Shown: positions 1 through 64,000 of the stretch, one piece after another | Numbering within the stretch: the stretch's first letter is position 1 | How the letters are laid out: each line of letters opens with the position of its first letter | From: Lentisphaerota bacterium | Lineage (GTDB): Bacteria > Verrucomicrobiota > Lentisphaeria > Victivallales > Victivallaceae | Length of the DNA stretch: 64,000 bases | Assembly: GCA_015061865.1 (NCBI GenBank) | Contig: SUVU01000001.1 | Coordinates: 62,001 to 126,000 of the forward strand | Direction of reading: 5' to 3' | Notes under the pieces: generated by a model | Databases searched by the model: none | Seen by the model: only the letters and a program-made list of their open reading frames with translations | Told to the model about the DNA's origin: nothing | Position numbers and translations under genes: made by a program

Positions 1-1844
1 TCCGTATCTGCCGTGCATTTGAACAGCTCGCCAACGGCGGCAAATTTTCGCCGCTGGCTGATGATGACCTTTCGATCCCCAATTTAATTTTAAGTTATCC
101 GCGGGTCGTTGCCGCCGGACAGTTGGTGGAACTGGAAATCGTCAACGTGCCGGATAGCAATGATAAAGATACTGTTAAAGTTGCCGTCGCTCTGCGTGAC
201 AATGACGGAAAAACGGTATGGCAATCCCCCGAAAAAGTTATGCAAAAGGGCGAGATTTCCACTCAATTATTCCCCGTGCCGAGCGAAACGCTGGCAAAAT
301 ACCGTTTCCTCAATCCGGTTATGACCGTGGACGGCAAAACGTTTGATCGCAGTTTTTATCCGATTGAAATACGGGCATGGTGGCACTGGGATTATCTTTA
401 TGCCAAACATTGTCTGCGGGATATGCCGGAAAACACCACCGCTGAAATCACCTATTCCAAACCGGACAAACACGGTTTGATTCAGGCTCAGGTCAATGTT
501 TCATCCCCGACTGCGCTGCGCAGTATTGAAATCATGACCGGTGACAATCTGGTCGTTTACAGCCACGATGCTAAAGGGGCCCAGTTCCGGGAAACAGCTG
601 ATACGGCGGCATTCCGGATCACTTTGCAGGCATCCCCCAAATCCAATTTGATGATCACCGGTTCAGTACGCTTTCTTAATGCTCCCGGCTTGAAAGCCAC
701 TTCTGGAAGAGCGGCTTTCAGCGGTACGGCTGATAATTGGGTGATGAATGAGTTTAATCTGCATCACCGTCCGGTGCATCGCTATATTTCCATTCCGCGC
801 CGCGAATTGGCAAATGCCGTGATGGAAGTCGATCTGCCGGGACTCACCAAACAGAAAACGGTCATCCGTCTGGCTGATGTGCAGAAACTCGGTTCGATCG
901 GTGTCGGCGGTGATCATTCGTCCAATCTGGTAATCGCCCGCAACAATCAGCAGATGGCAATGCCCGAACCGCTGGGCGGCAAAGAATACACTTTCACCGT
1001 GCCGCTGCGCCCGGATTCATTTGATGCCGCGTTTATGGTGCAGACGGTGGATGAGAAGTTCCGGATTCATCGCTCCAAAAAAACGACTCCGCTTAAATTG
1101 TCCGGCAAAATGGGCAAAATCAACGTCTATTCCATGGCCAAAAAACAGCATGCTTCCGCTGAGGTGGATGTGGATTCACTCCGGCCGCTGGCGTATGACT
1201 TTTCCGCATTGCGCGGCTCGGTGCTGACCAGCACTTACGGAACCAGTATGGATGGTATTTTGAGTGGTTATGTGCCGCAGACCACCGGCTTCGGACAGGG
1301 CGAGACGCTTTATGGCAACGGTATGAAGAAGTTTTTCAAGAAGATCAAAGTGGGTGAATTGGCTGACAGCGTGCCGGAGCGTGAAGTCATTGACGGTAAA
1401 AATGTACTGGTTTTCAAAGGCGGGCAGTATGTTTCTCTGCCGATGGGAATCATTCCGCCTTTTGCCGGATATGAAATCTCCATGGATGTGTATGTTACCA
1501 AAGACGGCGGCAAAATTCAGACATTGCTGACTGACAGCCGTGAAGGATTTACTTTGCAGTTGCGAAACCGGGTTCCGGTAGCACTGTTTTACTGCAATAA
1601 CCTGATCGGAATTGAAAGCGCCCTTAAAATGGCGACCGGTATCCGGTTGCGGCCATGGACGTGGAACCGGATCGTGGTCAAATTTGACCAGAAAAAAATG
1701 GTCATCAATGTCAACGGCGTGGATGGCGAACCGGTGTCGTTTTCCGGTTACAACCGTTATCCGCGGGCAACGACCCTCGGCGCATCTGAACGCGGGGAAT
1801 TTTTCACCGGCAAAATCCGTGATTTTGTTATCACTCCCCGGTGA
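1..1844 (+). CDS. Secreted/large hypothetical protein with C-terminal LamG/concanavalin-like region (5' truncated by window edge)
   Basis: The frame of ORF 123..1844 stays open upstream to base 3 (RICRAFEQLANGGKFSPLADDDLSIPNLILSYPRVVAAGQLVELEI...), so the true start lies outside the window. The C-terminus (GYEISMDVYVTKDGGKIQTLLTDS...WNRIVVKFDQKKMVINVNGVDG) looks LamG-like. Confidence 0.6.
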   Translation, partial: RICRAFEQLANGGKFSPLADDDLSIPNLILSYPRVVAAGQLVELEIVNVPDSNDKDTVKVAVALRDNDGKTVWQSPEKVMQKGEISTQLFPVPSETLAKYRFLNPVMTVDGKTFDRSFYPIEIRAWWHWDYLYAKHCLRDMPENTTAEITYSKPDKHGLIQAQVNVSSPTALRSIEIMTGDNLVVYSHDAKGAQFRETADTAAFRITLQASPKSNLMITGSVRFLNAPGLKATSGRAAFSGTADNWVMNEFNLHHRPVHRYISIPRRELANAVMEVDLPGLTKQKTVIRLADVQKLGSIGVGGDHSSNLVIARNNQQMAMPEPLGGKEYTFTVPLRPDSFDAAFMVQTVDEKFRIHRSKKTTPLKLSGKMGKINVYSMAKKQHASAEVDVDSLRPLAYDFSALRGSVLTSTYGTSMDGILSGYVPQTTGFGQGETLYGNGMKKFFKKIKVGELADSVPEREVIDGKNVLVFKGGQYVSLPMGIIPPFAGYEISMDVYVTKDGGKIQTLLTDSREGFTLQLRNRVPVALFYCNNLIGIESALKMATGIRLRPWTWNRIVVKFDQKKMVINVNGVDGEPVSFSGYNRYPRATTLGASERGEFFTGKIRDFVITPR

Positions 1845-1861
1845 CTTTGCCGGTAAAAGCC

Positions 1862-1891
1862 AAGGGGCTGTCGATTTTTCGACAGCCCCTT
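1862..1891. terminator. Bidirectional intrinsic terminator between convergent genes
   Basis: Perfect 13-bp stem AAGGGGCTGTCGA-TTTT-TCGACAGCCCCTT, with T-rich sequence downstream on the + strand. Confidence 0.85.
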
Positions 1892-1906
1892 GTTTATCGG
1901 ATTTTT

Positions 1907-2995
1907 TTACTTGAGTTGTTTGACCAGAGCCGGTTTTCCGGACGTGTCGGTGTGGATTTCAACGCTGATCTTATTATTGTTCACTTTCAACACGGTGATG
2001 CCGGTTGCGTTGCTGTACATTTCAAAAAGATTGATTTTCAATGCCTGCAAATCTTTTATGGCTGTCGCATTTTTCTTTTCCTGTAATTTTTGAGGAGAAA
2101 TCAGTTTTAGGAAGCCGGCGAAATCCGCAGCTCTCAAGCTGGTTGATTTGCCTCTGTTCCACTGATAAGCGATACTGCTTACCACCAGTTGCGTAAGTGT
2201 ATTTTTTCCATTGCTGACTTTGATAAGAGAGGGATTGTGGGTGTGGGCGGTGATAATAATGGCATTGCGTTCAAAGAGCATTTTTGCGATTTTATCAGCT
2301 CCGGGGACCCGCCATCCCGGCGTGCCGGTGGAACAGGGCAATACCGGGAGATGGGTGATAAAAAATACATGACGGACATTCGGTTTTTTTTTCAAGGTAT
2401 CACGGAGAAATTTCAATGAGGTACTGTTTTTGATCATGCTGTCATAAAATATATAAAGATCGTTGTCGTAAGTGACGTAATAGTTCCCGGAGACGCATTC
2501 CCGTCCCAGCTCTTTGGCAACCAGCGGCAGGAATGCTTTCGCAGCCGGAACTCCGCTGTCGCAGCGTTGGTAGATGGTTTTGCCATCGTTGACATGCGGC
2601 AGATAATATCTGACATCATGATTACCTTTGACCGGAAGCAGCCGGTGTTTCGGGAAAAAACTTTTTACTTTGATGAAAGCATCGGCAAGCATTTTCGCCT
2701 GCTGTTCCGGAGAAATCGCATCCCCCTGGGTAAAGTCGCCTGCCTGAATGACAAATGCCGTCTCCGGAGTTATTAATTTGTCTGCATAAGAAAGCATGGC
2801 GGGAGCCTGCTTTTTCCACATATCAATATATCCCTGATTGATGCGGACTTGGGGTTTCCCGTCCGGAGTACAGTGATAAGAGAGTGCATCGAAGTGAATG
2901 TCCCCCAGTACGATTGCATTGTATTCTGCGGCACAGAGTATAAAAGCCGCGAAAATAACCAGCAAGGTAAATATTTGTTTGATCCGGATGAACAT
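1907..2995 (-). CDS. Secreted metallophosphoesterase
   Basis: Signal-peptide-like MFIRIKQIFTLLVIFAAFILCAAEY; calcineurin-type motifs LGDIHFD, AGDFTQGD, KGNHD, HTHN. Start trimmed from ORF start 3070. Confidence 0.8.
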   Translation of the reverse strand: MFIRIKQIFTLLVIFAAFILCAAEYNAIVLGDIHFDALSYHCTPDGKPQVRINQGYIDMWKKQAPAMLSYADKLITPETAFVIQAGDFTQGDAISPEQQAKMLADAFIKVKSFFPKHRLLPVKGNHDVRYYLPHVNDGKTIYQRCDSGVPAAKAFLPLVAKELGRECVSGNYYVTYDNDLYIFYDSMIKNSTSLKFLRDTLKKKPNVRHVFFITHLPVLPCSTGTPGWRVPGADKIAKMLFERNAIIITAHTHNPSLIKVSNGKNTLTQLVVSSIAYQWNRGKSTSLRAADFAGFLKLISPQKLQEKKNATAIKDLQALKINLFEMYSNATGITVLKVNNNKISVEIHTDTSGKPALVKQLK

Positions 2996-3050
2996 ATTTC
3001 CAACCTTTCTTAAATTTTTATTTTTTTTGCAGTACACCAGCTTAAAACTG

Positions 3051-3776
3051 TTATCTGTATCCCGGTTCATCTTTGAGATGCCAGCCGGGGACGAGCATCC
3101 GAGCTAAACGGTTTTTGGAGTTATTTTTGCCTTTGTTGCGCATATCGTAATCATCATCGTGATTGTTGGCACTGACGTGACCGTCCAGATGTACCGCATT
3201 GGCGCGGTTATTATGCCGCAGGGAAATATAGTCAATGGTATCTTCGCCGTTATAGCGGCATTTGTAATAATTTGATGATGATACCATGTTAGTCTCCGAA
3301 TCTATCCATGCTATCCAGCGGGAGTGGTGGCGGTAATCGGTAATTTTGCGCCATTTTTTATCGCCGACATTTCCGGTTCCGGTGACTTGAAATGCAAGTG
3401 CGTAGCTGAATGCTTTGGGCGCATAGCCGGATGAAGCACTGCTGGAGCCGATACGGACGGGATCACGGGACGGACAGCCGTTGATACTGTTGCCGGCTTT
3501 CCAGTTTTCTTCGGAAACGGCGGGGACGGCGGTTTTACGCAGTGATGCCGACCAGCCGTGTACATAAGTGTTGTTGCAGTCACGCTGCGGGATCAATACT
3601 CCGTCATTGGCATCAGCATACTGCTGCAATGCGGTACCATACTGGCGCAAATTTGAGGTGCAGCTGGAGGAGCGTCCGCGTTCCCGCGCCTTTTGCAATG
3701 TCGGCAGCAGCAATCCTGCTAAAATGGCAATTATTGCAATAACAACCAGCAATTCGATCAGTGTAAATCGTTTCAT
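3051..3776 (-). CDS. Prepilin-type N-terminal cleavage/methylation domain protein (type II secretion pseudopilin-like)
   Basis: [66 protein letters not shown] near the C-terminus. Start trimmed to this Met. Confidence 0.88.
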
Positions 3777-3867
3777 ATACTTCTCCGTGTGTTGATATGA
3801 TTTCAGGTTACGGATAAAGTATAGTACGCTGCAATAAGAAATACAAGGGGCGCAATCAAAATTATTA

Positions 3868-4641
3868 TTACGGTTTTTGCACCCATTGATCCAGTGCGGT
3901 TTGCATTTCCAGCATGATTTCAACATCGTCCGGCAAGGCGCTGAAAAAGTCCAATCCGGTCGCTTTTTCCACCTCATCTACGGAAACAGCGAAAGAGGAA
4001 ATGCGTTTTTTGCTGGTTGAATTGGGGACGATAAATGCCGCCATTTTATACGGCGGGGTCATATCAAGCACGACTTTATAAAACGCTTTCGGTACCGGCA
4101 GCCGGAATGACCGGTAAGCACGATATTCCAAGTCAAAAATCGGTCCGGTCACAATATAAACTTTTTCTTCCTGGAGCGCCCACTTGCGCACTTGAGTTTC
4201 CAGCCGTTTCCAAATGCCCCGGTTGCATCCCGGAATCTGCGGGGAAATATTGCTCATGAGAAATGAGTTTGCCATCGTCGGTGTGGAGTAGGTCATATCC
4301 GCCGCCGGTGCCAAATGACCGCGGTCGTAGCCGGAACGGTTGTAGTCCGCCGGTCTGACCGGCATAAATCTGACTGCCGGGTCGATGGCAAATTTATTAC
4401 TGCGCCGTATCCGTTTGCCCAGCGTATTTTCGGAAGTAAGTATATAGCTTACCCACAATGCCTGCCGGTATTTATTGCTGTATCCGAGCGCAAAACCGCG
4501 CCGGGTGACCAGCAGATCCGGTTCCTGCGGAATCCCGAAAGGCAGATGGTCAGGAGCAAATAAGCTGTTTTCACCGGCAAATACCGGTGAAAACAGCAAT
4601 AGCGCGGCGATGCCGCAGAGGGTCAAAAATTTATTGAGCAT
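3868..4641 (-). CDS. DNA/RNA non-specific endonuclease, secreted
   Basis: Signal peptide; [12 protein letters not shown] (DRGH motif) and [19 protein letters not shown] typical of the NUC1/EndA family. Confidence 0.88.
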
Positions 4642-5600
4642 TATTTGAATGTCAATACCACTTTGCCGATATTTTCAGCCCGGCGCAATACGCCGTGGGC
4701 GGCTTCGACTTCCCGGATCGGGAATACGGCGTGGATATTGGTAATGAGTTTCCCGCTGCTGAAAAGCGGGAAAATATCATCGTGCAGCGCCTGCATGATC
4801 CGGCATTTTTCTTCAGACGTCCGGCTGCGCAGCGTACTGCCGATCAGCCGGATGCGTTTGCGCCAGACGGTCTCCAGATTGATGGTGGTTTCAGCTCCTG
4901 CCATTGTGGCGATCATGATCCATCTGCCGCCGAAAACCATTTGTTTGAAACATTCGCCCATCAATTTGCCGCCGATGCAGTCCAATGCAACGGTCGGCGG
5001 ATGGGCTTCAATGACCGGACGGACATCTTCGGTACGGTAATCCAGGACGTGATCGGCGCCGAGTTTTTTGACAAATGCGGCTTTTTCGGGCGAATCGATA
5101 GTGGTAATGACTTCAGCACCCATGGATTTGGCAAACTGGATCGCCGCCAGACCGACGCCGCTGGCGCCGGCTTGCATATAGAATACATCGCCGGGTTTCA
5201 TGCCGCCGGCTTCCAGCATCAAATTCAAATAGACGGTACACCAGACTTCCGGAATGGATGCGGCTTCGATCAGCGAAAGGCCTTCCGGGATCGGGACGAC
5301 CATCCCGGCAGGAACGGCGATTTTTTCGGAATAACCGCCGCCGCCGACCAGCGCACAGACTTTTTCGCCGACGGAAACTTTGGCATCGGCAGGGGCTTCC
5401 AGAACGATACCGGAAACTTCCAGCCCGCACCACTGCGGCCAATCCGGGGGGGAGGCGTAACAGCCGTCTTTCTGCATCAGGTCAGCCCGGTTGACTGCGG
5501 CGGCGTGGACTTCGATAAGCACCTCATTTTCTTTGCGCACCGGATCGGGGACATCGGTCCAGAGAAAATTCAATTTATCGTCAAGGATCATGGCTTTCAT
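4641..5600 (-). CDS. NAD(P)H quinone oxidoreductase / zinc-type alcohol dehydrogenase-like (PIG3-type)
   Basis: GLEVSGIV, YMQAGASGVGLAAIQFAKSMGAEVITTIDSPEKAAFVKKLGADHVLDYR. Confidence 0.88.
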   Translation of the reverse strand: MKAMILDDKLNFLWTDVPDPVRKENEVLIEVHAAAVNRADLMQKDGCYASPPDWPQWCGLEVSGIVLEAPADAKVSVGEKVCALVGGGGYSEKIAVPAGMVVPIPEGLSLIEAASIPEVWCTVYLNLMLEAGGMKPGDVFYMQAGASGVGLAAIQFAKSMGAEVITTIDSPEKAAFVKKLGADHVLDYRTEDVRPVIEAHPPTVALDCIGGKLMGECFKQMVFGGRWIMIATMAGAETTINLETVWRKRIRLIGSTLRSRTSEEKCRIMQALHDDIFPLFSSGKLITNIHAVFPIREVEAAHGVLRRAENIGKVVLTFK

Positions 5601-5603
5601 AAT

Positions 5604-6533
5604 TTATTTCTCCAGTTTTGCCGCACAGAGGCGGGCGGTTTCGCAGATCGCTTCTTCCGGGGTGTAAGTCGGCACATAGCCGATTTCGGTTTTGGCTTTG
5701 TCAATGGTAAAACACATGTGAGTTGCCACGAAATTCAAGCCGATCGGATTGTCGGGGTGACGGATGAGCAATTCAGCCAGCGGCACAAATTCCAAATTGA
5801 CTTTTTTGCCGATAGCTTCGCCATTCAGCGCCAGATAATCTTTGAGGGGCAGGGCGTGGTCGAGGCAGATATTGTATCGTTCACCGATACTGCGGCGGTT
5901 TTCCACTGCCAGACGGAAACTGCGGGCGAGATCTTTGACGTGGATCGGCTGCAGCAGGGCAAGACCGTTGTCCGGAACTTCGAGCGTGTTGCCGGCGATG
6001 ATGTCGGGCAGGAAATCTTTGCGCCTGCCGCCGCGGTTGTCCAGCGGCAGGTAGTCGCCGCCGCCGGTAATGTAGCAGGGGCGGATGACGGTGCCGGGGA
6101 AACCGTAAACGTTGAAAAGCTCCATGACTTTGGCATCGCAAACGGCTTTATTTTTCCAGCCGCTGCCGGCAAAGCCCTGGTAAGGCGCCGTTTCATTGCA
6201 GGGAATGAACGGCAGCGGCGCATAGCCGCCGGTACTGGAGCAATGCAGATAATGGCGCAGACCGGTGGCATATTTGAACACATTGTCAATGGATTCCTCC
6301 GTCGGCACACTGTCAATGATGATTTCAAAACGCTCCTGCAGCAGCTGCTGCATCTGTGCCGCATCGCTTTTGTCAACTGTCACCCGGCGTGTCGAAGCCG
6401 GAACCGGTTCGGCATAATGAGATTCGGATTTCGTGCCGCGGGAAGCCACCGTGACATCATAACCGTTTTTCGCAAAATCCAATACGATATGATGGCCGAC
6501 CCAGCCGGTGCCGCCTAAAACCAAAACTTTCAT
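5604..6533 (-). CDS. NAD-dependent epimerase/dehydratase family protein
   Basis: N-terminal Rossmann motif MKVLVLGGTGWVGHHIV; HCSSTGGY; PIHVKDLAR. Confidence 0.85.
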   Translation of the reverse strand: MKVLVLGGTGWVGHHIVLDFAKNGYDVTVASRGTKSESHYAEPVPASTRRVTVDKSDAAQMQQLLQERFEIIIDSVPTEESIDNVFKYATGLRHYLHCSSTGGYAPLPFIPCNETAPYQGFAGSGWKNKAVCDAKVMELFNVYGFPGTVIRPCYITGGGDYLPLDNRGGRRKDFLPDIIAGNTLEVPDNGLALLQPIHVKDLARSFRLAVENRRSIGERYNICLDHALPLKDYLALNGEAIGKKVNLEFVPLAELLIRHPDNPIGLNFVATHMCFTIDKAKTEIGYVPTYTPEEAICETARLCAAKLEK

Positions 6534-6686
6534 AAAAATCCCTTTCTCTGTGTTTTTTCAGGTAAATTGACTCTTTGAGACAATATAATACCGCAGTAAT
6601 GGATTTGTCAAATGTTGCGAGGGGGATTTTTGCAGTTTTTAGCGGATTGATTTATTTTGTTTATCTTTGAAGTTTAAAAAGCAAAA

Positions 6687-6715
6687 CCCGCAAGCAGTCT
6701 GATACGGCTTGCGGG
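6687..6715 (-). terminator. Intrinsic terminator downstream of rpsT
   Basis: CCCGCAAG...CTTGCGGG hairpin; on the minus strand followed by TTTTGCTTTTT. Confidence 0.8.
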
Positions 6716-6740
6716 AATTTGCTGAACTGAGCGACTGAAA

Positions 6741-7001
6741 TTATTTCGCCGCTGCGATCAATTTGTCCGCCTGGGATTTTTTGTTGGCGGCGCGGTTGGC
6801 ATGGATGGTGCCGGCTTTGACCGCTTTGTCCAAACGGCTGCAGAATTTTTTCGCCAGTTCCGCAGCTGCGGCATCACCGGCTTCAACTGCGGCACGCAGT
6901 TTTTTCTCAATGGTTTTCAGTTCGCTGATCCGGGCGCGGTTGCGGAGGTTCGCTTTTTTGCTGGTACCCAGACGTTTGACGGCAGACTTGGTGTGCGCCA
7001 T
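6741..7001 (-). CDS. rpsT: 30S ribosomal protein S20
   Basis: MAHTKSAVKRLGTSKKANLRNRARISELKTIEKKL...HANRAANKKSQADKLIAAAK. Confidence 0.93.
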   Translation of the reverse strand: MAHTKSAVKRLGTSKKANLRNRARISELKTIEKKLRAAVEAGDAAAAELAKKFCSRLDKAVKAGTIHANRAANKKSQADKLIAAAK

Positions 7002-7170
7002 GTTTTTGATTCCTTATAGTTATTTTTGTAAAAAGAAAAACCTTTATGACATTTGAATAATGTACCACGCTTTTTGCGAAAAGCAAGCAAAATCCGGTAA
7101 AAAAGATGAAAAATATCTCCGCATCCCGCTATTTTCAGAAATATCTGCCGGTATTTCACCGGAAATCCGG

Positions 7171-7199
7171 TTGCAATCTTGCCTGTACATACATATATT
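7171..7199 (+). promoter_or_regulatory. Putative sigma70-type promoter of the AraC-family gene
   Basis: TTGCAA-N17-TATATT. Confidence 0.5.
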
Positions 7200-7251
7200 A
7201 TATACAGAATCATAATAAAATATCATTAATACATGAAAAAATCCTGACAAA

Positions 7252-8190
7252 ATGACTTTTTTGGCATCAGCTTCAGAACGGACTGCTCCGGAAATCAAAA
7301 CCATTACCGCAGATTCCATGTTTGCCGGTTCCAAACTGCGTTTGAAAGTACAGATACCGATTTATCACCGGAATCCGGATCTGTGGCACCGGCACGAGGG
7401 ATTTTACGAATTGGTGATCTGTCGCAGCGGCAGTGCGTTGCAGGAGTACTGGAATTGCGATGGCTTTGATATGATCCGGGGCGGGATGTGTTATATGCTG
7501 GCGCCGGGAACGATCCACCGTTACCGGAGGATCAATGATTTTCAGCACTACAATATTCTCTTTGATGCGGAATTTTCCCCCGCATTGTTCCCCCCGGATG
7601 AGCGAAGTTGGGAAAACAGGTTTTTGGCGGTTGGAAACAGCAAGCCGCAGATATTTTCTCTGGAAGAAGATGGGCTTGCTGCCGCAGTGAAAATCGTTGA
7701 GGACATCCACCGGGAGTTGTTTCAGAAACAACCCGGCTTTGCCGAGGTGTGCCATGCCGACATGGTGCGGCTGTTTATTCATTTGTTCCGGTATTGTGAC
7801 CACCGGGAAAGCAGTGTCGATCCGCGCAATGACCGGATCGCCGCAGTGGTCAGAATGATGGAAAACAATTGCGAAAACCATTATACCCTGGAATCTCTCG
7901 CCAAAAGTGCCGGAATGAGTATCAGTTGCTTCCGGCATAATTTCGCTCTGGCGATCGGTGTTTCGCCGATCGCTTATCTGAACCGGCTGCGGCTGAAAAA
8001 AGGGGCGATGCTGCTGACGCTTTCCGGTTCGATCAGCAGTGTGGCTTCCAAATGCGGCATGTGTGACAGCAACTATTTTACCAAAATGTTTCACCGTGCT
8101 GCCGGCATGACTCCCAGCGCTTTCCGCCGTCAGGCGGCAACGATGGATATGGATGAATTCATGCGCCGGTTTGACGAAGTTCAGTCATAA
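7252..8190 (+). CDS. AraC family transcriptional regulator
   Basis: N-terminal cupin-like region (HRHEGFYELVICRSG) and C-terminal AraC HTH (YTLESLAKSAGMSISCFRHNFALAIGVSPIAYLNRLRLKKGAMLL...SNYFTKMFHRAAGMTPSAFRR). Confidence 0.9.
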   Translation: MTFLASASERTAPEIKTITADSMFAGSKLRLKVQIPIYHRNPDLWHRHEGFYELVICRSGSALQEYWNCDGFDMIRGGMCYMLAPGTIHRYRRINDFQHYNILFDAEFSPALFPPDERSWENRFLAVGNSKPQIFSLEEDGLAAAVKIVEDIHRELFQKQPGFAEVCHADMVRLFIHLFRYCDHRESSVDPRNDRIAAVVRMMENNCENHYTLESLAKSAGMSISCFRHNFALAIGVSPIAYLNRLRLKKGAMLLTLSGSISSVASKCGMCDSNYFTKMFHRAAGMTPSAFRRQAATMDMDEFMRRFDEVQS

Positions 8191-8213
8191 ACCGGAAAAA
8201 TTTTATTCCGCAC

Positions 8214-8242
8214 TTGACAAATTCCATGAATAATGCTAATGT
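8214..8242 (+). promoter_or_regulatory. Sigma70-type promoter of the LacI-family regulator gene
   Basis: TTGACA-N17-TAATGT with TGC (extended -10) immediately 5' of the -10. Confidence 0.7.
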
Positions 8243-8256
8243 AGCTGTTGAGGCCG

Positions 8257-8276
8257 GACGTACAATATTGTACGTC
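8257..8276. promoter_or_regulatory. Perfect 20-bp palindromic operator candidate
   Basis: GACGTACAATATTGTACGTC equals its own reverse complement and lies ~15 bp downstream of the -10, before a LacI-type gene. Confidence 0.75.
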
Positions 8277-8296
8277 TTGAAAAATGGAGTTTGGCG

Positions 8297-9313
8297 GTGA
8301 AAAAGAAAGTTACTCTGAAAGATATTGCCATGCATTGCGAGCTGGCAGTGACGACGGTTTCCCGGATCCTGCGGGATAAGGAAACCTATTGCTCTGCGGC
8401 AAAGATCGCCATGGTCAAACGCATCGCCGCCGAGTGGGATTACCGCCCCAATATCGGCTATAATATTATGACCGGGCGCGAGACCAATATCGCCGCCATC
8501 ATATTTTCGCAGTCCCGGGTGGCGCAGAGCGATTTGAGTTACCGTTTTTATATGCACCTCGGCGGGGAGCTTGACCGGCGCCATTTTGCCAGTTATACGG
8601 CGGTCATGGACGGCGATCTGGCTTCCCAGCTCCGCAAAATCCGGGATTTGGATGAACGCGGCTGCCGTTACTATATTTTTATCGGTACTCCGGCGTATTA
8701 TGAGGAGATTTTCGCCTTTCTGGAGCGTATGCAGCGCAGTTATGTTGGTTACAACTGCTCATTTGTGTCGCGCCGGCTGATGACGGATCAGCCGGGAATG
8801 TATCTGGAATTCGGGCGCATTGCCGCTGCCGCCGGGGCAAAACATTATTATATTGACACTACGGAACGGAATTTTGAAAACAATATATTGCCCCGGGTGC
8901 CGGAAGCGGAACGGAGTGCGTACCGCCGGCATTTGTTTGCCGGGCCGCCGATCGGGTTGGTCGATGGCAACAGCCGGGAGCGTTATTTCGCTCTCGGCGT
9001 TGAAAAAATGAATGAGATATTGGAAAAAGCTCCGGCGGCCGATGCGGTCGCATTTCCAACGGATTTTCATGTTTTCGGTGCCGAAAAAGTGTTGCGGGAA
9101 CGGCGGCTGATCGGCAAAGTTCAGCTTTTCGGCATGGGAAATTCGGCGGCATCGGCATTTGTTCAGTGTGCGTTCCGGACGGCAGATTTTGATGTTGAAA
9201 ACGGTGTTGCCGAACTGCTGGATCAGTTGGACAAAAATGAACCGTGGGAAAAGTGGTTGTGCGGCAAAGTTATCACTTATAATATAGATAAACAGATTTC
9301 AAATCAACAGTAA
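8297..9313 (+). CDS. LacI-family-like transcriptional regulator
   Basis: KKKVTLKDIAMHCELAVTTVSRILRDKETYCSAAKIAMVKRIAAEWDYRPNIGYNIM is a LacI HTH/hinge. GTG start at 8297 (GGAG 8 nt upstream) favoured over TTG at 8291. Confidence 0.85.
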   Translation: MKKKVTLKDIAMHCELAVTTVSRILRDKETYCSAAKIAMVKRIAAEWDYRPNIGYNIMTGRETNIAAIIFSQSRVAQSDLSYRFYMHLGGELDRRHFASYTAVMDGDLASQLRKIRDLDERGCRYYIFIGTPAYYEEIFAFLERMQRSYVGYNCSFVSRRLMTDQPGMYLEFGRIAAAAGAKHYYIDTTERNFENNILPRVPEAERSAYRRHLFAGPPIGLVDGNSRERYFALGVEKMNEILEKAPAADAVAFPTDFHVFGAEKVLRERRLIGKVQLFGMGNSAASAFVQCAFRTADFDVENGVAELLDQLDKNEPWEKWLCGKVITYNIDKQISNQQ

Positions 9314-9324
9314 AGGAGTGAAAA

Positions 9325-11631
9325 ATGAAACTGAAATCTATGATCCTCTGGCTGCTGGCGGTATGTCTGACTTGTGCGGCGCTGGCGGCGGAAAAAGTTC
9401 CGGTGAAACGGAAAAAACTGACTCCGGCGCAGGAAAAGGCCTCCCAATACCGCGCCTATGAACGCTATGATGCCGGAGTTAAACCGGCACGGCGGAAAAA
9501 ATTGCGGGCGTGGTTCGCCAGAAAAGCATCCGGATTGCGCTATGAGATCCCGGCAGGGCAGGGGAAACTGGTCAATGATAAAATTGCCGGATTCCGTGCC
9601 GGAGATTTTGCGTTTGCGGTGGATAAAAAAAACGGAGCTCCGGTGCATTTGAGCATTAACAACGGCAGAAATCTGATCGACAATGCCGTTTGCATGTATC
9701 CTTTCTGGGAGCTGGAAGTGGTCAAGCCGGGTGAGAAAAAAACATCATGGGTCAATCCTTATGACGGCAAATTCAGTTACCGGATCCAGAAAAATGCCAT
9801 GATTTTGATTTGGACGCTGCCGGAGCTCCGGGTCAGTGCCACGGTAAGAAAAAACGCTGCCGGATTTGCTCAATTCAATATCACGGTCAAAAATCTTTCT
9901 CCGGTCAATAAACTTAAAACTCTTGATTATCCGAAACTGGCTCTGACTCTGCCCGGTCGTGCGGAAGAGAGTCAGTTGGTGCTGCCGTGGCGGCGCGGCA
10001 GATTGCGCCGGGTGTCGGAAATGCGGGTCCCCGATCACGAGGAATATCCCGGTTCGTCGGCAAGATTCCAGATGACGGCGCTTTACGGTGAAGTTTCCGG
10101 CGACGGTGTGATTTTTACGGCGCTGGATTCTGATGGTAATGAAAAACAGTTCCGGCAGATGTATTTGCCGGAGTATCAGGTGGTGCTGCATTTTCTGCGC
10201 CGTTTTCCCGTGGACCGGGGCAAAGGCGGCAATCAGGTGCAGAATACGTTTAAATGCCAGCTGGGAGTTTTCAAAGGCGACTGGTATGATGCGGCACTGC
10301 TCTACCGCAAATGGTGGAAACAGCAGAAATGGGCTTCACGAGGCTTGCTGTTCAATAATGATGTGCCGGAATATTTGAAAAAAGCTCCGGTGTTTCTGCG
10401 CTATTATCTGCGGCAGAGCTATGGAGATACTGCTGCCAAAATGGAACACATTGCCAATGCGTGGGCGGAATTTCTGCCGGGACGGAAACTGCCCGGTACG
10501 CTGTACCATTATTCCGCATTCAAAGAACCGCCGACCCGCAAAAATTATCCGGTGTCGGAATATTACGGTTACTGCGCCGAACCTTTCCCCGGTATGGTGG
10601 AGGCTCTGGCACGGATGAATAAAAAAGGTCTGCGCACCAATGTTTATCTGCAGAGCGAGATCTACAACCAGCATGATCCCCGCAATGATGCGCTGCTGCC
10701 GTCGATCCGGCGGCAGCCGGACGGCAAACCGTGGCTGTATGTCAATGAGCGTTATCTCGCCTGCCGCGGGGAAAAGATTTGGCGGGAGCGCTATCTGGAA
10801 ATGTGCAACCATTGCCTGCAGCTGGGATTTTCCGGAGCTTACATGGATACATTCGGCAAAGTCAAAATCGATAACGAGTGTTTCGATACCCGTCATGGTC
10901 ACTCCTGCGGCGGCGGCAATATCGACTATGCCGCTTCCCGGAAACTGGGCGAAGATGTGTTCAAAAATGTCCGCGGCGGTGATCTTTTTATCGGCGGCGA
11001 AGCCTGCACCGAGGGATTTGTGGATATCATGGATTATAAACTCAACGCCGTCCATGCTTTTAACGGCATGATCCCGCTGGAACGGGTGTTGTACGGCGAT
11101 TATCTGCTCAGCCACGGCAGGGTGATCCGCGGTAATTACCATGATGATGAAATGCGTACCATCGTGCTGGATTGGATGGAAGGGATCATTTACGGGCGTT
11201 TTTATTCTGCGCCGCCGAAAGACAGCGCCAAGCGGCAGTTTTTGAAAGATTTCATCATTCGTGCCGACCAGAGCTGCGATTATATGCGTACCGGCGAAAT
11301 GATGCGTCCGATGAAATTCACCGCTCCTGTTGGCGAGTGGAAATTTACCACTGAAGTTCACAAAAATGCCAGAGTCGCCGCTTGGCGCAATACTGCGTTC
11401 CGTTCCTACCGGGATGGTTCAATCGGTATCGCCGTGGGCTATATCGGAGCGAAACCGGCAGAAAATACGCTGCTGCTGCCTGATGGTCGGGAGTGGGGCG
11501 TCAAACCGGATGCCGAAATTTACCGGGTCGGTGTGGACGGTAAAAAAACGCTGGTGGGTAAATTGAATGAGATCCGGCAGCTTCCGCTGAAAATGTCACC
11601 GCTTGAGGTTGAATTTTTTGTGGTGAAATGA
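9325..11631 (+). CDS. Secreted glycoside-hydrolase-like protein (DUF6259-type TIM barrel)
   Basis: Signal peptide MKLKSMILWLLAVCLTCAALAAE; barrel-like segments GLRTNVYLQSEIYN, GFSGAYMDTFGKV, FIGGEACTEGFVDIMDY. Confidence 0.65.
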   Translation: MKLKSMILWLLAVCLTCAALAAEKVPVKRKKLTPAQEKASQYRAYERYDAGVKPARRKKLRAWFARKASGLRYEIPAGQGKLVNDKIAGFRAGDFAFAVDKKNGAPVHLSINNGRNLIDNAVCMYPFWELEVVKPGEKKTSWVNPYDGKFSYRIQKNAMILIWTLPELRVSATVRKNAAGFAQFNITVKNLSPVNKLKTLDYPKLALTLPGRAEESQLVLPWRRGRLRRVSEMRVPDHEEYPGSSARFQMTALYGEVSGDGVIFTALDSDGNEKQFRQMYLPEYQVVLHFLRRFPVDRGKGGNQVQNTFKCQLGVFKGDWYDAALLYRKWWKQQKWASRGLLFNNDVPEYLKKAPVFLRYYLRQSYGDTAAKMEHIANAWAEFLPGRKLPGTLYHYSAFKEPPTRKNYPVSEYYGYCAEPFPGMVEALARMNKKGLRTNVYLQSEIYNQHDPRNDALLPSIRRQPDGKPWLYVNERYLACRGEKIWRERYLEMCNHCLQLGFSGAYMDTFGKVKIDNECFDTRHGHSCGGGNIDYAASRKLGEDVFKNVRGGDLFIGGEACTEGFVDIMDYKLNAVHAFNGMIPLERVLYGDYLLSHGRVIRGNYHDDEMRTIVLDWMEGIIYGRFYSAPPKDSAKRQFLKDFIIRADQSCDYMRTGEMMRPMKFTAPVGEWKFTTEVHKNARVAAWRNTAFRSYRDGSIGIAVGYIGAKPAENTLLLPDGREWGVKPDAEIYRVGVDGKKTLVGKLNEIRQLPLKMSPLEVEFFVVK

Positions 11632-11668
11632 TAAATTATTTCATCGCAATAAAAAACAAGAGGTCATA

Positions 11669-12418
11669 ATGCTTATTCAAAGTGATTATCATATTCATGC
11701 TTCTTTTTACCGGCCGAAAAATCCCGGTGATGTGGCAGGTCCGACGGTGCGTGAGCAAATCGATGCCGCCCGGAATGTTGGCAATAAATATGTCGGCATC
11801 CTGGAACATTGCAATGCTTCGCCCCGGCATCCGTTTCATTGTCTGGAGGAGATGGCGGCAGAGTTTTATGCTCCCGGATTTGAGCGTGAAAATGTGTTTC
11901 TGGGAGTGGAGTCTGATTTATCGGCAGACGGCAGCGATCACTGCGGTTGCAGCGGCCGGGAAAAACTGCGTTTGGACTATGTGATCGGCTCGGTTCACGC
12001 CAGTCCCAAAACAGTTCCGGATTTCGACGATTATTTGCAATTGGAGTATCAATGTATCACTAATGCGCTGAAGTATAATGACAATATCGACATCATCGGT
12101 CATCCCTACGGTGAGGGCGTGCGCTGGGAAAAAGCCGGGATCATTGAAAAGTGGAGTTGGTCATTGATTCCGGAAACATATCTGGAGGAGATACTGCATC
12201 TGGCAAAAGAAAGCGGCAAAGCTCTGGAAATAAACCGTTGTCTGCTTGAAGATAAAGTTTATATCGACTTCTGGAGCCGCATCCGGGATAACGGCATTAT
12301 TTTCAGTGTCGGGTCTGATGCCCACTTCCCGGAAACTCTGCCCGAAGCGGCAGTGCGGACGAAGTGGCTGGAAAATTTGGGGTTGACAGAAAGCAATAAT
12401 TGGAGAATAAAAAAATGA
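11669..12418 (+). CDS. PHP domain phosphoesterase (histidinol-phosphatase-like)
   Basis: SDYHIHASF, VGILEH, GVESDLSADG, SVHASP, DIIGHPYG, SVGSDAHFPE. Confidence 0.8.
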   Translation: MLIQSDYHIHASFYRPKNPGDVAGPTVREQIDAARNVGNKYVGILEHCNASPRHPFHCLEEMAAEFYAPGFERENVFLGVESDLSADGSDHCGCSGREKLRLDYVIGSVHASPKTVPDFDDYLQLEYQCITNALKYNDNIDIIGHPYGEGVRWEKAGIIEKWSWSLIPETYLEEILHLAKESGKALEINRCLLEDKVYIDFWSRIRDNGIIFSVGSDAHFPETLPEAAVRTKWLENLGLTESNNWRIKK

Positions 12419-13095
12419 TAATCAGATTTGCACGGCATGGGCAGCCGGCGTTGGAGGGGATGCCCAAAGGCGCGAACCACGAGTTTCCGCCGCATGATTA
12501 TGTTCTCAGTCCGCTGGGCAGGAAACAGGCGGCGTTTTTGGGAGAGCATTTGAAAAAAATCGGTTTTTGCGGTAAAGTTATCAGTTCGCCCTACGTCCGG
12601 ACGGTCGAAACTGCGTCGATCGCAGCGGGGATTTGCGGGTTGGATATATATCTGGAACCGCGGATCCAGGAGATGCGCTTCTATGAAGAGCCGCCGTGTC
12701 CGGGGATGAAACTTGAGGAGTTGCGGGCGGCATTCCCCAATATTGCCGCCGATGCGGTTTTGGCGTATCCGTGGATGACTCCGGGCGGTGCCGAGGTGCT
12801 GGATACCGTGCGGGCACGGGTGGATAAATATGTTGAGGAGCTGATTGCCGATCCTCCGGCAGATGATGTACTGCTTTTCGGTCACGGCGCTTCGCTGCAG
12901 TCGCTGAAGTGGAACTTCTATGAGCGCTCCGGCTACACCGGCAAGGATCATCATAACTGGAACTGCTCCATGTCCACATTTGAGGTCGATCGTTCCGGCA
13001 AAGCGAAAATGATCGAAATTGCCCGCTATGATTTCATGCCGCTGGAATATGTTACCAGCAATAAACGGTTGTTCGGCGATCCGGAGTGTGTATGA
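12415..13095 (+). CDS. Histidine phosphatase (phosphoglycerate mutase-like) family protein
   Basis: RFARHGQPALEG, SSPYVRTVETASIAA, LFGHGASLQSLKW. Start overlaps the upstream stop (ATGA). Confidence 0.85.
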   Translation: MIIRFARHGQPALEGMPKGANHEFPPHDYVLSPLGRKQAAFLGEHLKKIGFCGKVISSPYVRTVETASIAAGICGLDIYLEPRIQEMRFYEEPPCPGMKLEELRAAFPNIAADAVLAYPWMTPGGAEVLDTVRARVDKYVEELIADPPADDVLLFGHGASLQSLKWNFYERSGYTGKDHHNWNCSMSTFEVDRSGKAKMIEIARYDFMPLEYVTSNKRLFGDPECV

Positions 13096-13814
13096 AAATA
13101 TTGCTCATCAGTGACCTGCATTTGTGTGATAACCGCAATTCCGAAGCATTTGAACTGCGCCGGATGGAAAAACTGGCGGCATTTATCAACAGCTGTCAGG
13201 CGGATTTGGTCGTGAATCTCGGTGATGCCGTCTCCCGCAAAGAGTATTTGCGGAAGGAGTTCGCCGGTGAAGCCGACGGGTTTGATTATTATCTCAAGTG
13301 GCGCAGTCAGTTTACCATCCCGTTTGTGGAGTGTGCCGTGGAGCGTGAATTCGGATTTTTTGCGGAAAAAATGCAGCAGGAACCGGATTCATGGCGTGAG
13401 GTTTCGCCGGAAATAAGCATCATCACAGTTGCTCCCAAAGAGGATAATGACCACCGTTTCACTCCGGAACAGCTGGAGTTTATGGAAACGGCGCTTGGTT
13501 CCTGCCGGACACCGAAAATTTTGATAGCTTCTCATGTGCCGTATCCCGGGAGTTGTTCCCGGGAAATCGCACCGGGGATATTTCTGGAAATCCCTGAAAG
13601 ATTGCGGCAGCTGGTGGAGGAGTCTGACCGGCAGATCTACTGGTGCGGCGGACATTTTCACTGGCCGTTGGAGGAGGTGCGGCAGTTGGGATCGCTTACG
13701 GCGGTTTACGGCGGCAGATTCTGTTTTGAAAACAAAGACAGCGATGGATATTTGCGGATGATCGACAGTGCGACCGGCGAAGTCAGTACGGTGCTGGAAT
13801 CATTCCGCTGGTGA
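13092..13814 (+). CDS. Metallophosphoesterase
   Basis: MKILLISDLHLCDN, VNLGDAVSRKEY, ASHVPYPG, CGGHFHW. Confidence 0.78.
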   Translation: MKILLISDLHLCDNRNSEAFELRRMEKLAAFINSCQADLVVNLGDAVSRKEYLRKEFAGEADGFDYYLKWRSQFTIPFVECAVEREFGFFAEKMQQEPDSWREVSPEISIITVAPKEDNDHRFTPEQLEFMETALGSCRTPKILIASHVPYPGSCSREIAPGIFLEIPERLRQLVEESDRQIYWCGGHFHWPLEEVRQLGSLTAVYGGRFCFENKDSDGYLRMIDSATGEVSTVLESFRW

Positions 13815-14705
13815 GTGGAGCTCCTGCAGCAGCGAAATGAATTTTTCGTGCTTGATGCCCCAGAGCATTTTTGCCATTTCGATCAATGCCCCGGCTTGAA
13901 CTCCGTGGCGCCGCAGTTCGGAAAAAAACTGCTCCCGTCCGGTTTCGGCATCCGGGGCGTCAGGAACGGTGAATCTGGTCAATAGATATGGGTCACGCAT
14001 CCACGGACGGGCGATCATTATTCCGGCGCAGCGGGCGGCACGGAGCAGTTGCGCCGCATCGGCGGTTGAGGTGATGTCGCCGTTGGCGATCACCGGAATA
14101 TTGCCGGCGCACTGCACCGCCAGTGCAGTGCGCTGCTCTCTGAATGGCAGCGCATCCGGCGAGTAAAATTCCTGTACGGTACGGTAATGAAAAAAAATTT
14201 TGCTCACGGCCTGTGATGCGGCAAGTGCCGGCAGAAAAATTTCCATGTCATGGGCGCTTGTCCAGCCGGCACGCAATTTCACACTTAATTTTCCCGGCGG
14301 CAGATAAGCTGCGACTTCGGCACAGAAATCCGCTATTTTTTCCGGTTGTTTCAACACCCCGCCGCCGGCGCCGTGTTTGACCACCCTGGAACTCGGACAG
14401 CCGAAATTGAGGTTGATCCCTGCTGCCGGAGTGAGCTCCAATAATCTGGCGGCGCATTGACCCAGTAATTGCGGCGAAGTTCCCATCAGTTGGATCGTGA
14501 CCGGGACTTGCGAAGCGAAGTATGCGGCGGCAAAGCGGCGCAAAACGGCATCAGACGGCATCGTTTCCGACAGCCGCAGAAACGGTGTCATCCAGCGCTC
14601 CGTCAATCGCATGGCGTTGACTGTCCGGACAAATTCGGCTTTGCCCACCCCCTCCATCGGACCGGGCCATATTTCAATTTTGGAAAAATCGTACTGCATG
14701 AGCAT
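13800..14705 (-). CDS. dus: tRNA-dihydrouridine synthase family protein
   Basis: GPMEGVG, QLMGTSP, INLNFGCPSSRVVKHGAGGGVLKQP, VKLRAGW, IANGDITS, IMIARPWMRDPYL. Confidence 0.88.
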   Translation of the reverse strand: MLMQYDFSKIEIWPGPMEGVGKAEFVRTVNAMRLTERWMTPFLRLSETMPSDAVLRRFAAAYFASQVPVTIQLMGTSPQLLGQCAARLLELTPAAGINLNFGCPSSRVVKHGAGGGVLKQPEKIADFCAEVAAYLPPGKLSVKLRAGWTSAHDMEIFLPALAASQAVSKIFFHYRTVQEFYSPDALPFREQRTALAVQCAGNIPVIANGDITSTADAAQLLRAARCAGIMIARPWMRDPYLLTRFTVPDAPDAETGREQFFSELRRHGVQAGALIEMAKMLWGIKHEKFISLLQELHSPAE

Positions 14706-14743
14706 AAAATAACTCCAATTTGATAAAAATACTATCGCCGGGA

Positions 14744-14772
14744 TTGAAAAAAATTAATTTCAGTGATATATT
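14744..14772 (+). promoter_or_regulatory. Putative promoter of the small CBM48 gene
   Basis: TTGAAA-N17-TATATT. Confidence 0.6.
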
Positions 14773-14808
14773 ATATAAAGAGTCCTAAATAAACACAGGT
14801 GGAGCGTA

Positions 14809-15102
14809 ATGGTTGATATTAAAAAGATTCCCGGAAAAAATGAGCGCAGAGCAGTGTTTTCCTATGCCGCAGCTCCGGGACGGACCGTTGCGCTGGCCGG
14901 AGTTTTCAATGACTGGGATCCGGACAGCTCGATTTTGACTTATTCCGATCAGAAATCGGTCTATTGCACCGAATTACTGCTTCCTCCCGGTACTTACGAG
15001 TACAAACTTGTCGTCAACGGCGAATGGATTCTGGACGACAGCAATCCTAATTTCACCTCCAATGATTTCGGGACGCTCAACAGCGTGATCCAGATCGATT
15101 GA
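14809..15102 (+). CDS. Stand-alone glycogen-binding (CBM48/AMPK-beta-like) domain protein
   Basis: VALAGVFNDWDPDSSILTY...CTELLLPPGTYEYKLVVNGEWILDDSNPNFTSNDFGTLNSVIQID. Confidence 0.85.
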   Translation: MVDIKKIPGKNERRAVFSYAAAPGRTVALAGVFNDWDPDSSILTYSDQKSVYCTELLLPPGTYEYKLVVNGEWILDDSNPNFTSNDFGTLNSVIQID

Positions 15103-16236
15103 TCAGCGGTGGAAATATTTTCCCAGCGGCAGTTTTAATTCCCGGACGGAACTGCGTAACTCTTTTATCACCATTGCAGGCGTGACCTGGGTCATGCAGA
15201 TCGCATTGCCTTTGGGACAGACCCGTTTCAAACATGGCGAGCAGGGGGCGCCGCGGTAGAGCAGTTTCCAATTATTTGCTACCGGAGCAGTGTCTTTGAA
15301 ATCCGTGGGGCCGAATACGGTCATGCCGGGGCATCGGAGCGCCGAAGCCAGATGCATCAAGCCGGAATCATTGGTCAGTGCGTATGCCGAAAAACGGAAA
15401 ATCTGCATCAGGTCATAGAGCGAAGTTTTGCCGCAAAGATTGACGCATTTTTTCTTGGGGAGAGCCGCATTGATCATATTGCAGATGCCGCTTTCTGACG
15501 GAGCGCCGACCAGAGCCACGATCCCGCCGCGTCTGATCCAGTAGTTTGCCACGACCGCATAATATTCGTGCGGCCAGCGTTTGGCAGCGCCGTATGCAGC
15601 TCCCGGCGCAATGGTCAACAGCAGCGGATGACCGAGAATATCTTTTACCCGTGCGGATAATTCATCCACCGGGCAGGGAGGGCATAACTCCGGCATTACA
15701 GATTCCGGGCAGGTGCCGCCCAGAGCCTCGGCGATCGCCAGATAACGCATCGCCTGATGAGTGGAACTGACCTGACCTTTTTGGCGCGGCGGAAACGGGA
15801 ACTTGCCTGCCAGCAGCCAGGAGCGCATCCGGGTCGGTTCGCCGTAGAGCAACGGGATCCCGGCACATTTCAACGATACCGCATCCCGGAACGAGTGATT
15901 GAACAGCACTGCGGCTCCGGCACGGAGTTGGCGGATTTCCCGGAGTTCCTCCCGGTTGTAAAAACGGTGCGGTGAAGCCAGTGATATGGTGTCGTCCACA
16001 AAATTCAACGCATGATAAAGCTGTGCCGTGGATGCCGGAGAGATAACAAACAGACCGCAATGTTCCGGCAGGATCGTTTTAAGTGCGGCCAGCGCCGGCA
16101 GTGCCATGACGGCATCGCCGAGGTGGTTGGGCATTCTGACGATCAAGCCATTGCGGAAACGGGGTATTTCGCAGCGGGGAAATTCAGCCGCCGGGACAAA
16201 GGAGGACAAATCCCCCGGAATAACGGAAACATTCAT
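15103..16236 (-). CDS. Glycosyltransferase family 9 (ADP-heptose:LPS heptosyltransferase-like)
   Basis: MPNHLGDAVMALPALAALK; TIAPGAAYGAAKRWPHEYYA; LTNDSGLMHLASALRCPGMTVFGPTD. Confidence 0.88.
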   Translation of the reverse strand: MNVSVIPGDLSSFVPAAEFPRCEIPRFRNGLIVRMPNHLGDAVMALPALAALKTILPEHCGLFVISPASTAQLYHALNFVDDTISLASPHRFYNREELREIRQLRAGAAVLFNHSFRDAVSLKCAGIPLLYGEPTRMRSWLLAGKFPFPPRQKGQVSSTHQAMRYLAIAEALGGTCPESVMPELCPPCPVDELSARVKDILGHPLLLTIAPGAAYGAAKRWPHEYYAVVANYWIRRGGIVALVGAPSESGICNMINAALPKKKCVNLCGKTSLYDLMQIFRFSAYALTNDSGLMHLASALRCPGMTVFGPTDFKDTAPVANNWKLLYRGAPCSPCLKRVCPKGNAICMTQVTPAMVIKELRSSVRELKLPLGKYFHR

Positions 16237-16355
16237 AACGCAGTTTTTCAGACCTTTCTGTCACATGATTTCATAAAATATCATCGTCAAAGGTTTTTTG
16301 CAATGCTTGAAAACAGATAAATGTGGAAAAAAAATCAAAAATATGTCATAAAGAC

Positions 16356-16385
16356 TTGAAAAACACCATCCTGCACACTTATATT
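16356..16385 (+). promoter_or_regulatory. Putative mreB promoter overlapping an inverted repeat
   Basis: TTGAAA-N18-TATATT; perfect 8-bp inverted repeat CACTTATA-TTA-TATAAGTG at 16376..16394. Confidence 0.6.
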
Positions 16386-16472
16386 ATATAAGTGACAATG
16401 CACACATTTTGTTTTTTATTGTTGGCGGAGAGGTGTTCTACGCCGGAAAAATATACAAAAAGGCAGAAATAA

Positions 16473-17495
16473 ATGAATACACAGTTTTTGGCGGAGATGT
16501 TTTCCGCACACATCGGCATTGACCTCGGTACCGCCAACTGTCTGGTTTTTGTCAGAGATCTCGGCGTCGTGCTTAATGAACCCTCGGTCGTGGCGATCCG
16601 GGTCAATACCAAAGAAGTTCTTGCTGTCGGTGCAGAGGCTAAAGATATGCTGGGCAAAACTCCCGGTAATATTCAGGCGATCCGTCCGATGCGTGAAGGT
16701 GTCATTGCCAATTATGAGATCACTGAAGATATGCTCCGCTACTTCATTCAGCGGGCGATCCGGACCCTGCCGTGGTTCAAACGTCTGCTGCGTCCGCGGG
16801 TGATCATCGCCGTTCCTTCCGGAATCACCGAGGTCGAACACCGTGCGGTCATTGACAGTGCCAAACACGCCGGAGCCGGTGAAGTTCATCTGGTCGAAGA
16901 ACCGATGGCGGCGGCAGTCGGTGTCGGTTTGCCGGTGGTCGATCCTGCCGGCAGTATGATCGTCGATATCGGCGGCGGTACGACTGAGGTGGCGGTGATT
17001 TCACTTGCCGGTATCGTCAGTGCCAAAAGCGTTAAAGTCGGCGGCGATACCCTCGATCAGGCTATCATCAATTACATGAAAAAAGCATACAGTCTCTGGG
17101 TCGGTGAACTCAGCGCCGAACAGATCAAAATCCAGTTGGGCAGCGCCTATCCGGTCAAAGATGACGAACGCATGGACGTTAAAGGTCTGGATTTGATGGC
17201 GAAAGTGCCGAAAACGGTCAGGATCAGTGCTGCCGAGATCCGTGATGCTCTGCATGGACCGATCACCATGATCGTGGAAGCGGTGCGGGCGACATTGGAT
17301 ACCTGTCCGCCGGATTTGGCGGCGGATCTGATCGACCGCGGGATCATGCTTGCCGGCGGCGGTGCGAAACTTGCCGGACTTGACCGGTTGCTGACCGAAG
17401 AGACCGGTTTGCCGGTGTTTGTGTCCGAAGATCCGCTGAATGCTGTGGTGAACGGCACCGGGGAAATGCTTAAAAAAATCCAGAGTTGGTCGTAA
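16473..17495 (+). CDS. mreB: Rod shape-determining protein MreB
   Basis: HIGIDLGTANCLVFV, LNEPSVVAI, GIANYEIT-like, VEEPMAAAVGVGLPVVDPAGSMIVDIGGGTTEVAVISL. Confidence 0.94.
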   Translation: MNTQFLAEMFSAHIGIDLGTANCLVFVRDLGVVLNEPSVVAIRVNTKEVLAVGAEAKDMLGKTPGNIQAIRPMREGVIANYEITEDMLRYFIQRAIRTLPWFKRLLRPRVIIAVPSGITEVEHRAVIDSAKHAGAGEVHLVEEPMAAAVGVGLPVVDPAGSMIVDIGGGTTEVAVISLAGIVSAKSVKVGGDTLDQAIINYMKKAYSLWVGELSAEQIKIQLGSAYPVKDDERMDVKGLDLMAKVPKTVRISAAEIRDALHGPITMIVEAVRATLDTCPPDLAADLIDRGIMLAGGGAKLAGLDRLLTEETGLPVFVSEDPLNAVVNGTGEMLKKIQSWS

Positions 17496-17502
17496 ATAAA
17501 AT

Positions 17503-18399
17503 ATGAAAATAGATCTTTCCTCTCTGCGTCCGGTGGAGTTGTCCGACCGGGCGCGTTTTGATACCGCACTGAAAAAAATGGGCAGTCAGAGCTGTGAAGC
17601 CTGCTTCCCTAATATTTTTATGTACCGTGAACCGTATGGGTTGGAATTTGTGGAAATTTCCAAACGGCTGGTGGTGTATGAGCGCTCCAGCCGGGTGATC
17701 CATTATCCCATCGGTGCATCGACCGGACCGGAAATGTTGTATAACATCAGTGCCGCATTCGCAGAAGCCGGTTTGACTGACGGCGAAATCTACGACGTGC
17801 CGGAATCGTTTCTGGATGATTATCCGGATTGTGACCAGTATTTTGAACTTGAGTATGATGAGGGGGCGATCGATTATCTTTTCTCCATTGAAAAAATCGC
17901 CTCTTTTACCGGGCCGAAATTGCGTAAAAAACACAATCTGGTCAAACAGTTCCAAGCCAACTGGCCCTATGCCGAAGTGCGTAAAATCACCAAAGAAGAT
18001 ATCCCCGTGGCGGCAAAGCTTGCCAGCGATTTGAATTCCCGTCTGGAGCAGTGCGAGTTTCTGGATGAGGAAGCAGTGGCGCTTCAGAACGCCTGGGAGC
18101 ATTTTGACGAGTTGGGCTTGTCCGGAATTCTGCTGTTTGCCGAACCGGATTACCCGGCGGGGCTCTCGATTTACAGTATGCTGCCGTCGGATACGGTGGA
18201 TGTGCATTTTGAAAAAGCCGACCATGCGGTCAAAGGCGCTTCCCAGACTTTGACCTGGCAGCTGGCGGTCGCATTGCGCGGCAAAGCGAAATTCATGAAC
18301 CGGGAGCAGGACATGAACGAGGAGACGTTGCGCCATGCCAAACGCTCACTGGATCCGGAACGGTTTTTCAAGCGTTACTTCCTCCGGAATTTACAATAG
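17503..18399 (+). CDS. DUF2156 (phosphatidylglycerol lysyltransferase C-terminal/GNAT-like) protein
   Basis: YRLGD-like ...EFDYDEGAIDYLFSIEKIASFTGPKLRKKHNLVKQFQANWP...KFMNREQDMNEETLRHAKRSLDPERFFKRY, typical of DUF2156. Confidence 0.75.
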   Translation: MKIDLSSLRPVELSDRARFDTALKKMGSQSCEACFPNIFMYREPYGLEFVEISKRLVVYERSSRVIHYPIGASTGPEMLYNISAAFAEAGLTDGEIYDVPESFLDDYPDCDQYFELEYDEGAIDYLFSIEKIASFTGPKLRKKHNLVKQFQANWPYAEVRKITKEDIPVAAKLASDLNSRLEQCEFLDEEAVALQNAWEHFDELGLSGILLFAEPDYPAGLSIYSMLPSDTVDVHFEKADHAVKGASQTLTWQLAVALRGKAKFMNREQDMNEETLRHAKRSLDPERFFKRYFLRNLQ

Positions 18400-18422
18400 T
18401 TATCCGAAAGATCATCATTCAT

Positions 18423-18450
18423 CCGCCGCCGGCAAAGCGGCGGTTTTTTT
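18423..18450 (+). terminator. Intrinsic terminator
   Basis: CCGCCGC-cggcaaa-GCGGCGG followed by TTTTTTT. Confidence 0.85.
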
Positions 18451-18485
18451 AGTAAAAAATAATTTTTTGAAAGCTGGTAAATCAA

Positions 18486-20297
18486 ATGCGTGACATTAGA
18501 AATATCGCAATTATAGCCCACGTCGACCACGGCAAAACCACATTGGTGGATAAAATTTCCCGTCAGGCCAAACTTTTCCGCGATAATGAGGTGGTAGAGG
18601 AGTGTTTTTTGGACAATAACGACCTGGAGCGTGAACGCGGGATCACGATTTTGTCCAAAAATATCAGTATCCGTTACCGCAATACCAAAATCAACCTGAT
18701 CGACACTCCGGGACACAGTGACTTCGGCGGTCAGGTCGAGAGGGTGTTGAAACTTGCTGACGGTGTGCTGCTGTTGGTCGATGCCGCTGAAGGACCGATG
18801 CCGCAGACCCGGTTTGTGTTGGAAAAAGCGTTGGCTCTGGATTTGCGTCCGGTGGTGGTCATTAATAAACTTGACAAACCTGATGCCCGTCCGCTGGAGA
18901 TCCAGAATAAAGTTTTTGATCTTTTCTGCGAACTGGATGCATCGGACGAACAGTTGGAGTTCCCGACGCTTTTTGCCAGCGGTCGTGACGGCTGGGCGAT
19001 CCGGGATTTGGACGATAAACCGGAATCATTCACCCCGCTGCTGGATGCGATGATCGACATGGTTCCGCCTCCGGCGGAGCGTAAAGGGCCGGTGCAGCTG
19101 CAGGTGGCAACGCTGGATTATTCCACCTTTGTCGGGCGTATCGGTATCGGCAGGGTTTACCGTGGAACGCTGGATTTGAAAAAACCGTTGTCGCTCATCA
19201 AACGTGACGGTACGGTGATGCCGGCGGCAGTGAAACAGCTTTTTACCTTTGAAGGTTTGGGCAGACAGGAAACCGACGTGGTGGAATGTGGTGATTTGTG
19301 TGCGATCGTCGGTATCGGTGATATTGATATTTCAGATACGATTTGCGACGCTGAAAATCCCGAAGCGATGCCGGTTATTGCGATCGACGAGCCGACGTTG
19401 TCCATGACGTTCCGGATCAATGATTCACCGTTTTTCGGACGGGAGGGCAAATTTGTCAGCAGCCGTCAGTTGCGGGAACGGCTTTTCAATGAGACCGAGC
19501 GTGATGTGGCACTGCGGGTGGAGGCTTTAAGTGGTGATGCGTTCAAAGTTTCCGGACGCGGTGTATTGCATCTGGCGATTCTGATTGAAACGATGCGGCG
19601 GGAGGGATATGAATTTTCGGTCGGCAAACCGCAGGTGATCTGCAAAGAGATCGACGGCGTGCAGAATGAGCCGATGGAGCGTCTGACCGTGGATGTCCCC
19701 AATGATTTCGCCGGAAAAATTATCGAAATGGTCGGTTTGCGGCGGGGCGAAATGATCCAGATGGAGGCGCGCGGCAACCGTCAGGTGTTGGATTTCTACA
19801 TCCCGACCCGGGGATTGATCGGTTTCAGAAGCAAAGCGCTAACCGCCAGTCAGGGCGAAGCGATCGTCAACCATATTTTTGACCACTACGAACCGTACCG
19901 GGGGGCGATCCCGGGGCGTGTCAACGGGGTGATGGTCAGTATGGCAGGCGGCAAAGCATTGCCGTTTGCGATCGATGGTCTGCAGCAGCGCGGTGAATTT
20001 TTCATCGAGCCGGGAACGGATGCCTATGAGGGCATGATCGTGGGTGAACATTGCAAAGACGGCGATCTGGTCGTCAACGTTCAGCGGGCAAAGCAGTTGA
20101 CCAATATGCGTGCCGCCGGGAGCGACCGCAATATGAAAATTGCTCCGGCAAGAAAAATGTCTTTGGAACAGGCATTGGAATATATTGAGGACGATGAACT
20201 TGTGGAAGTTACTCCGAAAAATGTCCGGCTGCGCAAAATTCTGCTCACCGAACTGGAACGTCGTCGTCAGCACGTCCGGGAAATGGGATTGAATTAA
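18486..20297 (+). CDS. typA: Translational GTPase TypA/BipA
   Basis: [66 protein letters not shown]. Confidence 0.95.
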
Positions 20298-20302
20298 GTT
20301 AT

Positions 20303-20331
20303 TTGCAATGTTGCAGTTTGTGATGTATATT
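20303..20331 (+). promoter_or_regulatory. Putative thyX promoter
   Basis: TTGCAA-N17-TATATT. Confidence 0.6.
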
Positions 20332-20362
20332 ACACCGTAAACAGTTGCAACAACAGGAGAAA

Positions 20363-21064
20363 ATGGTAATGGAACATTTGAATGTGCCTCCGGTAAATCA
20401 TGTCAAAGTGCTTGACGGTCAGGGATGGGTCGGTTTGATCGACCATCTCGGTACTGAAAGCACCATCGTCAATGCGGCGCGGGTTTCTTTCGGGAAATTG
20501 AAAAGTGAGATGGAGGAGCGCGATGTCAAATTGCTGGAATACCTGATCGCCAATCGCCACACCAGCCCGCTGGAACACATGGTGTTTACGTTCAGTATTC
20601 ATTGTCCGTTGTTTGTGCGCGGTCAGTGGCACCGTCACCGGACGTGGAGTTATAATGAGATCTCCCGTCGTTATACGGAAATCGATATGGAATTTTACAC
20701 TCCGGCAGAGTTGCGCCGTCAGTCGGAAAACAACCGTCAGGCATCGTTCAGCGATCCGGATTTTGACGGCAGTGCATTGGCGCAGGAGATCGGCAAACAT
20801 AATCAGGCCAGTCTGGAACTTTACGAAAAATTGCTGGCATCCGGTGTGTGCCGGGAGCAGGCGCGTGGAGTGCTGCCGCAGAATATGATGGTGACGTTCT
20901 GGGGAACGGTGGATTTGTCCAATTTGCTGCACTTCCTCGAATTGCGTGACAGCGACCACGCCCAGTGGGAGATCAGAGAGTATGCTGTTGCCATTAAAAA
21001 GCTCATCAAGCCGATCATTCCCAACGTGGCGGCGTATTTTGAGGGCAAGGGACAGACGTGGTAA
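20363..21064 (+). CDS. thyX: FAD-dependent thymidylate synthase ThyX
   Basis: ThyX signature RHRTWSYNEISRRYTE (RHRxxSxNExSxRY). Start trimmed to the ATG after AGGAGAAA. Confidence 0.94.
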   Translation: MVMEHLNVPPVNHVKVLDGQGWVGLIDHLGTESTIVNAARVSFGKLKSEMEERDVKLLEYLIANRHTSPLEHMVFTFSIHCPLFVRGQWHRHRTWSYNEISRRYTEIDMEFYTPAELRRQSENNRQASFSDPDFDGSALAQEIGKHNQASLELYEKLLASGVCREQARGVLPQNMMVTFWGTVDLSNLLHFLELRDSDHAQWEIREYAVAIKKLIKPIIPNVAAYFEGKGQTW

Positions 21065-21915
21065 TGCGGCGGTTTATTGATTTCTACACAGCGCATCGGG
21101 ATGATCTTGATGCGCTGATTTTTGATGTGGACGGGACGTTGGTTTCCGGCAGGACATTGATTCCCGAAGCGATGGAATTGCTGGAGAGATTGCGGGAGGA
21201 TAGTTTTCCGTATTTTCTGTTGACCAATGATGCCTGCAACTCCTGCGAGCGCAAAGCGGAAATCATTTCTGCCACCGGATTGCAGATCACCCCGGAGCAG
21301 ATAATTTCATCCGGAAATGCGTTGGAGGAATATATCCGTGTTCACAATCTGGCGGGGAAAAAGTTTTACCAGTGCGGCTGTCTGGGCGAACCCAGTTATG
21401 CTGAAAAGGCCGGTTTGACCGTCACCCGTGACCCGCGCGAAATCGGTGAGTGCGAGGGCGTGGTCATGGGCGAGGGCAAGTATGACTGGTTCAGCGAAGT
21501 CAACGGCTTATTCAATTTTCTGCTCCGCAATCCCGATGCGCCGCTGCTGGTCTCAAATCCGGACAGTTACTGGCCGCACCCCGGCGGTATGGGTGTCGGG
21601 GCCGGCGGGATGTGCCGGTTTATCTGCGGTCTGGTGAAAGAAGCCGGTTTTGACGTCACCCCGACTTATCTGGGCAAACCGTATGCGCCGATATATGAGT
21701 ATGTTTTGAAGCGGCTGCCGGAAATGGTGCCGACCTGTCCGAATCCGGTTCCGGAACGGATCGCCATGATCGGGGATTCGCTGGTATCGGATATTCAGGG
21801 CGGTAACGGTGCCGGGATGCTGACCTGTCTGGTGCTGACCGGGATCACCACCCGGGAATTGGCAGACAACGCTCCATTGCACCGCAAACCCGCAGAGATT
21901 TTTGATACGTTATAA
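21058..21915 (+). CDS. HAD-IIA family hydrolase (NagD-like)
   Basis: LIFDVDGTLVSG, YFLLTNDACNS, IAMIGDSLVSDIQGGNGAGMLTCLVLTG. Confidence 0.87.
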   Translation: MVMRRFIDFYTAHRDDLDALIFDVDGTLVSGRTLIPEAMELLERLREDSFPYFLLTNDACNSCERKAEIISATGLQITPEQIISSGNALEEYIRVHNLAGKKFYQCGCLGEPSYAEKAGLTVTRDPREIGECEGVVMGEGKYDWFSEVNGLFNFLLRNPDAPLLVSNPDSYWPHPGGMGVGAGGMCRFICGLVKEAGFDVTPTYLGKPYAPIYEYVLKRLPEMVPTCPNPVPERIAMIGDSLVSDIQGGNGAGMLTCLVLTGITTRELADNAPLHRKPAEIFDTL

Positions 21916-22034
21916 AACGCCAAGTGGATGCGGTTTAGGCAGAAACTGTGTGCGGTTACGCTTTTTTACAGGGACTCACGCCGTTCTCCTTGTCCCGGCT
22001 TGACATTGGAGTTTTTTGTATTTTTCTGTTGAAT

Positions 22035-23576
22035 TTATTCTCCCAGTTCCGTTTCACGGAAACTGATCGCTTCAAAAAGATGTTCGTCGCTGATATTGCT
22101 GCTGCCGGCAAGGTCGGCGATGGTGCGGGCGACTTTTAGAATCCTGCTGTAGGCGCGCGGACTGAGTTTGTAACGGTTGATCGCATTGCGGAGCAACGCT
22201 TCGCCGGAGGCTGAAACCTGACAGAATTTCTGCAGCGCTTTTGGTGTCAACTGGCTGTTGTTGAAAAATCCCCATTCAGCGTAACGCTCAAATTGCAGCT
22301 GCCGTGCTTTTATCACCCGTTCCCGGATGACCGCACTGGATTCGCCGTCCGGGGCTTTCAGCAAATCGTTTTCACTCAACTGCCGCACGGGAACCCGCAA
22401 ATCAATACGGTCAAGCAGCGGCCCGGAGATCCGTTTCAAATACCGCCGTTTTTCCTCCGGTTTGCAACGGCAGCCCAGTTCCACTTCGCCTCTGCCGCAG
22501 GGGCAGGGATTCATGGCGGCACAGAGCATGAACCGTGCCGGAAATACACAACTGCCCGATGCCCGGGAGACGGTGACAACCCCCTCTTCCAGCGGCTGGC
22601 GCAGGACTTCCAGTACATTGCGTTTGAATTCCGGCAGCTCATCCAGAAAAAGTACGCCGTTATGCGCCAGACTGATTTCCCCGGGACGGGGGTCTCTGCC
22701 GCCGCCGATAAGTCCGGCATCCGAAATCGTATGGTGCGGTGACCGGAACGGACGGCGGTCGATCAAAGGCATATCTGCCGCCAGCATCCCCAAAACGCTG
22801 TAGATCCGGCTCGTTTCCAATGCTTCTGCCAGCGACAGCGGCGGCAAAATTCCCGGCAGCCGCATTGCCAGCATGGATTTGCCGGTGCCGGGAGAGCCGG
22901 TCAGCAGCGTGTTGTGCGCTCCGGCGGCGGCGATTTCCAGCGCCCGGCGGGCGGCAAACTGACCTTTGACCTCATTAAAGTCACAGTTGATGCCGGATAA
23001 ATCAAATTTTTCCAATTCAGTACGGAACGGCTTTCCCGCGCCACGGTTGACCAGATCAGCCGCCTCTTTCAACGTCGATACCGGAAAGACCGGGATCGCA
23101 TTGCCGCTTGCCAGTGCCGCTTCACGGGCATTGGCCGGCGGCACCAGCAGCGCTGAAACAGTGCGCAAGGCGGCAAGTTTGGCGGCTATCGGCAGCGCAC
23201 CTTTGACCGGGCGCACGGAACCGTCCAATCCGAGTTCACCGATGGCGGCGATCCTGCCCAGACGCTCTTTGTCCAATACTTCGGTGGCGCCCAGGATCCC
23301 CAGCGCAATCCCGAGGTCAAATGCAGCACCCTCTTTACGCAAATCCGCCGGCGCCAGATTGACCACTGTAAATCCGCGCGGCGGGATGAATTGGGAACTG
23401 ACAAACGCTGAATATATCCGGTCACGGCTCTCTTTTACAGCGGTGTCCGGCAGACCGACGATGGAGATCGCACTGTCTTTCATGCTGGTTGATTGCACTC
23501 CGGTGAGATTGACTTCGATCTCGATCGGAAAGGCATCAATACCGATCACGGTAGCAGAAAAGAGCTTGGCGACCAT
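22035..23576 (-). CDS. YifB family Mg chelatase-like AAA ATPase (ComM-like)
   Basis: VEVNLTGVQSTSMKDSAISIVGLPDTAVKESRDR; GSPGTGKSMLAMRLPGILPPL; FRSPHHTISDAGLIGGG; GVLFLDELPEF. Confidence 0.94.
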   Translation of the reverse strand: MVAKLFSATVIGIDAFPIEIEVNLTGVQSTSMKDSAISIVGLPDTAVKESRDRIYSAFVSSQFIPPRGFTVVNLAPADLRKEGAAFDLGIALGILGATEVLDKERLGRIAAIGELGLDGSVRPVKGALPIAAKLAALRTVSALLVPPANAREAALASGNAIPVFPVSTLKEAADLVNRGAGKPFRTELEKFDLSGINCDFNEVKGQFAARRALEIAAAGAHNTLLTGSPGTGKSMLAMRLPGILPPLSLAEALETSRIYSVLGMLAADMPLIDRRPFRSPHHTISDAGLIGGGRDPRPGEISLAHNGVLFLDELPEFKRNVLEVLRQPLEEGVVTVSRASGSCVFPARFMLCAAMNPCPCGRGEVELGCRCKPEEKRRYLKRISGPLLDRIDLRVPVRQLSENDLLKAPDGESSAVIRERVIKARQLQFERYAEWGFFNNSQLTPKALQKFCQVSASGEALLRNAINRYKLSPRAYSRILKVARTIADLAGSSNISDEHLFEAISFRETELGE

Positions 23577-23581
23577 AACTG

Positions 23582-24598
23582 TTATTCCTCAAGTATAAAT
23601 GGCTCAACGGCAACTTTTTCCAGCGAGTTGAGCATCGGCACACCCCTGGATTGATGTGCCCAGTCCACCGGAGCCGTGGCGATATCATAGTAACTTGCCC
23701 GATCCATCATCTCAATGGCAGCTTCGCCGCCGGCGTGAATTTTGCCGGCAGGAAGAGCATAAACAGTGTCGGTTTTGGTGTTATATGCCGTGACTTTGCG
23801 GCTGGGGATCTGGATCAGATCCATGAAATATCCGGCAAGAAAGACCGCTTTGCCGCCGGGGATCACCTCTGCGGCGGCGATTTCATCCGGGGTGGCACGG
23901 ACATTGACGAGCAGATCGCCGTCTTTGCGGGTGAATTTGGGGTAGGCGGAGAGAATCTGTTTTCTCCGGCGTTTCCACTCCGCCATCCGGTCTTCGCAGT
24001 CGGCAGAGAGCATTTCCTCATAGAATTCTCCCGGCGCAGAGACTCCGGCTCGTTTGAAAAGTTTCAGCAGGTCTCTTTTTTTCAGCACCCGGCGGAACTC
24101 AGTCAGCGGATAGAATTTAGTCCGGTCGGACATTTTTTTCAGCAGCCATTGCGGCACGCTCCGGACTTTTTTTACATCCACCAGGGCAAAGGAGTTTTCC
24201 ACGGTGTTGTAAAGCAGATTGCCCAAGTGAAAATCCGTGTGCAGAAAACCTTTTGACAGCATGGATTTGACCAGATCTGCGATCGCTTCAAAAAAACTCA
24301 TTTCCGGTACATTGTCACGCAAATAATCATCCACCTGCACACTGTCGGCAAATGATCCGGTCACCAGATAATTACCATTATCGCTTTTGCCGTGAAACAG
24401 ATGGTTGACCACCGGCAGTCCCGCCTGCTGCAGCTTCTCTGCCGCCGTAAATTCTTTGGCAAAACCGTGGCTGCTGCGCCGGTCAAATTTGATGAAATAA
24501 TCACCGGCACGCCGGACTTCACGGATCGGGCTGTTTTTAACAACTTCCGCATCACGGAACATTTTTTCTACAGTTTTTATATCAAAATCAACTCTCAT
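23582..24598 (-). CDS. Lipopolysaccharide kinase (Kdo/Waa/InaA)-like protein
   Basis: RRAGDYFIKFDRRSSHGFAKEFTAAEKLQQAGLPVVNHL; GFLHTDFHLGNLLYN; FALVDVKKVR kinase-like motifs. Confidence 0.7.
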   Translation of the reverse strand: MRVDFDIKTVEKMFRDAEVVKNSPIREVRRAGDYFIKFDRRSSHGFAKEFTAAEKLQQAGLPVVNHLFHGKSDNGNYLVTGSFADSVQVDDYLRDNVPEMSFFEAIADLVKSMLSKGFLHTDFHLGNLLYNTVENSFALVDVKKVRSVPQWLLKKMSDRTKFYPLTEFRRVLKKRDLLKLFKRAGVSAPGEFYEEMLSADCEDRMAEWKRRRKQILSAYPKFTRKDGDLLVNVRATPDEIAAAEVIPGGKAVFLAGYFMDLIQIPSRKVTAYNTKTDTVYALPAGKIHAGGEAAIEMMDRASYYDIATAPVDWAHQSRGVPMLNSLEKVAVEPFILEE

Positions 24599-25179
24599 TT
24601 TATCGTCCCAAGTAAAAAGAATGTCCCGCCGAACCGGCGGATGGCAATGTCGGTCAATGCCGGATGCTCCATAAATTCTCCCAATGCTCCCGGCGTATCC
24701 GGGATCTCCCAGATCAATCTGCTGCCGCTTAACGCTTTCAGAAACGCATCGTCACTCAGCAGTTGATGAAAATATTGGCCGCTGTCAGCATACGGCGGAT
24801 CGGCAAAGATGATATCCGGGCGATCGCTGATTTTGGCAAGATACCGTTCCGGAAAGAGCGCATCGAATTCCAGAATCAGTTTTTCCGCTGCGGCTCCGGC
24901 GGCGGTGACCCGGCGGCAATTTTCCCGGATGCAGTCAACGTGAGCAGGGTCGTTTTCGACCATGATCACCGCCGCCGCACCCCGGCTGGCGGCTTCCAGA
25001 GCCAATGCCCCGGAGCCGGAAAACAGATCCAGAACCGTTTTGCCGGCAAAGATCCCGATGCTGTCGAACAGCGCTTTGCGCGCCCGGACAGCCGTCGGTC
25101 TGACCGCCGAATCCGGAAGATCGGCAAGTTCAAGATTGCGGGCAGTTCCCGAAATAATATTCATCTGAAAAATTACCAC
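24595..25179 (-). CDS. rsmD: 16S rRNA (guanine(966)-N(2))-methyltransferase RsmD
   Basis: RPTAVRARKALFDSIG, VLDLFSGSGALALEAASRGAAAV, IIFADPPY. Confidence 0.88.
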   Translation of the reverse strand: MVIFQMNIISGTARNLELADLPDSAVRPTAVRARKALFDSIGIFAGKTVLDLFSGSGALALEAASRGAAAVIMVENDPAHVDCIRENCRRVTAAGAAAEKLILEFDALFPERYLAKISDRPDIIFADPPYADSGQYFHQLLSDDAFLKALSGSRLIWEIPDTPGALGEFMEHPALTDIAIRRFGGTFFLLGTIK

Positions 25180-25332
25180 CGATTAAATAAAACTATATAC
25201 TATGATAATATAGTTCATTACAGAGGGTATTTCAACGGATGTTCGCCGAAGTTACGTTGAAAAAGGCGAAAAAAGTGATATTTTATATGGTGATGGGATG
25301 TTTAACCTGAAAATATGGAGATTTACTGCGTT

Positions 25333-26217
25333 ATGAATGAATTGCTTTTTTGTATCCCGCTGGAGGATCCGTCCGGCGAATTTGAAAATGCCGCCGAGCT
25401 GCTGAATGCTCTGGAATTGGAGTTCAGCAGTTATTTTGACCGGGAAAATTGCAGTGTGAAGCATACCGTTTACACCCTTGATGCCGAATCCGCTGCCGGG
25501 GTGCGGGAGCGTTTGACTGAAGTGCTGCCGATGTGGCGTGAAATCGGTGTGGACTTGAAAATGGGTGAAATTTTTGAACTGCACAAATCCGAGTGGGCTG
25601 AAGCGTGGAAAAAATATTTCAAACCGGTGGAAATTTCTGAAAAACTGCTGGTGCGCCCCTCGTGGCTCAACGATCCGCCGCGGCCCGGACAGAAAGTTCT
25701 GGAAATCAATCCGGGAATGAGTTTCGGTACCGGTCAGCATGCCACGACTTTATTCTGTCTGAAGCAGATCGATAAACTTGCCGCAGCAGGCAAAAGTCTG
25801 CTTGATGCCGGGTGCGGTTCGGGTATTCTGGCGATCGCCGGGGCGTTGCTCGGTTATGGGGTGATCGATGCCTTTGATTTTGACCCGGAAGCGGTGGAAG
25901 TAGCCAAAGAAAACATCGCATTGAACAACTGTTCTGATGCGATCGCTCCGGAAACCGGAAACGCGGCGGATTGGCAGGGACGCCCGGAAAAATACGATGT
26001 GGTCTGTGCCAATATTCTCGGGCATTTGCTGATTTCTTTCCGCTTCAATATTGTCAGTTGGGTCGCTCCGGGCGGCAGTCTGGTGCTGGCGGGGATCCTG
26101 GAAAGGGATTTTGACAAAGTCAGCGCATCTTACGCTGAATTGGGCATGGTTGAGGTCGAGCGTTTCACCGACCGGGAATGGACGGGGGGCGTATTCCGCT
26201 TCGCAAATACAAAATAA
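25333..26217 (+). CDS. prmA: Ribosomal protein L11 methyltransferase
   Basis: WAEAWKKYFKPVEI...MSFGTGQHATTLFCLKQID, SLLDAGCGSGILAIAGALLGYG. Start 25333 or 25315. Confidence 0.85.
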   Translation: MNELLFCIPLEDPSGEFENAAELLNALELEFSSYFDRENCSVKHTVYTLDAESAAGVRERLTEVLPMWREIGVDLKMGEIFELHKSEWAEAWKKYFKPVEISEKLLVRPSWLNDPPRPGQKVLEINPGMSFGTGQHATTLFCLKQIDKLAAAGKSLLDAGCGSGILAIAGALLGYGVIDAFDFDPEAVEVAKENIALNNCSDAIAPETGNAADWQGRPEKYDVVCANILGHLLISFRFNIVSWVAPGGSLVLAGILERDFDKVSASYAELGMVEVERFTDREWTGGVFRFANTK

Positions 26218-26230
26218 TTTCTGTAAAAAG

Positions 26231-26259
26231 TTGAAAAAACAGAGTTTATGAAGTATATT
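26231..26259 (+). promoter_or_regulatory. Putative promoter of the CBM48-glgP-glgA-glgB operon
   Basis: TTGAAA-N17-TATATT. Confidence 0.6.
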
Positions 26260-26308
26260 GTAGCGGAGACATTTTGTTTTTTTAATTCGTTATTATTTGG
26301 AGAAATTG

Positions 26309-26593
26309 ATGAAAAAAACAGCAGCCACCCGTCGCGCAGTGGTATTGACCTATCAGGATGCGCCGGGAAAAAGTGTGATGGTCGCCGGATCTTTCAATGA
26401 CTGGCAGCCGGTTCGTAAACTTGAAGATAAAAGCAATGACGGCACTTACCGCTGTCGTTTACTGCTTGCTCCCGGCGAGTATCAGTACAAGTTTCAGATC
26501 GACGGCGAATGGAGATCCGATCCCGCCAATCCGAATATTGTCCCCAATGAGTTCGGCTCGTTGAATAATGTGCTTATCGTCAAAGAAAAATAA
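26309..26593 (+). CDS. Stand-alone glycogen-binding (CBM48/AMPK-beta-like) domain protein
   Basis: VMVAGSFNDWQPVRKLEDKSNDGTYRCRLLLAPGEYQYKFQIDGEWRSDPANPNIVPNEFGSLNNVLIVKEK; GGAG RBS before the ATG at 26309. Confidence 0.88.
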   Translation: MKKTAATRRAVVLTYQDAPGKSVMVAGSFNDWQPVRKLEDKSNDGTYRCRLLLAPGEYQYKFQIDGEWRSDPANPNIVPNEFGSLNNVLIVKEK

Positions 26594-26614
26594 TTTCAGA
26601 AAAACAAGAAAAAT

Positions 26615-29176
26615 ATGGAACTTCAACTTTACAATGTCGCTCCCCGTATTCCTGCGGAGCTGGATTTTTTGGAAAAACTCGCCGGCAATATCTGGTGGTG
26701 CTGGCATCAGTCGGCGATCGATCTGTTTGTCCGTATCGATCCCAACCTCTGGCGTGAAGTCAGCGGCAATGCCAAAATGTTTCTGCGCAAAGTTTCCGGC
26801 AAACGTTTGATCGAATTGGCGCACGATGCCGGATTTCTGCGGCATTTGAAAAGCGTGCAGGCGGAGTTTGACCGTCAGGTCGGCGGCGCTGTCGCTCCGG
26901 AAAAACGCTCGGTGGCGTATTTTTCACTGGAATACGGTATCCACGAGAGTATTCCGATCTTTTCCGGTGGTTTGGGCGTGCTTGCCGGTGACCATTTGAA
27001 AGCCGCCAGCGATATGTCTTTGCCGCTGGTCGCCGTCGGTCTGCTCTACCGTCAGGGATATTTCCGTCAGGTGCTTGACCGTACCGGCTGGCAGACGGAA
27101 CATTATCCGGTCGCAGAGATCCACGATCTGCCGTTGGTGCGCGGTTGTGACAAAGAGGGCAATCCGGTGACGATCAGTATGCCGCTGGGCGATCGTACTA
27201 TCTACGCCGCCGCATGGATTTTGTGGGTCGGCAATGTGCCGCTGGTACTGCTGGATACCGAATTGCCGCAAAATCCGCCGGATCTGCGTGAAGTCACCTG
27301 GCGTTTGTACGGCGGCGATAAAAGAATGCGCCTGCATCAGGAATTGCTTCTGGGCATCGGCGGCGTGAAAGCATTGCTGGCGCTCGGATTCAACCCGGCA
27401 GTGTGCCACATGAATGAAGGTCACGCCGGTTTCCTGTCGCTTGCCCGTCTGGATCATCTGGTCAACGATCTTAATTACAATCCCGATGTGGCATTGGAGA
27501 TCGTGTGGCGCTCGAATATCTTTACCACCCATACTCCGGTGCCTGCCGGTAACGAAGTTTTTGATATCAACATGGTGCGCCCGTACCTCAAACCGTTTGC
27601 AGATGCGGCGAAATTTGATATTGACCGGGTCATCAGCTGGGGTATCCCGATCACCGATCGCGGCAAAACCTCGGAAATGTCAATGACCGTTTTCGGGTTG
27701 CGTATGGCGGCGAATTACAGCAACGGTGTCAGTAAACTCCACGGCGAAGTCGCCCGCAAAATGTGGAAACACCTCTGGCCGGAACGCTCCGAAGCGGAAA
27801 TTCCGATCGGGCATATCACCAATGGTGTTCACATCAGCTCCTGGGTGTCCGCCCGTCACAACCGTTTGTTTGAACACTATCTCAGCCCCAGCTGGCTGAA
27901 TAATCCGGATATGGTGCAGCTGTCTGACGATCTGGCATCGCTGCCGGATGATGAATTGTGGAACGTTCATGAGTTGTGCCGTCAGTCGCTGGTGCGTTAC
28001 GTCCGCCGTCTGGTGCAGCGCAATTTCCGTTATATGACCGGGATCAATTCCGGTTCGGATCAGAAAAAACCGCTGCTGCAGCCGGATGTGCTGACCATCG
28101 GTTTCGCCCGCCGGTTCGCTACCTACAAACGCGGTACTCTGCTGTTGCGGGATAAAGAACGGCTGTTGAATCTGCTGCGGGATAAAAACCGTCCGGTGCA
28201 GTTCATTTTCGCCGGGAAAGCGCACCCCGCAGATAATGGCGGCAAACAGTTGATCCGGGAGCTTATCGAGTTTGCCCAGCGTGAAAATGTACAGCACAAG
28301 CTAGTGTTTCTGGAAAACTACGATATCGGTATGGCACGCCATCTGGTACAGGGCGTTGACGTTTGGCTCAATACTCCGCGCCGTCCGCAGGAAGCCAGCG
28401 GTACCAGCGGTATGAAAGCGGCGATCAACGGCGTTATCAACTGCAGTATTCTGGACGGTTGGTGGGCAGAGGCCTACAACGGCGAAAACGGCTGGGCTAT
28501 CGAGGGCAACGATTACTACATCGAGGATGAGGATCGGGATAACTTTGAAAGTCAGCAGCTTTTCAACCTGCTTGAAAACGAGATCATTCCCTGCTTCTAC
28601 GAGCGCGTCGGCGGCGATCTGCCGAAACGCTGGATCGCCCGGATGAAAGCCTCCATCACCACCGGTCTGGGATTTTTCTCCAGCGCCAGAATGGTCGGGG
28701 ATTACAACCGCAAATATTATTTGCCTGCTGCCAAAGCATTTGCAACTCTTACGGCTGATAATGCCGCTGCCGCCGCCAAACTGGTCGATGTCAAAGGCCG
28801 CCTGGTCAATAATTTCGGCGTTGAAAATCTGGATGAGTGCAAACTTTACATCGGCAATCCGGTCGTTCAGGGTTCGCTGGATGATCTGCACGTCGGTGAT
28901 AAAATTGCGATCACGGTCGATGTGCATCTCGCCGGTTTGACTCCTGCGGAGGTGGAAGTCGATGCGTACAGCGGTACTGCCGATGCTCACAACGAACTTA
29001 TGGACAGTACGGTAACTGTGTTGTCCATGCTGGAAGATCGCGGCAACGGCAACTATCTCTACGGCGGTGAAGTAGAGTGCGGAGTTTCCGGTCGTTTCGG
29101 TCTTACCGCCAGGATCAAAGCCGCCGGTAACGATTGGGATAACAGCGTTCCCGGATTCATGTGCTGGCCGCGCTGA
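26615..29176 (+). CDS. glgP: Alpha-glucan phosphorylase (GT35, DUF3417-containing type)
   Basis: LEKLAGNIWWCWHQSAIDLF N-terminus; YFSLEYGIHESIPIFSGGLGVLAGDHLKAASD; NTPRRPQEASGTSGMKAAINGVINCSILDGWWAEAYNGENGWAI. Confidence 0.94.
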   Translation: MELQLYNVAPRIPAELDFLEKLAGNIWWCWHQSAIDLFVRIDPNLWREVSGNAKMFLRKVSGKRLIELAHDAGFLRHLKSVQAEFDRQVGGAVAPEKRSVAYFSLEYGIHESIPIFSGGLGVLAGDHLKAASDMSLPLVAVGLLYRQGYFRQVLDRTGWQTEHYPVAEIHDLPLVRGCDKEGNPVTISMPLGDRTIYAAAWILWVGNVPLVLLDTELPQNPPDLREVTWRLYGGDKRMRLHQELLLGIGGVKALLALGFNPAVCHMNEGHAGFLSLARLDHLVNDLNYNPDVALEIVWRSNIFTTHTPVPAGNEVFDINMVRPYLKPFADAAKFDIDRVISWGIPITDRGKTSEMSMTVFGLRMAANYSNGVSKLHGEVARKMWKHLWPERSEAEIPIGHITNGVHISSWVSARHNRLFEHYLSPSWLNNPDMVQLSDDLASLPDDELWNVHELCRQSLVRYVRRLVQRNFRYMTGINSGSDQKKPLLQPDVLTIGFARRFATYKRGTLLLRDKERLLNLLRDKNRPVQFIFAGKAHPADNGGKQLIRELIEFAQRENVQHKLVFLENYDIGMARHLVQGVDVWLNTPRRPQEASGTSGMKAAINGVINCSILDGWWAEAYNGENGWAIEGNDYYIEDEDRDNFESQQLFNLLENEIIPCFYERVGGDLPKRWIARMKASITTGLGFFSSARMVGDYNRKYYLPAAKAFATLTADNAAAAAKLVDVKGRLVNNFGVENLDECKLYIGNPVVQGSLDDLHVGDKIAITVDVHLAGLTPAEVEVDAYSGTADAHNELMDSTVTVLSMLEDRGNGNYLYGGEVECGVSGRFGLTARIKAAGNDWDNSVPGFMCWPR

Positions 29177-29200
29177 ATTCAGATAAGCAACTGCAACGAT

Positions 29201-29224
29201 TCCACTGCCGGCAACGGCAGTGGA
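29201..29224. other. Intergenic hairpin with GCAA tetraloop between glgP and glgA
   Basis: TCCACTGCCG-GCAA-CGGCAGTGGA, perfect 10-bp stem, no following poly-T. Confidence 0.7.
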
Positions 29225-29250
29225 AAACAAGTTAAAGTCAGGAGATAAAA

Positions 29251-30783
29251 ATGCGGAGAACAAAAAAAGGCAATCCCCGGATTCTGGTGGTTACTCCGGA
29301 AATCACCTCTTTGCCGGTCGGTATGACTACCATGGGCGGGTATTTGCGTGCCAAAGCCGGCGGTTTGGCTGATGTTTCAGCGACATTGGTCGGCGCCCTG
29401 TACCGTCAGGGGGCAGATGTCCATGTGGCATTGCCGCATTACCGGAAAATGTTTCATATTGACGTCGGCAATCTCATCAATGATGAATTGCGGGTCTACA
29501 TGAGCAATTTGCACAACAGCCGTATCCATTTGGCTGAAGACCGCATTTTTTACTACCGTGACTCTGTATACAGCAACTATTCCAATGATACATTTATGCA
29601 GTCGCTGGCGTTTCAGCGGGAAGTTATCAATAATATCATTCCGCAGGTCAAACCGGATTTGATCCATTGCAACGACTGGATGACCGGATTGATCCCGGCT
29701 GCCGCCAGACGGATGGGTATTCCGTGTCTGTTTACGGTGCATAATATTCACACGCAGAAACGCACGCTGGCCGAGATCGAGGATCGCGGTATTGATGCGG
29801 CACCTTTCTGGCAGAATCTTTATTATGAGCGCCCGCCGTATAATTACGAGGAGAGCCGTTCGACCAATGCGGTGGATTTTTTGACCAGCGGTATTTTTGC
29901 GGCACACTTTATCAATACGGTAAGTCCCACGTTTCTGAAAGAAATCGTGGATGGCTGCCACAGTTTTGTGCCGGAAAACATCCGCCGGGAGATCGCCGGG
30001 AAATTTTATGCCGGTTGCGCCAGCGGTATTCTCAATGCTCCGGATGAGAGCAATGACCCGCAAATCGATGACTTTTTGGAAGCAAAATATAACAGCAGCA
30101 ATTGCGAAAAAGCCAAACAGGTCAACAAGATCGCATTTCAGGCGCGTACCGGTTTGAAATGTGACCAGAATGCGCCGCTTTTCCTGTGGCCGCACCGTCT
30201 GGATCCGATCCAGAAAGGCTGTCAGCTGCTGGCGGATCTGGTTTACGACATGGTGCATCGTTATTGGGATTGCGGTTTGCAGATTGCGATCGTTGCCAAT
30301 GGCGAGTATCAGAAAGTTTTCCGTGACATAATCGCCTATCATAATTTCTATGAACGGGTGATGGTCTGTGATTTCGACGAGCAGCTGTCCCGGCTGGGTT
30401 TTGCCGCATCGGATTTCATGCTGATGCCGTCACGGTTTGAGCCGTGTGGTTTGCCGCAGATGACCAGTCAGTATTACGGCAGTTTGCCGATCGTCCATGA
30501 TACCGGCGGTCTGCATGATACCGTGGATCACCTTTCTGAAGACGGCAATTACGGCAATGGTTTCGTATTCAAAAATTATGATGTCGGCGGTTTGCGCTGG
30601 GGCGTGGACGAAGCGATGCGGTTCTACTTCAAAGACCGGGCGTGGAAAAATAATGTCATCTCCCGGATCATGGATGAAGCGAGAATACGTTTCAACCACG
30701 ATGTCACTGCCCAGGAATACATCAAAATTTACGAGTCCATGCTTGCCCGTCCGCTGGTGGACAAATCATTTGCGGTAAAATAA
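29251..30783 (+). CDS. glgA: Glycogen/starch synthase (GT5)
   Basis: AKAGGLADVSATL, DLIHCNDWMTGLIP, FTVHNIHTQ, LMPSRFEPCGLPQMTSQYYGSLPIVHDTGGLHDTV. Confidence 0.93.
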   Translation: MRRTKKGNPRILVVTPEITSLPVGMTTMGGYLRAKAGGLADVSATLVGALYRQGADVHVALPHYRKMFHIDVGNLINDELRVYMSNLHNSRIHLAEDRIFYYRDSVYSNYSNDTFMQSLAFQREVINNIIPQVKPDLIHCNDWMTGLIPAAARRMGIPCLFTVHNIHTQKRTLAEIEDRGIDAAPFWQNLYYERPPYNYEESRSTNAVDFLTSGIFAAHFINTVSPTFLKEIVDGCHSFVPENIRREIAGKFYAGCASGILNAPDESNDPQIDDFLEAKYNSSNCEKAKQVNKIAFQARTGLKCDQNAPLFLWPHRLDPIQKGCQLLADLVYDMVHRYWDCGLQIAIVANGEYQKVFRDIIAYHNFYERVMVCDFDEQLSRLGFAASDFMLMPSRFEPCGLPQMTSQYYGSLPIVHDTGGLHDTVDHLSEDGNYGNGFVFKNYDVGGLRWGVDEAMRFYFKDRAWKNNVISRIMDEARIRFNHDVTAQEYIKIYESMLARPLVDKSFAVK

Positions 30784-32771
30784 TGACATTTCCCCGTAGG
30801 TCAAATGAGCCTGTGCCGTTGGCGGCAGACCCGTTTCTGACACCGTATCAGGCGGAATTAACTTCCCGGAAACGGGAGGCTGAAGCGGTTGCGGTGCGGT
30901 TGAAAGGGCGGCATCAGCAGTTTGCCGATTTTGCCAGCGGTCACGAATATTTCGGGATGCACCGGCAAAAAACGCAATGGGTGTTCCGGGAGTATGCTCC
31001 GCATGCGCAGGAGATGTTTCTGGTCGGAGATTTTTCCAACTGGGAACCGCAGGAATATTATCGTCTGCATCCGGTCAAATCCGGGGTGTGGCAGGGGAAA
31101 TTTCCGGTTTCGACATTCCGTCACGGCATGAATTATAAATTGTTTGTGCGCTGGGACGGCGGTTGCGGCATGAGGATCCCCGCCTATGCCCGCTATGTGA
31201 AACAGGATGAAGCGAGCAAACTTTTCTGTGCCGTGATCTGGGAGCCGGAAACGCCGTATTGTTTCCGGCATAGTATTCCTGCACCGGCATATCCGGTGAT
31301 TTACGAAGCTCATCCGGGGATGGCGCAGGAAGAGGCGAAACTGGGGACATTTGATGAATTCCGCCGGCTGATATTGCCGGAAATAGCCCGCAAAGGCTAT
31401 AATACAGTGCAGTTGATGGCGGTGATGGAGCATCCGTATTACGGCAGTTTCGGTTATCATGTGGCGAATTTCTTTGCGGTATCCAGCCGGTTTGGTACGC
31501 CGGATGATTTCAAGCGTCTGGTGGATGATGCGCATGGTTTGGGGTTGCGGGTCATAATGGATATCGTACACTCTCATTCGGTGAAAAACGAACTGGAGGG
31601 ATTGGCGCTGCTGGATGGCTGCCGGACGACCTATTTTCATGCCGGCAGCCGGGGGGAACATCCGGCGTGGGATTCGCTGTTGTTTGATTACGGCAAAGAT
31701 GAAGTAAAACATTTTCTGCTCTCCAATTGCCGTTTTTTTCTGGACGAATATCATTTGGATGGTTTCCGCTTTGACGGCGTGACCAGTATGATGTATCACC
31801 ATCACGGCTTGAATAAATGTTTTACCTCGTATGCGGATTATTTTGGCAGTGATGTTGATAAAGATGCGGTAATTTACCTGACATTGGCAAATAAATTGAT
31901 CCACGAAGTCCGCCCGGATGCGCTCACAGTCGCCGAAGATGTCAGCGGGATGCCCGGATTGGCGTCGCCGGAGGGGATCGGTTTTGATTACCGGATGGCG
32001 ATGGGGGTGACGGATATGTGGTTCAAATTGCTGGATATTCCGGATGAAAACTGGGATATGTTTTACTTGTACGGCGAATTGACTAACCGCCGCCGGGATG
32101 AACGCTCCATCAGTTATGTGGAGTGTCACGATCAGGCGATCGTCGGCGGCAAAACGGCGTTGTTCCGCATGGCAGATGCGGCGATGTATACCCAGATGCA
32201 CCGGAATTCCGGGGATGGTGCGGTCGATCGTGCGGTGGCATTGCATAAGTTGATGCGTTTGGCGACGGCGGCGGCGGCAGGGCAGGGGTATTTGAATTTC
32301 ATGGGCAATGAATTCGGACACCCGGAGTGGATAGATTTGCCCCGGGAGGGCAATAACTGGAGCATGGCTCACGCCCGGCGGCAATGGAGTCTGGAACACG
32401 ATGAAAATTTGCGTTTTGGTGCGTTGAGTGCATTTGACGTGGAAATCACGCAGCTGATCAAAAGTTTCGGATTTTATGATACGGTGGTGCAGACGGTGCG
32501 GATAGATAATGCCGGCAAAGTGATCGCTTTTGAGCGCAACGGATACTGGTTTTTCTTCAACTTCCACCCGGAGCAGGCGTATACAGACTATGAATTTGAA
32601 GTGCTGGCGGGCAGTTACCGGACGGTATTGGACAGTGATGAAAAACGCTTTGACGGCTTTGCCCGGCGAGAAGCCGGACAGCGGTATTTTTCCATGCCCA
32701 GAAGTCATGGCGTGGTTATCTCCTTATACCTGCCGCCGCGCACTGCGTTAGTGCTTCAGCGTGAAGCATAA
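30783..32771 (+). CDS. glgB: 1,4-alpha-glucan branching enzyme (GH13, eukaryote-like type)
   Basis: EMFLVGDFSNWEP; MDIVHSHSVKNELEGL; DGFRFDGVTSMMYHHHGL; YVECHDQAIVGGKTALFR; NFMGNEFGHPEWID. Confidence 0.93.
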   Translation: MTFPRRSNEPVPLAADPFLTPYQAELTSRKREAEAVAVRLKGRHQQFADFASGHEYFGMHRQKTQWVFREYAPHAQEMFLVGDFSNWEPQEYYRLHPVKSGVWQGKFPVSTFRHGMNYKLFVRWDGGCGMRIPAYARYVKQDEASKLFCAVIWEPETPYCFRHSIPAPAYPVIYEAHPGMAQEEAKLGTFDEFRRLILPEIARKGYNTVQLMAVMEHPYYGSFGYHVANFFAVSSRFGTPDDFKRLVDDAHGLGLRVIMDIVHSHSVKNELEGLALLDGCRTTYFHAGSRGEHPAWDSLLFDYGKDEVKHFLLSNCRFFLDEYHLDGFRFDGVTSMMYHHHGLNKCFTSYADYFGSDVDKDAVIYLTLANKLIHEVRPDALTVAEDVSGMPGLASPEGIGFDYRMAMGVTDMWFKLLDIPDENWDMFYLYGELTNRRRDERSISYVECHDQAIVGGKTALFRMADAAMYTQMHRNSGDGAVDRAVALHKLMRLATAAAAGQGYLNFMGNEFGHPEWIDLPREGNNWSMAHARRQWSLEHDENLRFGALSAFDVEITQLIKSFGFYDTVVQTVRIDNAGKVIAFERNGYWFFFNFHPEQAYTDYEFEVLAGSYRTVLDSDEKRFDGFARREAGQRYFSMPRSHGVVISLYLPPRTALVLQREA

Positions 32772-32800
32772 ATCCTTAATAAATTTCCTTGCTGTTCCAT

Positions 32801-32828
32801 TTGTAAAACTGTTTTTTTGTGCTATATT
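32801..32828 (+). promoter_or_regulatory. Putative promoter of the AIDA-repeat gene
   Basis: TTGTAA-N16-TATATT. Confidence 0.55.
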
Positions 32829-32862
32829 TCAAGTGAGTATATAAATACGAAAGGAATAGGGC

Positions 32863-35547
32863 ATGAATTACAAAATTTACGATGGTATCGTCAGTTCCGG
32901 CATCGTTTTGGATTATAATGAAACAATGCATATCTCCAGCGGCGGCGTGGCGAGCAATACCACCGTCAATTCCGGCGGCGATATGTACGTTTATGACGGC
33001 GGCGTGGCGAACAGTACCACCGTCAATAGCAGTGGCTATATGTCCATCTCCAGCGGCGGTGTGGCGAATAATACCACCGTTGAAGACTATGGCGACATGA
33101 CCATCTGGAGCGGCGGCGTGGCAAGCAATACCACCGCCAATTCCAGTGGCTATATGACCATCTGGAGCGGCGGCGTGGCGAACGATACCACCGTCAATTC
33201 CAGGGGCGGCATATACATCGGAAACGGCGGCGTGGCGAATGATACGTTTGTTGACGATGGCTGGATGGAGATCGGAAGCGGCGGCAGTGCGCTTAATGTC
33301 AACTGGACACCGTGTGTTGGGGATGTATACATTAATGATGGCGCTGTTGTCACCTTTACCAGCAAATATTCCGGGGTATATTTCGGATCGGATAATCAAC
33401 TGCTTTATCAGACAACTGTTATGAAAGGGGAAAACGTATCCCGTCCAAATTGCAGTATGTTTGTAATGAGCGGCGGCGTGGCAAGCAATACCACCGTCAG
33501 TTGGTATGGCAAAATGTTCATCTGGAGCGGCGGCGTGGCGAATGATACCACCGTCAATTCCGGGGGCGGAGTGGACATCGCCAGTGGCGGCGTGGCGAAT
33601 GATACCACCGTCAATTCCAGTGGCTATATGGGCATCTGGAGCGGCGGCGTGGCGAATGATACCACCGTCAATTCCGGGGGCGACATGATCATCGACAACG
33701 GCGGCGTGGCGAATGATACGTTTGTTGACGATGGCTGGATGGGGATCGGACGCGGCGCCGTGGCGACCAATACCACCGTCAATTCCGGGGGCGACATGAT
33801 CATCGACAACGGCGGCGTGTCGAATGATACGTTTGTTGACGATGGCTGGATGGGGATCGGAAGCGGCGGCGTGGCGAGCAATACCACCGTCAATTCCGGT
33901 GGCTACATGCGCATCTGCGGCGTGCCAAGCAATACCACCGTCAATTCCGGGGGCAAAATGACCATCTCCAGCGGCGGCGTACATCGCGGCAAATTGACGA
34001 TTAATGACGACGGGATTGTGTCCGCCAGCTACGGAGCAATTATAGACTTTACCGTAAAAGACCGGAAACCGGAAGATGATTATTTGATAAATAACTTGTC
34101 CAAGATTATATACTATGATTGGGAAAGTCCAAAGTATAAGATCACGGTCGCTCCGAATCAGGCCGCAGGAATCTATAAACTTGCTCTGGGTGCAAGCAGT
34201 TTCACCGGCAGTGTTACTGTTGGCGACGGCACAATAAACTATGGCCGTGTAGCGGTCAATGGTGCAGATTTGACTTACGGCGGAAATATCTATTCACTTG
34301 ATCAAGCTGGCGGTGATTTGACTTTGACCATATACATTGATACCACTCCGCCGGTCAAACCGGTCGCTAAAGCGAATATCACCGTCGCTACTAATAAAAA
34401 TGTTACCGTGACGGCAAGTTTCAGCAGCGATTCCGCAATAAAACAGTATTCGCTGGATAAAAAGTCTTGGAAGACGTATACTTCCGGTATCGTGATGAAA
34501 AATAATGGCTCTCTTTACTTCCGGGGACGGGATAAAGCGGGAAATTACTCTGCCATCACCACTTATACGGTGAAAAATATTGACCGTGCGGCTCCGGTGA
34601 TCAGCAAACTTACTGCAACATCAAAAAATTTGGTCATCACCGCCAAAGACAACGTGAAAATTGCAAAATATGTAGTAACGGTCGGTAAAAAAACGCAAAC
34701 CATCACCGGTAATACCCTCGCATTGGGCAACTTGCCGATCGGCAAAGTTGCAGTTTCAGTGGTCGCTTACGATGCGGCGGGCAATAAGAGTTCGGCGAAA
34801 AAAATCAACCTCACCATTAAAGACACCACGCCGCCGTCAAAAGTCGTCACGCTGAAAAATCCTGTCGTCACCGGCAAGTACAAAGGTACATTCAGCTGGT
34901 CGGCGGCAAAGGATAATTCCGGCAAGATCGCCCGGTATGAAATCCAGCTGGACAACGGCAAAATTTACAAATCGACTAAAACGGGCGTTTCCATCAGCAA
35001 ACTGACGGTCGGCAAACACACTTACCGTGTCCGTGCCATTGACAAAAACAAAAACGTCAGCGCCTGGAGCAGCCGCAAGTCTTTCACGGTCAAAGATATG
35101 ACTGCGCCGTCAAACGTTGCGGTAAAAGTGAAAGTTTCCGGCAACAACGCCGTTTTGACGTGGAAAAAGCCCAAAGACAATGTCGGCGTGACCAAATACA
35201 TTTTGAAATACGGCAACAAAACCGTCACTCTCAAAGGTTCAGTCACGAAATACACCATCACCGGCTTGAATAAAGGCAATTACTCCTATTCGATGGTCGC
35301 CGTCGATGCCGCCAACAACAAAAGCAAAGCGAAAACCGGCAAAATCACCATCAAACAGCCGCTGGCTCCGGCACGTGCCGCCGAAGCACTCTACGCTGCC
35401 GACTTTGCCGCCCCGGAAGCACTCTTTGCCCCGCAGACGGACATCCTTGCTTACTGCAATGACCTGCAATCCGGTGCGGTGATCGCCTCGACCGATGATT
35501 TGACTTCTGCTGAACAGCACAAAGATAAATTCATGCAGTTGGCGTAA
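32863..35547 (+). CDS. AIDA-repeat surface/secreted protein with Fn3-like domains and a distinct C-terminal tail
   Basis: Multiple SGGVA(S/N)(N/D)TTVNSGG repeats, then domains such as VTGKYKGTFSWSAAKDNSGKIARYEIQLDN and TPPSKVV/TAPSNVA linkers; C-terminus ...TDILAYCNDLQSGAVIASTDDLTSAEQHKDKFMQLA. Confidence 0.85.
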   Translation: MNYKIYDGIVSSGIVLDYNETMHISSGGVASNTTVNSGGDMYVYDGGVANSTTVNSSGYMSISSGGVANNTTVEDYGDMTIWSGGVASNTTANSSGYMTIWSGGVANDTTVNSRGGIYIGNGGVANDTFVDDGWMEIGSGGSALNVNWTPCVGDVYINDGAVVTFTSKYSGVYFGSDNQLLYQTTVMKGENVSRPNCSMFVMSGGVASNTTVSWYGKMFIWSGGVANDTTVNSGGGVDIASGGVANDTTVNSSGYMGIWSGGVANDTTVNSGGDMIIDNGGVANDTFVDDGWMGIGRGAVATNTTVNSGGDMIIDNGGVSNDTFVDDGWMGIGSGGVASNTTVNSGGYMRICGVPSNTTVNSGGKMTISSGGVHRGKLTINDDGIVSASYGAIIDFTVKDRKPEDDYLINNLSKIIYYDWESPKYKITVAPNQAAGIYKLALGASSFTGSVTVGDGTINYGRVAVNGADLTYGGNIYSLDQAGGDLTLTIYIDTTPPVKPVAKANITVATNKNVTVTASFSSDSAIKQYSLDKKSWKTYTSGIVMKNNGSLYFRGRDKAGNYSAITTYTVKNIDRAAPVISKLTATSKNLVITAKDNVKIAKYVVTVGKKTQTITGNTLALGNLPIGKVAVSVVAYDAAGNKSSAKKINLTIKDTTPPSKVVTLKNPVVTGKYKGTFSWSAAKDNSGKIARYEIQLDNGKIYKSTKTGVSISKLTVGKHTYRVRAIDKNKNVSAWSSRKSFTVKDMTAPSNVAVKVKVSGNNAVLTWKKPKDNVGVTKYILKYGNKTVTLKGSVTKYTITGLNKGNYSYSMVAVDAANNKSKAKTGKITIKQPLAPARAAEALYAADFAAPEALFAPQTDILAYCNDLQSGAVIASTDDLTSAEQHKDKFMQLA
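32935..33985 (+). repeat. Degenerate tandem coding repeats (AIDA-type)
   Basis: Recurring GGCGGCGTGGCGAA(T/C)GATACCACCGTCAATTCC units in frame within ORF 32863..35547. Confidence 0.9.
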
Positions 35548-35560
35548 ATCATACAAGTAA

Positions 35561-35603
35561 AAAGTGATTGGGATGAAAAATTTCTCCCAATCACTTTTTT
35601 TAT
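35561..35603 (+). terminator. Intrinsic terminator of the AIDA-repeat gene
   Basis: AAAGTGATTGGGA...TCCCAATCACTTT stem, then a T-run. Confidence 0.88.
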
Positions 35604-35626
35604 CATCAACCGTTCTTTATAGGTAA

Positions 35627-35818
35627 TGTCCCAAATTTTGTGAAACATACATACAAGACCGAATGAACACATTTTATGGCGACACCTAGAATATATCACT
35701 TACATTGTGATTGGTCAAAAACATAAAACGGTTTGATTGCACCCGCTGCATCCACCGACTTGTCACGGCGTAGGGCAACGAAGCCGGACGGTTAGATTTT
35801 ATCACAACAAATGGGACA
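35627..35818. mobile_element. Candidate MITE / IS remnant with ~20-bp terminal inverted repeats
   Basis: Left end TGTCCCAAATTTTGTGAAAC, right end reverse complement TGTCCCATTTGTTGTGATAA (15/20 identical by eye); flanked by TTCTTTATA at 35613..35621 and 35823..35831. Confidence 0.45.
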
Positions 35819-35846
35819 ATAATTCTTTATATTATCCGGGCATAAA

Positions 35847-35880
35847 AAACGGATGGATTTTTGAAAATCCATCCGTTTTG
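35847..35880 (-). terminator. Intrinsic terminator of rpsD
   Basis: AAAACGGATGGATTTT...AAAATCCATCCGTTTT long perfect stem just downstream of the minus-strand rpsD stop. Confidence 0.85.
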
Positions 35881-35897
35881 GGTGTCTGCAGTGCAGA

Positions 35898-36500
35898 TTA
35901 CCGGGCGTAGTACTCGATGACGCTCATGATCTTGACGGAGACCGGAATCTCCTCGACCTGCGGAGCGCGGACGAGCGTGGCTTTCAGGTTGTCGAGATCG
36001 ACTTCCATGTAAGCCGGCACTGTGGAGTTGCCTTTTTTCGCCATTTCAGCGATCGCCGGGGATTTGGCGGCATCAATGGAGATGACCTGACCTTCTTTGA
36101 CGATGCAGCTGGAACGGTCGATGCGTTTGCCATCGACGAGGATGTGGCCATGGTTGACCATCTGTTTCGCAGCGAAAATCGTGGGAGCGAAACCGGCACG
36201 GTAGACCATCGCATCCAAACGCTGTTCCAAGCTGCGGAACAATTTTTCGTGAGTCACGCCGGTACCGCTTTTGGCTTTGGCGAAAGCGATACGAAGCTGT
36301 TTTTCACTGATCGCATAGTAGTTGCGGAGTTTCTGTTTTTCCATCAGCAATTCGCCGTAGGTGGACAATTTGACCCGACGGCCTTTACCATGGGGACCGG
36401 CGGCATACGGACGTTTGACGCTCGGACATTTCGGATCACCCCAGAGACACTGGCCGATCCGGCGGCAGAATTTGTGTTTTGCTCGACTTGCGGTTGGCAT
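35898..36500 (-). CDS. rpsD: 30S ribosomal protein S4
   Basis: GKGRRVKLSTYGELLMEKQKLRNYYAISEKQLRIAFAKA...EKLFRSLEQRLDAMVYRAGFAPTIFAAKQMVNHGHILVDGKRID. Confidence 0.94.
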   Translation of the reverse strand: MPTASRAKHKFCRRIGQCLWGDPKCPSVKRPYAAGPHGKGRRVKLSTYGELLMEKQKLRNYYAISEKQLRIAFAKAKSGTGVTHEKLFRSLEQRLDAMVYRAGFAPTIFAAKQMVNHGHILVDGKRIDRSSCIVKEGQVISIDAAKSPAIAEMAKKGNSTVPAYMEVDLDNLKATLVRAPQVEEIPVSVKIMSVIEYYAR

Positions 36501-36663
36501 AACCAATCCCTTTCATAAAAATTAGTTTATGGTACTCCGGGTGTCAAGCCACAAATCATAATGGGGCCCGAAATACCGTTGCAATTCATATAAAATACTG
36601 CCAAAATGGAGTTTTTTCAAGCTGCTTGCCGGGTAATATCCATCTTTTTTGCAGATTTTTGAA

Positions 36664-36691
36664 TTGAAAAAACGTTTTGCGGCAGTATATT
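36664..36691 (+). promoter_or_regulatory. Putative promoter of HAD gene
   Basis: TTGAAA-N16-TATATT. Confidence 0.55.
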
Positions 36692-36720
36692 AGGAAAATA
36701 TTTACGAAAAGAGGTCGGTT

Positions 36721-37362
36721 ATGATAAAACATGTTGCATTTGACTTTGACGGGACACTGGCGGACAGTGTGGATTTTTGTCTCTATGTTTTTGATGCGGT
36801 ATTCAAAAAATACATGGGCGATCAAGCTCCGGAGCGGGAGGCGATCTATCAATGTTTCGGCATGAATGAGCCGGGCGTGATCCGCAATTTTGTCGGCAGC
36901 AATTTGCCGGAAGCCGAGGAGGAATTTTACCGGCTGCACCGGCAATGGCATCTGCAAATGTGTCCGGATTTGTTCCCGGGATGCCGCAAATTGCTGGATT
37001 ATTTGCGTGAACGCAACATTCCCGTGTCGATCGTGACCGGCAGATCGGAAACCACCTGTCAGATTTCGGTGGAAGTATTGCAGCTGCAGGGCATTTTTAC
37101 CGATTTTCAATATGGCGCGGCGCAGAGGAACGATAAATCGGCGCAGTTGCAGCTGCTGATGGATAAATATGATTTGAGCGCCGATGAGATTTTGTATGTC
37201 GGCGATGCTGTTTCCGATGCGGAAGCCTGTCATGCCGCCGGAGTGAAATGTCTGTCGGCGGCATGGGCGAAATCCGCCCGGATCGCCGAATTGGAAAAAA
37301 TCAATCCCGGTCTGGTTTTCCGCACCGTGGAGGCGATGATCGATTATTTGCAAACTCATTAA
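36721..37362 (+). CDS. HAD family hydrolase (phosphoglycolate phosphatase-like)
   Basis: VAFDFDGTLADSVDF, VSIVTGRSETT, ILYVGDAVSDAEACHAAGVKCLSAAW. Confidence 0.85.
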   Translation: MIKHVAFDFDGTLADSVDFCLYVFDAVFKKYMGDQAPEREAIYQCFGMNEPGVIRNFVGSNLPEAEEEFYRLHRQWHLQMCPDLFPGCRKLLDYLRERNIPVSIVTGRSETTCQISVEVLQLQGIFTDFQYGAAQRNDKSAQLQLLMDKYDLSADEILYVGDAVSDAEACHAAGVKCLSAAWAKSARIAELEKINPGLVFRTVEAMIDYLQTH

Positions 37363-37364
37363 GT

Positions 37365-38063
37365 TTATTTGCTCAATTCTTTGATCGCTTCGGCAGCACA
37401 GAAACAACCGCAAACAGCTGGCAGGTAACTGATGCTGCCGATTTTTTTGCCGGTGAAACTGCGTTGGGGAATTTCCGGAGAAAATACCGTTTTTACCCCT
37501 TTGGTGATACCGGTTTCTTTCAGTTTGCCCCGCATGACCCTTGCCAATGGGCAACCGTAAGTTTTGGAAATATCAGCGATCCGGACTTGGGACGGGTCAA
37601 GTTTGCCGCCGGCTCCCATGGCGCTGATAAAGGGGATATCAAGGGTTTTCAACTGCCGGATGAGTTCAACTTTTACCGGAACATCGTCAATGGCATCCAC
37701 GGCAAAATCAAATCCGTTTTGCAATAGTCCGGCGATATCTTCCGGGGTTTTCAAAAACTGCGGCAGAATGGTGAATTCCCCCTCCGGATTTATATCCCGG
37801 CACCGGGCGGCAAGGACTGCGGCTTTGGGCATCCCGACCGTGGCTCCCAGAGCGATGATTTGCCGGTTGCAGTTGGAAATATCAATCGCATCACCGTCAA
37901 CCAGCGTGAGATGACCGATGCCGCACCGGGCGATATTTTCTGCTGCATGACCGCCTACACCGCCTACACCGACGACCAAAACCCGTTTGGTTTTCAATTT
38001 TTGCAGGGTGTCATCGCCCAATATCAATGCCGTCCGGGAAAATCTGTCAGCCCAATCACTCAT
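37365..38063 (-). CDS. ThiF/HesA family E1-like protein (tRNA threonylcarbamoyladenosine dehydratase-like)
   Basis: RVLVVGVGGVGGHAAENIARCGIGHLTLVDGDAIDISNCNRQIIAL; FAVDAIDDVPVKVELI; DISKTYGCPLARVMR. Confidence 0.85.
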   Translation of the reverse strand: MSDWADRFSRTALILGDDTLQKLKTKRVLVVGVGGVGGHAAENIARCGIGHLTLVDGDAIDISNCNRQIIALGATVGMPKAAVLAARCRDINPEGEFTILPQFLKTPEDIAGLLQNGFDFAVDAIDDVPVKVELIRQLKTLDIPFISAMGAGGKLDPSQVRIADISKTYGCPLARVMRGKLKETGITKGVKTVFSPEIPQRSFTGKKIGSISYLPAVCGCFCAAEAIKELSK

Positions 38064-38659
38064 TATTGCACCATGATAAAATCGTTGAAATTACGGTCGG
38101 TTATTGTTTCGACATCTTTGATTTGACTTTGGGTCAGAATATTGCGAACATCTGTTGCCGGATCATCGTCACTTTCAAACCCGTATGCTCCGGCAGGTTT
38201 TTGCAGCTGCATCAGGATTTCCGGACGGCACAATATCCGCCTGCTGCAGGAAACCGTGATATTGCGTTTCCATAACTCCTGCAGCAATTCCGGGGAGCCG
38301 GCGAAGCCGTGAAGCAGCAATTTCAGCTTAAACGGTTTGATAAGTTCAAATAACTCCTGATAACACCGCACGATATGCAAAACCACCGGTTTATGCATAT
38401 CCTGCGCAACGCTGAAAAAATAATGCAGAAATTCCTGTTGTACCGCTAAATCCGGTCCCCGCAATCTGTCCAAACCGACTTCGCCAAGTGCATGAAATCC
38501 GGCGAGTTTTTCAATATCATCGGGAGGTGAAAATTTTTCCGGCAAATGCCACGGGTGGTATTGACATGAACTGAAATATCCTGCCGCCGGTGTCAGAGTG
38601 GAAACTAAGGCGTTGACACCGGAAGCGGGGAGGTGATGGGTGTGAAAATCACTTGCCAT
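38063..38659 (-). CDS. TatD family hydrolase-like protein
   Basis: MASDFHTHHL; HALGEVGLDRLRGPDLAVQQEFLHYFFSVAQDMHKPVVLHIVR; LLHGFAGS. Start trimmed from 38716. Confidence 0.78.
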   Translation of the reverse strand: MASDFHTHHLPASGVNALVSTLTPAAGYFSSCQYHPWHLPEKFSPPDDIEKLAGFHALGEVGLDRLRGPDLAVQQEFLHYFFSVAQDMHKPVVLHIVRCYQELFELIKPFKLKLLLHGFAGSPELLQELWKRNITVSCSRRILCRPEILMQLQKPAGAYGFESDDDPATDVRNILTQSQIKDVETITDRNFNDFIMVQ

Positions 38660-39171
38660 CAGAGCATTTTTCCCACGCCGTTCAAAGTCGGAAAGCGCAG
38701 CCGCTGAATATGACACATCGCCAGTGCCAGTGCATCGGTGCTGTCCAACGGGATTTTTTCCACTTCGATACCGAATTCTGCCGCCAGCAGAAATGCGATC
38801 CGGGATTTATCCGCACTGCCGCTGCCGGTCGCCGCACGTTTGGCAACCGATGGCGTGTAAGCGTATGCCGGTACGTTATGTTCCGCCAGTGCCGTTAAAA
38901 TACCGCCGCGCGCCATGCCGAGAATGATTGCCGTTTTGGCGTTGCGCCCGACAAAAGGTTCTTCCAGAACTGCACAATCCGGGTGATACAGCGACACCAG
39001 TTCACTGATGCCGCCGAACAGCCGGTGCAGACACTCGGTATGCGGCATGGACGGCTTGTTGCGGATGACTCCGCAATCAAGTATTTCCATGCCGTCTCCG
39101 GCAGCCGGATCCGCACTGATAACACCGTAACCGGTAGTGCGGATCGCCGGGTCAATACCGAGGATTATCAT
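38659..39171 (-). CDS. ruvC: Crossover junction endodeoxyribonuclease RuvC
   Basis: MIILGIDPAIRTTGYGVI; AVLEEPFVGRNAKTAIILGMARGGILTALAEHNVPAYAYTPSVAKRAATGSGSADKSRI. Confidence 0.93.
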   Translation of the reverse strand: MIILGIDPAIRTTGYGVISADPAAGDGMEILDCGVIRNKPSMPHTECLHRLFGGISELVSLYHPDCAVLEEPFVGRNAKTAIILGMARGGILTALAEHNVPAYAYTPSVAKRAATGSGSADKSRIAFLLAAEFGIEVEKIPLDSTDALALAMCHIQRLRFPTLNGVGKML

Positions 39172-39174
39172 TGG

Positions 39175-40617
39175 TTATGCCCGCATAAATGCGGCGGCAG
39201 CTTTCAGCATGGATGCTTCGCCGAGCGCCGGAGCCATAATCTGCGCCGCAATGGGCATATTGCTGGCAGGATCGATTCCCGCCGGAATACTGATGCCGCA
39301 ATGACCGGACAAATTCAGCGCAATCGTGAAAATATCCGACAGATACATCTGCAGCGGATCGCTTTTTTCGTTGAATTTAAATGCCACGCCCGGAGAAACC
39401 GGAGTCAAAAGCAGATCGCATTTGGTAAACGCATCTTCAAAATCTTTGCGGATAAGCGTTCTCACCCGTTGCGCCCGCAGATAATAAGCATCATAATATC
39501 CGCTGGAAAGCACATACGTCCCCAACAGAATCCGGCGTTTTACCTCGTCGCCGAAACCGGCACCACGGGATTTGTAATAGGTGTCAACCAAGCCGTTGCC
39601 CTCTTTTCTGGCTCCGTAACGGATGCCGTCAAAACGGGCGAGGTTGGCACTGGCTTCGGCAGTGGCGATGATGTAATAGACTGCCACCGCATATTTGGTG
39701 TGCGGCAAAGAGACGTCAACGATTTCGCCGCCGAGCGCTTTGACTTTGGCAATGGTCTCATCCATGACTTTGGCAACGGCGGAATCCATGCCGCTGGTAA
39801 AGTATTCTTTGGGCAGACCGAATTTCAATCCGGCAAGCGAGCCGGATGCGGCACCTTCACGGGCGGCAGCGGCATAATTTCCGACTGCTGCGGGCAGGGT
39901 GGTGGAGTCATGGGGATCGGCTCCGGAAATTGCATCCAGAATGATACCGGCATCTTCGGCATCGTTGCACAGCGGACCGATTTGATCCAGACTGGAGGCA
40001 AATGCGACCAGCCCGTAACGGGAAACTCTGCCGTAGGTCGGTTTGACGCCGACCACGCCGCAGAATGCCGCCGGTTGACGGATCGAACCGCCGGTGTCAG
40101 AACCAAGAGCTGCCGGGGCAAAATCTGCTGCCACGCATGCGGCGGAACCGCCGGATGAACCGCCGGGAACTCTGCTGGTGTCCAGCGGGTTGGCAGTGCG
40201 TTTGAAAGCACTGTTTTCGCAGCTGGAACCCATGGCAAATTCATCCATATTCAATCTGCCGAACGGAATAAAACCCTGTTTTTTCAATCCTGATACCGCC
40301 GTGGCATCATAAGGGGATTTGACCGGTTCAAGCAATTTTGAGGCACAGGAACAGCGTTCACCTTTGACCGCAATATTGTCCTTGACTGCGATCGGCAGAC
40401 CGTCGAAGTCACTCAAAACTGCACCGGCGGCACGACGTTCATCCGAGGCACGGGCGGCATTGAGCATGTTTTCCCGGTCGATTTCCAGAAACGCACCGAT
40501 TTCGCCATCACGGGCGTCGATTTGTTTCAAATATTCCTGACAGAGTTCAATTGCCGAAAACTCTTTGTTTTTCAACGCATCGGCAAGTGAATGAAGTGTA
40601 GCTTTGCGGATATCCAT
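39175..40617 (-). CDS. gatA: Aspartyl/glutamyl-tRNA amidotransferase subunit A
   Basis: GLPIAVKDNIAVKG; RVPGGSSGGSAACVAADFAPAALGSDTGGSIRQPAAFCGVVGVKPTYGRVSRYGLVAFASSLDQIGP. Confidence 0.95.
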   Translation of the reverse strand: MDIRKATLHSLADALKNKEFSAIELCQEYLKQIDARDGEIGAFLEIDRENMLNAARASDERRAAGAVLSDFDGLPIAVKDNIAVKGERCSCASKLLEPVKSPYDATAVSGLKKQGFIPFGRLNMDEFAMGSSCENSAFKRTANPLDTSRVPGGSSGGSAACVAADFAPAALGSDTGGSIRQPAAFCGVVGVKPTYGRVSRYGLVAFASSLDQIGPLCNDAEDAGIILDAISGADPHDSTTLPAAVGNYAAAAREGAASGSLAGLKFGLPKEYFTSGMDSAVAKVMDETIAKVKALGGEIVDVSLPHTKYAVAVYYIIATAEASANLARFDGIRYGARKEGNGLVDTYYKSRGAGFGDEVKRRILLGTYVLSSGYYDAYYLRAQRVRTLIRKDFEDAFTKCDLLLTPVSPGVAFKFNEKSDPLQMYLSDIFTIALNLSGHCGISIPAGIDPASNMPIAAQIMAPALGEASMLKAAAAFMRA

Positions 40618-40620
40618 GAC

Positions 40621-40920
40621 TTATTCCTCCTCGCTGGGCAGGACTCTGGGCACGCGGATAAGTTCCTCGTGAATAACTCCCGGAGCGTTGGCAAGCATGT
40701 CCTGACGGGGGAAAGATTCTTTCGCAGCATCTTCACGCCAGACGTTGGTCAATGCCGCAGCGTGTGCCGTCGGCTCCACGCCGGTCACATCGACCTCTGC
40801 CAGTTCCGCAATGTAGTTGACCACACTGCTCAACTCGTTCTGGAGCTTTGCCTCCTGTTCGGGGGAAAGCTCCAGGCGCGCCAGATCAGCGACGTATTTG
40901 ATGTCGATACCTGAATCCAT
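40621..40920 (-). CDS. gatC: Aspartyl/glutamyl-tRNA amidotransferase subunit C
   Basis: IKYVADLARLELSPEQEAKLQNELSSVVNYIAELAEVDVTGVEPTAHA, directly upstream of gatA. Confidence 0.93.
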   Translation of the reverse strand: MDSGIDIKYVADLARLELSPEQEAKLQNELSSVVNYIAELAEVDVTGVEPTAHAAALTNVWREDAAKESFPRQDMLANAPGVIHEELIRVPRVLPSEEE

Positions 40921-42578
40921 CAGAGTTCGCCGCCTTTTTCAAGAGTCAAAGTTTTGGTGACCAGATCGCAGACGCTGGACGGACCGAAATACTGGATCGG
41001 GCCGGGATAGACAAAACTGGTTTCTGCTGCCCAGGCTTCACGATTGGCGGCAAACGCAGTAAACGGTGCGCCGTCCAGTTCGACCAACGCTTTGCGGATA
41101 ACCGGTTTGTCGGCACCGTGACGGCGTTCCATATTGAGCATCATCGTGATCGGAATACCGCCGGCGATCCATTCGGCTGCCGGTTTCATCGTGTTGCGGA
41201 CGCTGGACATGTAACCGGTACGGCCGGCACCGATCAACGCTGCGGCGTTGAAACCGAGGCTGTAGCAGTAGTCGGCATCGTAGTTTGACGGAGCCGCGCA
41301 GCGGCCCTCGTAACCGAAAAAGTGGGTCTGGGTGGCGAATTTGCCTTTGTAGGTGCCTTCAGCTTTCATCGCTTTGAGTTTGGTACCGACCATTTCCGCC
41401 AGCATTTTTTCGGTTTCGATCAGAGAAACCTGCACGTTGCCGTGGGGGTCACGGTCGTTGCAGAGCTGCATCTGGATACCGGCGGGCAGGGATTTGAATA
41501 CGCTGGCAGAAGCCGCAGAAAGTTTACCGGCGGCAAACGCCACTTTATCCGCTTTATCCATCACTTCGACAGCGGTGGCGTTGGCGGCGAGCAGATCGTT
41601 GAGTTCAGCGATCAGGACTTTGATCTCCGGGATGAATTCGACCAGACCTTCCGGGATCAGGGCCACACCGAAATTCATGCCGTTGGCGGCACGTTTGGCG
41701 ACGATGGCGGCGAGATTATCCACGATCTGACCGAGGGTCATTTTTTTCGCTGCGACTTCTTCAGAGATGATCGCCGCATTGGGCTGGGTCTGGAGCGCAC
41801 ACTCCAAAGCGATGTGAGAAGCTGAACGGCCCATTAATTTGACGAAGTGCCAATATTTTTTAGCGGAGTTGGCATCTCTGCCGATGTTGCCGATCAATTC
41901 GCTGTAAACACGGCAGGCGGTGTCGAAACCGAAACTGGCTTCGATCCACTCATTTTTGAGGTCGCCGTCGATCGTTTTGGGGCAGCCGATGACCTGGATC
42001 GGAATCCCGTTGCTTTTGAAGTATTCCGCCAGCACGCAGGCGTTGGTGTTGGAGTCGTCGCCGCCGATGATGACCAAAGCGGAAATGCCGTAGGTTTCGC
42101 AGCTTTTGCGGGCGGCGATGAACTGGGCTTCTTCTTCAAGTTTAGTACGGCCGGAACCGATCATGTCGAATCCGCCGGTGTTGCGGTAGGCATCGATGAT
42201 GTCGCCGGTCAATTCGATACATTCGTTTTTGACCAGACCATCGGGGCCTTTGAGGAAGCCGAACAGACGGCTTTCTTTATTCATGGATTTCAAACCGTCG
42301 AACAGACCGGCGATGACGTTGTGACCGCCGGGAGCCTGACCGCCGGAAAGGATCACACCGACGTTCACTGCCGGTTTGGATTCGCCTTTGCCGGGGGCAA
42401 AGGTCAGCACCGGACTGCCGAAAGTGCTTTTGAAAAGCGCCTGGATTTTTTCCACATCTGCCACGGCAGTGGTGGCTCCGCCTTCCTGTACGCAGACGGC
42501 GGCGCCATTCTGCAATGCGGCGGGAAGTTTGGGGGCGTAAGCGGCTCTGGCCTGCTGAAGCGGAGAAATTTTGTTCAT
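40920..42578 (-). CDS. pfp: Diphosphate--fructose-6-phosphate 1-phosphotransferase (PPi-PFK)
   Basis: [32 protein letters not shown] (GGDD signature of PPi enzymes); [37 protein letters not shown]. Confidence 0.93.
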
Positions 42579-42629
42579 AATAATATTCCTTTATGTTGTT
42601 TAGTAAAAGATGTTATCATATAAAATAGC

Positions 42630-43400
42630 TCACATTTGCTGATTTATCAAGGCGGGCAGCACGGATTCCCACGGTTTTACGAAGCTCTTTTTGTCGCTGG
42701 TAAAGCAGTTGAACCGGATTATATGCCACAATGCGGCAAAACCGTCCCGCCAGCCGATCTTTTTGCCCTCGTTGTAACGGCGGGGGCGATAGGAGATCGG
42801 GACTTCCCAGATCCGCAATTTTCTGGACCGTGCCAGTTTGGCAGTCATTTCCACTTCGATTCCGAACCGCTGTGAAGTCAGAATCAGATTCTGGATCACT
42901 TCCCGGCGGAAACATTTATAGCAGGTTTCCATATCCGAGAGGTGAATGTCTGAAAACACATTGGAGAGAAACGTCAGAAATTTATTGCCCATTTCGTGTT
43001 TGAAATAGCGCACCTGACCCGGAGTATTCATAAAACGCGCACCGTATACGACATCGGCTTTACCATCGGTCAACGGCTGAAGTACCAGCGGATAATCTTC
43101 CGGGGTGTACTCGAAATCGGCATCCTGCACAATGACATAATCCAGTGTTGCCATGGCAAAACCACGGATAAGCGCTGCACCTTTGCCGCAATTTTTTTCC
43201 TGCTGAACCAGTTTTACTTCCGGTACGGCGGCAAACATCTGAAGTTTTTCCCAAGAGGCATCTTTGGAGGCATCGTTTACGATAATGATTTCACCGACTT
43301 CCGGTCTTGCCAGCACGGATTGAACGATTTGACAGATGGTCTTTTCCTCATTATATACCGGAATGACCACGGAAAGACATTTTTCAGGGATATTGTTCAT
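42630..43400 (-). CDS. Glycosyltransferase family 2 (dolichol-phosphate mannosyltransferase-like)
   Basis: LSVVIPVYNEEKTICQIVQSVLARPEVGEIIIVNDASKDAS; VIVQDADFEYTPEDYPLVLQPLTDGKADVVYGARF. Confidence 0.9.
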   Translation of the reverse strand: MNNIPEKCLSVVIPVYNEEKTICQIVQSVLARPEVGEIIIVNDASKDASWEKLQMFAAVPEVKLVQQEKNCGKGAALIRGFAMATLDYVIVQDADFEYTPEDYPLVLQPLTDGKADVVYGARFMNTPGQVRYFKHEMGNKFLTFLSNVFSDIHLSDMETCYKCFRREVIQNLILTSQRFGIEVEMTAKLARSRKLRIWEVPISYRPRRYNEGKKIGWRDGFAALWHIIRFNCFTSDKKSFVKPWESVLPALINQQM

Positions 43401-44209
43401 TATTTTTTACCGCCGCCAAGTTCTCTGGATCGTTTCGCCGCCATTCGCACCGCCTGCATGACATTGCCGGCGAAACCACCGGCGGCAAGCGCTTCCAGTC
43501 CGCGGCTGGTCGTGCCGGCAGGACTGGTGACCTGATCTTTCAAAACCGCCGGATGTTCGCCGGTTTTCAATACCATTTGAGCTGCGCCCAATACGGTCTG
43601 GGCAGCCAGTTTCAGCGCTGTGTCACGGCTCAAACCCTCTGCCACCCCGCCATCGGCAAGGCTCTGGATGAATTCAAATACATACGCCGGACCGCTGCCG
43701 GAAAGCGCAGTGACTGCATCCAGATCGCTCTCTTTGACCTGCATGACGATACCTACTGCGGAGAGTATCTGCTGTGCCAATTCGGCATCGGCGGCAAGAG
43801 CTTCCGCAGAAGCTGCAAATGCCGCTGCACCGCTGCCGACCAGTGCCGGAGTATTGGGCATGATCCTGATGACCCGTTTGGAACCGGTCAGTTCCGTCAG
43901 GCGGGAAATCGTCACCCCGGCGGCGATGGACAGGATGATTTTATCCTGCAGGATATCCCGGTGCGGGAGCAGGGCGGTTTCGATCTGCTGGGGTTTGACC
44001 GCCACCAGAATCGCTTGGGCCTGACTGATCCCCGGTCGCGGGGAATTGCTATCGACCGCGATCCCGGTGATTCGGGAGAAATTCGCAGCCGCAACCGGTG
44101 AAGGATCAAATGCACCAAGCTGAGCTGCCGCAAAAGTCCGGCTGTTTACCAAACCGCCGGCGATGGCACTTGCCATTTTGCCGCCGCCAATAAAATATAT
44201 CTCTTTCAT
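43400..44209 (-). CDS. proC: Pyrroline-5-carboxylate reductase
   Basis: YFIGGGKMASAIAGGL; VKPQQIETALL; RIMPNTPALVGSGAAAF; ALSGSGPAYVFEFIQSLADGGV; DQVTSPAGTTSRGLEAL. Confidence 0.93.
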   Translation of the reverse strand: MKEIYFIGGGKMASAIAGGLVNSRTFAAAQLGAFDPSPVAAANFSRITGIAVDSNSPRPGISQAQAILVAVKPQQIETALLPHRDILQDKIILSIAAGVTISRLTELTGSKRVIRIMPNTPALVGSGAAAFAASAEALAADAELAQQILSAVGIVMQVKESDLDAVTALSGSGPAYVFEFIQSLADGGVAEGLSRDTALKLAAQTVLGAAQMVLKTGEHPAVLKDQVTSPAGTTSRGLEALAAGGFAGNVMQAVRMAAKRSRELGGGKK

Positions 44210-44215
44210 AAGGCG

Positions 44216-45031
44216 TTACCCCTGTTTGCTCATCGAAATTATCTGCCATATCATGATTCCTGCGCCGAGCAGGAACAAATACCACGAAAACCAGGCGATT
44301 TTGCCGCGTTTGACGATTTTGACCAGCAATATCAGCGATGCCAGACTTACCAGCGCTGAAATAGTAAAGCCGGTCAGCAAATGCCAGAGGTTGAACTCAT
44401 CAAGTTTGAATCCCGCTTGCACCAGTTCAATGATTTCCAGCAGCACGGCCCCGGCGATCGCCGGCAGTGCCAGCAGAAATGAAAACGTCGCCGCCGCTTC
44501 AAACTTCACTCCGGAAAGGATCCCCGCTGCGATCGTACTGCCGGAACGGGAGATGCCGGGGACGATCGCCAGCATCTGGGCAAAACCGGTGGTCAGAGCC
44601 TGCCGGAGTGAGATGTCTTTCAATTCAGTATTGGATTGCGCTGCCAGTTTCGGTTTGCCGGTCAGACGGAGCAGGGATGCCGTGATGAGAAAGCCCAATG
44701 CCAAAGAGAGCATATCGCCGAACATTTTATCAATAAGACCGCTTTTTTTCAGCAGAATTCCGGCGATCCCGGCTGGAATTGAACCGACAATGACCATGCA
44801 GAGCAAGTGCAATTGGTCTTTGCGGAAAAATCCGAGCAGCGTATGGATGTAAAAAGCGCAGATCGCAACCAGTGACCCGGCGTGGAGAACGATCCCCAGC
44901 GAGACACTGGATTCCGGGTCGATGCCGCAGAAATTGCTTAACAGCGCCAGATGACCGGAGGAGCTGACCGGCAGAAATTCGGTTACTCCCTGAATCACCG
45001 CCAGCAGAATAACAATCAAAAACGAGTTCAT
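44216..45031 (-). CDS. uppP: Undecaprenyl-diphosphatase UppP/BacA
   Basis: AVIQGVTEFLPVSSSGHLALL; AMLAIVPGISRSGSTIAAGI. Confidence 0.93.
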   Translation of the reverse strand: MNSFLIVILLAVIQGVTEFLPVSSSGHLALLSNFCGIDPESSVSLGIVLHAGSLVAICAFYIHTLLGFFRKDQLHLLCMVIVGSIPAGIAGILLKKSGLIDKMFGDMLSLALGFLITASLLRLTGKPKLAAQSNTELKDISLRQALTTGFAQMLAIVPGISRSGSTIAAGILSGVKFEAAATFSFLLALPAIAGAVLLEIIELVQAGFKLDEFNLWHLLTGFTISALVSLASLILLVKIVKRGKIAWFSWYLFLLGAGIMIWQIISMSKQG

Positions 45032-45051
45032 AAATCAAGCCTTTTTATTAA

Positions 45052-45306
45052 TTATTTTTTTGGTGCTGTCGCCGGAGCAGGAGTTTTTTTATCATCACTG
45101 CCGGAGGATTTTTGCGCATCCGGCATCAGGACACTGTCTCCGGTACTTTTGGTTTTTTCCCAGGCATTGTCTCCGGCGTTTTTGGTCTGAGTCCACGCTT
45201 CACGGAGTTCGGTCTGCCTGTTGCGGTAATAAAAGAAAAATACCGCAGCTGCACCTATGATCAAGGTCAGCAAAATTCCGAATATTACACCGCATGAAAA
45301 TCTCAT
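45052..45306 (-). CDS. Small membrane-anchored hypothetical protein
   Basis: One N-terminal TM segment (FGILLTLIIGAAAVFFFYY) and a hydrophilic tail; abuts the XRE gene. Confidence 0.5.
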   Translation of the reverse strand: MRFSCGVIFGILLTLIIGAAAVFFFYYRNRQTELREAWTQTKNAGDNAWEKTKSTGDSVLMPDAQKSSGSDDKKTPAPATAPKK

Positions 45307-46103
45307 CGCGACCTCTTGTTTTTCTGTTTTTTGTTAGTGAATTCATGTACCGGGGTTATGCCCATTTCCAACAGCGGCAATTTCCAGCGCACCTGATCTG
45401 CCTCAAACTGCTGAGATGGAAAAAAAGAATCCCAATGAGCCGAATCATTTTTCCGGCTGGGGATAATGCGGAAGGTATTATCATTGAATCCGTACAGCTC
45501 CAGTGATGAGGTTCCTTCCGGTAATTTATCCGTCACCAGCAGCCGGAGGGTGCCGCAATGCGGCAATGCCAGACTTGCTCCATCTGCCAGTATCAATACT
45601 GTGCCGGGCAGGGGAGAGGAGATGGAGGCCATATTGGTCGTCCGGTGCCGGGCGTAAGTTTCCAGCGGGATGCTGTGATCAAAAACGTTCATATCATTGA
45701 GCATTATCACCGGAATACCTGATTTTTTTTGTTCAGGAGCCTCTGCCAGGAAATAGTCATTGCACAAATTTTTCCAGTGGTTCTGCTCTCCGGAGATATC
45801 GCATGGGGTTTCCGGCATCAGGATGCTGACATCCGGATCAGGCTGAACCGGGGTGGACGGTTCATCTTGCGAGCCTGCTCTTGCCATCATCAGTTGGAAA
45901 CGCAATCTGCCGGCTTCGTCGGCGGGGACATCCATTATTTCCAGCATCATGCGGAACTGCTCCATACGCGGCAGAGCGACGCCGTGCATAAATTGCGACA
46001 CCAGTGCATCAGACATTCCCAGTTTTACGGCAAGATCTTTCTGCCTCACCCCGGAACGTTTCTGCAATTCCCGCAATTTTTGAGCAAACTTTTTTTTGAA
46101 CAT
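45303..46103 (-). CDS. Helix-turn-helix (XRE family) transcriptional regulator with uncharacterised C-terminal domain
   Basis: FAQKLRELQKRSGVRQKDLAVKLGMSDALVSQFMHGVALPRMEQFRMMLEIMD. Start trimmed from 46142. Confidence 0.8.
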   Translation of the reverse strand: MFKKKFAQKLRELQKRSGVRQKDLAVKLGMSDALVSQFMHGVALPRMEQFRMMLEIMDVPADEAGRLRFQLMMARAGSQDEPSTPVQPDPDVSILMPETPCDISGEQNHWKNLCNDYFLAEAPEQKKSGIPVIMLNDMNVFDHSIPLETYARHRTTNMASISSPLPGTVLILADGASLALPHCGTLRLLVTDKLPEGTSSLELYGFNDNTFRIIPSRKNDSAHWDSFFPSQQFEADQVRWKLPLLEMGITPVHEFTNKKQKNKRSR

Positions 46104-46168
46104 ATATTCTGCTTTCCCCGCTGCAAAATTCCGTTGATCCAAGTTCGGATAAACACACCCACACTTAT

Positions 46169-46196
46169 AATATACATCTTTTTTCAGTAGTTACAA
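46169..46196 (-). promoter_or_regulatory. Putative promoter of the XRE regulator
   Basis: Minus strand TTGTAA-N16-TATATT. Confidence 0.55.
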
Positions 46197-46233
46197 CCAT
46201 CATCCTGAACCATTATGAGGTTTTTCGGGCAAT

Positions 46234-46356
46234 AAAGAACGGGGCGGGGGCTCCGGGGAGAAGCCTGATTCCCGCCCCGTGGGTGTGGGGGCGTCGGAAA
46301 GAACGGGGCGGGGGCTCCGGGGAGAAGCCTGATTCCCGCCCCGTGGGTGTGGGGGC
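46234..46356 (-). terminator. Tandem duplicated intrinsic terminator (two 59-bp copies)
   Basis: 46234..46292 and 46298..46356 read identically: AAAGAACGGGGCGGGGGCTCCGGGGAGAAGCCTGATTCCCGCCCCGTGGGTGTGGGGGC. Each has ACGGGGCGGG/CCCGCCCCGT arms; minus strand reads ...CCCGCCCCGTTCTTT. Confidence 0.85.
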
Positions 46357-46357
46357 A

Positions 46358-48640
46358 TTATTGACGTAAGCAGGGAATGTGGTACACTCCGTTGATTACG
46401 GTGGTTCCCTCGGTAATATGTTCAAAGCCGGGAAATTCGCTGTCCCATGCCGCCAGCGCCCGGAGATAGTTTATATGCGGATTATCAGCCCCGCCGAACC
46501 GTTCTCCGGACATCACCATCGGGATACCCGGCGGGTAGGGGATCAGGGCATTGGCGGCAATGCGATGGGCGAGCTGGTCTGCCGGTACCAGTTCGGTATT
46601 GCCCCGCACGCACTCCAGGTAAGCGTGCCGCGGGGTCACTGCCTGTTCCGGCAAAGTTTCAAATGCCGCATTAAGTTTTTCGCCGGGACGGTATTTTTTC
46701 AGATGGGCAAACATCATTTCTCCCAAGTCCCTGATGCCGATGGTATGATACTTCGGATCAGCACCGGAAATTTCCGGCAGAACTTCTGATACCGGAGTAT
46801 TGGCATCGTACAAACGCTTGAATTTCAGCAGGGCATTGAGCAAGGTCGCCCATTTACCTCTGGTGATGCCGATGGAAAAAAGAAACATCAGCTGAAAATC
46901 GGTCGTGCGGGTGGGAACGATGCCATGCTGGTAAATATATGCTGAAACCAACGCCGCCGGGATGCCGCTGTCAAGCATTTCGCCATTATCGCCCATGCCG
47001 GGGGCGAGAATACTGACTTTGATCGGATCCAGCATCACCCAGTCGTCATCCTGCAGCGCTTCGAATCCGTGCCATTTTTCGCCGGGGCGCAGCCGCCAGC
47101 ACTCCTGATGGGATGTCAGCAGTTTTTTGGGAGCATCAGCAAAATCATACACTTTGCCGGTTTCCGGATCGGTGACTTGCGGCGGGTTCCAGCCTTTGAA
47201 AAACCATGAGCCTGCGGCAGTGAATTCCCGTTCCATCTTTGCCAGCGCCTGACGGAAGTCCACTGCTTCGTCGATGACCTGACCGGTCAGACCGATGCCG
47301 TTTTCCGCCATCATTTTAGCAGCAATATCATTGGAGGCGCAAATCGCATACAGCGGAGAAGTGGAGCTGTTGAGCAAATATCCCTGATTGAGCTGTTCCG
47401 GCGACGGCGCTTTTTTGCCGCATCTCATGTGGATATAACTGGCTTGAGACAGCGCCGCCAACAGTTTGTGCGTGGAGTGGGTGGCAAAAACCGTCGGAGC
47501 ATCCGGTCGGCGGGGCGTGTTGCGCATGGCATAATGATCCTGATACAGCGGATTGAATTTGGCATACGCATACCATGCTTCGTCAAAATGGATCCGGTCA
47601 GCGGAATCAGCGAGGATTTTTTCCACTTTGGCGGCGTTATAACACAATCCGTCATAAGTGCAGTTGGTCAATACGGCGTAGGCACGCTGGTCGCCGGAGG
47701 TTTTCAGCGGGGAATCGGCAATTTTGCGGGCGATGTTCCCCGGACTCATTTCGCTTGACAGCACCGGACCGATGATCCCGTACCGGTTGCGGGTGGGAAT
47801 CAGATAGACCGGAGAAGCACCGGTATTTATCAATCCCTGTTCGATGGATTTATGGCAGTTGCGGTCGCAAATGGCAATATCATCGTCCCCGAGAACCGCC
47901 TGCATGATCGACCGGTTGGATCCGGACGTGCCGACGATACCGGAGTATGATATATCGGCACCGAAAATTTTTGCTGCCATTTTTTCACTTTCCGCAAATG
48001 CTCCGGTGTGGTCAAGCAGTGAGCCGATGCTGGATCGTTCGATCCCGGTATCGGTGCGGAACAGGTTTTCGCCGTAAAAATCGAAAAACTTTTTGCCGCT
48101 TTGGGTTTTGGTAAAGCCGCGGCCGCCCTGATGTCCCGGCGCCGCCCAGGAATACTCATGGCAGGTCTCATTGTACTGCCAGACTGCCTGCATCAACGGC
48201 GGCAGCAGATGATCGCGGAAACGGCCGATCGCGGCATGGATGCGTCCGGCAATAAATTCCGGACTGTCCTCCAGTATCCAGATCAATTCGGTTGCCTGAT
48301 CCAGCAGTTCCGTGGCAAGACCGCCGCTGGAAAACTCCCGGTCAGCGAGCAGAAACAGCGGTACTTCACGCTGCCAGTTGCGGATCGTGTGGTATAACCC
48401 GGCGGCGGCGTGATTGCCGAGCGTGCCGGATTTCAACTCTGCTGCCAGTAAAAATACGTCGAAATCCATATCCGTTGCCGCCAGCGGGATCGCTTCCGCA
48501 TAGCTGTCCACGATTTCAGCACGGCAGTCCAAATCTGCCAGCGCAGAGCGAAGCCGGTGGATCGCCGTCAGCATGACATTGCTGGAGTTGATCGTATGAT
48601 CCAGTACGATCAATATTCTGCGGGAGTTGAGTTCGTTCAT
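46358..48640 (-). CDS. Orn/Lys/Arg decarboxylase, arginine decarboxylase (AdiA)-like
   Basis: N-terminal wing domain; IAICDRNCHKSIEQGLINTGASPVYLIPTRNRYGIIGPV; PLP lysine motif FATHSTHKLLAALSQASYIHMR. Start trimmed from 48649. Confidence 0.88.
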   Translation of the reverse strand: MNELNSRRILIVLDHTINSSNVMLTAIHRLRSALADLDCRAEIVDSYAEAIPLAATDMDFDVFLLAAELKSGTLGNHAAAGLYHTIRNWQREVPLFLLADREFSSGGLATELLDQATELIWILEDSPEFIAGRIHAAIGRFRDHLLPPLMQAVWQYNETCHEYSWAAPGHQGGRGFTKTQSGKKFFDFYGENLFRTDTGIERSSIGSLLDHTGAFAESEKMAAKIFGADISYSGIVGTSGSNRSIMQAVLGDDDIAICDRNCHKSIEQGLINTGASPVYLIPTRNRYGIIGPVLSSEMSPGNIARKIADSPLKTSGDQRAYAVLTNCTYDGLCYNAAKVEKILADSADRIHFDEAWYAYAKFNPLYQDHYAMRNTPRRPDAPTVFATHSTHKLLAALSQASYIHMRCGKKAPSPEQLNQGYLLNSSTSPLYAICASNDIAAKMMAENGIGLTGQVIDEAVDFRQALAKMEREFTAAGSWFFKGWNPPQVTDPETGKVYDFADAPKKLLTSHQECWRLRPGEKWHGFEALQDDDWVMLDPIKVSILAPGMGDNGEMLDSGIPAALVSAYIYQHGIVPTRTTDFQLMFLFSIGITRGKWATLLNALLKFKRLYDANTPVSEVLPEISGADPKYHTIGIRDLGEMMFAHLKKYRPGEKLNAAFETLPEQAVTPRHAYLECVRGNTELVPADQLAHRIAANALIPYPPGIPMVMSGERFGGADNPHINYLRALAAWDSEFPGFEHITEGTTVINGVYHIPCLRQ

Positions 48641-48652
48641 CACAAGCACCTT

Positions 48653-50131
48653 TCAAAGTTGGATTTTACCGGAAGTTGCTGCCATGATTGCGGCAATAGC
48701 GATCACAACTATCAATACGGCACCGGAAAGTTCCGGCAGGGTGAAAAATTTTTCGTGGTTGTCAGCGTTTTTCCGGACATCACTGCGGGCCCAGATATAT
48801 ACCGGAATACCGATCGCCAGAAAGATGAATGCCATTGCCAGATATTTTAGTCCGGCGGCGTAGATCATCCAGACCACATAGACCGACCCGGCGATACTGC
48901 ACAGCAGGGCAAATCCGGCTTTTACCATCGCATCGGCAGGATATTTTTTCTCTGCACACAACTGCCAGAGATAGAGCGTGCTTGCCAGATACGGCGGCAG
49001 GATCATGACACTGGTGATGGTGAGCATAGTGTTCCAGGCATTGTTGGAAAAATAGACCATTACCATTGTCAACTGCATCACACTGCTGGTGACCCACAGC
49101 GAAACATCCGGAGCGCCGTTGCGGTTTTCGTGGGTGAATATCTGCGGGAAAGTGCCGTCTTTGGCGGCGGCATAGGGAATTTGAGCAATCATGATCGTAA
49201 ATGCCAGCCAGCTGGTCAGCAGGGCGATTATCACGCCGAGATTCATGATGACTCCGCCCCATTTTGCGTGAACCACATCCTGAAGCAGTTCGGCGGTGGA
49301 CGGATTGGCAAGCAGAGCCAGTTCCCCCTGCGCCATATTGCCGAAAGGCAGCACGCTCAACAGAATGTAGATGATCAAACAACAGAGAAATCCGACCATG
49401 GTGGCTCTGCCGACGGCTTTTTGACTGCTGGCTCCGGCGGAGACTACAACGGCACCTTCAATCCCGATGAAAGCCCACAGCGTCACCATCATGGTCGATT
49501 TGATTTGAGTGAGAAAACTTCCTTGCGGCACGGTATGCAGTTTAGGCAATGTTTCTGTACCGAAAAAGTCGGTCGTGAATATACTCCAGCGGAATGCCCA
49601 GAGCATGATGAATATGAACAAAATCAGCGGCACTAATTTGCAGATGGTGCCGATCACGTTGATACCTGCCGCCTGCCGGGTGCCGCGCAAAACGGCATAA
49701 TTCATGAGCCAGATAACGATGGAACCGCCCAGGATCGACCAGATATTATTGCCGCCGGTGAACCAGCCCGGGAAAAAGTAGTTGAATGCATCCATCAGCA
49801 GTACCGCAAAGGCGACATTGCCGAAAATATTGCACAGCCAGTACGCCCAGGCGATTTGAAATCCGGCGAATTTGCCGAAGCCGTTGCGGGCATAAGAATA
49901 TATGCCGGTGGTGGCATCAGGGCGGGCGACGGAGAGAATGCGGAACGTATTGGCAATGAAAAACATTCCGGCACCGGTAATGAGCCACGCCGCAATCACT
50001 GCCGAAACAGAGGCATTTTGAGCCATGTTTTGCGGCATGCTGAAAATTCCTCCGCCGATCATGGCACTGACCACCAGTGCCGCCAGAGCGACAACGCCCA
50101 GATTTCCTGTTTTTTGTTTCATTTTATTCAC
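48653..50131 (-). CDS. APC-superfamily basic amino acid antiporter (AdiC/ArcD-like)
   Basis: 12-TM-like protein; LAALVVSAMIGGGIFSMPQNMAQNASVSAVIAAWLITGAGMFFIA; TLWAFIGIEGAVVVSAGASSQKAVGRATMVGF. Confidence 0.87.
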   Translation of the reverse strand: MNKMKQKTGNLGVVALAALVVSAMIGGGIFSMPQNMAQNASVSAVIAAWLITGAGMFFIANTFRILSVARPDATTGIYSYARNGFGKFAGFQIAWAYWLCNIFGNVAFAVLLMDAFNYFFPGWFTGGNNIWSILGGSIVIWLMNYAVLRGTRQAAGINVIGTICKLVPLILFIFIMLWAFRWSIFTTDFFGTETLPKLHTVPQGSFLTQIKSTMMVTLWAFIGIEGAVVVSAGASSQKAVGRATMVGFLCCLIIYILLSVLPFGNMAQGELALLANPSTAELLQDVVHAKWGGVIMNLGVIIALLTSWLAFTIMIAQIPYAAAKDGTFPQIFTHENRNGAPDVSLWVTSSVMQLTMVMVYFSNNAWNTMLTITSVMILPPYLASTLYLWQLCAEKKYPADAMVKAGFALLCSIAGSVYVVWMIYAAGLKYLAMAFIFLAIGIPVYIWARSDVRKNADNHEKFFTLPELSGAVLIVVIAIAAIMAATSGKIQL

Positions 50132-50619
50132 CCGTTAGTTTTTTGAATGGCGATCTCCAGCATATCGGCACATTTCCGGTTTTGAAATTCCAAGGCAAAA
50201 TCCAGAGCGCTTTTATTCCGGTAATCTTTTGCTTCCGGTGAGACTCCGGCATCCAGAAAGCGCTGCAGCAGTTCGCTGTTGCCGGTGATGGCGGCGATCA
50301 TCAGCGGTGAACGTCCGGCGAAGTCGGTCTGTTCCGGATTCACCCCGCGCTCCAGCAAAAGTTCGGTGGCAAACGCATTGTTGTAATAAATGCTGTAAAT
50401 CAGTGGTGTCCAGCCATCCGGATCGTCCTGATGATCCAGCGGAGCGCCGTTACGGATCATCTGCAGCACTTCACGGTTGTCGCCGCGCAGAATCGCCATA
50501 CACAATTTGGAACCGAGTTTTGCGCCGTGAGGAGCAAATATATTATCGTAACCGTATTTGCGAGCCGATAAGATGGTGGCAAACGGCCATTTTCTGAGAT
50601 TCCGGAATGAGGAATTCAT
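50128..50619 (-). CDS. Ankyrin repeat protein
   Basis: GWTPLIYSIYYNNAFATELLLERGVNPEQTDFAGRSPLMIAAITGNSELLQRFLDAGVSPEAKDYRNKSALDFALEF; 4-bp overlap with the antiporter start. Confidence 0.85.
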   Translation of the reverse strand: MNSSFRNLRKWPFATILSARKYGYDNIFAPHGAKLGSKLCMAILRGDNREVLQMIRNGAPLDHQDDPDGWTPLIYSIYYNNAFATELLLERGVNPEQTDFAGRSPLMIAAITGNSELLQRFLDAGVSPEAKDYRNKSALDFALEFQNRKCADMLEIAIQKTNG

Positions 50620-50784
50620 CTTCGTTAATCCTTTTATTAACTTTTTTTCACAATCTTTTTGTCTGTTATGCAATTTAAGCGTTTTCGAAAATAAATCAAG
50701 CGCTGTTTTGACGAAAAAGTGAAAAAATCTGAAATAATTTAATAAATAGCTTAAAATATGGCGGCGTGAGCCACTGCAAATAAA

Positions 50785-50816
50785 AACGGGACTGTTGTTT
50801 TGGCAACAGTCCCGTT
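50785..50816 (-). terminator. Intrinsic terminator downstream of the YgiQ-type gene
   Basis: AACGGGACTGTTG-TTTTGG-CAACAGTCCCGTT; minus strand followed by TTTATTTGC. Confidence 0.85.
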
Positions 50817-50832
50817 GGAGCGGTGATCGCGG

Positions 50833-52554
50833 TCAGCGTTTTTTGTTTTTGCGTACCGGTGTACGCCGTTTTTTGAGGACTTGGATCTGCGCACGTCTTT
50901 CGGCAAGACCGCGGTTGACCTCGATTTCGTTTCCGGCAGAATCTTTGCCGGTGTAATACATCGCTGCCCCCATAGTCATCGGCAGCGGAATGTAATCCTG
51001 TACCTGCTGCAAACTCCAGTGGTGGCGGTTGAGGAAATCATCCACGGTTTTCATCTCTTTTTCCGTACAGCCGGGGAAATTGGAGATAAACAGCGGAATA
51101 ATATACTGTTCCAGACCACATTCTTTGCTGATTCGTTCAAATTCACGCATGAATTCATAGAATTCTTCCGGAGTGCCTTTGCGCATCAGTTTCATGACCC
51201 GGGGATGCAGATGCTCCGGTGCGATTTTCATGTGACCGGAAACATGGTGGGCGATCAATTCGTACAGCAGTTCTTTCTGGCGCAGTGCCAGATCGAGCCG
51301 GATGCCGGAATTGATATACAAGTGGCGTATTTCCGGCATTTTGCGCAATGTGCGGAGCATGTGAACCACTGCTTGACCATCGCATTTGTACGATTTGCAC
51401 GGGGTCGGAAACAGACAGCTGACCCGGCGGCATTTTTTACAATTTTCCAAATCGTATGAGCTGCCGAAAAGATTGCCGGCTGCTCCGCCAACGTCGGAAA
51501 TCGTACCTTTGAAATCCGGTCGGGACGAGATGATTTTTGCTTCACGGACAATAGATTCTTCACTGCGGCTCATCACGGTTCTGCCCTGATGAGCAACCAA
51601 ACCGCAGAAAGCACAGCCGCCCGGACAGCCGCGCACCGCCTGAATGGAGTCGGCGATCGCATCAAATGCCGGGATCCGGGACTTGTATTTCGGGTGAGGT
51701 TTGCGGGCATAAGGCAATTCATGCACCCGGTCAAGTTCCTGCGGCGACAGCGGTTCTGCCGGCGGTTCAATGACCAGCAAACGGTCACCGTACTGCTGGA
51801 TCAAGCCGCTGGCACTGTAATAATTCATATTGGCTTCGACCAATTTGGTTTGGGTCATCAACGCATCTTTGTCGGCGAGGACTTCCTCGTAAGAGGGCAG
51901 TTTTACATAGCCGGAGGCATCAAATTCCAATGCGGCTTTTTTGCCCAGCAATCTTGCTGTGCCGCGGATACCAGCCAGTGATTCACCGTCACGCATTCTG
52001 CGGAATGCTTCGGGGGTCGGGCGTTCGCCCATGCCGTAGACCATGATGTCGCATTTGGTGTCCAGCATCATGGACGGACGGATCTTATCCTGCCAATAGT
52101 CGTAATGGGCGACCCGGCGCAAGCTGGCTTCCAGACCTCCGGTCAAAACCGGTTTCCCGGGGAAAGCTCTCCGGGCAAGCTGGGCGTATACCGGCAGTGC
52201 ATGCGGCGGGCGTTTCCCGGTGGCGCCGTTTTCAGAAAACATATCTTCACGGCGCAACCGTCTGCCTGCGGTATACATATTGATCATGGAATCCATGTTG
52301 CCGCTGGTCACGCCAATGCCGATTTTGGGAGTTCCCATTACTTTGAGCGATTCGGGGTCATTCCAATCCGGCTGGGCGACGATACCGACTTTATAGCCGA
52401 GAGATTCCAGTAATCTGCCAATGATCGTAGCGCCGAAAGAGGGGTGGTCGACGTAACAATCACCGGTGATGAGCAGAATATCCAGCTCATCCCAGTGCAG
52501 ACGCTCCATTTCGGCGCGCGACATCGGTAAAAAAGGTGCGGCCGCAGAACTCAT
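50833..52554 (-). CDS. YgiQ family radical SAM protein
   Basis: LDILLITGDCYVDHPSFGATIIGRLLESLGYKVGIVAQPDW; RGCPGGCAFCGLVAHQGR (CxxxCxxC); DVGGAAGNLFG. Confidence 0.93.
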   Translation of the reverse strand: MSSAAAPFLPMSRAEMERLHWDELDILLITGDCYVDHPSFGATIIGRLLESLGYKVGIVAQPDWNDPESLKVMGTPKIGIGVTSGNMDSMINMYTAGRRLRREDMFSENGATGKRPPHALPVYAQLARRAFPGKPVLTGGLEASLRRVAHYDYWQDKIRPSMMLDTKCDIMVYGMGERPTPEAFRRMRDGESLAGIRGTARLLGKKAALEFDASGYVKLPSYEEVLADKDALMTQTKLVEANMNYYSASGLIQQYGDRLLVIEPPAEPLSPQELDRVHELPYARKPHPKYKSRIPAFDAIADSIQAVRGCPGGCAFCGLVAHQGRTVMSRSEESIVREAKIISSRPDFKGTISDVGGAAGNLFGSSYDLENCKKCRRVSCLFPTPCKSYKCDGQAVVHMLRTLRKMPEIRHLYINSGIRLDLALRQKELLYELIAHHVSGHMKIAPEHLHPRVMKLMRKGTPEEFYEFMREFERISKECGLEQYIIPLFISNFPGCTEKEMKTVDDFLNRHHWSLQQVQDYIPLPMTMGAAMYYTGKDSAGNEIEVNRGLAERRAQIQVLKKRRTPVRKNKKR

Positions 52555-53072
52555 TTGGAGTTTTTCCTGATCAAACCGGCAGCCGGAATGTCCGTGGGCG
52601 AAGTCAACCGCTGATAACCGGTGCCGGTGAATGGCACTTGCAAATCATAAGTTCCGTCCAGCGGCGGCAGATTGCATTTTAATTTCAAAGAGCCGGCATG
52701 CTGCGGCAGCTTCTCAATAATGAAAAGCAATTGCAAAATTTTGTCTGCTCCGGAAATCTCGCTTTCAGTATAATTAAACTTTTTCCCGTTGAAATTTATC
52801 GCCACGCAGGGATAAGTTTTTCCTGAAGACTCCAGGGAATAATCGAAAATACTGATTTTACGTCCGGAATCCAGCTTGACCGATATTACTGCATAAAGCC
52901 GGTTCTGGGGCAATTCCGGAAACGTGATTTTGTCGTCGATGCGACCCATAGCCGGAGCCGTGGAAGATGTTTCCGCCGCCATGATTTTACCGGAACGGAA
53001 AAATATGACCTCCGCATGCAGCGAAAATACTGCTGTCAACAGTAAAAATACACTCAGTTTTTTCATTATCAA
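52551..53072 (-). CDS. Secreted hypothetical protein
   Basis: Signal peptide MKKLSVFLLLTAVFSLHAEV; translationally coupled with neighbours. Confidence 0.55.
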   Translation of the reverse strand: MIMKKLSVFLLLTAVFSLHAEVIFFRSGKIMAAETSSTAPAMGRIDDKITFPELPQNRLYAVISVKLDSGRKISIFDYSLESSGKTYPCVAINFNGKKFNYTESEISGADKILQLLFIIEKLPQHAGSLKLKCNLPPLDGTYDLQVPFTGTGYQRLTSPTDIPAAGLIRKNSK

Positions 53073-54319
53073 TAACCTGTGTTGAGCAGAGATTTTTCCA
53101 GATTACCACCGAAAATAGCAAACAAATCAGTTTTGGCAGCGTGGATTTTTTTCAACAATTCTTCTTTGGGGGAAACGGTGATGCCGTTGCGTTTGGAGGT
53201 TTTGGCATAACCGGTAACTTGCACCTGATCGAAATTTACATTGACATTGCCTTTGCCGGCAATGGTGAATACGGCTTTGGGGTTGTTGCACACGCCGACG
53301 ATATTTTCCGCTTTACCGGTCTGAACGTCGCTTTTATTGCGGGCGATCCACAGACAGCCGCTGGCGGAATCCCCGAGGAAAAAGATATTTTTGAAATCGT
53401 TGTGGGTCGATGCCGTAAAGAATAATTCTCTGCCGTTGATTTTTTCGGCATAGACATTTTCGTGGGTGCAGCGGGCCTGCTGAACATGGCAGATACCAGT
53501 GGAGCACCCGATGAAAACCGCATTTTTGAGCGAAATCGTACAGGCTTCATGGGCGCTGATGCCGTCATCGCCGCAGTAGATGGAAGCAACGTTTTCAAAG
53601 TGGACGTTCCGGCACTGTCCATGGATATTGTAACCGTCGTTATGGAAATTTTTGACGATAATATTTTTGACGATCACATTGCTGGTGGTGCCGCGAACCA
53701 TCACACCTTCGGTTTTATTGCGCATCGGTTCCATAACTCTGCCGTCTGCCAGAGTCGCACCTTCGGGCAGGCGGACGAAATATTCAAAATTGAACTGTTT
53801 ATGCGGGCCTTTGGACGGCACTTCAGCGCCGCGGACGATCGTCCATTCGCCGGGGGCAAGATCGGCGACTTTTTTGTACGGGGCGGATTTTGCCGAGGCT
53901 TTGGAAACTCTGCCCATCCGGTTCATTTTGCCATCAATGACCATGTAGTATCTGCTGGTCCAGTTGCGGCCGGTTTTGAGGGTTTTGGAATAAAGGCCAG
54001 GTTTGACCTCTTTCCAGACTTTGGGATCAAGCGGCACCGAGCCGATGAAAATATTATTCATGGCGTTGATCGTGATCGGTTTATCCGGAGTACCGCAGAG
54101 GTTTTGCAGCCGGATGGAGTCGCAGATCGGTTTTGCCGAGGGCAGAATATAGATCGTATCGCCGGGTTTTGCCAGTTTCGCCGCCCGTTCAAAATTCGCC
54201 AGCGGCGCTTCTTTGGTGCCCGGATTGCGGTTTTTGCCGGTGTTGTAATCCACAAAAATATCTGCGGCATAACTTCCCAGCGCCGCAATTGCAAACAATG
54301 CGATCAGACTTTTTTTCAT
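53069..54319 (-). CDS. Secreted right-handed parallel beta-helix repeat protein
   Basis: MKKSLIALFAIAALGSYAADIFVDYNTGKNRNPGTKEAPLANFERAAKLAKPGDTIYILP; HNDGYNIHGQCRNVHFENVASIYCGDDGISAHEAC. Confidence 0.85.
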   Translation of the reverse strand: MKKSLIALFAIAALGSYAADIFVDYNTGKNRNPGTKEAPLANFERAAKLAKPGDTIYILPSAKPICDSIRLQNLCGTPDKPITINAMNNIFIGSVPLDPKVWKEVKPGLYSKTLKTGRNWTSRYYMVIDGKMNRMGRVSKASAKSAPYKKVADLAPGEWTIVRGAEVPSKGPHKQFNFEYFVRLPEGATLADGRVMEPMRNKTEGVMVRGTTSNVIVKNIIVKNFHNDGYNIHGQCRNVHFENVASIYCGDDGISAHEACTISLKNAVFIGCSTGICHVQQARCTHENVYAEKINGRELFFTASTHNDFKNIFFLGDSASGCLWIARNKSDVQTGKAENIVGVCNNPKAVFTIAGKGNVNVNFDQVQVTGYAKTSKRNGITVSPKEELLKKIHAAKTDLFAIFGGNLEKSLLNTGY

Positions 54320-54392
54320 AAAAACCTCCTGTGAAAATGGTTATTGCAATACAATAATACCGGAATTGAAAAATGTCAATATATTATGACTG

Positions 54393-54965
54393 CTAAAACC
54401 CCAGTTTTTTCAATTCCGCCTGCAACGCTCCGGCACCGGTGAAACAACAGGCGTGCCAGTTGCGGCGATGCGCTCCGGCGATCAGTTCGGCCCGGTCATC
54501 AACATAAAGATCGGGTTTGCCGAATATCGCTTCAAAACGGTCAAACATGGGGGCTTGGGGTTTCAACGCTCCGCTTTCAAAACTGTATATCCCGTGCGGC
54601 ACATGGACTGCCGCCGGAAAAATTTCCCGGGTACGGCGCAGGTGAGTGGGGGAAATATCAGAGAAAAAGACCGCTTTTATGTTGCGGGACGGGAAAGAAT
54701 TCACCAGTTCCACCATGCCCGGCACCGGTTCGATCAGGATGCTGTCAAATGCTTCAGCGATTTCATCCGGGGTGAAACGTGCCTGAAAAAGTGCGTGCAT
54801 GGCATTGAAAAATTCCGCTTCGGTCATGTCGCCGCATTCATACGCCAGCGCCACTTGCCGCAACTCGTCCGGAATGGCCGCAAGTCCCAATTTGCGGACA
54901 CAGTTGAGGTGATCGATCCTGATGCAGACATTGCCGATATCCAGTGCAAGCAGAAGTTTTTTCAT
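54393..54965 (-). CDS. HAD family hydrolase
   Basis: LLALDIGNVCIRIDH; AVFFSDISPTHLRRTREIFP; DLYVDDRAELIAGAHRRNWHACCFTG. Confidence 0.75.
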   Translation of the reverse strand: MKKLLLALDIGNVCIRIDHLNCVRKLGLAAIPDELRQVALAYECGDMTEAEFFNAMHALFQARFTPDEIAEAFDSILIEPVPGMVELVNSFPSRNIKAVFFSDISPTHLRRTREIFPAAVHVPHGIYSFESGALKPQAPMFDRFEAIFGKPDLYVDDRAELIAGAHRRNWHACCFTGAGALQAELKKLGF

Positions 54966-56185
54966 ATTTTTTCCTTTTTCCAGAAAAGTTGATCACAGAG
55001 GATTATTCCCGCATACAGCAGCAGCGTGGCGGGGATCAGCATAAATGCGCCCTGAAGTCCGAAACGGTCACCGAGAACGCCGATGATCCAGGTGAAAAAT
55101 CCGCAACCGGGGACTCCGATCGCCGAAAAATAGATGTAAAGCATCGTGGAATCCAGATGCGGCAGCTTGCCGACTCCGTAGACCTGCAAGGTCGGCCAGT
55201 ACGGGGCAATGCCGATCCCGCACAGAAACAGGATCATCAGCAGTACGGTGAACATCAGTACCGGTGAAGAAAAATGTGCCGGTTTGATAAAAGCAAGCAG
55301 CAAAGTCAGGGGAATCGTGCCGAGCGAACTGCCCAGCAGGATGTTTTTCAGGTTGTTCATGGAAGCAATGTGGGCAAAGAAGTTTCTGCCGACAAACATT
55401 CCGGCGGCAATGGCAGCCGTGCCGGAACCGGCAAGCAGCGGAGACGCACCGAATGTCAGTTCCAGAAATGCCGCCGACCAGAAAGTCAGGCAGAATTCAG
55501 CTCCGGCTCCGGCAAACATGCCGGCGCAGAACAGCCAGAAGCGGAAACTTTTGCAAATTTCTGCCGAGAGGCGCAAAATATCTGCAGTGTTTTGTTTTAC
55601 TGAACTTTCAGGATAGCGGCTGCGGGCAGATTCTTTCCATACAAAACACAGTGAAACCAGCATCCCGAAAAGTCCGTAACCGAATACCGTAAGCCGCCAC
55701 GATACGCCCAGTGAGAGCAGACAGCCCGCACCGAGAACGCATATCGCAATACCGACCGACCAGAATGAATGAGCGATATTGACGTGCTTTTCCGGATTGT
55801 CCGGATGCAGATCCTGCACAAACGGAGTCGCCAAACCTTCACAGATGCCTTCGCCCAATCCGGCAATCAGCAGCAGTGGAATGAGCAGCCAATAGCCGGG
55901 GGCAAAGGCACAGCCCATGATCCCGGCGCCCATGATGAATAATGCCGTACCCATCGGCAGACGTTTGCCGAATTTAGCGGCAACAAAACCGCAGCTGAGC
56001 AGTGAAAACAGCATGGCGGTACAGCGTGCCAGATGCAAGACTCCGCCTGAACCCATGCCGCCGTCATCCAGCGGAAAATTCAGTTCTTTCCCCATTGCCA
56101 CCAGAGCGATCGGGATTATCAATGAGCAGCCGGCATAGGCGGTAAATGCCGCACAGGCGGCGAAATCGTAGCGTGAGATTTTCAT
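54962..56185 (-). CDS. MFS transporter
   Basis: 12-TM-like; FVAAKFGKRLPMGTALFIMGAGIMGCAF; GLGEGICEGLATPFVQDLHPDNPEKHVNIAHSFWSVGIAI. Confidence 0.87.
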   Translation of the reverse strand: MKISRYDFAACAAFTAYAGCSLIIPIALVAMGKELNFPLDDGGMGSGGVLHLARCTAMLFSLLSCGFVAAKFGKRLPMGTALFIMGAGIMGCAFAPGYWLLIPLLLIAGLGEGICEGLATPFVQDLHPDNPEKHVNIAHSFWSVGIAICVLGAGCLLSLGVSWRLTVFGYGLFGMLVSLCFVWKESARSRYPESSVKQNTADILRLSAEICKSFRFWLFCAGMFAGAGAEFCLTFWSAAFLELTFGASPLLAGSGTAAIAAGMFVGRNFFAHIASMNNLKNILLGSSLGTIPLTLLLAFIKPAHFSSPVLMFTVLLMILFLCGIGIAPYWPTLQVYGVGKLPHLDSTMLYIYFSAIGVPGCGFFTWIIGVLGDRFGLQGAFMLIPATLLLYAGIILCDQLFWKKEKI

Positions 56186-56275
56186 AAAAAAATTTTTCCG
56201 GGTTAAAGTTAAACGGTATTTTCATAATATACCATTAAAACAGTGTCTCCGCAAATGATTTTTGCGCTGAAACCC

Positions 56276-56304
56276 TTGTATTTGAGGTCGGATGATGGTA
56301 TTTT
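56276..56304 (+). promoter_or_regulatory. Putative cysK promoter
   Basis: TTGTAT-N17-TATTTT. Confidence 0.4.
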
Positions 56305-56337
56305 AAGACAGAATCGTATTTACAGGAAGGATTTGAC

Positions 56338-57258
56338 ATGGCACACATCGCACCGGATATAACTGCGACCGTCGGCAATACGCCGCTGGTCAGAATCAAT
56401 AATTTACCGCATGGCAACGCCGATTTGCTGGCAAAAGTGGAATTTTTCAATCCCGGCGGGTCAGTAAAAGACCGGGTGGGAATGGAGATGATTTCTGCGG
56501 CGGAACAGGCTGGAAAACTGGCTCCGGGGGGAGTCATCATTGAACCCACCAGCGGCAATACCGGCATCGGACTGGCGATCGCCGCCGCAGTCAAAGGTTA
56601 TCATCTGATTTTGACCATGCCGGATACCATGAGCGTGGAACGGCGCAAACTGGCGGCGGCATTCGGGGCGGAGATCGTGTTGACTCCGGGCGATGAGGGC
56701 ATGACCGGGGCGATCCGCAAAGCTGAAGCTCTTGCCGCAGCAATCCCCGGTGCCATCATCCCCCAGCAATTTGCCAATCCCGCCAATCCGGCGGCACACG
56801 AAAAATCCACCGGACCGGAAATCTGGCGTGACACCGACGGCAAAGTCGATATTTTTGTCAGTACCGTCGGTACCGGCGGCACATTGACCGGCACCGGAGC
56901 TTTTTTGAAACAGCAGAATCCGGGGGTGAAAGTAATTGCCGTGGAGCCGGATGCCAGTGCTGTGCTTTCCGGCGGCAAGCCGGGGCTGCATAAAATTCAG
57001 GGGATCGGTGCCGGATTCATTCCGGAAGTTCTGGATACGGCATTGATAGATGAAGTGATCGCTGTTTCTGCTGAAAATGCCGGTGATGCCGCCCGGGAAG
57101 CGGCCAAAAAAGAGGGGATGCTGGTCGGGATATCCTCCGGGGCGGCTCTTTATGCGGCTCAATTAGTGGCTCAACGTCCGGAATCGGCGGGCAAAACGAT
57201 CGTGGTATTGCTGCCGGATACCGGTGAAAGATATTTGTCAACATGGTTGTTTGAGTGA
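56338..57258 (+). CDS. cysK: Cysteine synthase A
   Basis: [89 protein letters not shown]. Confidence 0.94.
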
Positions 57259-57279
57259 TAAAATCCGGAGGGTGAAATC

Positions 57280-58182
57280 ATGCATATTCTTAAGGAAATC
57301 GCTGAACTTAAAGCCGCACGCAATGCGGTGATCCTGGCTCACAATTACACTGACAGTGCCATTCAGGATATTGCCGATTATGTGGGAGATTCGCTGGAAT
57401 TATCCCGCAAAGCCGCTGAATGTAACGCCCCGGTGATCGTGTTTTGCGGAGTGCGTTTTATGGCGGAAACGGCAAAAATCCTTTCGCCGCAATCCATCGT
57501 TCTGCATCCGGAACCTGGCGCCGGCTGTCCGATGGCAGATATGGCTGATCCGGATGAAGTGGCTGCTTACAAAAAAGCTCACCCGGACACGCTGCTGGTG
57601 GCGTATGTGAATACCACCGCCGCAACGAAACGGGAAGTTGACCTCTGCTGTACCAGCGGCAACGCTGAAAAAATCATTTCCGCACTGCCTGCCGGACAGA
57701 AAATTATGTTTCTGCCCGATGCCAATCTCGGCAACAACGTTTCCGGCAAGCTGAGCCGTCCCATGAATTTCTGGCACGGCTGCTGTCCGATCCACGACCG
57801 GGTCACGCCGTCGGATATTGAAAAAGCCCGGGCGGCGCACCCCAGCGCCCCGGTGATCGTGCATCCGGAGTGCCGTCCTGAAGTCGTGGCTCTGGCTGAT
57901 GCGGCGTTGAGTACCGGCGGTATGTTGAAGTTTGTCAGCGACAGTAAGGCTGCGGAATTTATCATCGGCACTGAAATCGGCATCCTGCACCGGATGCGCA
58001 ATGAAAATCCGGGCAAAAAATTCTATCCGCTTGACCCGGCTCCGGTGTGTGTGGATATGAAAAAAATCACGTTGGAAAAAGTGCGTGACACTCTGCGTGA
58101 TCTTGAACCGCAAATCGAATTGGATGCTGATACGATCGCCCGGGCTGCGAAACCGATCGAGAAAATGCTGGAAATGTCCTGA
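57280..58182 (+). CDS. nadA: Quinolinate synthase NadA
   Basis: AVILAHNYTDSAIQDIADYVGDSLELSRKAAE; VFCGVRFMAETAKILSP; AGCPMADMADPDEV; VHPECRPEVVALAD. Confidence 0.95.
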   Translation: MHILKEIAELKAARNAVILAHNYTDSAIQDIADYVGDSLELSRKAAECNAPVIVFCGVRFMAETAKILSPQSIVLHPEPGAGCPMADMADPDEVAAYKKAHPDTLLVAYVNTTAATKREVDLCCTSGNAEKIISALPAGQKIMFLPDANLGNNVSGKLSRPMNFWHGCCPIHDRVTPSDIEKARAAHPSAPVIVHPECRPEVVALADAALSTGGMLKFVSDSKAAEFIIGTEIGILHRMRNENPGKKFYPLDPAPVCVDMKKITLEKVRDTLRDLEPQIELDADTIARAAKPIEKMLEMS

Positions 58183-59303
58183 TGTTTCTGCTGTTTTGCC
58201 TTTCGATCGCCATAATTGCCATCTGGCGGGGAATAATGCCGTTTAAAATGGCAAAATGGCTGAAAATCGTTCTGTCTTGGTGGGCGTTTTTGATCGCATT
58301 TAATTTTGTCATTTTGCGGGGCGCCGGTCTGGAAAATCTGCCGGTGCCGGTGCTGCTGACTGTCGCCTGGTTTTTTTCCGTGCAGGCTGTTTATATCATG
58401 GGACTGGCGGTGTATGAAACCGGGTACTGGGCGCTGCGCTGGATATGGCATCGGCGCAAACGCACGGTGCCGGCGGTAATGGATCTCTGGTATTGGCGGG
58501 CAGGGGTGCTGCTGTTGGCGGCGGTGATAGCTTCGGTCGGGATGTATAATGCTTTGAAAATGCCGGAAGTCCGGGAGTATGAGCTTGTGTTGAACGATTT
58601 GCCGCCGGAATTGGACGGCATGACGGTCGTCCAATTGGCGGATATCCATGCCGACCGGATCACCGACGGGGAACGGGTGGCGGCGATCGTGCGGCGGGCG
58701 AATGAGCTGCAGCCGGATTTGATCGTACTGACCGGCGATATAGTTGACCGGCGGGTGGAGGTTATCGAAAAAGATTTGCTCTGTCTCGGCAGTTTGCGTG
58801 CCAGATACGGCGTGTTTGGAGTGCCGGGGAATCACGAATATTACTCCGGGTACAGTAAATGGATGGAATTTTTGCGCTCCACGGGAATCACGATGCTGGA
58901 AAACAGTCATGCGGTGATTGCTGACGGCAGGATCGTTCTCGGCGGGACAACCGATCTTGCCGCAGAAAAACTGGATATGGAAATGCCCGATCCTGCCAAA
59001 ACTTTTGCCAACGCTCCGGAGGGAAAAATGCGTTTGCTTTTGGCGCATCAGCCTAAAGTTGCGCCGCTGGCGGCAGAAGCCCACGTCGCACTGCAATTAT
59101 CCGGTCACACTCACGGCGGGATGCTTTACGGGTTTGATCTGATCGTTGCCGCATTTAATTACGGTATGGTTTCCGGGGAATACGATTACGGCAAAACAAA
59201 AGTTTTTATTTCCAACGGCACCGGCATCTGGAGTGGTTTCCCGGTGCGTTTCGGCAGGGCTTCTGAAATCGTTTTTTTGCGTTTGCGGGCGGTGAAACGG
59301 TAA
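58182..59303 (+). CDS. Membrane-associated metallophosphoesterase (YkuE/YaeI-like)
   Basis: N-terminal TM segments; VQLADIHADRI, VLTGDIVDRRV, GVPGNHEYYSGY, LSGHTHGGM, ISNGTGIW. Confidence 0.87.
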   Translation: MFLLFCLSIAIIAIWRGIMPFKMAKWLKIVLSWWAFLIAFNFVILRGAGLENLPVPVLLTVAWFFSVQAVYIMGLAVYETGYWALRWIWHRRKRTVPAVMDLWYWRAGVLLLAAVIASVGMYNALKMPEVREYELVLNDLPPELDGMTVVQLADIHADRITDGERVAAIVRRANELQPDLIVLTGDIVDRRVEVIEKDLLCLGSLRARYGVFGVPGNHEYYSGYSKWMEFLRSTGITMLENSHAVIADGRIVLGGTTDLAAEKLDMEMPDPAKTFANAPEGKMRLLLAHQPKVAPLAAEAHVALQLSGHTHGGMLYGFDLIVAAFNYGMVSGEYDYGKTKVFISNGTGIWSGFPVRFGRASEIVFLRLRAVKR

Positions 59304-59329
59304 AAAAAGCAGATTTTTGCCGGAATCAT

Positions 59330-59358
59330 TTGAAAAATTGCCGTTGTGACAGTATAGT
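59330..59358 (+). promoter_or_regulatory. Putative tRNA promoter
   Basis: TTGAAA-N17-TATAGT, ~15 bp upstream of the tRNA. Confidence 0.6.
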
Positions 59359-59373
59359 AAGCAATACACCAAT

Positions 59374-59450
59374 GGATCCATAGCTCAGTCGGTTAGAGCA
59401 GGTGACTCATAATCTCCGGGTCGGCGGTTCAAGTCCGTCTGGATCCACCA
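59374..59450 (+). tRNA. tRNA with CAT anticodon (elongator Met or lysidine-type Ile2; leaning Ile2), encoded CCA
   Basis: GGATCCA acceptor pairs TGGATCC; D-arm GCTCAGTCGGTTAGAGC; anticodon loop CTCATAA; T-arm GGCGGTTCAAGTCCGTC; terminal ACCA. The GCAGGTGACTCATAATC core resembles E. coli tRNA-Ile2. Confidence 0.9.
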
Positions 59451-59494
59451 GAATTATATGCCGGTTTACGACCGGCTTTTTTTGTATACCGCCG

Positions 59495-60823
59495 TCAGTG
59501 TTTTCCGGAAAGTTTTCCGATCGCCCGTTTGCAGGTATAGGCGATACCGTGCTGTTTCAGGCATTTGATTGCGCCGCGGATTTTGCGGGGGACCCATGTC
59601 AACGCTCTGCCGAGCCGGTAGGAGAAACCGGATTTTAATTTCTTATTGGCAGCGGCAAGTTTTTTGCATTTCGCCTGCAAAGCGGCATTATCTTTTCGGA
59701 AGCGGGAGGTTTTGGAGTTGTATTGTTTTAGCGTGGTGATCAATTTGGTCGGGTAAAATTCTTCGTCGCTGAAAAACATGGATTGGATAAAGATATACGC
59801 TTCTTTGTCGATCACGTCGTCAATTTTTATCTGGCTGTAATCGAAATGTTCCCGCAGCATGGTACGCACCTCGATCAACTGCTCCAAAGTCAAAGTCATT
59901 TTGGCGAGCTGATTGCCAAGCAGGTAATAAAAGGCATCAATAAAGTGTTTTTCGCAGGGCGGTTTCATCAAGCCGAGCCGGAGCATCTCATTTTTGGAGT
60001 GAATCCGGGCTTGAATACAGCAAAATGGATCATTTTTCAATGTAGCCTGCAAGCCGGTACCGCTTTTACGGTAAAAGTACATGACCTCGGCAAGAGTGAC
60101 AATCTTTTTTGCCAGCGCAATGGCGCACATGGAAAACGAAGCATCATTGTTATTGGTGATCTCCTGAAAACGTAAATCATTGCTGCGCATCAGGTCGGTA
60201 CGGAAAATTTTATTCCAGGAGCATGGAGATAGGTACGGGAAAAGATTTTTGGCTGTTTCAACATCGACAATGCCATCGGGAAAGTTTTTGCCCCACAGCG
60301 GTTTTTTAGTCTCATCATCAATTGCCTGATATGCCCAGACCACAATATCGCAATCCTCGGAAACGGCGGTATTGACCGCCGTTTCCAGCATGTGCGGCAC
60401 AAACCAGTCATCTGAATCCATAACATAAAAGTATTTCCCGGTCACCAGCGGCAAAGCCCGGTTGCGGGCGACCCCGGCATTGGAGTTCGGTTGAGTGATA
60501 ACGGTAATGCGTTCATCGTGGGCAGCGAAAAAGTTGAGGATTTCCAGACTGCGGTCGGTGGAGCCGTCGTCAACGCAGATGATTTCGATATTTTCCAAAG
60601 TTTGATTGACGATGGATTGCAGAGCTTTGGTCAGAAATTTTTCGGCATTATACACCGGAACAATTACCGAAACAGTCACATTTTGCGCTTTTTTCCGGCA
60701 GACAAAGGGCATTACTTCATCCGAGGCATTGTCCCAAACGCTCTGTAGAGCGTTCATCATGGAACAAAGCTGATTTTGTTTTTCTGCAGAAAAAATTTCG
60801 CCATTTAAGATTGACAATGTCAT
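59495..60823 (-). CDS. Glycosyltransferase family 2 with C-terminal coiled-coil/SYRLGRALTW tail
   Basis: VSVIVPVYNAEKFLTKALQSIVNQTLENIEIICVDDGSTDRSLEILN; YFYVMDSDDWF; SYRLGRALTWVPRKIRGAIKCLKQHGIAYTCKRAIGKL. Confidence 0.9.
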   Translation of the reverse strand: MTLSILNGEIFSAEKQNQLCSMMNALQSVWDNASDEVMPFVCRKKAQNVTVSVIVPVYNAEKFLTKALQSIVNQTLENIEIICVDDGSTDRSLEILNFFAAHDERITVITQPNSNAGVARNRALPLVTGKYFYVMDSDDWFVPHMLETAVNTAVSEDCDIVVWAYQAIDDETKKPLWGKNFPDGIVDVETAKNLFPYLSPCSWNKIFRTDLMRSNDLRFQEITNNNDASFSMCAIALAKKIVTLAEVMYFYRKSGTGLQATLKNDPFCCIQARIHSKNEMLRLGLMKPPCEKHFIDAFYYLLGNQLAKMTLTLEQLIEVRTMLREHFDYSQIKIDDVIDKEAYIFIQSMFFSDEEFYPTKLITTLKQYNSKTSRFRKDNAALQAKCKKLAAANKKLKSGFSYRLGRALTWVPRKIRGAIKCLKQHGIAYTCKRAIGKLSGKH

Positions 60824-60835
60824 GTAAATGTACCT

Positions 60836-62008
60836 TTATTTGAATAAAATGCCGGTTTTTTGAAAGATGCGTTTGCAGGTGTAAGCAACGCCGTGCTGTT
60901 TCAAACAACGCACTCCGCCCCGGATTTTGCGGGGCAGCCACGTCAACGCTCTGCCGAGCCGGTAGGAACGGGATTTTTTCAGTTTTTTGATTTTGTTTTT
61001 TTGATATGCAATAGTTTTGTCAGCCTTAACAAGCTCGCAGTTTTTCTTTTTTTCTGTGTCAATAAGCCTGAAAAGTATTGGCATAACGAACTGCCAATGT
61101 TCTCCCCAAGGGCAATTGATTAATTGCGACAATAATTCCGGTCTTTGCGATGGATGGAGTTTTTGAGTATAGCGCATCAAACTGGGGATAAGAAAGGTGC
61201 AGAATTTTTGTACCAGTTCATTTTGTGTTTTATCATACAAACCACTGTTTATTTCAGTTTGAAATGTGCCGATTACAGCTGCAAAACCGCAAACATGTCT
61301 TATTGTTGCTCCGGCATCAGTTGCCGTGGTAATGCTTCCTTCTCTTATCCGTCTGATATACAATCTTTCATTGAGGGCAATTGCTTTTTTGCAAAAAAGC
61401 ATTGATTTGGCGGTGAAAAAATTATCCGAATGAATATATCCGTGCGGGAATTGGATATTATTGTCTTTTATAATACTGGTTCTGGTAATTTTTGACCATG
61501 GGGCTGTGAAAATAACTGATTGCAGTAATTGGGAAAACAATTCAAGTCCGCTTAGTACCCGGTTGACTGTTTTTTCCGAATAGGTTCTACTGTAATAGTT
61601 GCACATTGAAGCGTTTTCGCATTCTTCCAGAACGTCGGTCAGAAATACTACTTGATCCGTATCATTTTTTTCTGCTGTATCGTATAGTTTTTCCATCGCT
61701 TCGGGAATCGTCAAATCATCGGCATCGGCGAAATAGGTATACTTGCCGTTTGCACGCTCTATCGCAATATTTCTGGCATGTGATACTCCGCCATTTTGGG
61801 TGAGAAAAATATTTTTTATCCGTTCATCCCGGGAAGCATATTCACGCAAAATCTGTGCCGAATTATCAGTTGAGCAATCATCTATGCAGATGATTTCAAT
61901 ATCTTTTAGCGGCTGATTCAGGAACGAGTCAAGACATGCTGACAGATATTTCTCTACATTGTATACTGGAATGATTACCGAAATTTTGACTGGATTTGCT
62001 GTTGTCAT
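60836..62008 (-). CDS. Glycosyltransferase family 2 with C-terminal SYRLGRALTW tail
   Basis: ISVIIPVYNVEKYLSACLDSFLNQPLKDIEIICIDDCSTDNSAQIL; SYRLGRALTWLPRKIRGGVRCLKQHGVAYTCKRIFQK. Confidence 0.9.
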   Translation of the reverse strand: MTTANPVKISVIIPVYNVEKYLSACLDSFLNQPLKDIEIICIDDCSTDNSAQILREYASRDERIKNIFLTQNGGVSHARNIAIERANGKYTYFADADDLTIPEAMEKLYDTAEKNDTDQVVFLTDVLEECENASMCNYYSRTYSEKTVNRVLSGLELFSQLLQSVIFTAPWSKITRTSIIKDNNIQFPHGYIHSDNFFTAKSMLFCKKAIALNERLYIRRIREGSITTATDAGATIRHVCGFAAVIGTFQTEINSGLYDKTQNELVQKFCTFLIPSLMRYTQKLHPSQRPELLSQLINCPWGEHWQFVMPILFRLIDTEKKKNCELVKADKTIAYQKNKIKKLKKSRSYRLGRALTWLPRKIRGGVRCLKQHGVAYTCKRIFQKTGILFK

Positions 62009-62018
62009 TTTTTGTGCT

Positions 62019-63638
62019 TTATTTAGAAAATAAGTTATGAATTTTTTGTTTCAACCGTTTGATGGTATAGGAAATACCGTGCTGTTTCAAGCAACGTACT
62101 CCGCCCCGGATTTTACGGGGCAGCCACGTCAACGCTCTGCCGAGCCGGTAGGAAAAACTGTTGCGTATTGAACTGTTTTTACTTTTTATCTTTTTAAGTT
62201 CATTTTGTGTGCTTTTAAGATTTTTTTGCACAGAATTTAATTTCTGCTGCTGTTTTTTATCACACCAATAAAGATGTTGATTCAGTGTTTGCAGCAAAAT
62301 AGTCAACGATTCAGGCGATGGTTGGATTTGGGGTGAGGTCTGCCAGTCGGCAAGAATCTGTCGCCACAAACCGGCGAGGTCGTATTCCGCAAAATATTTC
62401 GCTGTTTTTACTCCGTTGCGGGATTTGATACGGTAAAGTTCCGGATCGGTCAATACTTTGACGATGGCATCTGCGGCTGCGGCATGATCTTCCTGCGGGA
62501 CCGTAATGATGCCGTTATCCGGGCGCCGGATGATGTCCAGATACGGCATATCATAACACACCACCGGCAAACCGAATGCCTGAGATTCCAATAACGTGAC
62601 GGGAAAACCCTCATGGCTTGAAGTCGCCAAAAAAACATCCGCATTTTGATAAAATTTTGCTACATCCAGAGTCGGACCGCAGAACTCAATATTATTTGCC
62701 GCCCGGCTGTTGGCAATATGTGATTTCAAAATATCTTCATCTTTGCTTTTTCCGCCGCCAACAATAAAAAGTTTAGCATCCGGTAGTTTGTCGATAACAT
62801 ATTCCATTATTTTAACGGTATCTAATGGGCACTTGGAAATAAAATCTATCCGCGACAAGCACAATATGTTTTTGCCGTTTGCTCGGTCTTTGGGGGTTAT
62901 TTCCCGGTCAGGCAGAAAATATTGATTAGGCATACATGTCGAATGTATTCCAGCAGCATTGAAATAAATATTATTTACTTCTGACAGAGAAATCACCAAG
63001 TCCGAAAACTTCAATAACTCATTTTGTGTAACAAAGTCATTCAAAACACCATAGATAATCCGCTTGGAAAAAACAGTGTGAAAATGCAGAAAGTATGGAA
63101 CTTTTATAATTGTTTTTATCAGCAACGCATTCCAATACAGGCGCGGGATATGATAAATATCATGACTGTAAAAAACATCAATTTTTTCAGCGCTGATAAG
63201 TTCTATCCATTTTTCCATGTTTTGCCGGAAATCCGGTTTCGCGGCATCAAGGTGCGGCAATTGGATTCGTTTGATGTATTCAGGCAAAGGGTATTCATTT
63301 TCTTCATTAAGGGTGTTCGTAAAAAGAACTGTTTTTATTCCCATTGCCTGAAATATCGGAAATTGGCTGGTGATAACCCTTTGAACGCCGCCTAACGAAA
63401 AATTGTTGAAATATATCCCGATGGTGCGGATCGGACGGGGCGCTTGCGGGTAACAGGTTGTGACAAAATTGACCAGTTTGGCTATTATCGCAGGTGTGGG
63501 CGCATTGCCGAAAGTTTTTCCCAGCTCTGCCAACAGCTCCAGTTCGCCTGATTCGTCACTGCGTCGTTTTAATTCTGCAGTGCATTTATCTGTTGATAAA
63601 TTCAATATATCCACTATACTGCGGCTTGGATCAGGCAT
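62019..63638 (-). CDS. Glycosyltransferase family 4 with C-terminal SYRLGRALTW tail
   Basis: GVQRVITSQFPIFQAMGIKTVLFT; DVFLATSSHEGFPVTLLESQAFGLPVVCYDMPY; SYRLGRALTWLPRKIRGGVRCLKQHGISYTIKRLKQK. Start likely MPDPSRS at 63638 (ORF extends to 63677). Confidence 0.88.
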   Translation of the reverse strand: MPDPSRSIVDILNLSTDKCTAELKRRSDESGELELLAELGKTFGNAPTPAIIAKLVNFVTTCYPQAPRPIRTIGIYFNNFSLGGVQRVITSQFPIFQAMGIKTVLFTNTLNEENEYPLPEYIKRIQLPHLDAAKPDFRQNMEKWIELISAEKIDVFYSHDIYHIPRLYWNALLIKTIIKVPYFLHFHTVFSKRIIYGVLNDFVTQNELLKFSDLVISLSEVNNIYFNAAGIHSTCMPNQYFLPDREITPKDRANGKNILCLSRIDFISKCPLDTVKIMEYVIDKLPDAKLFIVGGGKSKDEDILKSHIANSRAANNIEFCGPTLDVAKFYQNADVFLATSSHEGFPVTLLESQAFGLPVVCYDMPYLDIIRRPDNGIITVPQEDHAAAADAIVKVLTDPELYRIKSRNGVKTAKYFAEYDLAGLWRQILADWQTSPQIQPSPESLTILLQTLNQHLYWCDKKQQQKLNSVQKNLKSTQNELKKIKSKNSSIRNSFSYRLGRALTWLPRKIRGGVRCLKQHGISYTIKRLKQKIHNLFSK

Positions 63639-63681
63639 TTTTTCCTCCGGTGTCCCAACTGTGCAAATTGCAAACACTGTT

Positions 63682-63709
63682 AATATAGTGCCGTTGGACT
63701 TTTTTTCAA
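63682..63709 (-). promoter_or_regulatory. Putative promoter of the glycosyltransferase cluster
   Basis: Minus strand TTGAAA-N16-TATATT. Confidence 0.6.
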
Positions 63710-63789
63710 GCAGATATTAGCGGAATGACCTTGAAAAACACCGGGAAACGCTTATGTTGAAGGTGTGATTTAATGAATGTGGTGAAAAA

Positions 63790-64000
63790 ATGTCTGAAAA
63801 TAATATTCCGCCGCTGAAATTTTCGGAAGTGGCACAGTTTGACCGGTCGGCGATCGTGCCGGTTGCCGATTTGCTGATATTGACGTTTCCGGCTCATGAA
63901 TCAGACTTGCCGGAACCCACCCGGCTGCTGGTCTCATCCCGCCGCCCCGTCCACGACGGTGACGCCGTCGCCGCCGCTGCCAGAAACGGCAGAACCATGA
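63790..64000 (+). CDS. Hypothetical protein, 3' truncated by window edge
   Basis: ATG at 63790 opens MSENNIPPLKFSEVAQFDRSAIVPVADLLILTFPAHESDLPEPTRLLVSSRRPVHDGDAVAAAARNGRTM, open to the window end. Confidence 0.5.
   Translation, partial: MSENNIPPLKFSEVAQFDRSAIVPVADLLILTFPAHESDLPEPTRLLVSSRRPVHDGDAVAAAARNGRTM

Follow-up and report, generated by a model that had tools for sequence, protein, structure and literature searches.

A leaderless AIDA-repeat protein of a Lentisphaerota bacterium as a candidate substrate of type I secretion

The window analysed here is a stretch of 64,000 nucleotides from a Lentisphaerota bacterium (GenBank assembly GCA_015061865.1, contig SUVU01000001.1, positions 62,001 to 126,000 of the forward strand). 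At 32863..35547 (+), it carries an open reading frame for a leaderless 894-aa protein composed of AIDA repeats and fn3 domains, as recognised from the sequence together with Pfam and NCBIfam matches. Reading frame, coordinates and both quoted termini given in an earlier sequence-only reading of this DNA proved to be exact. A glgB-like gene precedes the ATG at a distance of only 91 bp. Upstream of the ATG, a promoter-like site (TTGTAA-16-TATATT, 32801..32828, +) can be proposed, which is a weak candidate defined by consensus match only (9/12). The ATG at 32863 is well supported as the presumed start by a Shine-Dalgarno-like AAAGGAA just 5' of it (32850..32856, +) and by an in-frame TAG two codons upstream (32857-32859, +). 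This TAG leaves no room for an in-frame signal peptide further upstream and rules out an alternative start encoding one; as a hydrophobic leader is also absent, the claim that no signal peptide is visible is borne out. Behind the gene, a hairpin followed by a T run (AAAAGTGATTGGGA...TCCCAATCACTTTTTT, 35559..35600, +) forms a probable terminator, which was read by eye since its loop is too long for the terminator scan.

The protein begins directly in AIDA repeats. Its leaderless N-terminal cap MNYKIYDGIVSSGIVLDYNETMHISSGG (32863..32946, +) has the pattern M..Y.I..G..SSG..L....M.ISSGG, which recurs at the start of many AIDA proteins of relatives. The strand-loop-strand repeats (TIGR04415/PF16168) extend over 32863..33990 (+) and are of the type that serves as substrate of Aah/TibC O-heptosyltransferases; matches are far beyond chance both for Pfam AIDA (PF16168; 10 stretches, 2.6e-32) and for NCBIfam TIGR04415 (12 stretches, 3.8e-54). 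Between the repeats and the C-terminal tail, at about residues 500-832, lie Ig/fn3-type β-sandwich domains (34363..35358, +, boundaries approximate), which were assigned by means of Pfam, AlphaFold2 and Foldseek and are missing from the sequence-only reading. For the last 322 residues (573-894), AlphaFold2 gives a model with three β-sandwiches and a 60-residue tail at pLDDT <50, and the best Foldseek matches of this model are tandem FnIII domains. An autotransporter barrel (PF03797) was rejected, as the window protein has no such Pfam match and the model contains none; the earlier statement that the C-terminus lacks a β-barrel thus holds, Ig sandwiches and a low-confidence tail being found instead. 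The window protein likewise has no RTX repeats, and its genome gave no PF00353 match. A type IX (Por) substrate was also considered and rejected, since the window protein has neither a signal peptide nor a sorting-domain match in Pfam or NCBIfam.

The partly helical 60-aa tail (35365..35544, +) is a candidate type I secretion signal and is shared with further proteins of the window's own genome (G000; C24, C37, C81, C83, C91, C105, C127 and C155 denote its contigs). A search with the tail retrieved two more intact ORFs (best E 3.9e-19 and 2.7e-17), a 5'-cut ORF (best E 1.6e-5) and a 3' fragment at a contig end (2.4e-7). The C105 protein (875 aa) has an N-terminal Peptidase_C39_2-like domain and no AIDA repeats, the C24 protein (1137 aa) is AIDA-like, C37 encodes an fn3 protein whose 5' end is lost at the contig end, and the C83 copy is a 3' fragment at the contig start. 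N-terminal modules hence vary among the tail proteins, and the fn3 block preceding the tail is homologous wherever upstream sequence exists. Since contigs C37, C81, C83 and C155 of this metagenome-assembled genome (MAG) break off within AIDA/fn3/tail or heptosyltransferase genes, more tail proteins probably exist than were counted. At the DNA level, the window gene and its C105 paralogue (L009) are about 95% identical up to the end of the fn3 block and over the greater part of the tail, and unrelated from position 35470 onwards; this abrupt loss of identity inside the tail (35470-35544 versus L009) marks an exchange of the last 25 codons between paralogues. Two types of last 25 residues occur (...KDKFMQLA and ...KKEERSLLAALS), each shared by at least two proteins and both ending in a hydrophobic residue plus A/S. 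Together with the abrupt break, this identifies the last 25 codons (35470..35544, +) as an exchangeable end. Alternatively, the shared tail might merely have come along when the fn3 block was recently duplicated or underwent gene conversion, and be functionless by itself, given that every copy with upstream sequence follows homologous fn3 DNA, at about 95% identity in the window/C105 pair. This explanation appears clearly unlikely, however, as homology breaks off at 35470, the two end types are spread over four or five proteins with the same hydrophobic+A/S finish, and unrelated C-terminal modules of other species end alike.

Outside its own genome, the tail could not be traced: 59 relatives yielded nothing at E<=0.01, so that a sequence family across relatives was rejected, and a profile scan of genome contigs with fn3 plus tail returned mostly generic fn3 proteins from unrelated phyla, which is uninformative for the tail. 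The check for a shared tail proposed in the sequence-only reading hence gave a mixed result, positive for the paralogues of the own genome and negative for the 59 relatives. As the tail sequence was not found there, complete AIDA-repeat genes were fetched from the relatives and read directly. Counting the own genome, the resulting set contains 48 distinct ORFs, 46 with intact N-terminus and 36 with complete C-terminus, and about 45 leaderless AIDA-repeat proteins come from relatives. A clear signal peptide was found in none of the 46 intact N-termini (maximum hydropathy 2.0, median 1.1, compared with a median of 2.3 for lipoprotein-like proteins; the measure is crude, its ranges overlap, and it is not SignalP). 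Nor was a PF03797 barrel present among the 25 families listed for the 36 complete C-termini, families outside these 25 having a single member each with E above 2.7e-5. In place of a barrel, FG-GAP, CARDB, RTX or fn3 modules are found. A terminal [LIVMF][AS] occurs in 28/36 AIDA C-termini versus 25/574 other ORFs of the same loci, a statistic inflated by repeated counting of homologous proteins within species and set against a background that includes spurious ORFs; about nine unrelated types of C-terminal module contribute to these ends. The recurring layout in relatives therefore consists of repeats without leader, a variable C-terminal module and a terminal hydrophobic+A/S, and the leaderless, barrel-less AIDA-repeat architecture is conserved across the genus and beyond. 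AIDA gene expansions are very large in genomes G022, G033, G008 and G001 (70-95 repeat matches per genome); there, the proteins of one species tend to share their type of C-terminal module, which differs from that of other species.

The known setting of AIDA repeats and their heptosyltransferase is type V secretion. The window protein could accordingly be seen as a degenerate or fragmentary autotransporter that lost signal peptide, barrel and export altogether, in line with the occurrence of AIDA repeats in autotransporter passengers and with the matches of NF033176 and NF033177 to its repeats. The long intact frame, the leaderless layout of about 46 AIDA proteins, often in many copies per genome, and the diverse C-terminal modules and RTX repeats in relatives argue against such decay, since parallel repeated loss with frames maintained is implausible; this reading is considered very improbable.

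RTX repeats are a hallmark of type I secretion. In relatives, RTX nonapeptide repeats are carried by AIDA proteins at L197:2252-8227 and L349:2995-5136 (leaderless, G008) as well as by an AIDA protein at L198 (G020), the N-terminus of which is cut. Additionally, an AIDA gene lies directly behind an ABC-HlyD gene pair at L238 (G008), and in the single-contig genome G036 (L194) ABC-HlyD starts 15 bp behind the gene of a leaderless repeat protein of 1911 aa, which Pfam does not recognise as AIDA. Checking for ABC, HlyD and TolC genes, as the sequence-only reading had proposed, was positive in the own genome, but on contigs other than that of the window: ABC and HlyD genes are adjacent on C127, and a TolC-like lipoprotein is encoded on C91. 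The ABC protein is HlyB-like and full length (854 aa, L098:7859-10420), with HlyB as best PDB match (9e-146) and 637 bits against TIGR01846, under the cut-off of 725.55. HlyD scores 286.6 bits against TIGR01843 (cut-off 208.65), and the TolC-like protein 128.5 against TIGR01844, under the cut-off of 225.15. Two tandem C39-like domains precede the HlyB core of the ABC protein. The second one has Ser at the position of the catalytic Cys (QSG for DCG) and Lys at that of the His (NNKY) and, with both catalytic residues absent, matches the non-cleaving HlyB type; the first resembles the second by profile comparison (probability 90.8, E 1.2e-6, one comparison). Full-length orthologues of 55-86% identity are spread through the larger part of the genus and reach into several further families of its order; in those listed, Ser, Thr or Arg-type residues take the place of the C39 Cys. 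An orthologue is present in 24/24 AIDA-repeat genomes among the 60 examined. Orthologues L201-L229, from across the genus and from further families of the order, likewise carry two tandem inactive C39-like domains rather than one. Judged from linkage in relatives, ABC and HlyD of C127 and the TolC-like protein are presumably cognate with the window protein, the TolC-like protein being the putative partner channel.

The family of the heptosyltransferases Aah and TibC (BAHT) shows a similar association. TibC transfers heptose to serines of AIDA-I/TibA repeats (PMC4358343). Enzymes matching TIGR04414 (Aah/TibC) were found in 21/24 AIDA-repeat genomes, G025 and G035 being counted from fragments, versus 4/36 others. 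At L349, L289, L183 and L186, BAHT genes precede large repeat genes (leaderless AIDA genes or others) by 10-18 bp, with an AIDA+RTX gene following after 10 bp at L349 and an AIDA gene after 17 bp at L289. A BAHT gene is also located directly behind ABC-HlyD at L244 (G024) and close behind the ABC gene at L282 (G031). Hence, leaderless AIDA/RTX proteins, type I secretion system (T1SS) and BAHT are genetically linked in relatives. Co-occurrence across genomes is given little weight, because 34 of the 60 genomes belong to one genus; within this genus, p is 0.0004 for AIDA/BAHT and 0.06 for AIDA/ABC, ABC/BAHT is not significant, and all of these values are confounded by kinship. The own genome has a complete BAHT gene among prepilin-like genes (C37:54342-55466; TIGR04414 387 bits, TibC 9.7e-93), whose product keeps the four Fe-finger cysteines (CxxC..C..C) in alignment with TibC and has Glu at the position of the catalytic Asp110 of TibC. 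In a second BAHT (C155) the Asp is kept, but the gene is cut by the contig end. The AIDA repeats of the window protein are probably O-heptosylated.

The proposal of the sequence-only reading that export is non-Sec and type I-like with a C-terminal signal remains the best-supported one, given the lack of leader and barrel and the T1SS linkage in relatives, and type I secretion, not type V, is the likely export route of the window protein. Several points speak against it: the T1SS genes are located away from the window gene in this MAG, RTX is absent, 59 relatives yielded no copy of the tail sequence, the ABC and TolC-like proteins score under their cut-offs, and the complete BAHT of the own genome has Glu for Asp110. 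Some of these points could favour another, unfamiliar leaderless route, with the tail serving for anchoring or dimerisation and the T1SS handling other substrates: no T1SS gene adjoins the window gene, the own genome lacks RTX, the tail sequence is lineage-specific, and the genomes encode further ABC exporters. Such a route is nevertheless rather unlikely, considering that the same ABC-HlyD orthologues are linked to leaderless AIDA or other repeat proteins in relatives, that RTX occurs on AIDA proteins there, and that AIDA and ABC co-occur in 24/24 cases. For type I export, the following sequence of steps can be envisaged. Before export, an Aah/TibC-family BAHT would O-heptosylate the AIDA repeats while they are still in the cytoplasm. 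One-step export would then proceed via the HlyB-type ABC transporter with its inactive C39-like domains, the HlyD adaptor and a TolC-type outer-membrane channel, the C-terminal ~60 aa acting as uncleaved export signal, and the end product would be a cell-surface or secreted adhesin-type repeat protein. Within this scheme, the tail is the candidate type I signal, and the window protein presumably functions as adhesin. The full picture of type I export combined with heptosylation of an AIDA-repeat adhesin has about an even chance of being correct.

With the self-associating autotransporters AIDA-I/Ag43/TibA (type Va), which have Aah/TibC as their heptosyltransferase (TibC: PMC4358343), the window protein shares the AIDA strand-loop-strand repeats, and its genome likewise encodes a BAHT-family heptosyltransferase with Fe-finger cysteines. 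In contrast to these autotransporters, it has neither signal peptide nor 12-strand barrel (PF03797), and its genome encodes a T1SS, a system found in linkage with AIDA or BAHT genes in relatives. RTX adhesins and toxins of the HlyA family (PMC3034196) resemble it in lacking a signal peptide, in the ~60-aa C-terminal tail and in the set of HlyB with inactive C39-like domain, HlyD and TolC-like protein, and AIDA proteins of sister species carry RTX; the window protein, however, combines AIDA repeats with fn3 domains without RTX, and its ABC protein has two tandem C39-like domains. Large non-RTX type I adhesins such as SiiE likewise have β-sandwich domains beside a C-terminal signal (a candidate signal here), with SiiE Ig domains appearing at Foldseek rank 50, a resemblance at fold level only. 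For the combination of AIDA/BAHT with type I secretion, no paper was found by full-text search, whose coverage mostly excludes subscription journals.

Taken further, the lineage may have switched its whole repertoire of heptosylated AIDA adhesins, and the cytoplasmic heptosyltransferase with it, from autotransport to type I export. A HlyB-type transporter whose two tandem C39-like domains are inactive would provide the passage, and species-specific, exchangeable C-terminal modules would serve as export tails; for this scenario the chances stand roughly equal either way. If a whole bacterial group exports such proteins by type I secretion, folding and glycosylation of the β-helix could be uncoupled from the autotransporter barrel. 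A β-helix that is already folded and carries sugars would be an awkward cargo for an ABC channel, and the order of glycosylation, folding and export is therefore directly testable. Automatic annotation, for instance as 'AIDA repeat-containing autotransporter', can also mispredict the secretion route.

Leaderless proteins with related N-termini (...PxxEYMYG...) are found in two species at L009:6397-9024 and L285:5914-8559. That of L009 is a C39-like peptidase by Pfam at its N-terminus and ends with the fn3 tail of the own genome, unlike L285:5914-8559, the C-terminal end of which resembles RTX-type ends. On C81 of the own genome, an array of short SKQASKQ... repeats (L012:5770-6300) is located just 5' of another leaderless AIDA gene. 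Finally, a second class of Aah/TibC-like heptosyltransferases lies beside prepilin-type genes at L280:8277-9638 (C37 of the own genome), where Glu takes the position of TibC Asp110, with similar genes at L290:8532-9887 and L291:7007-8362.
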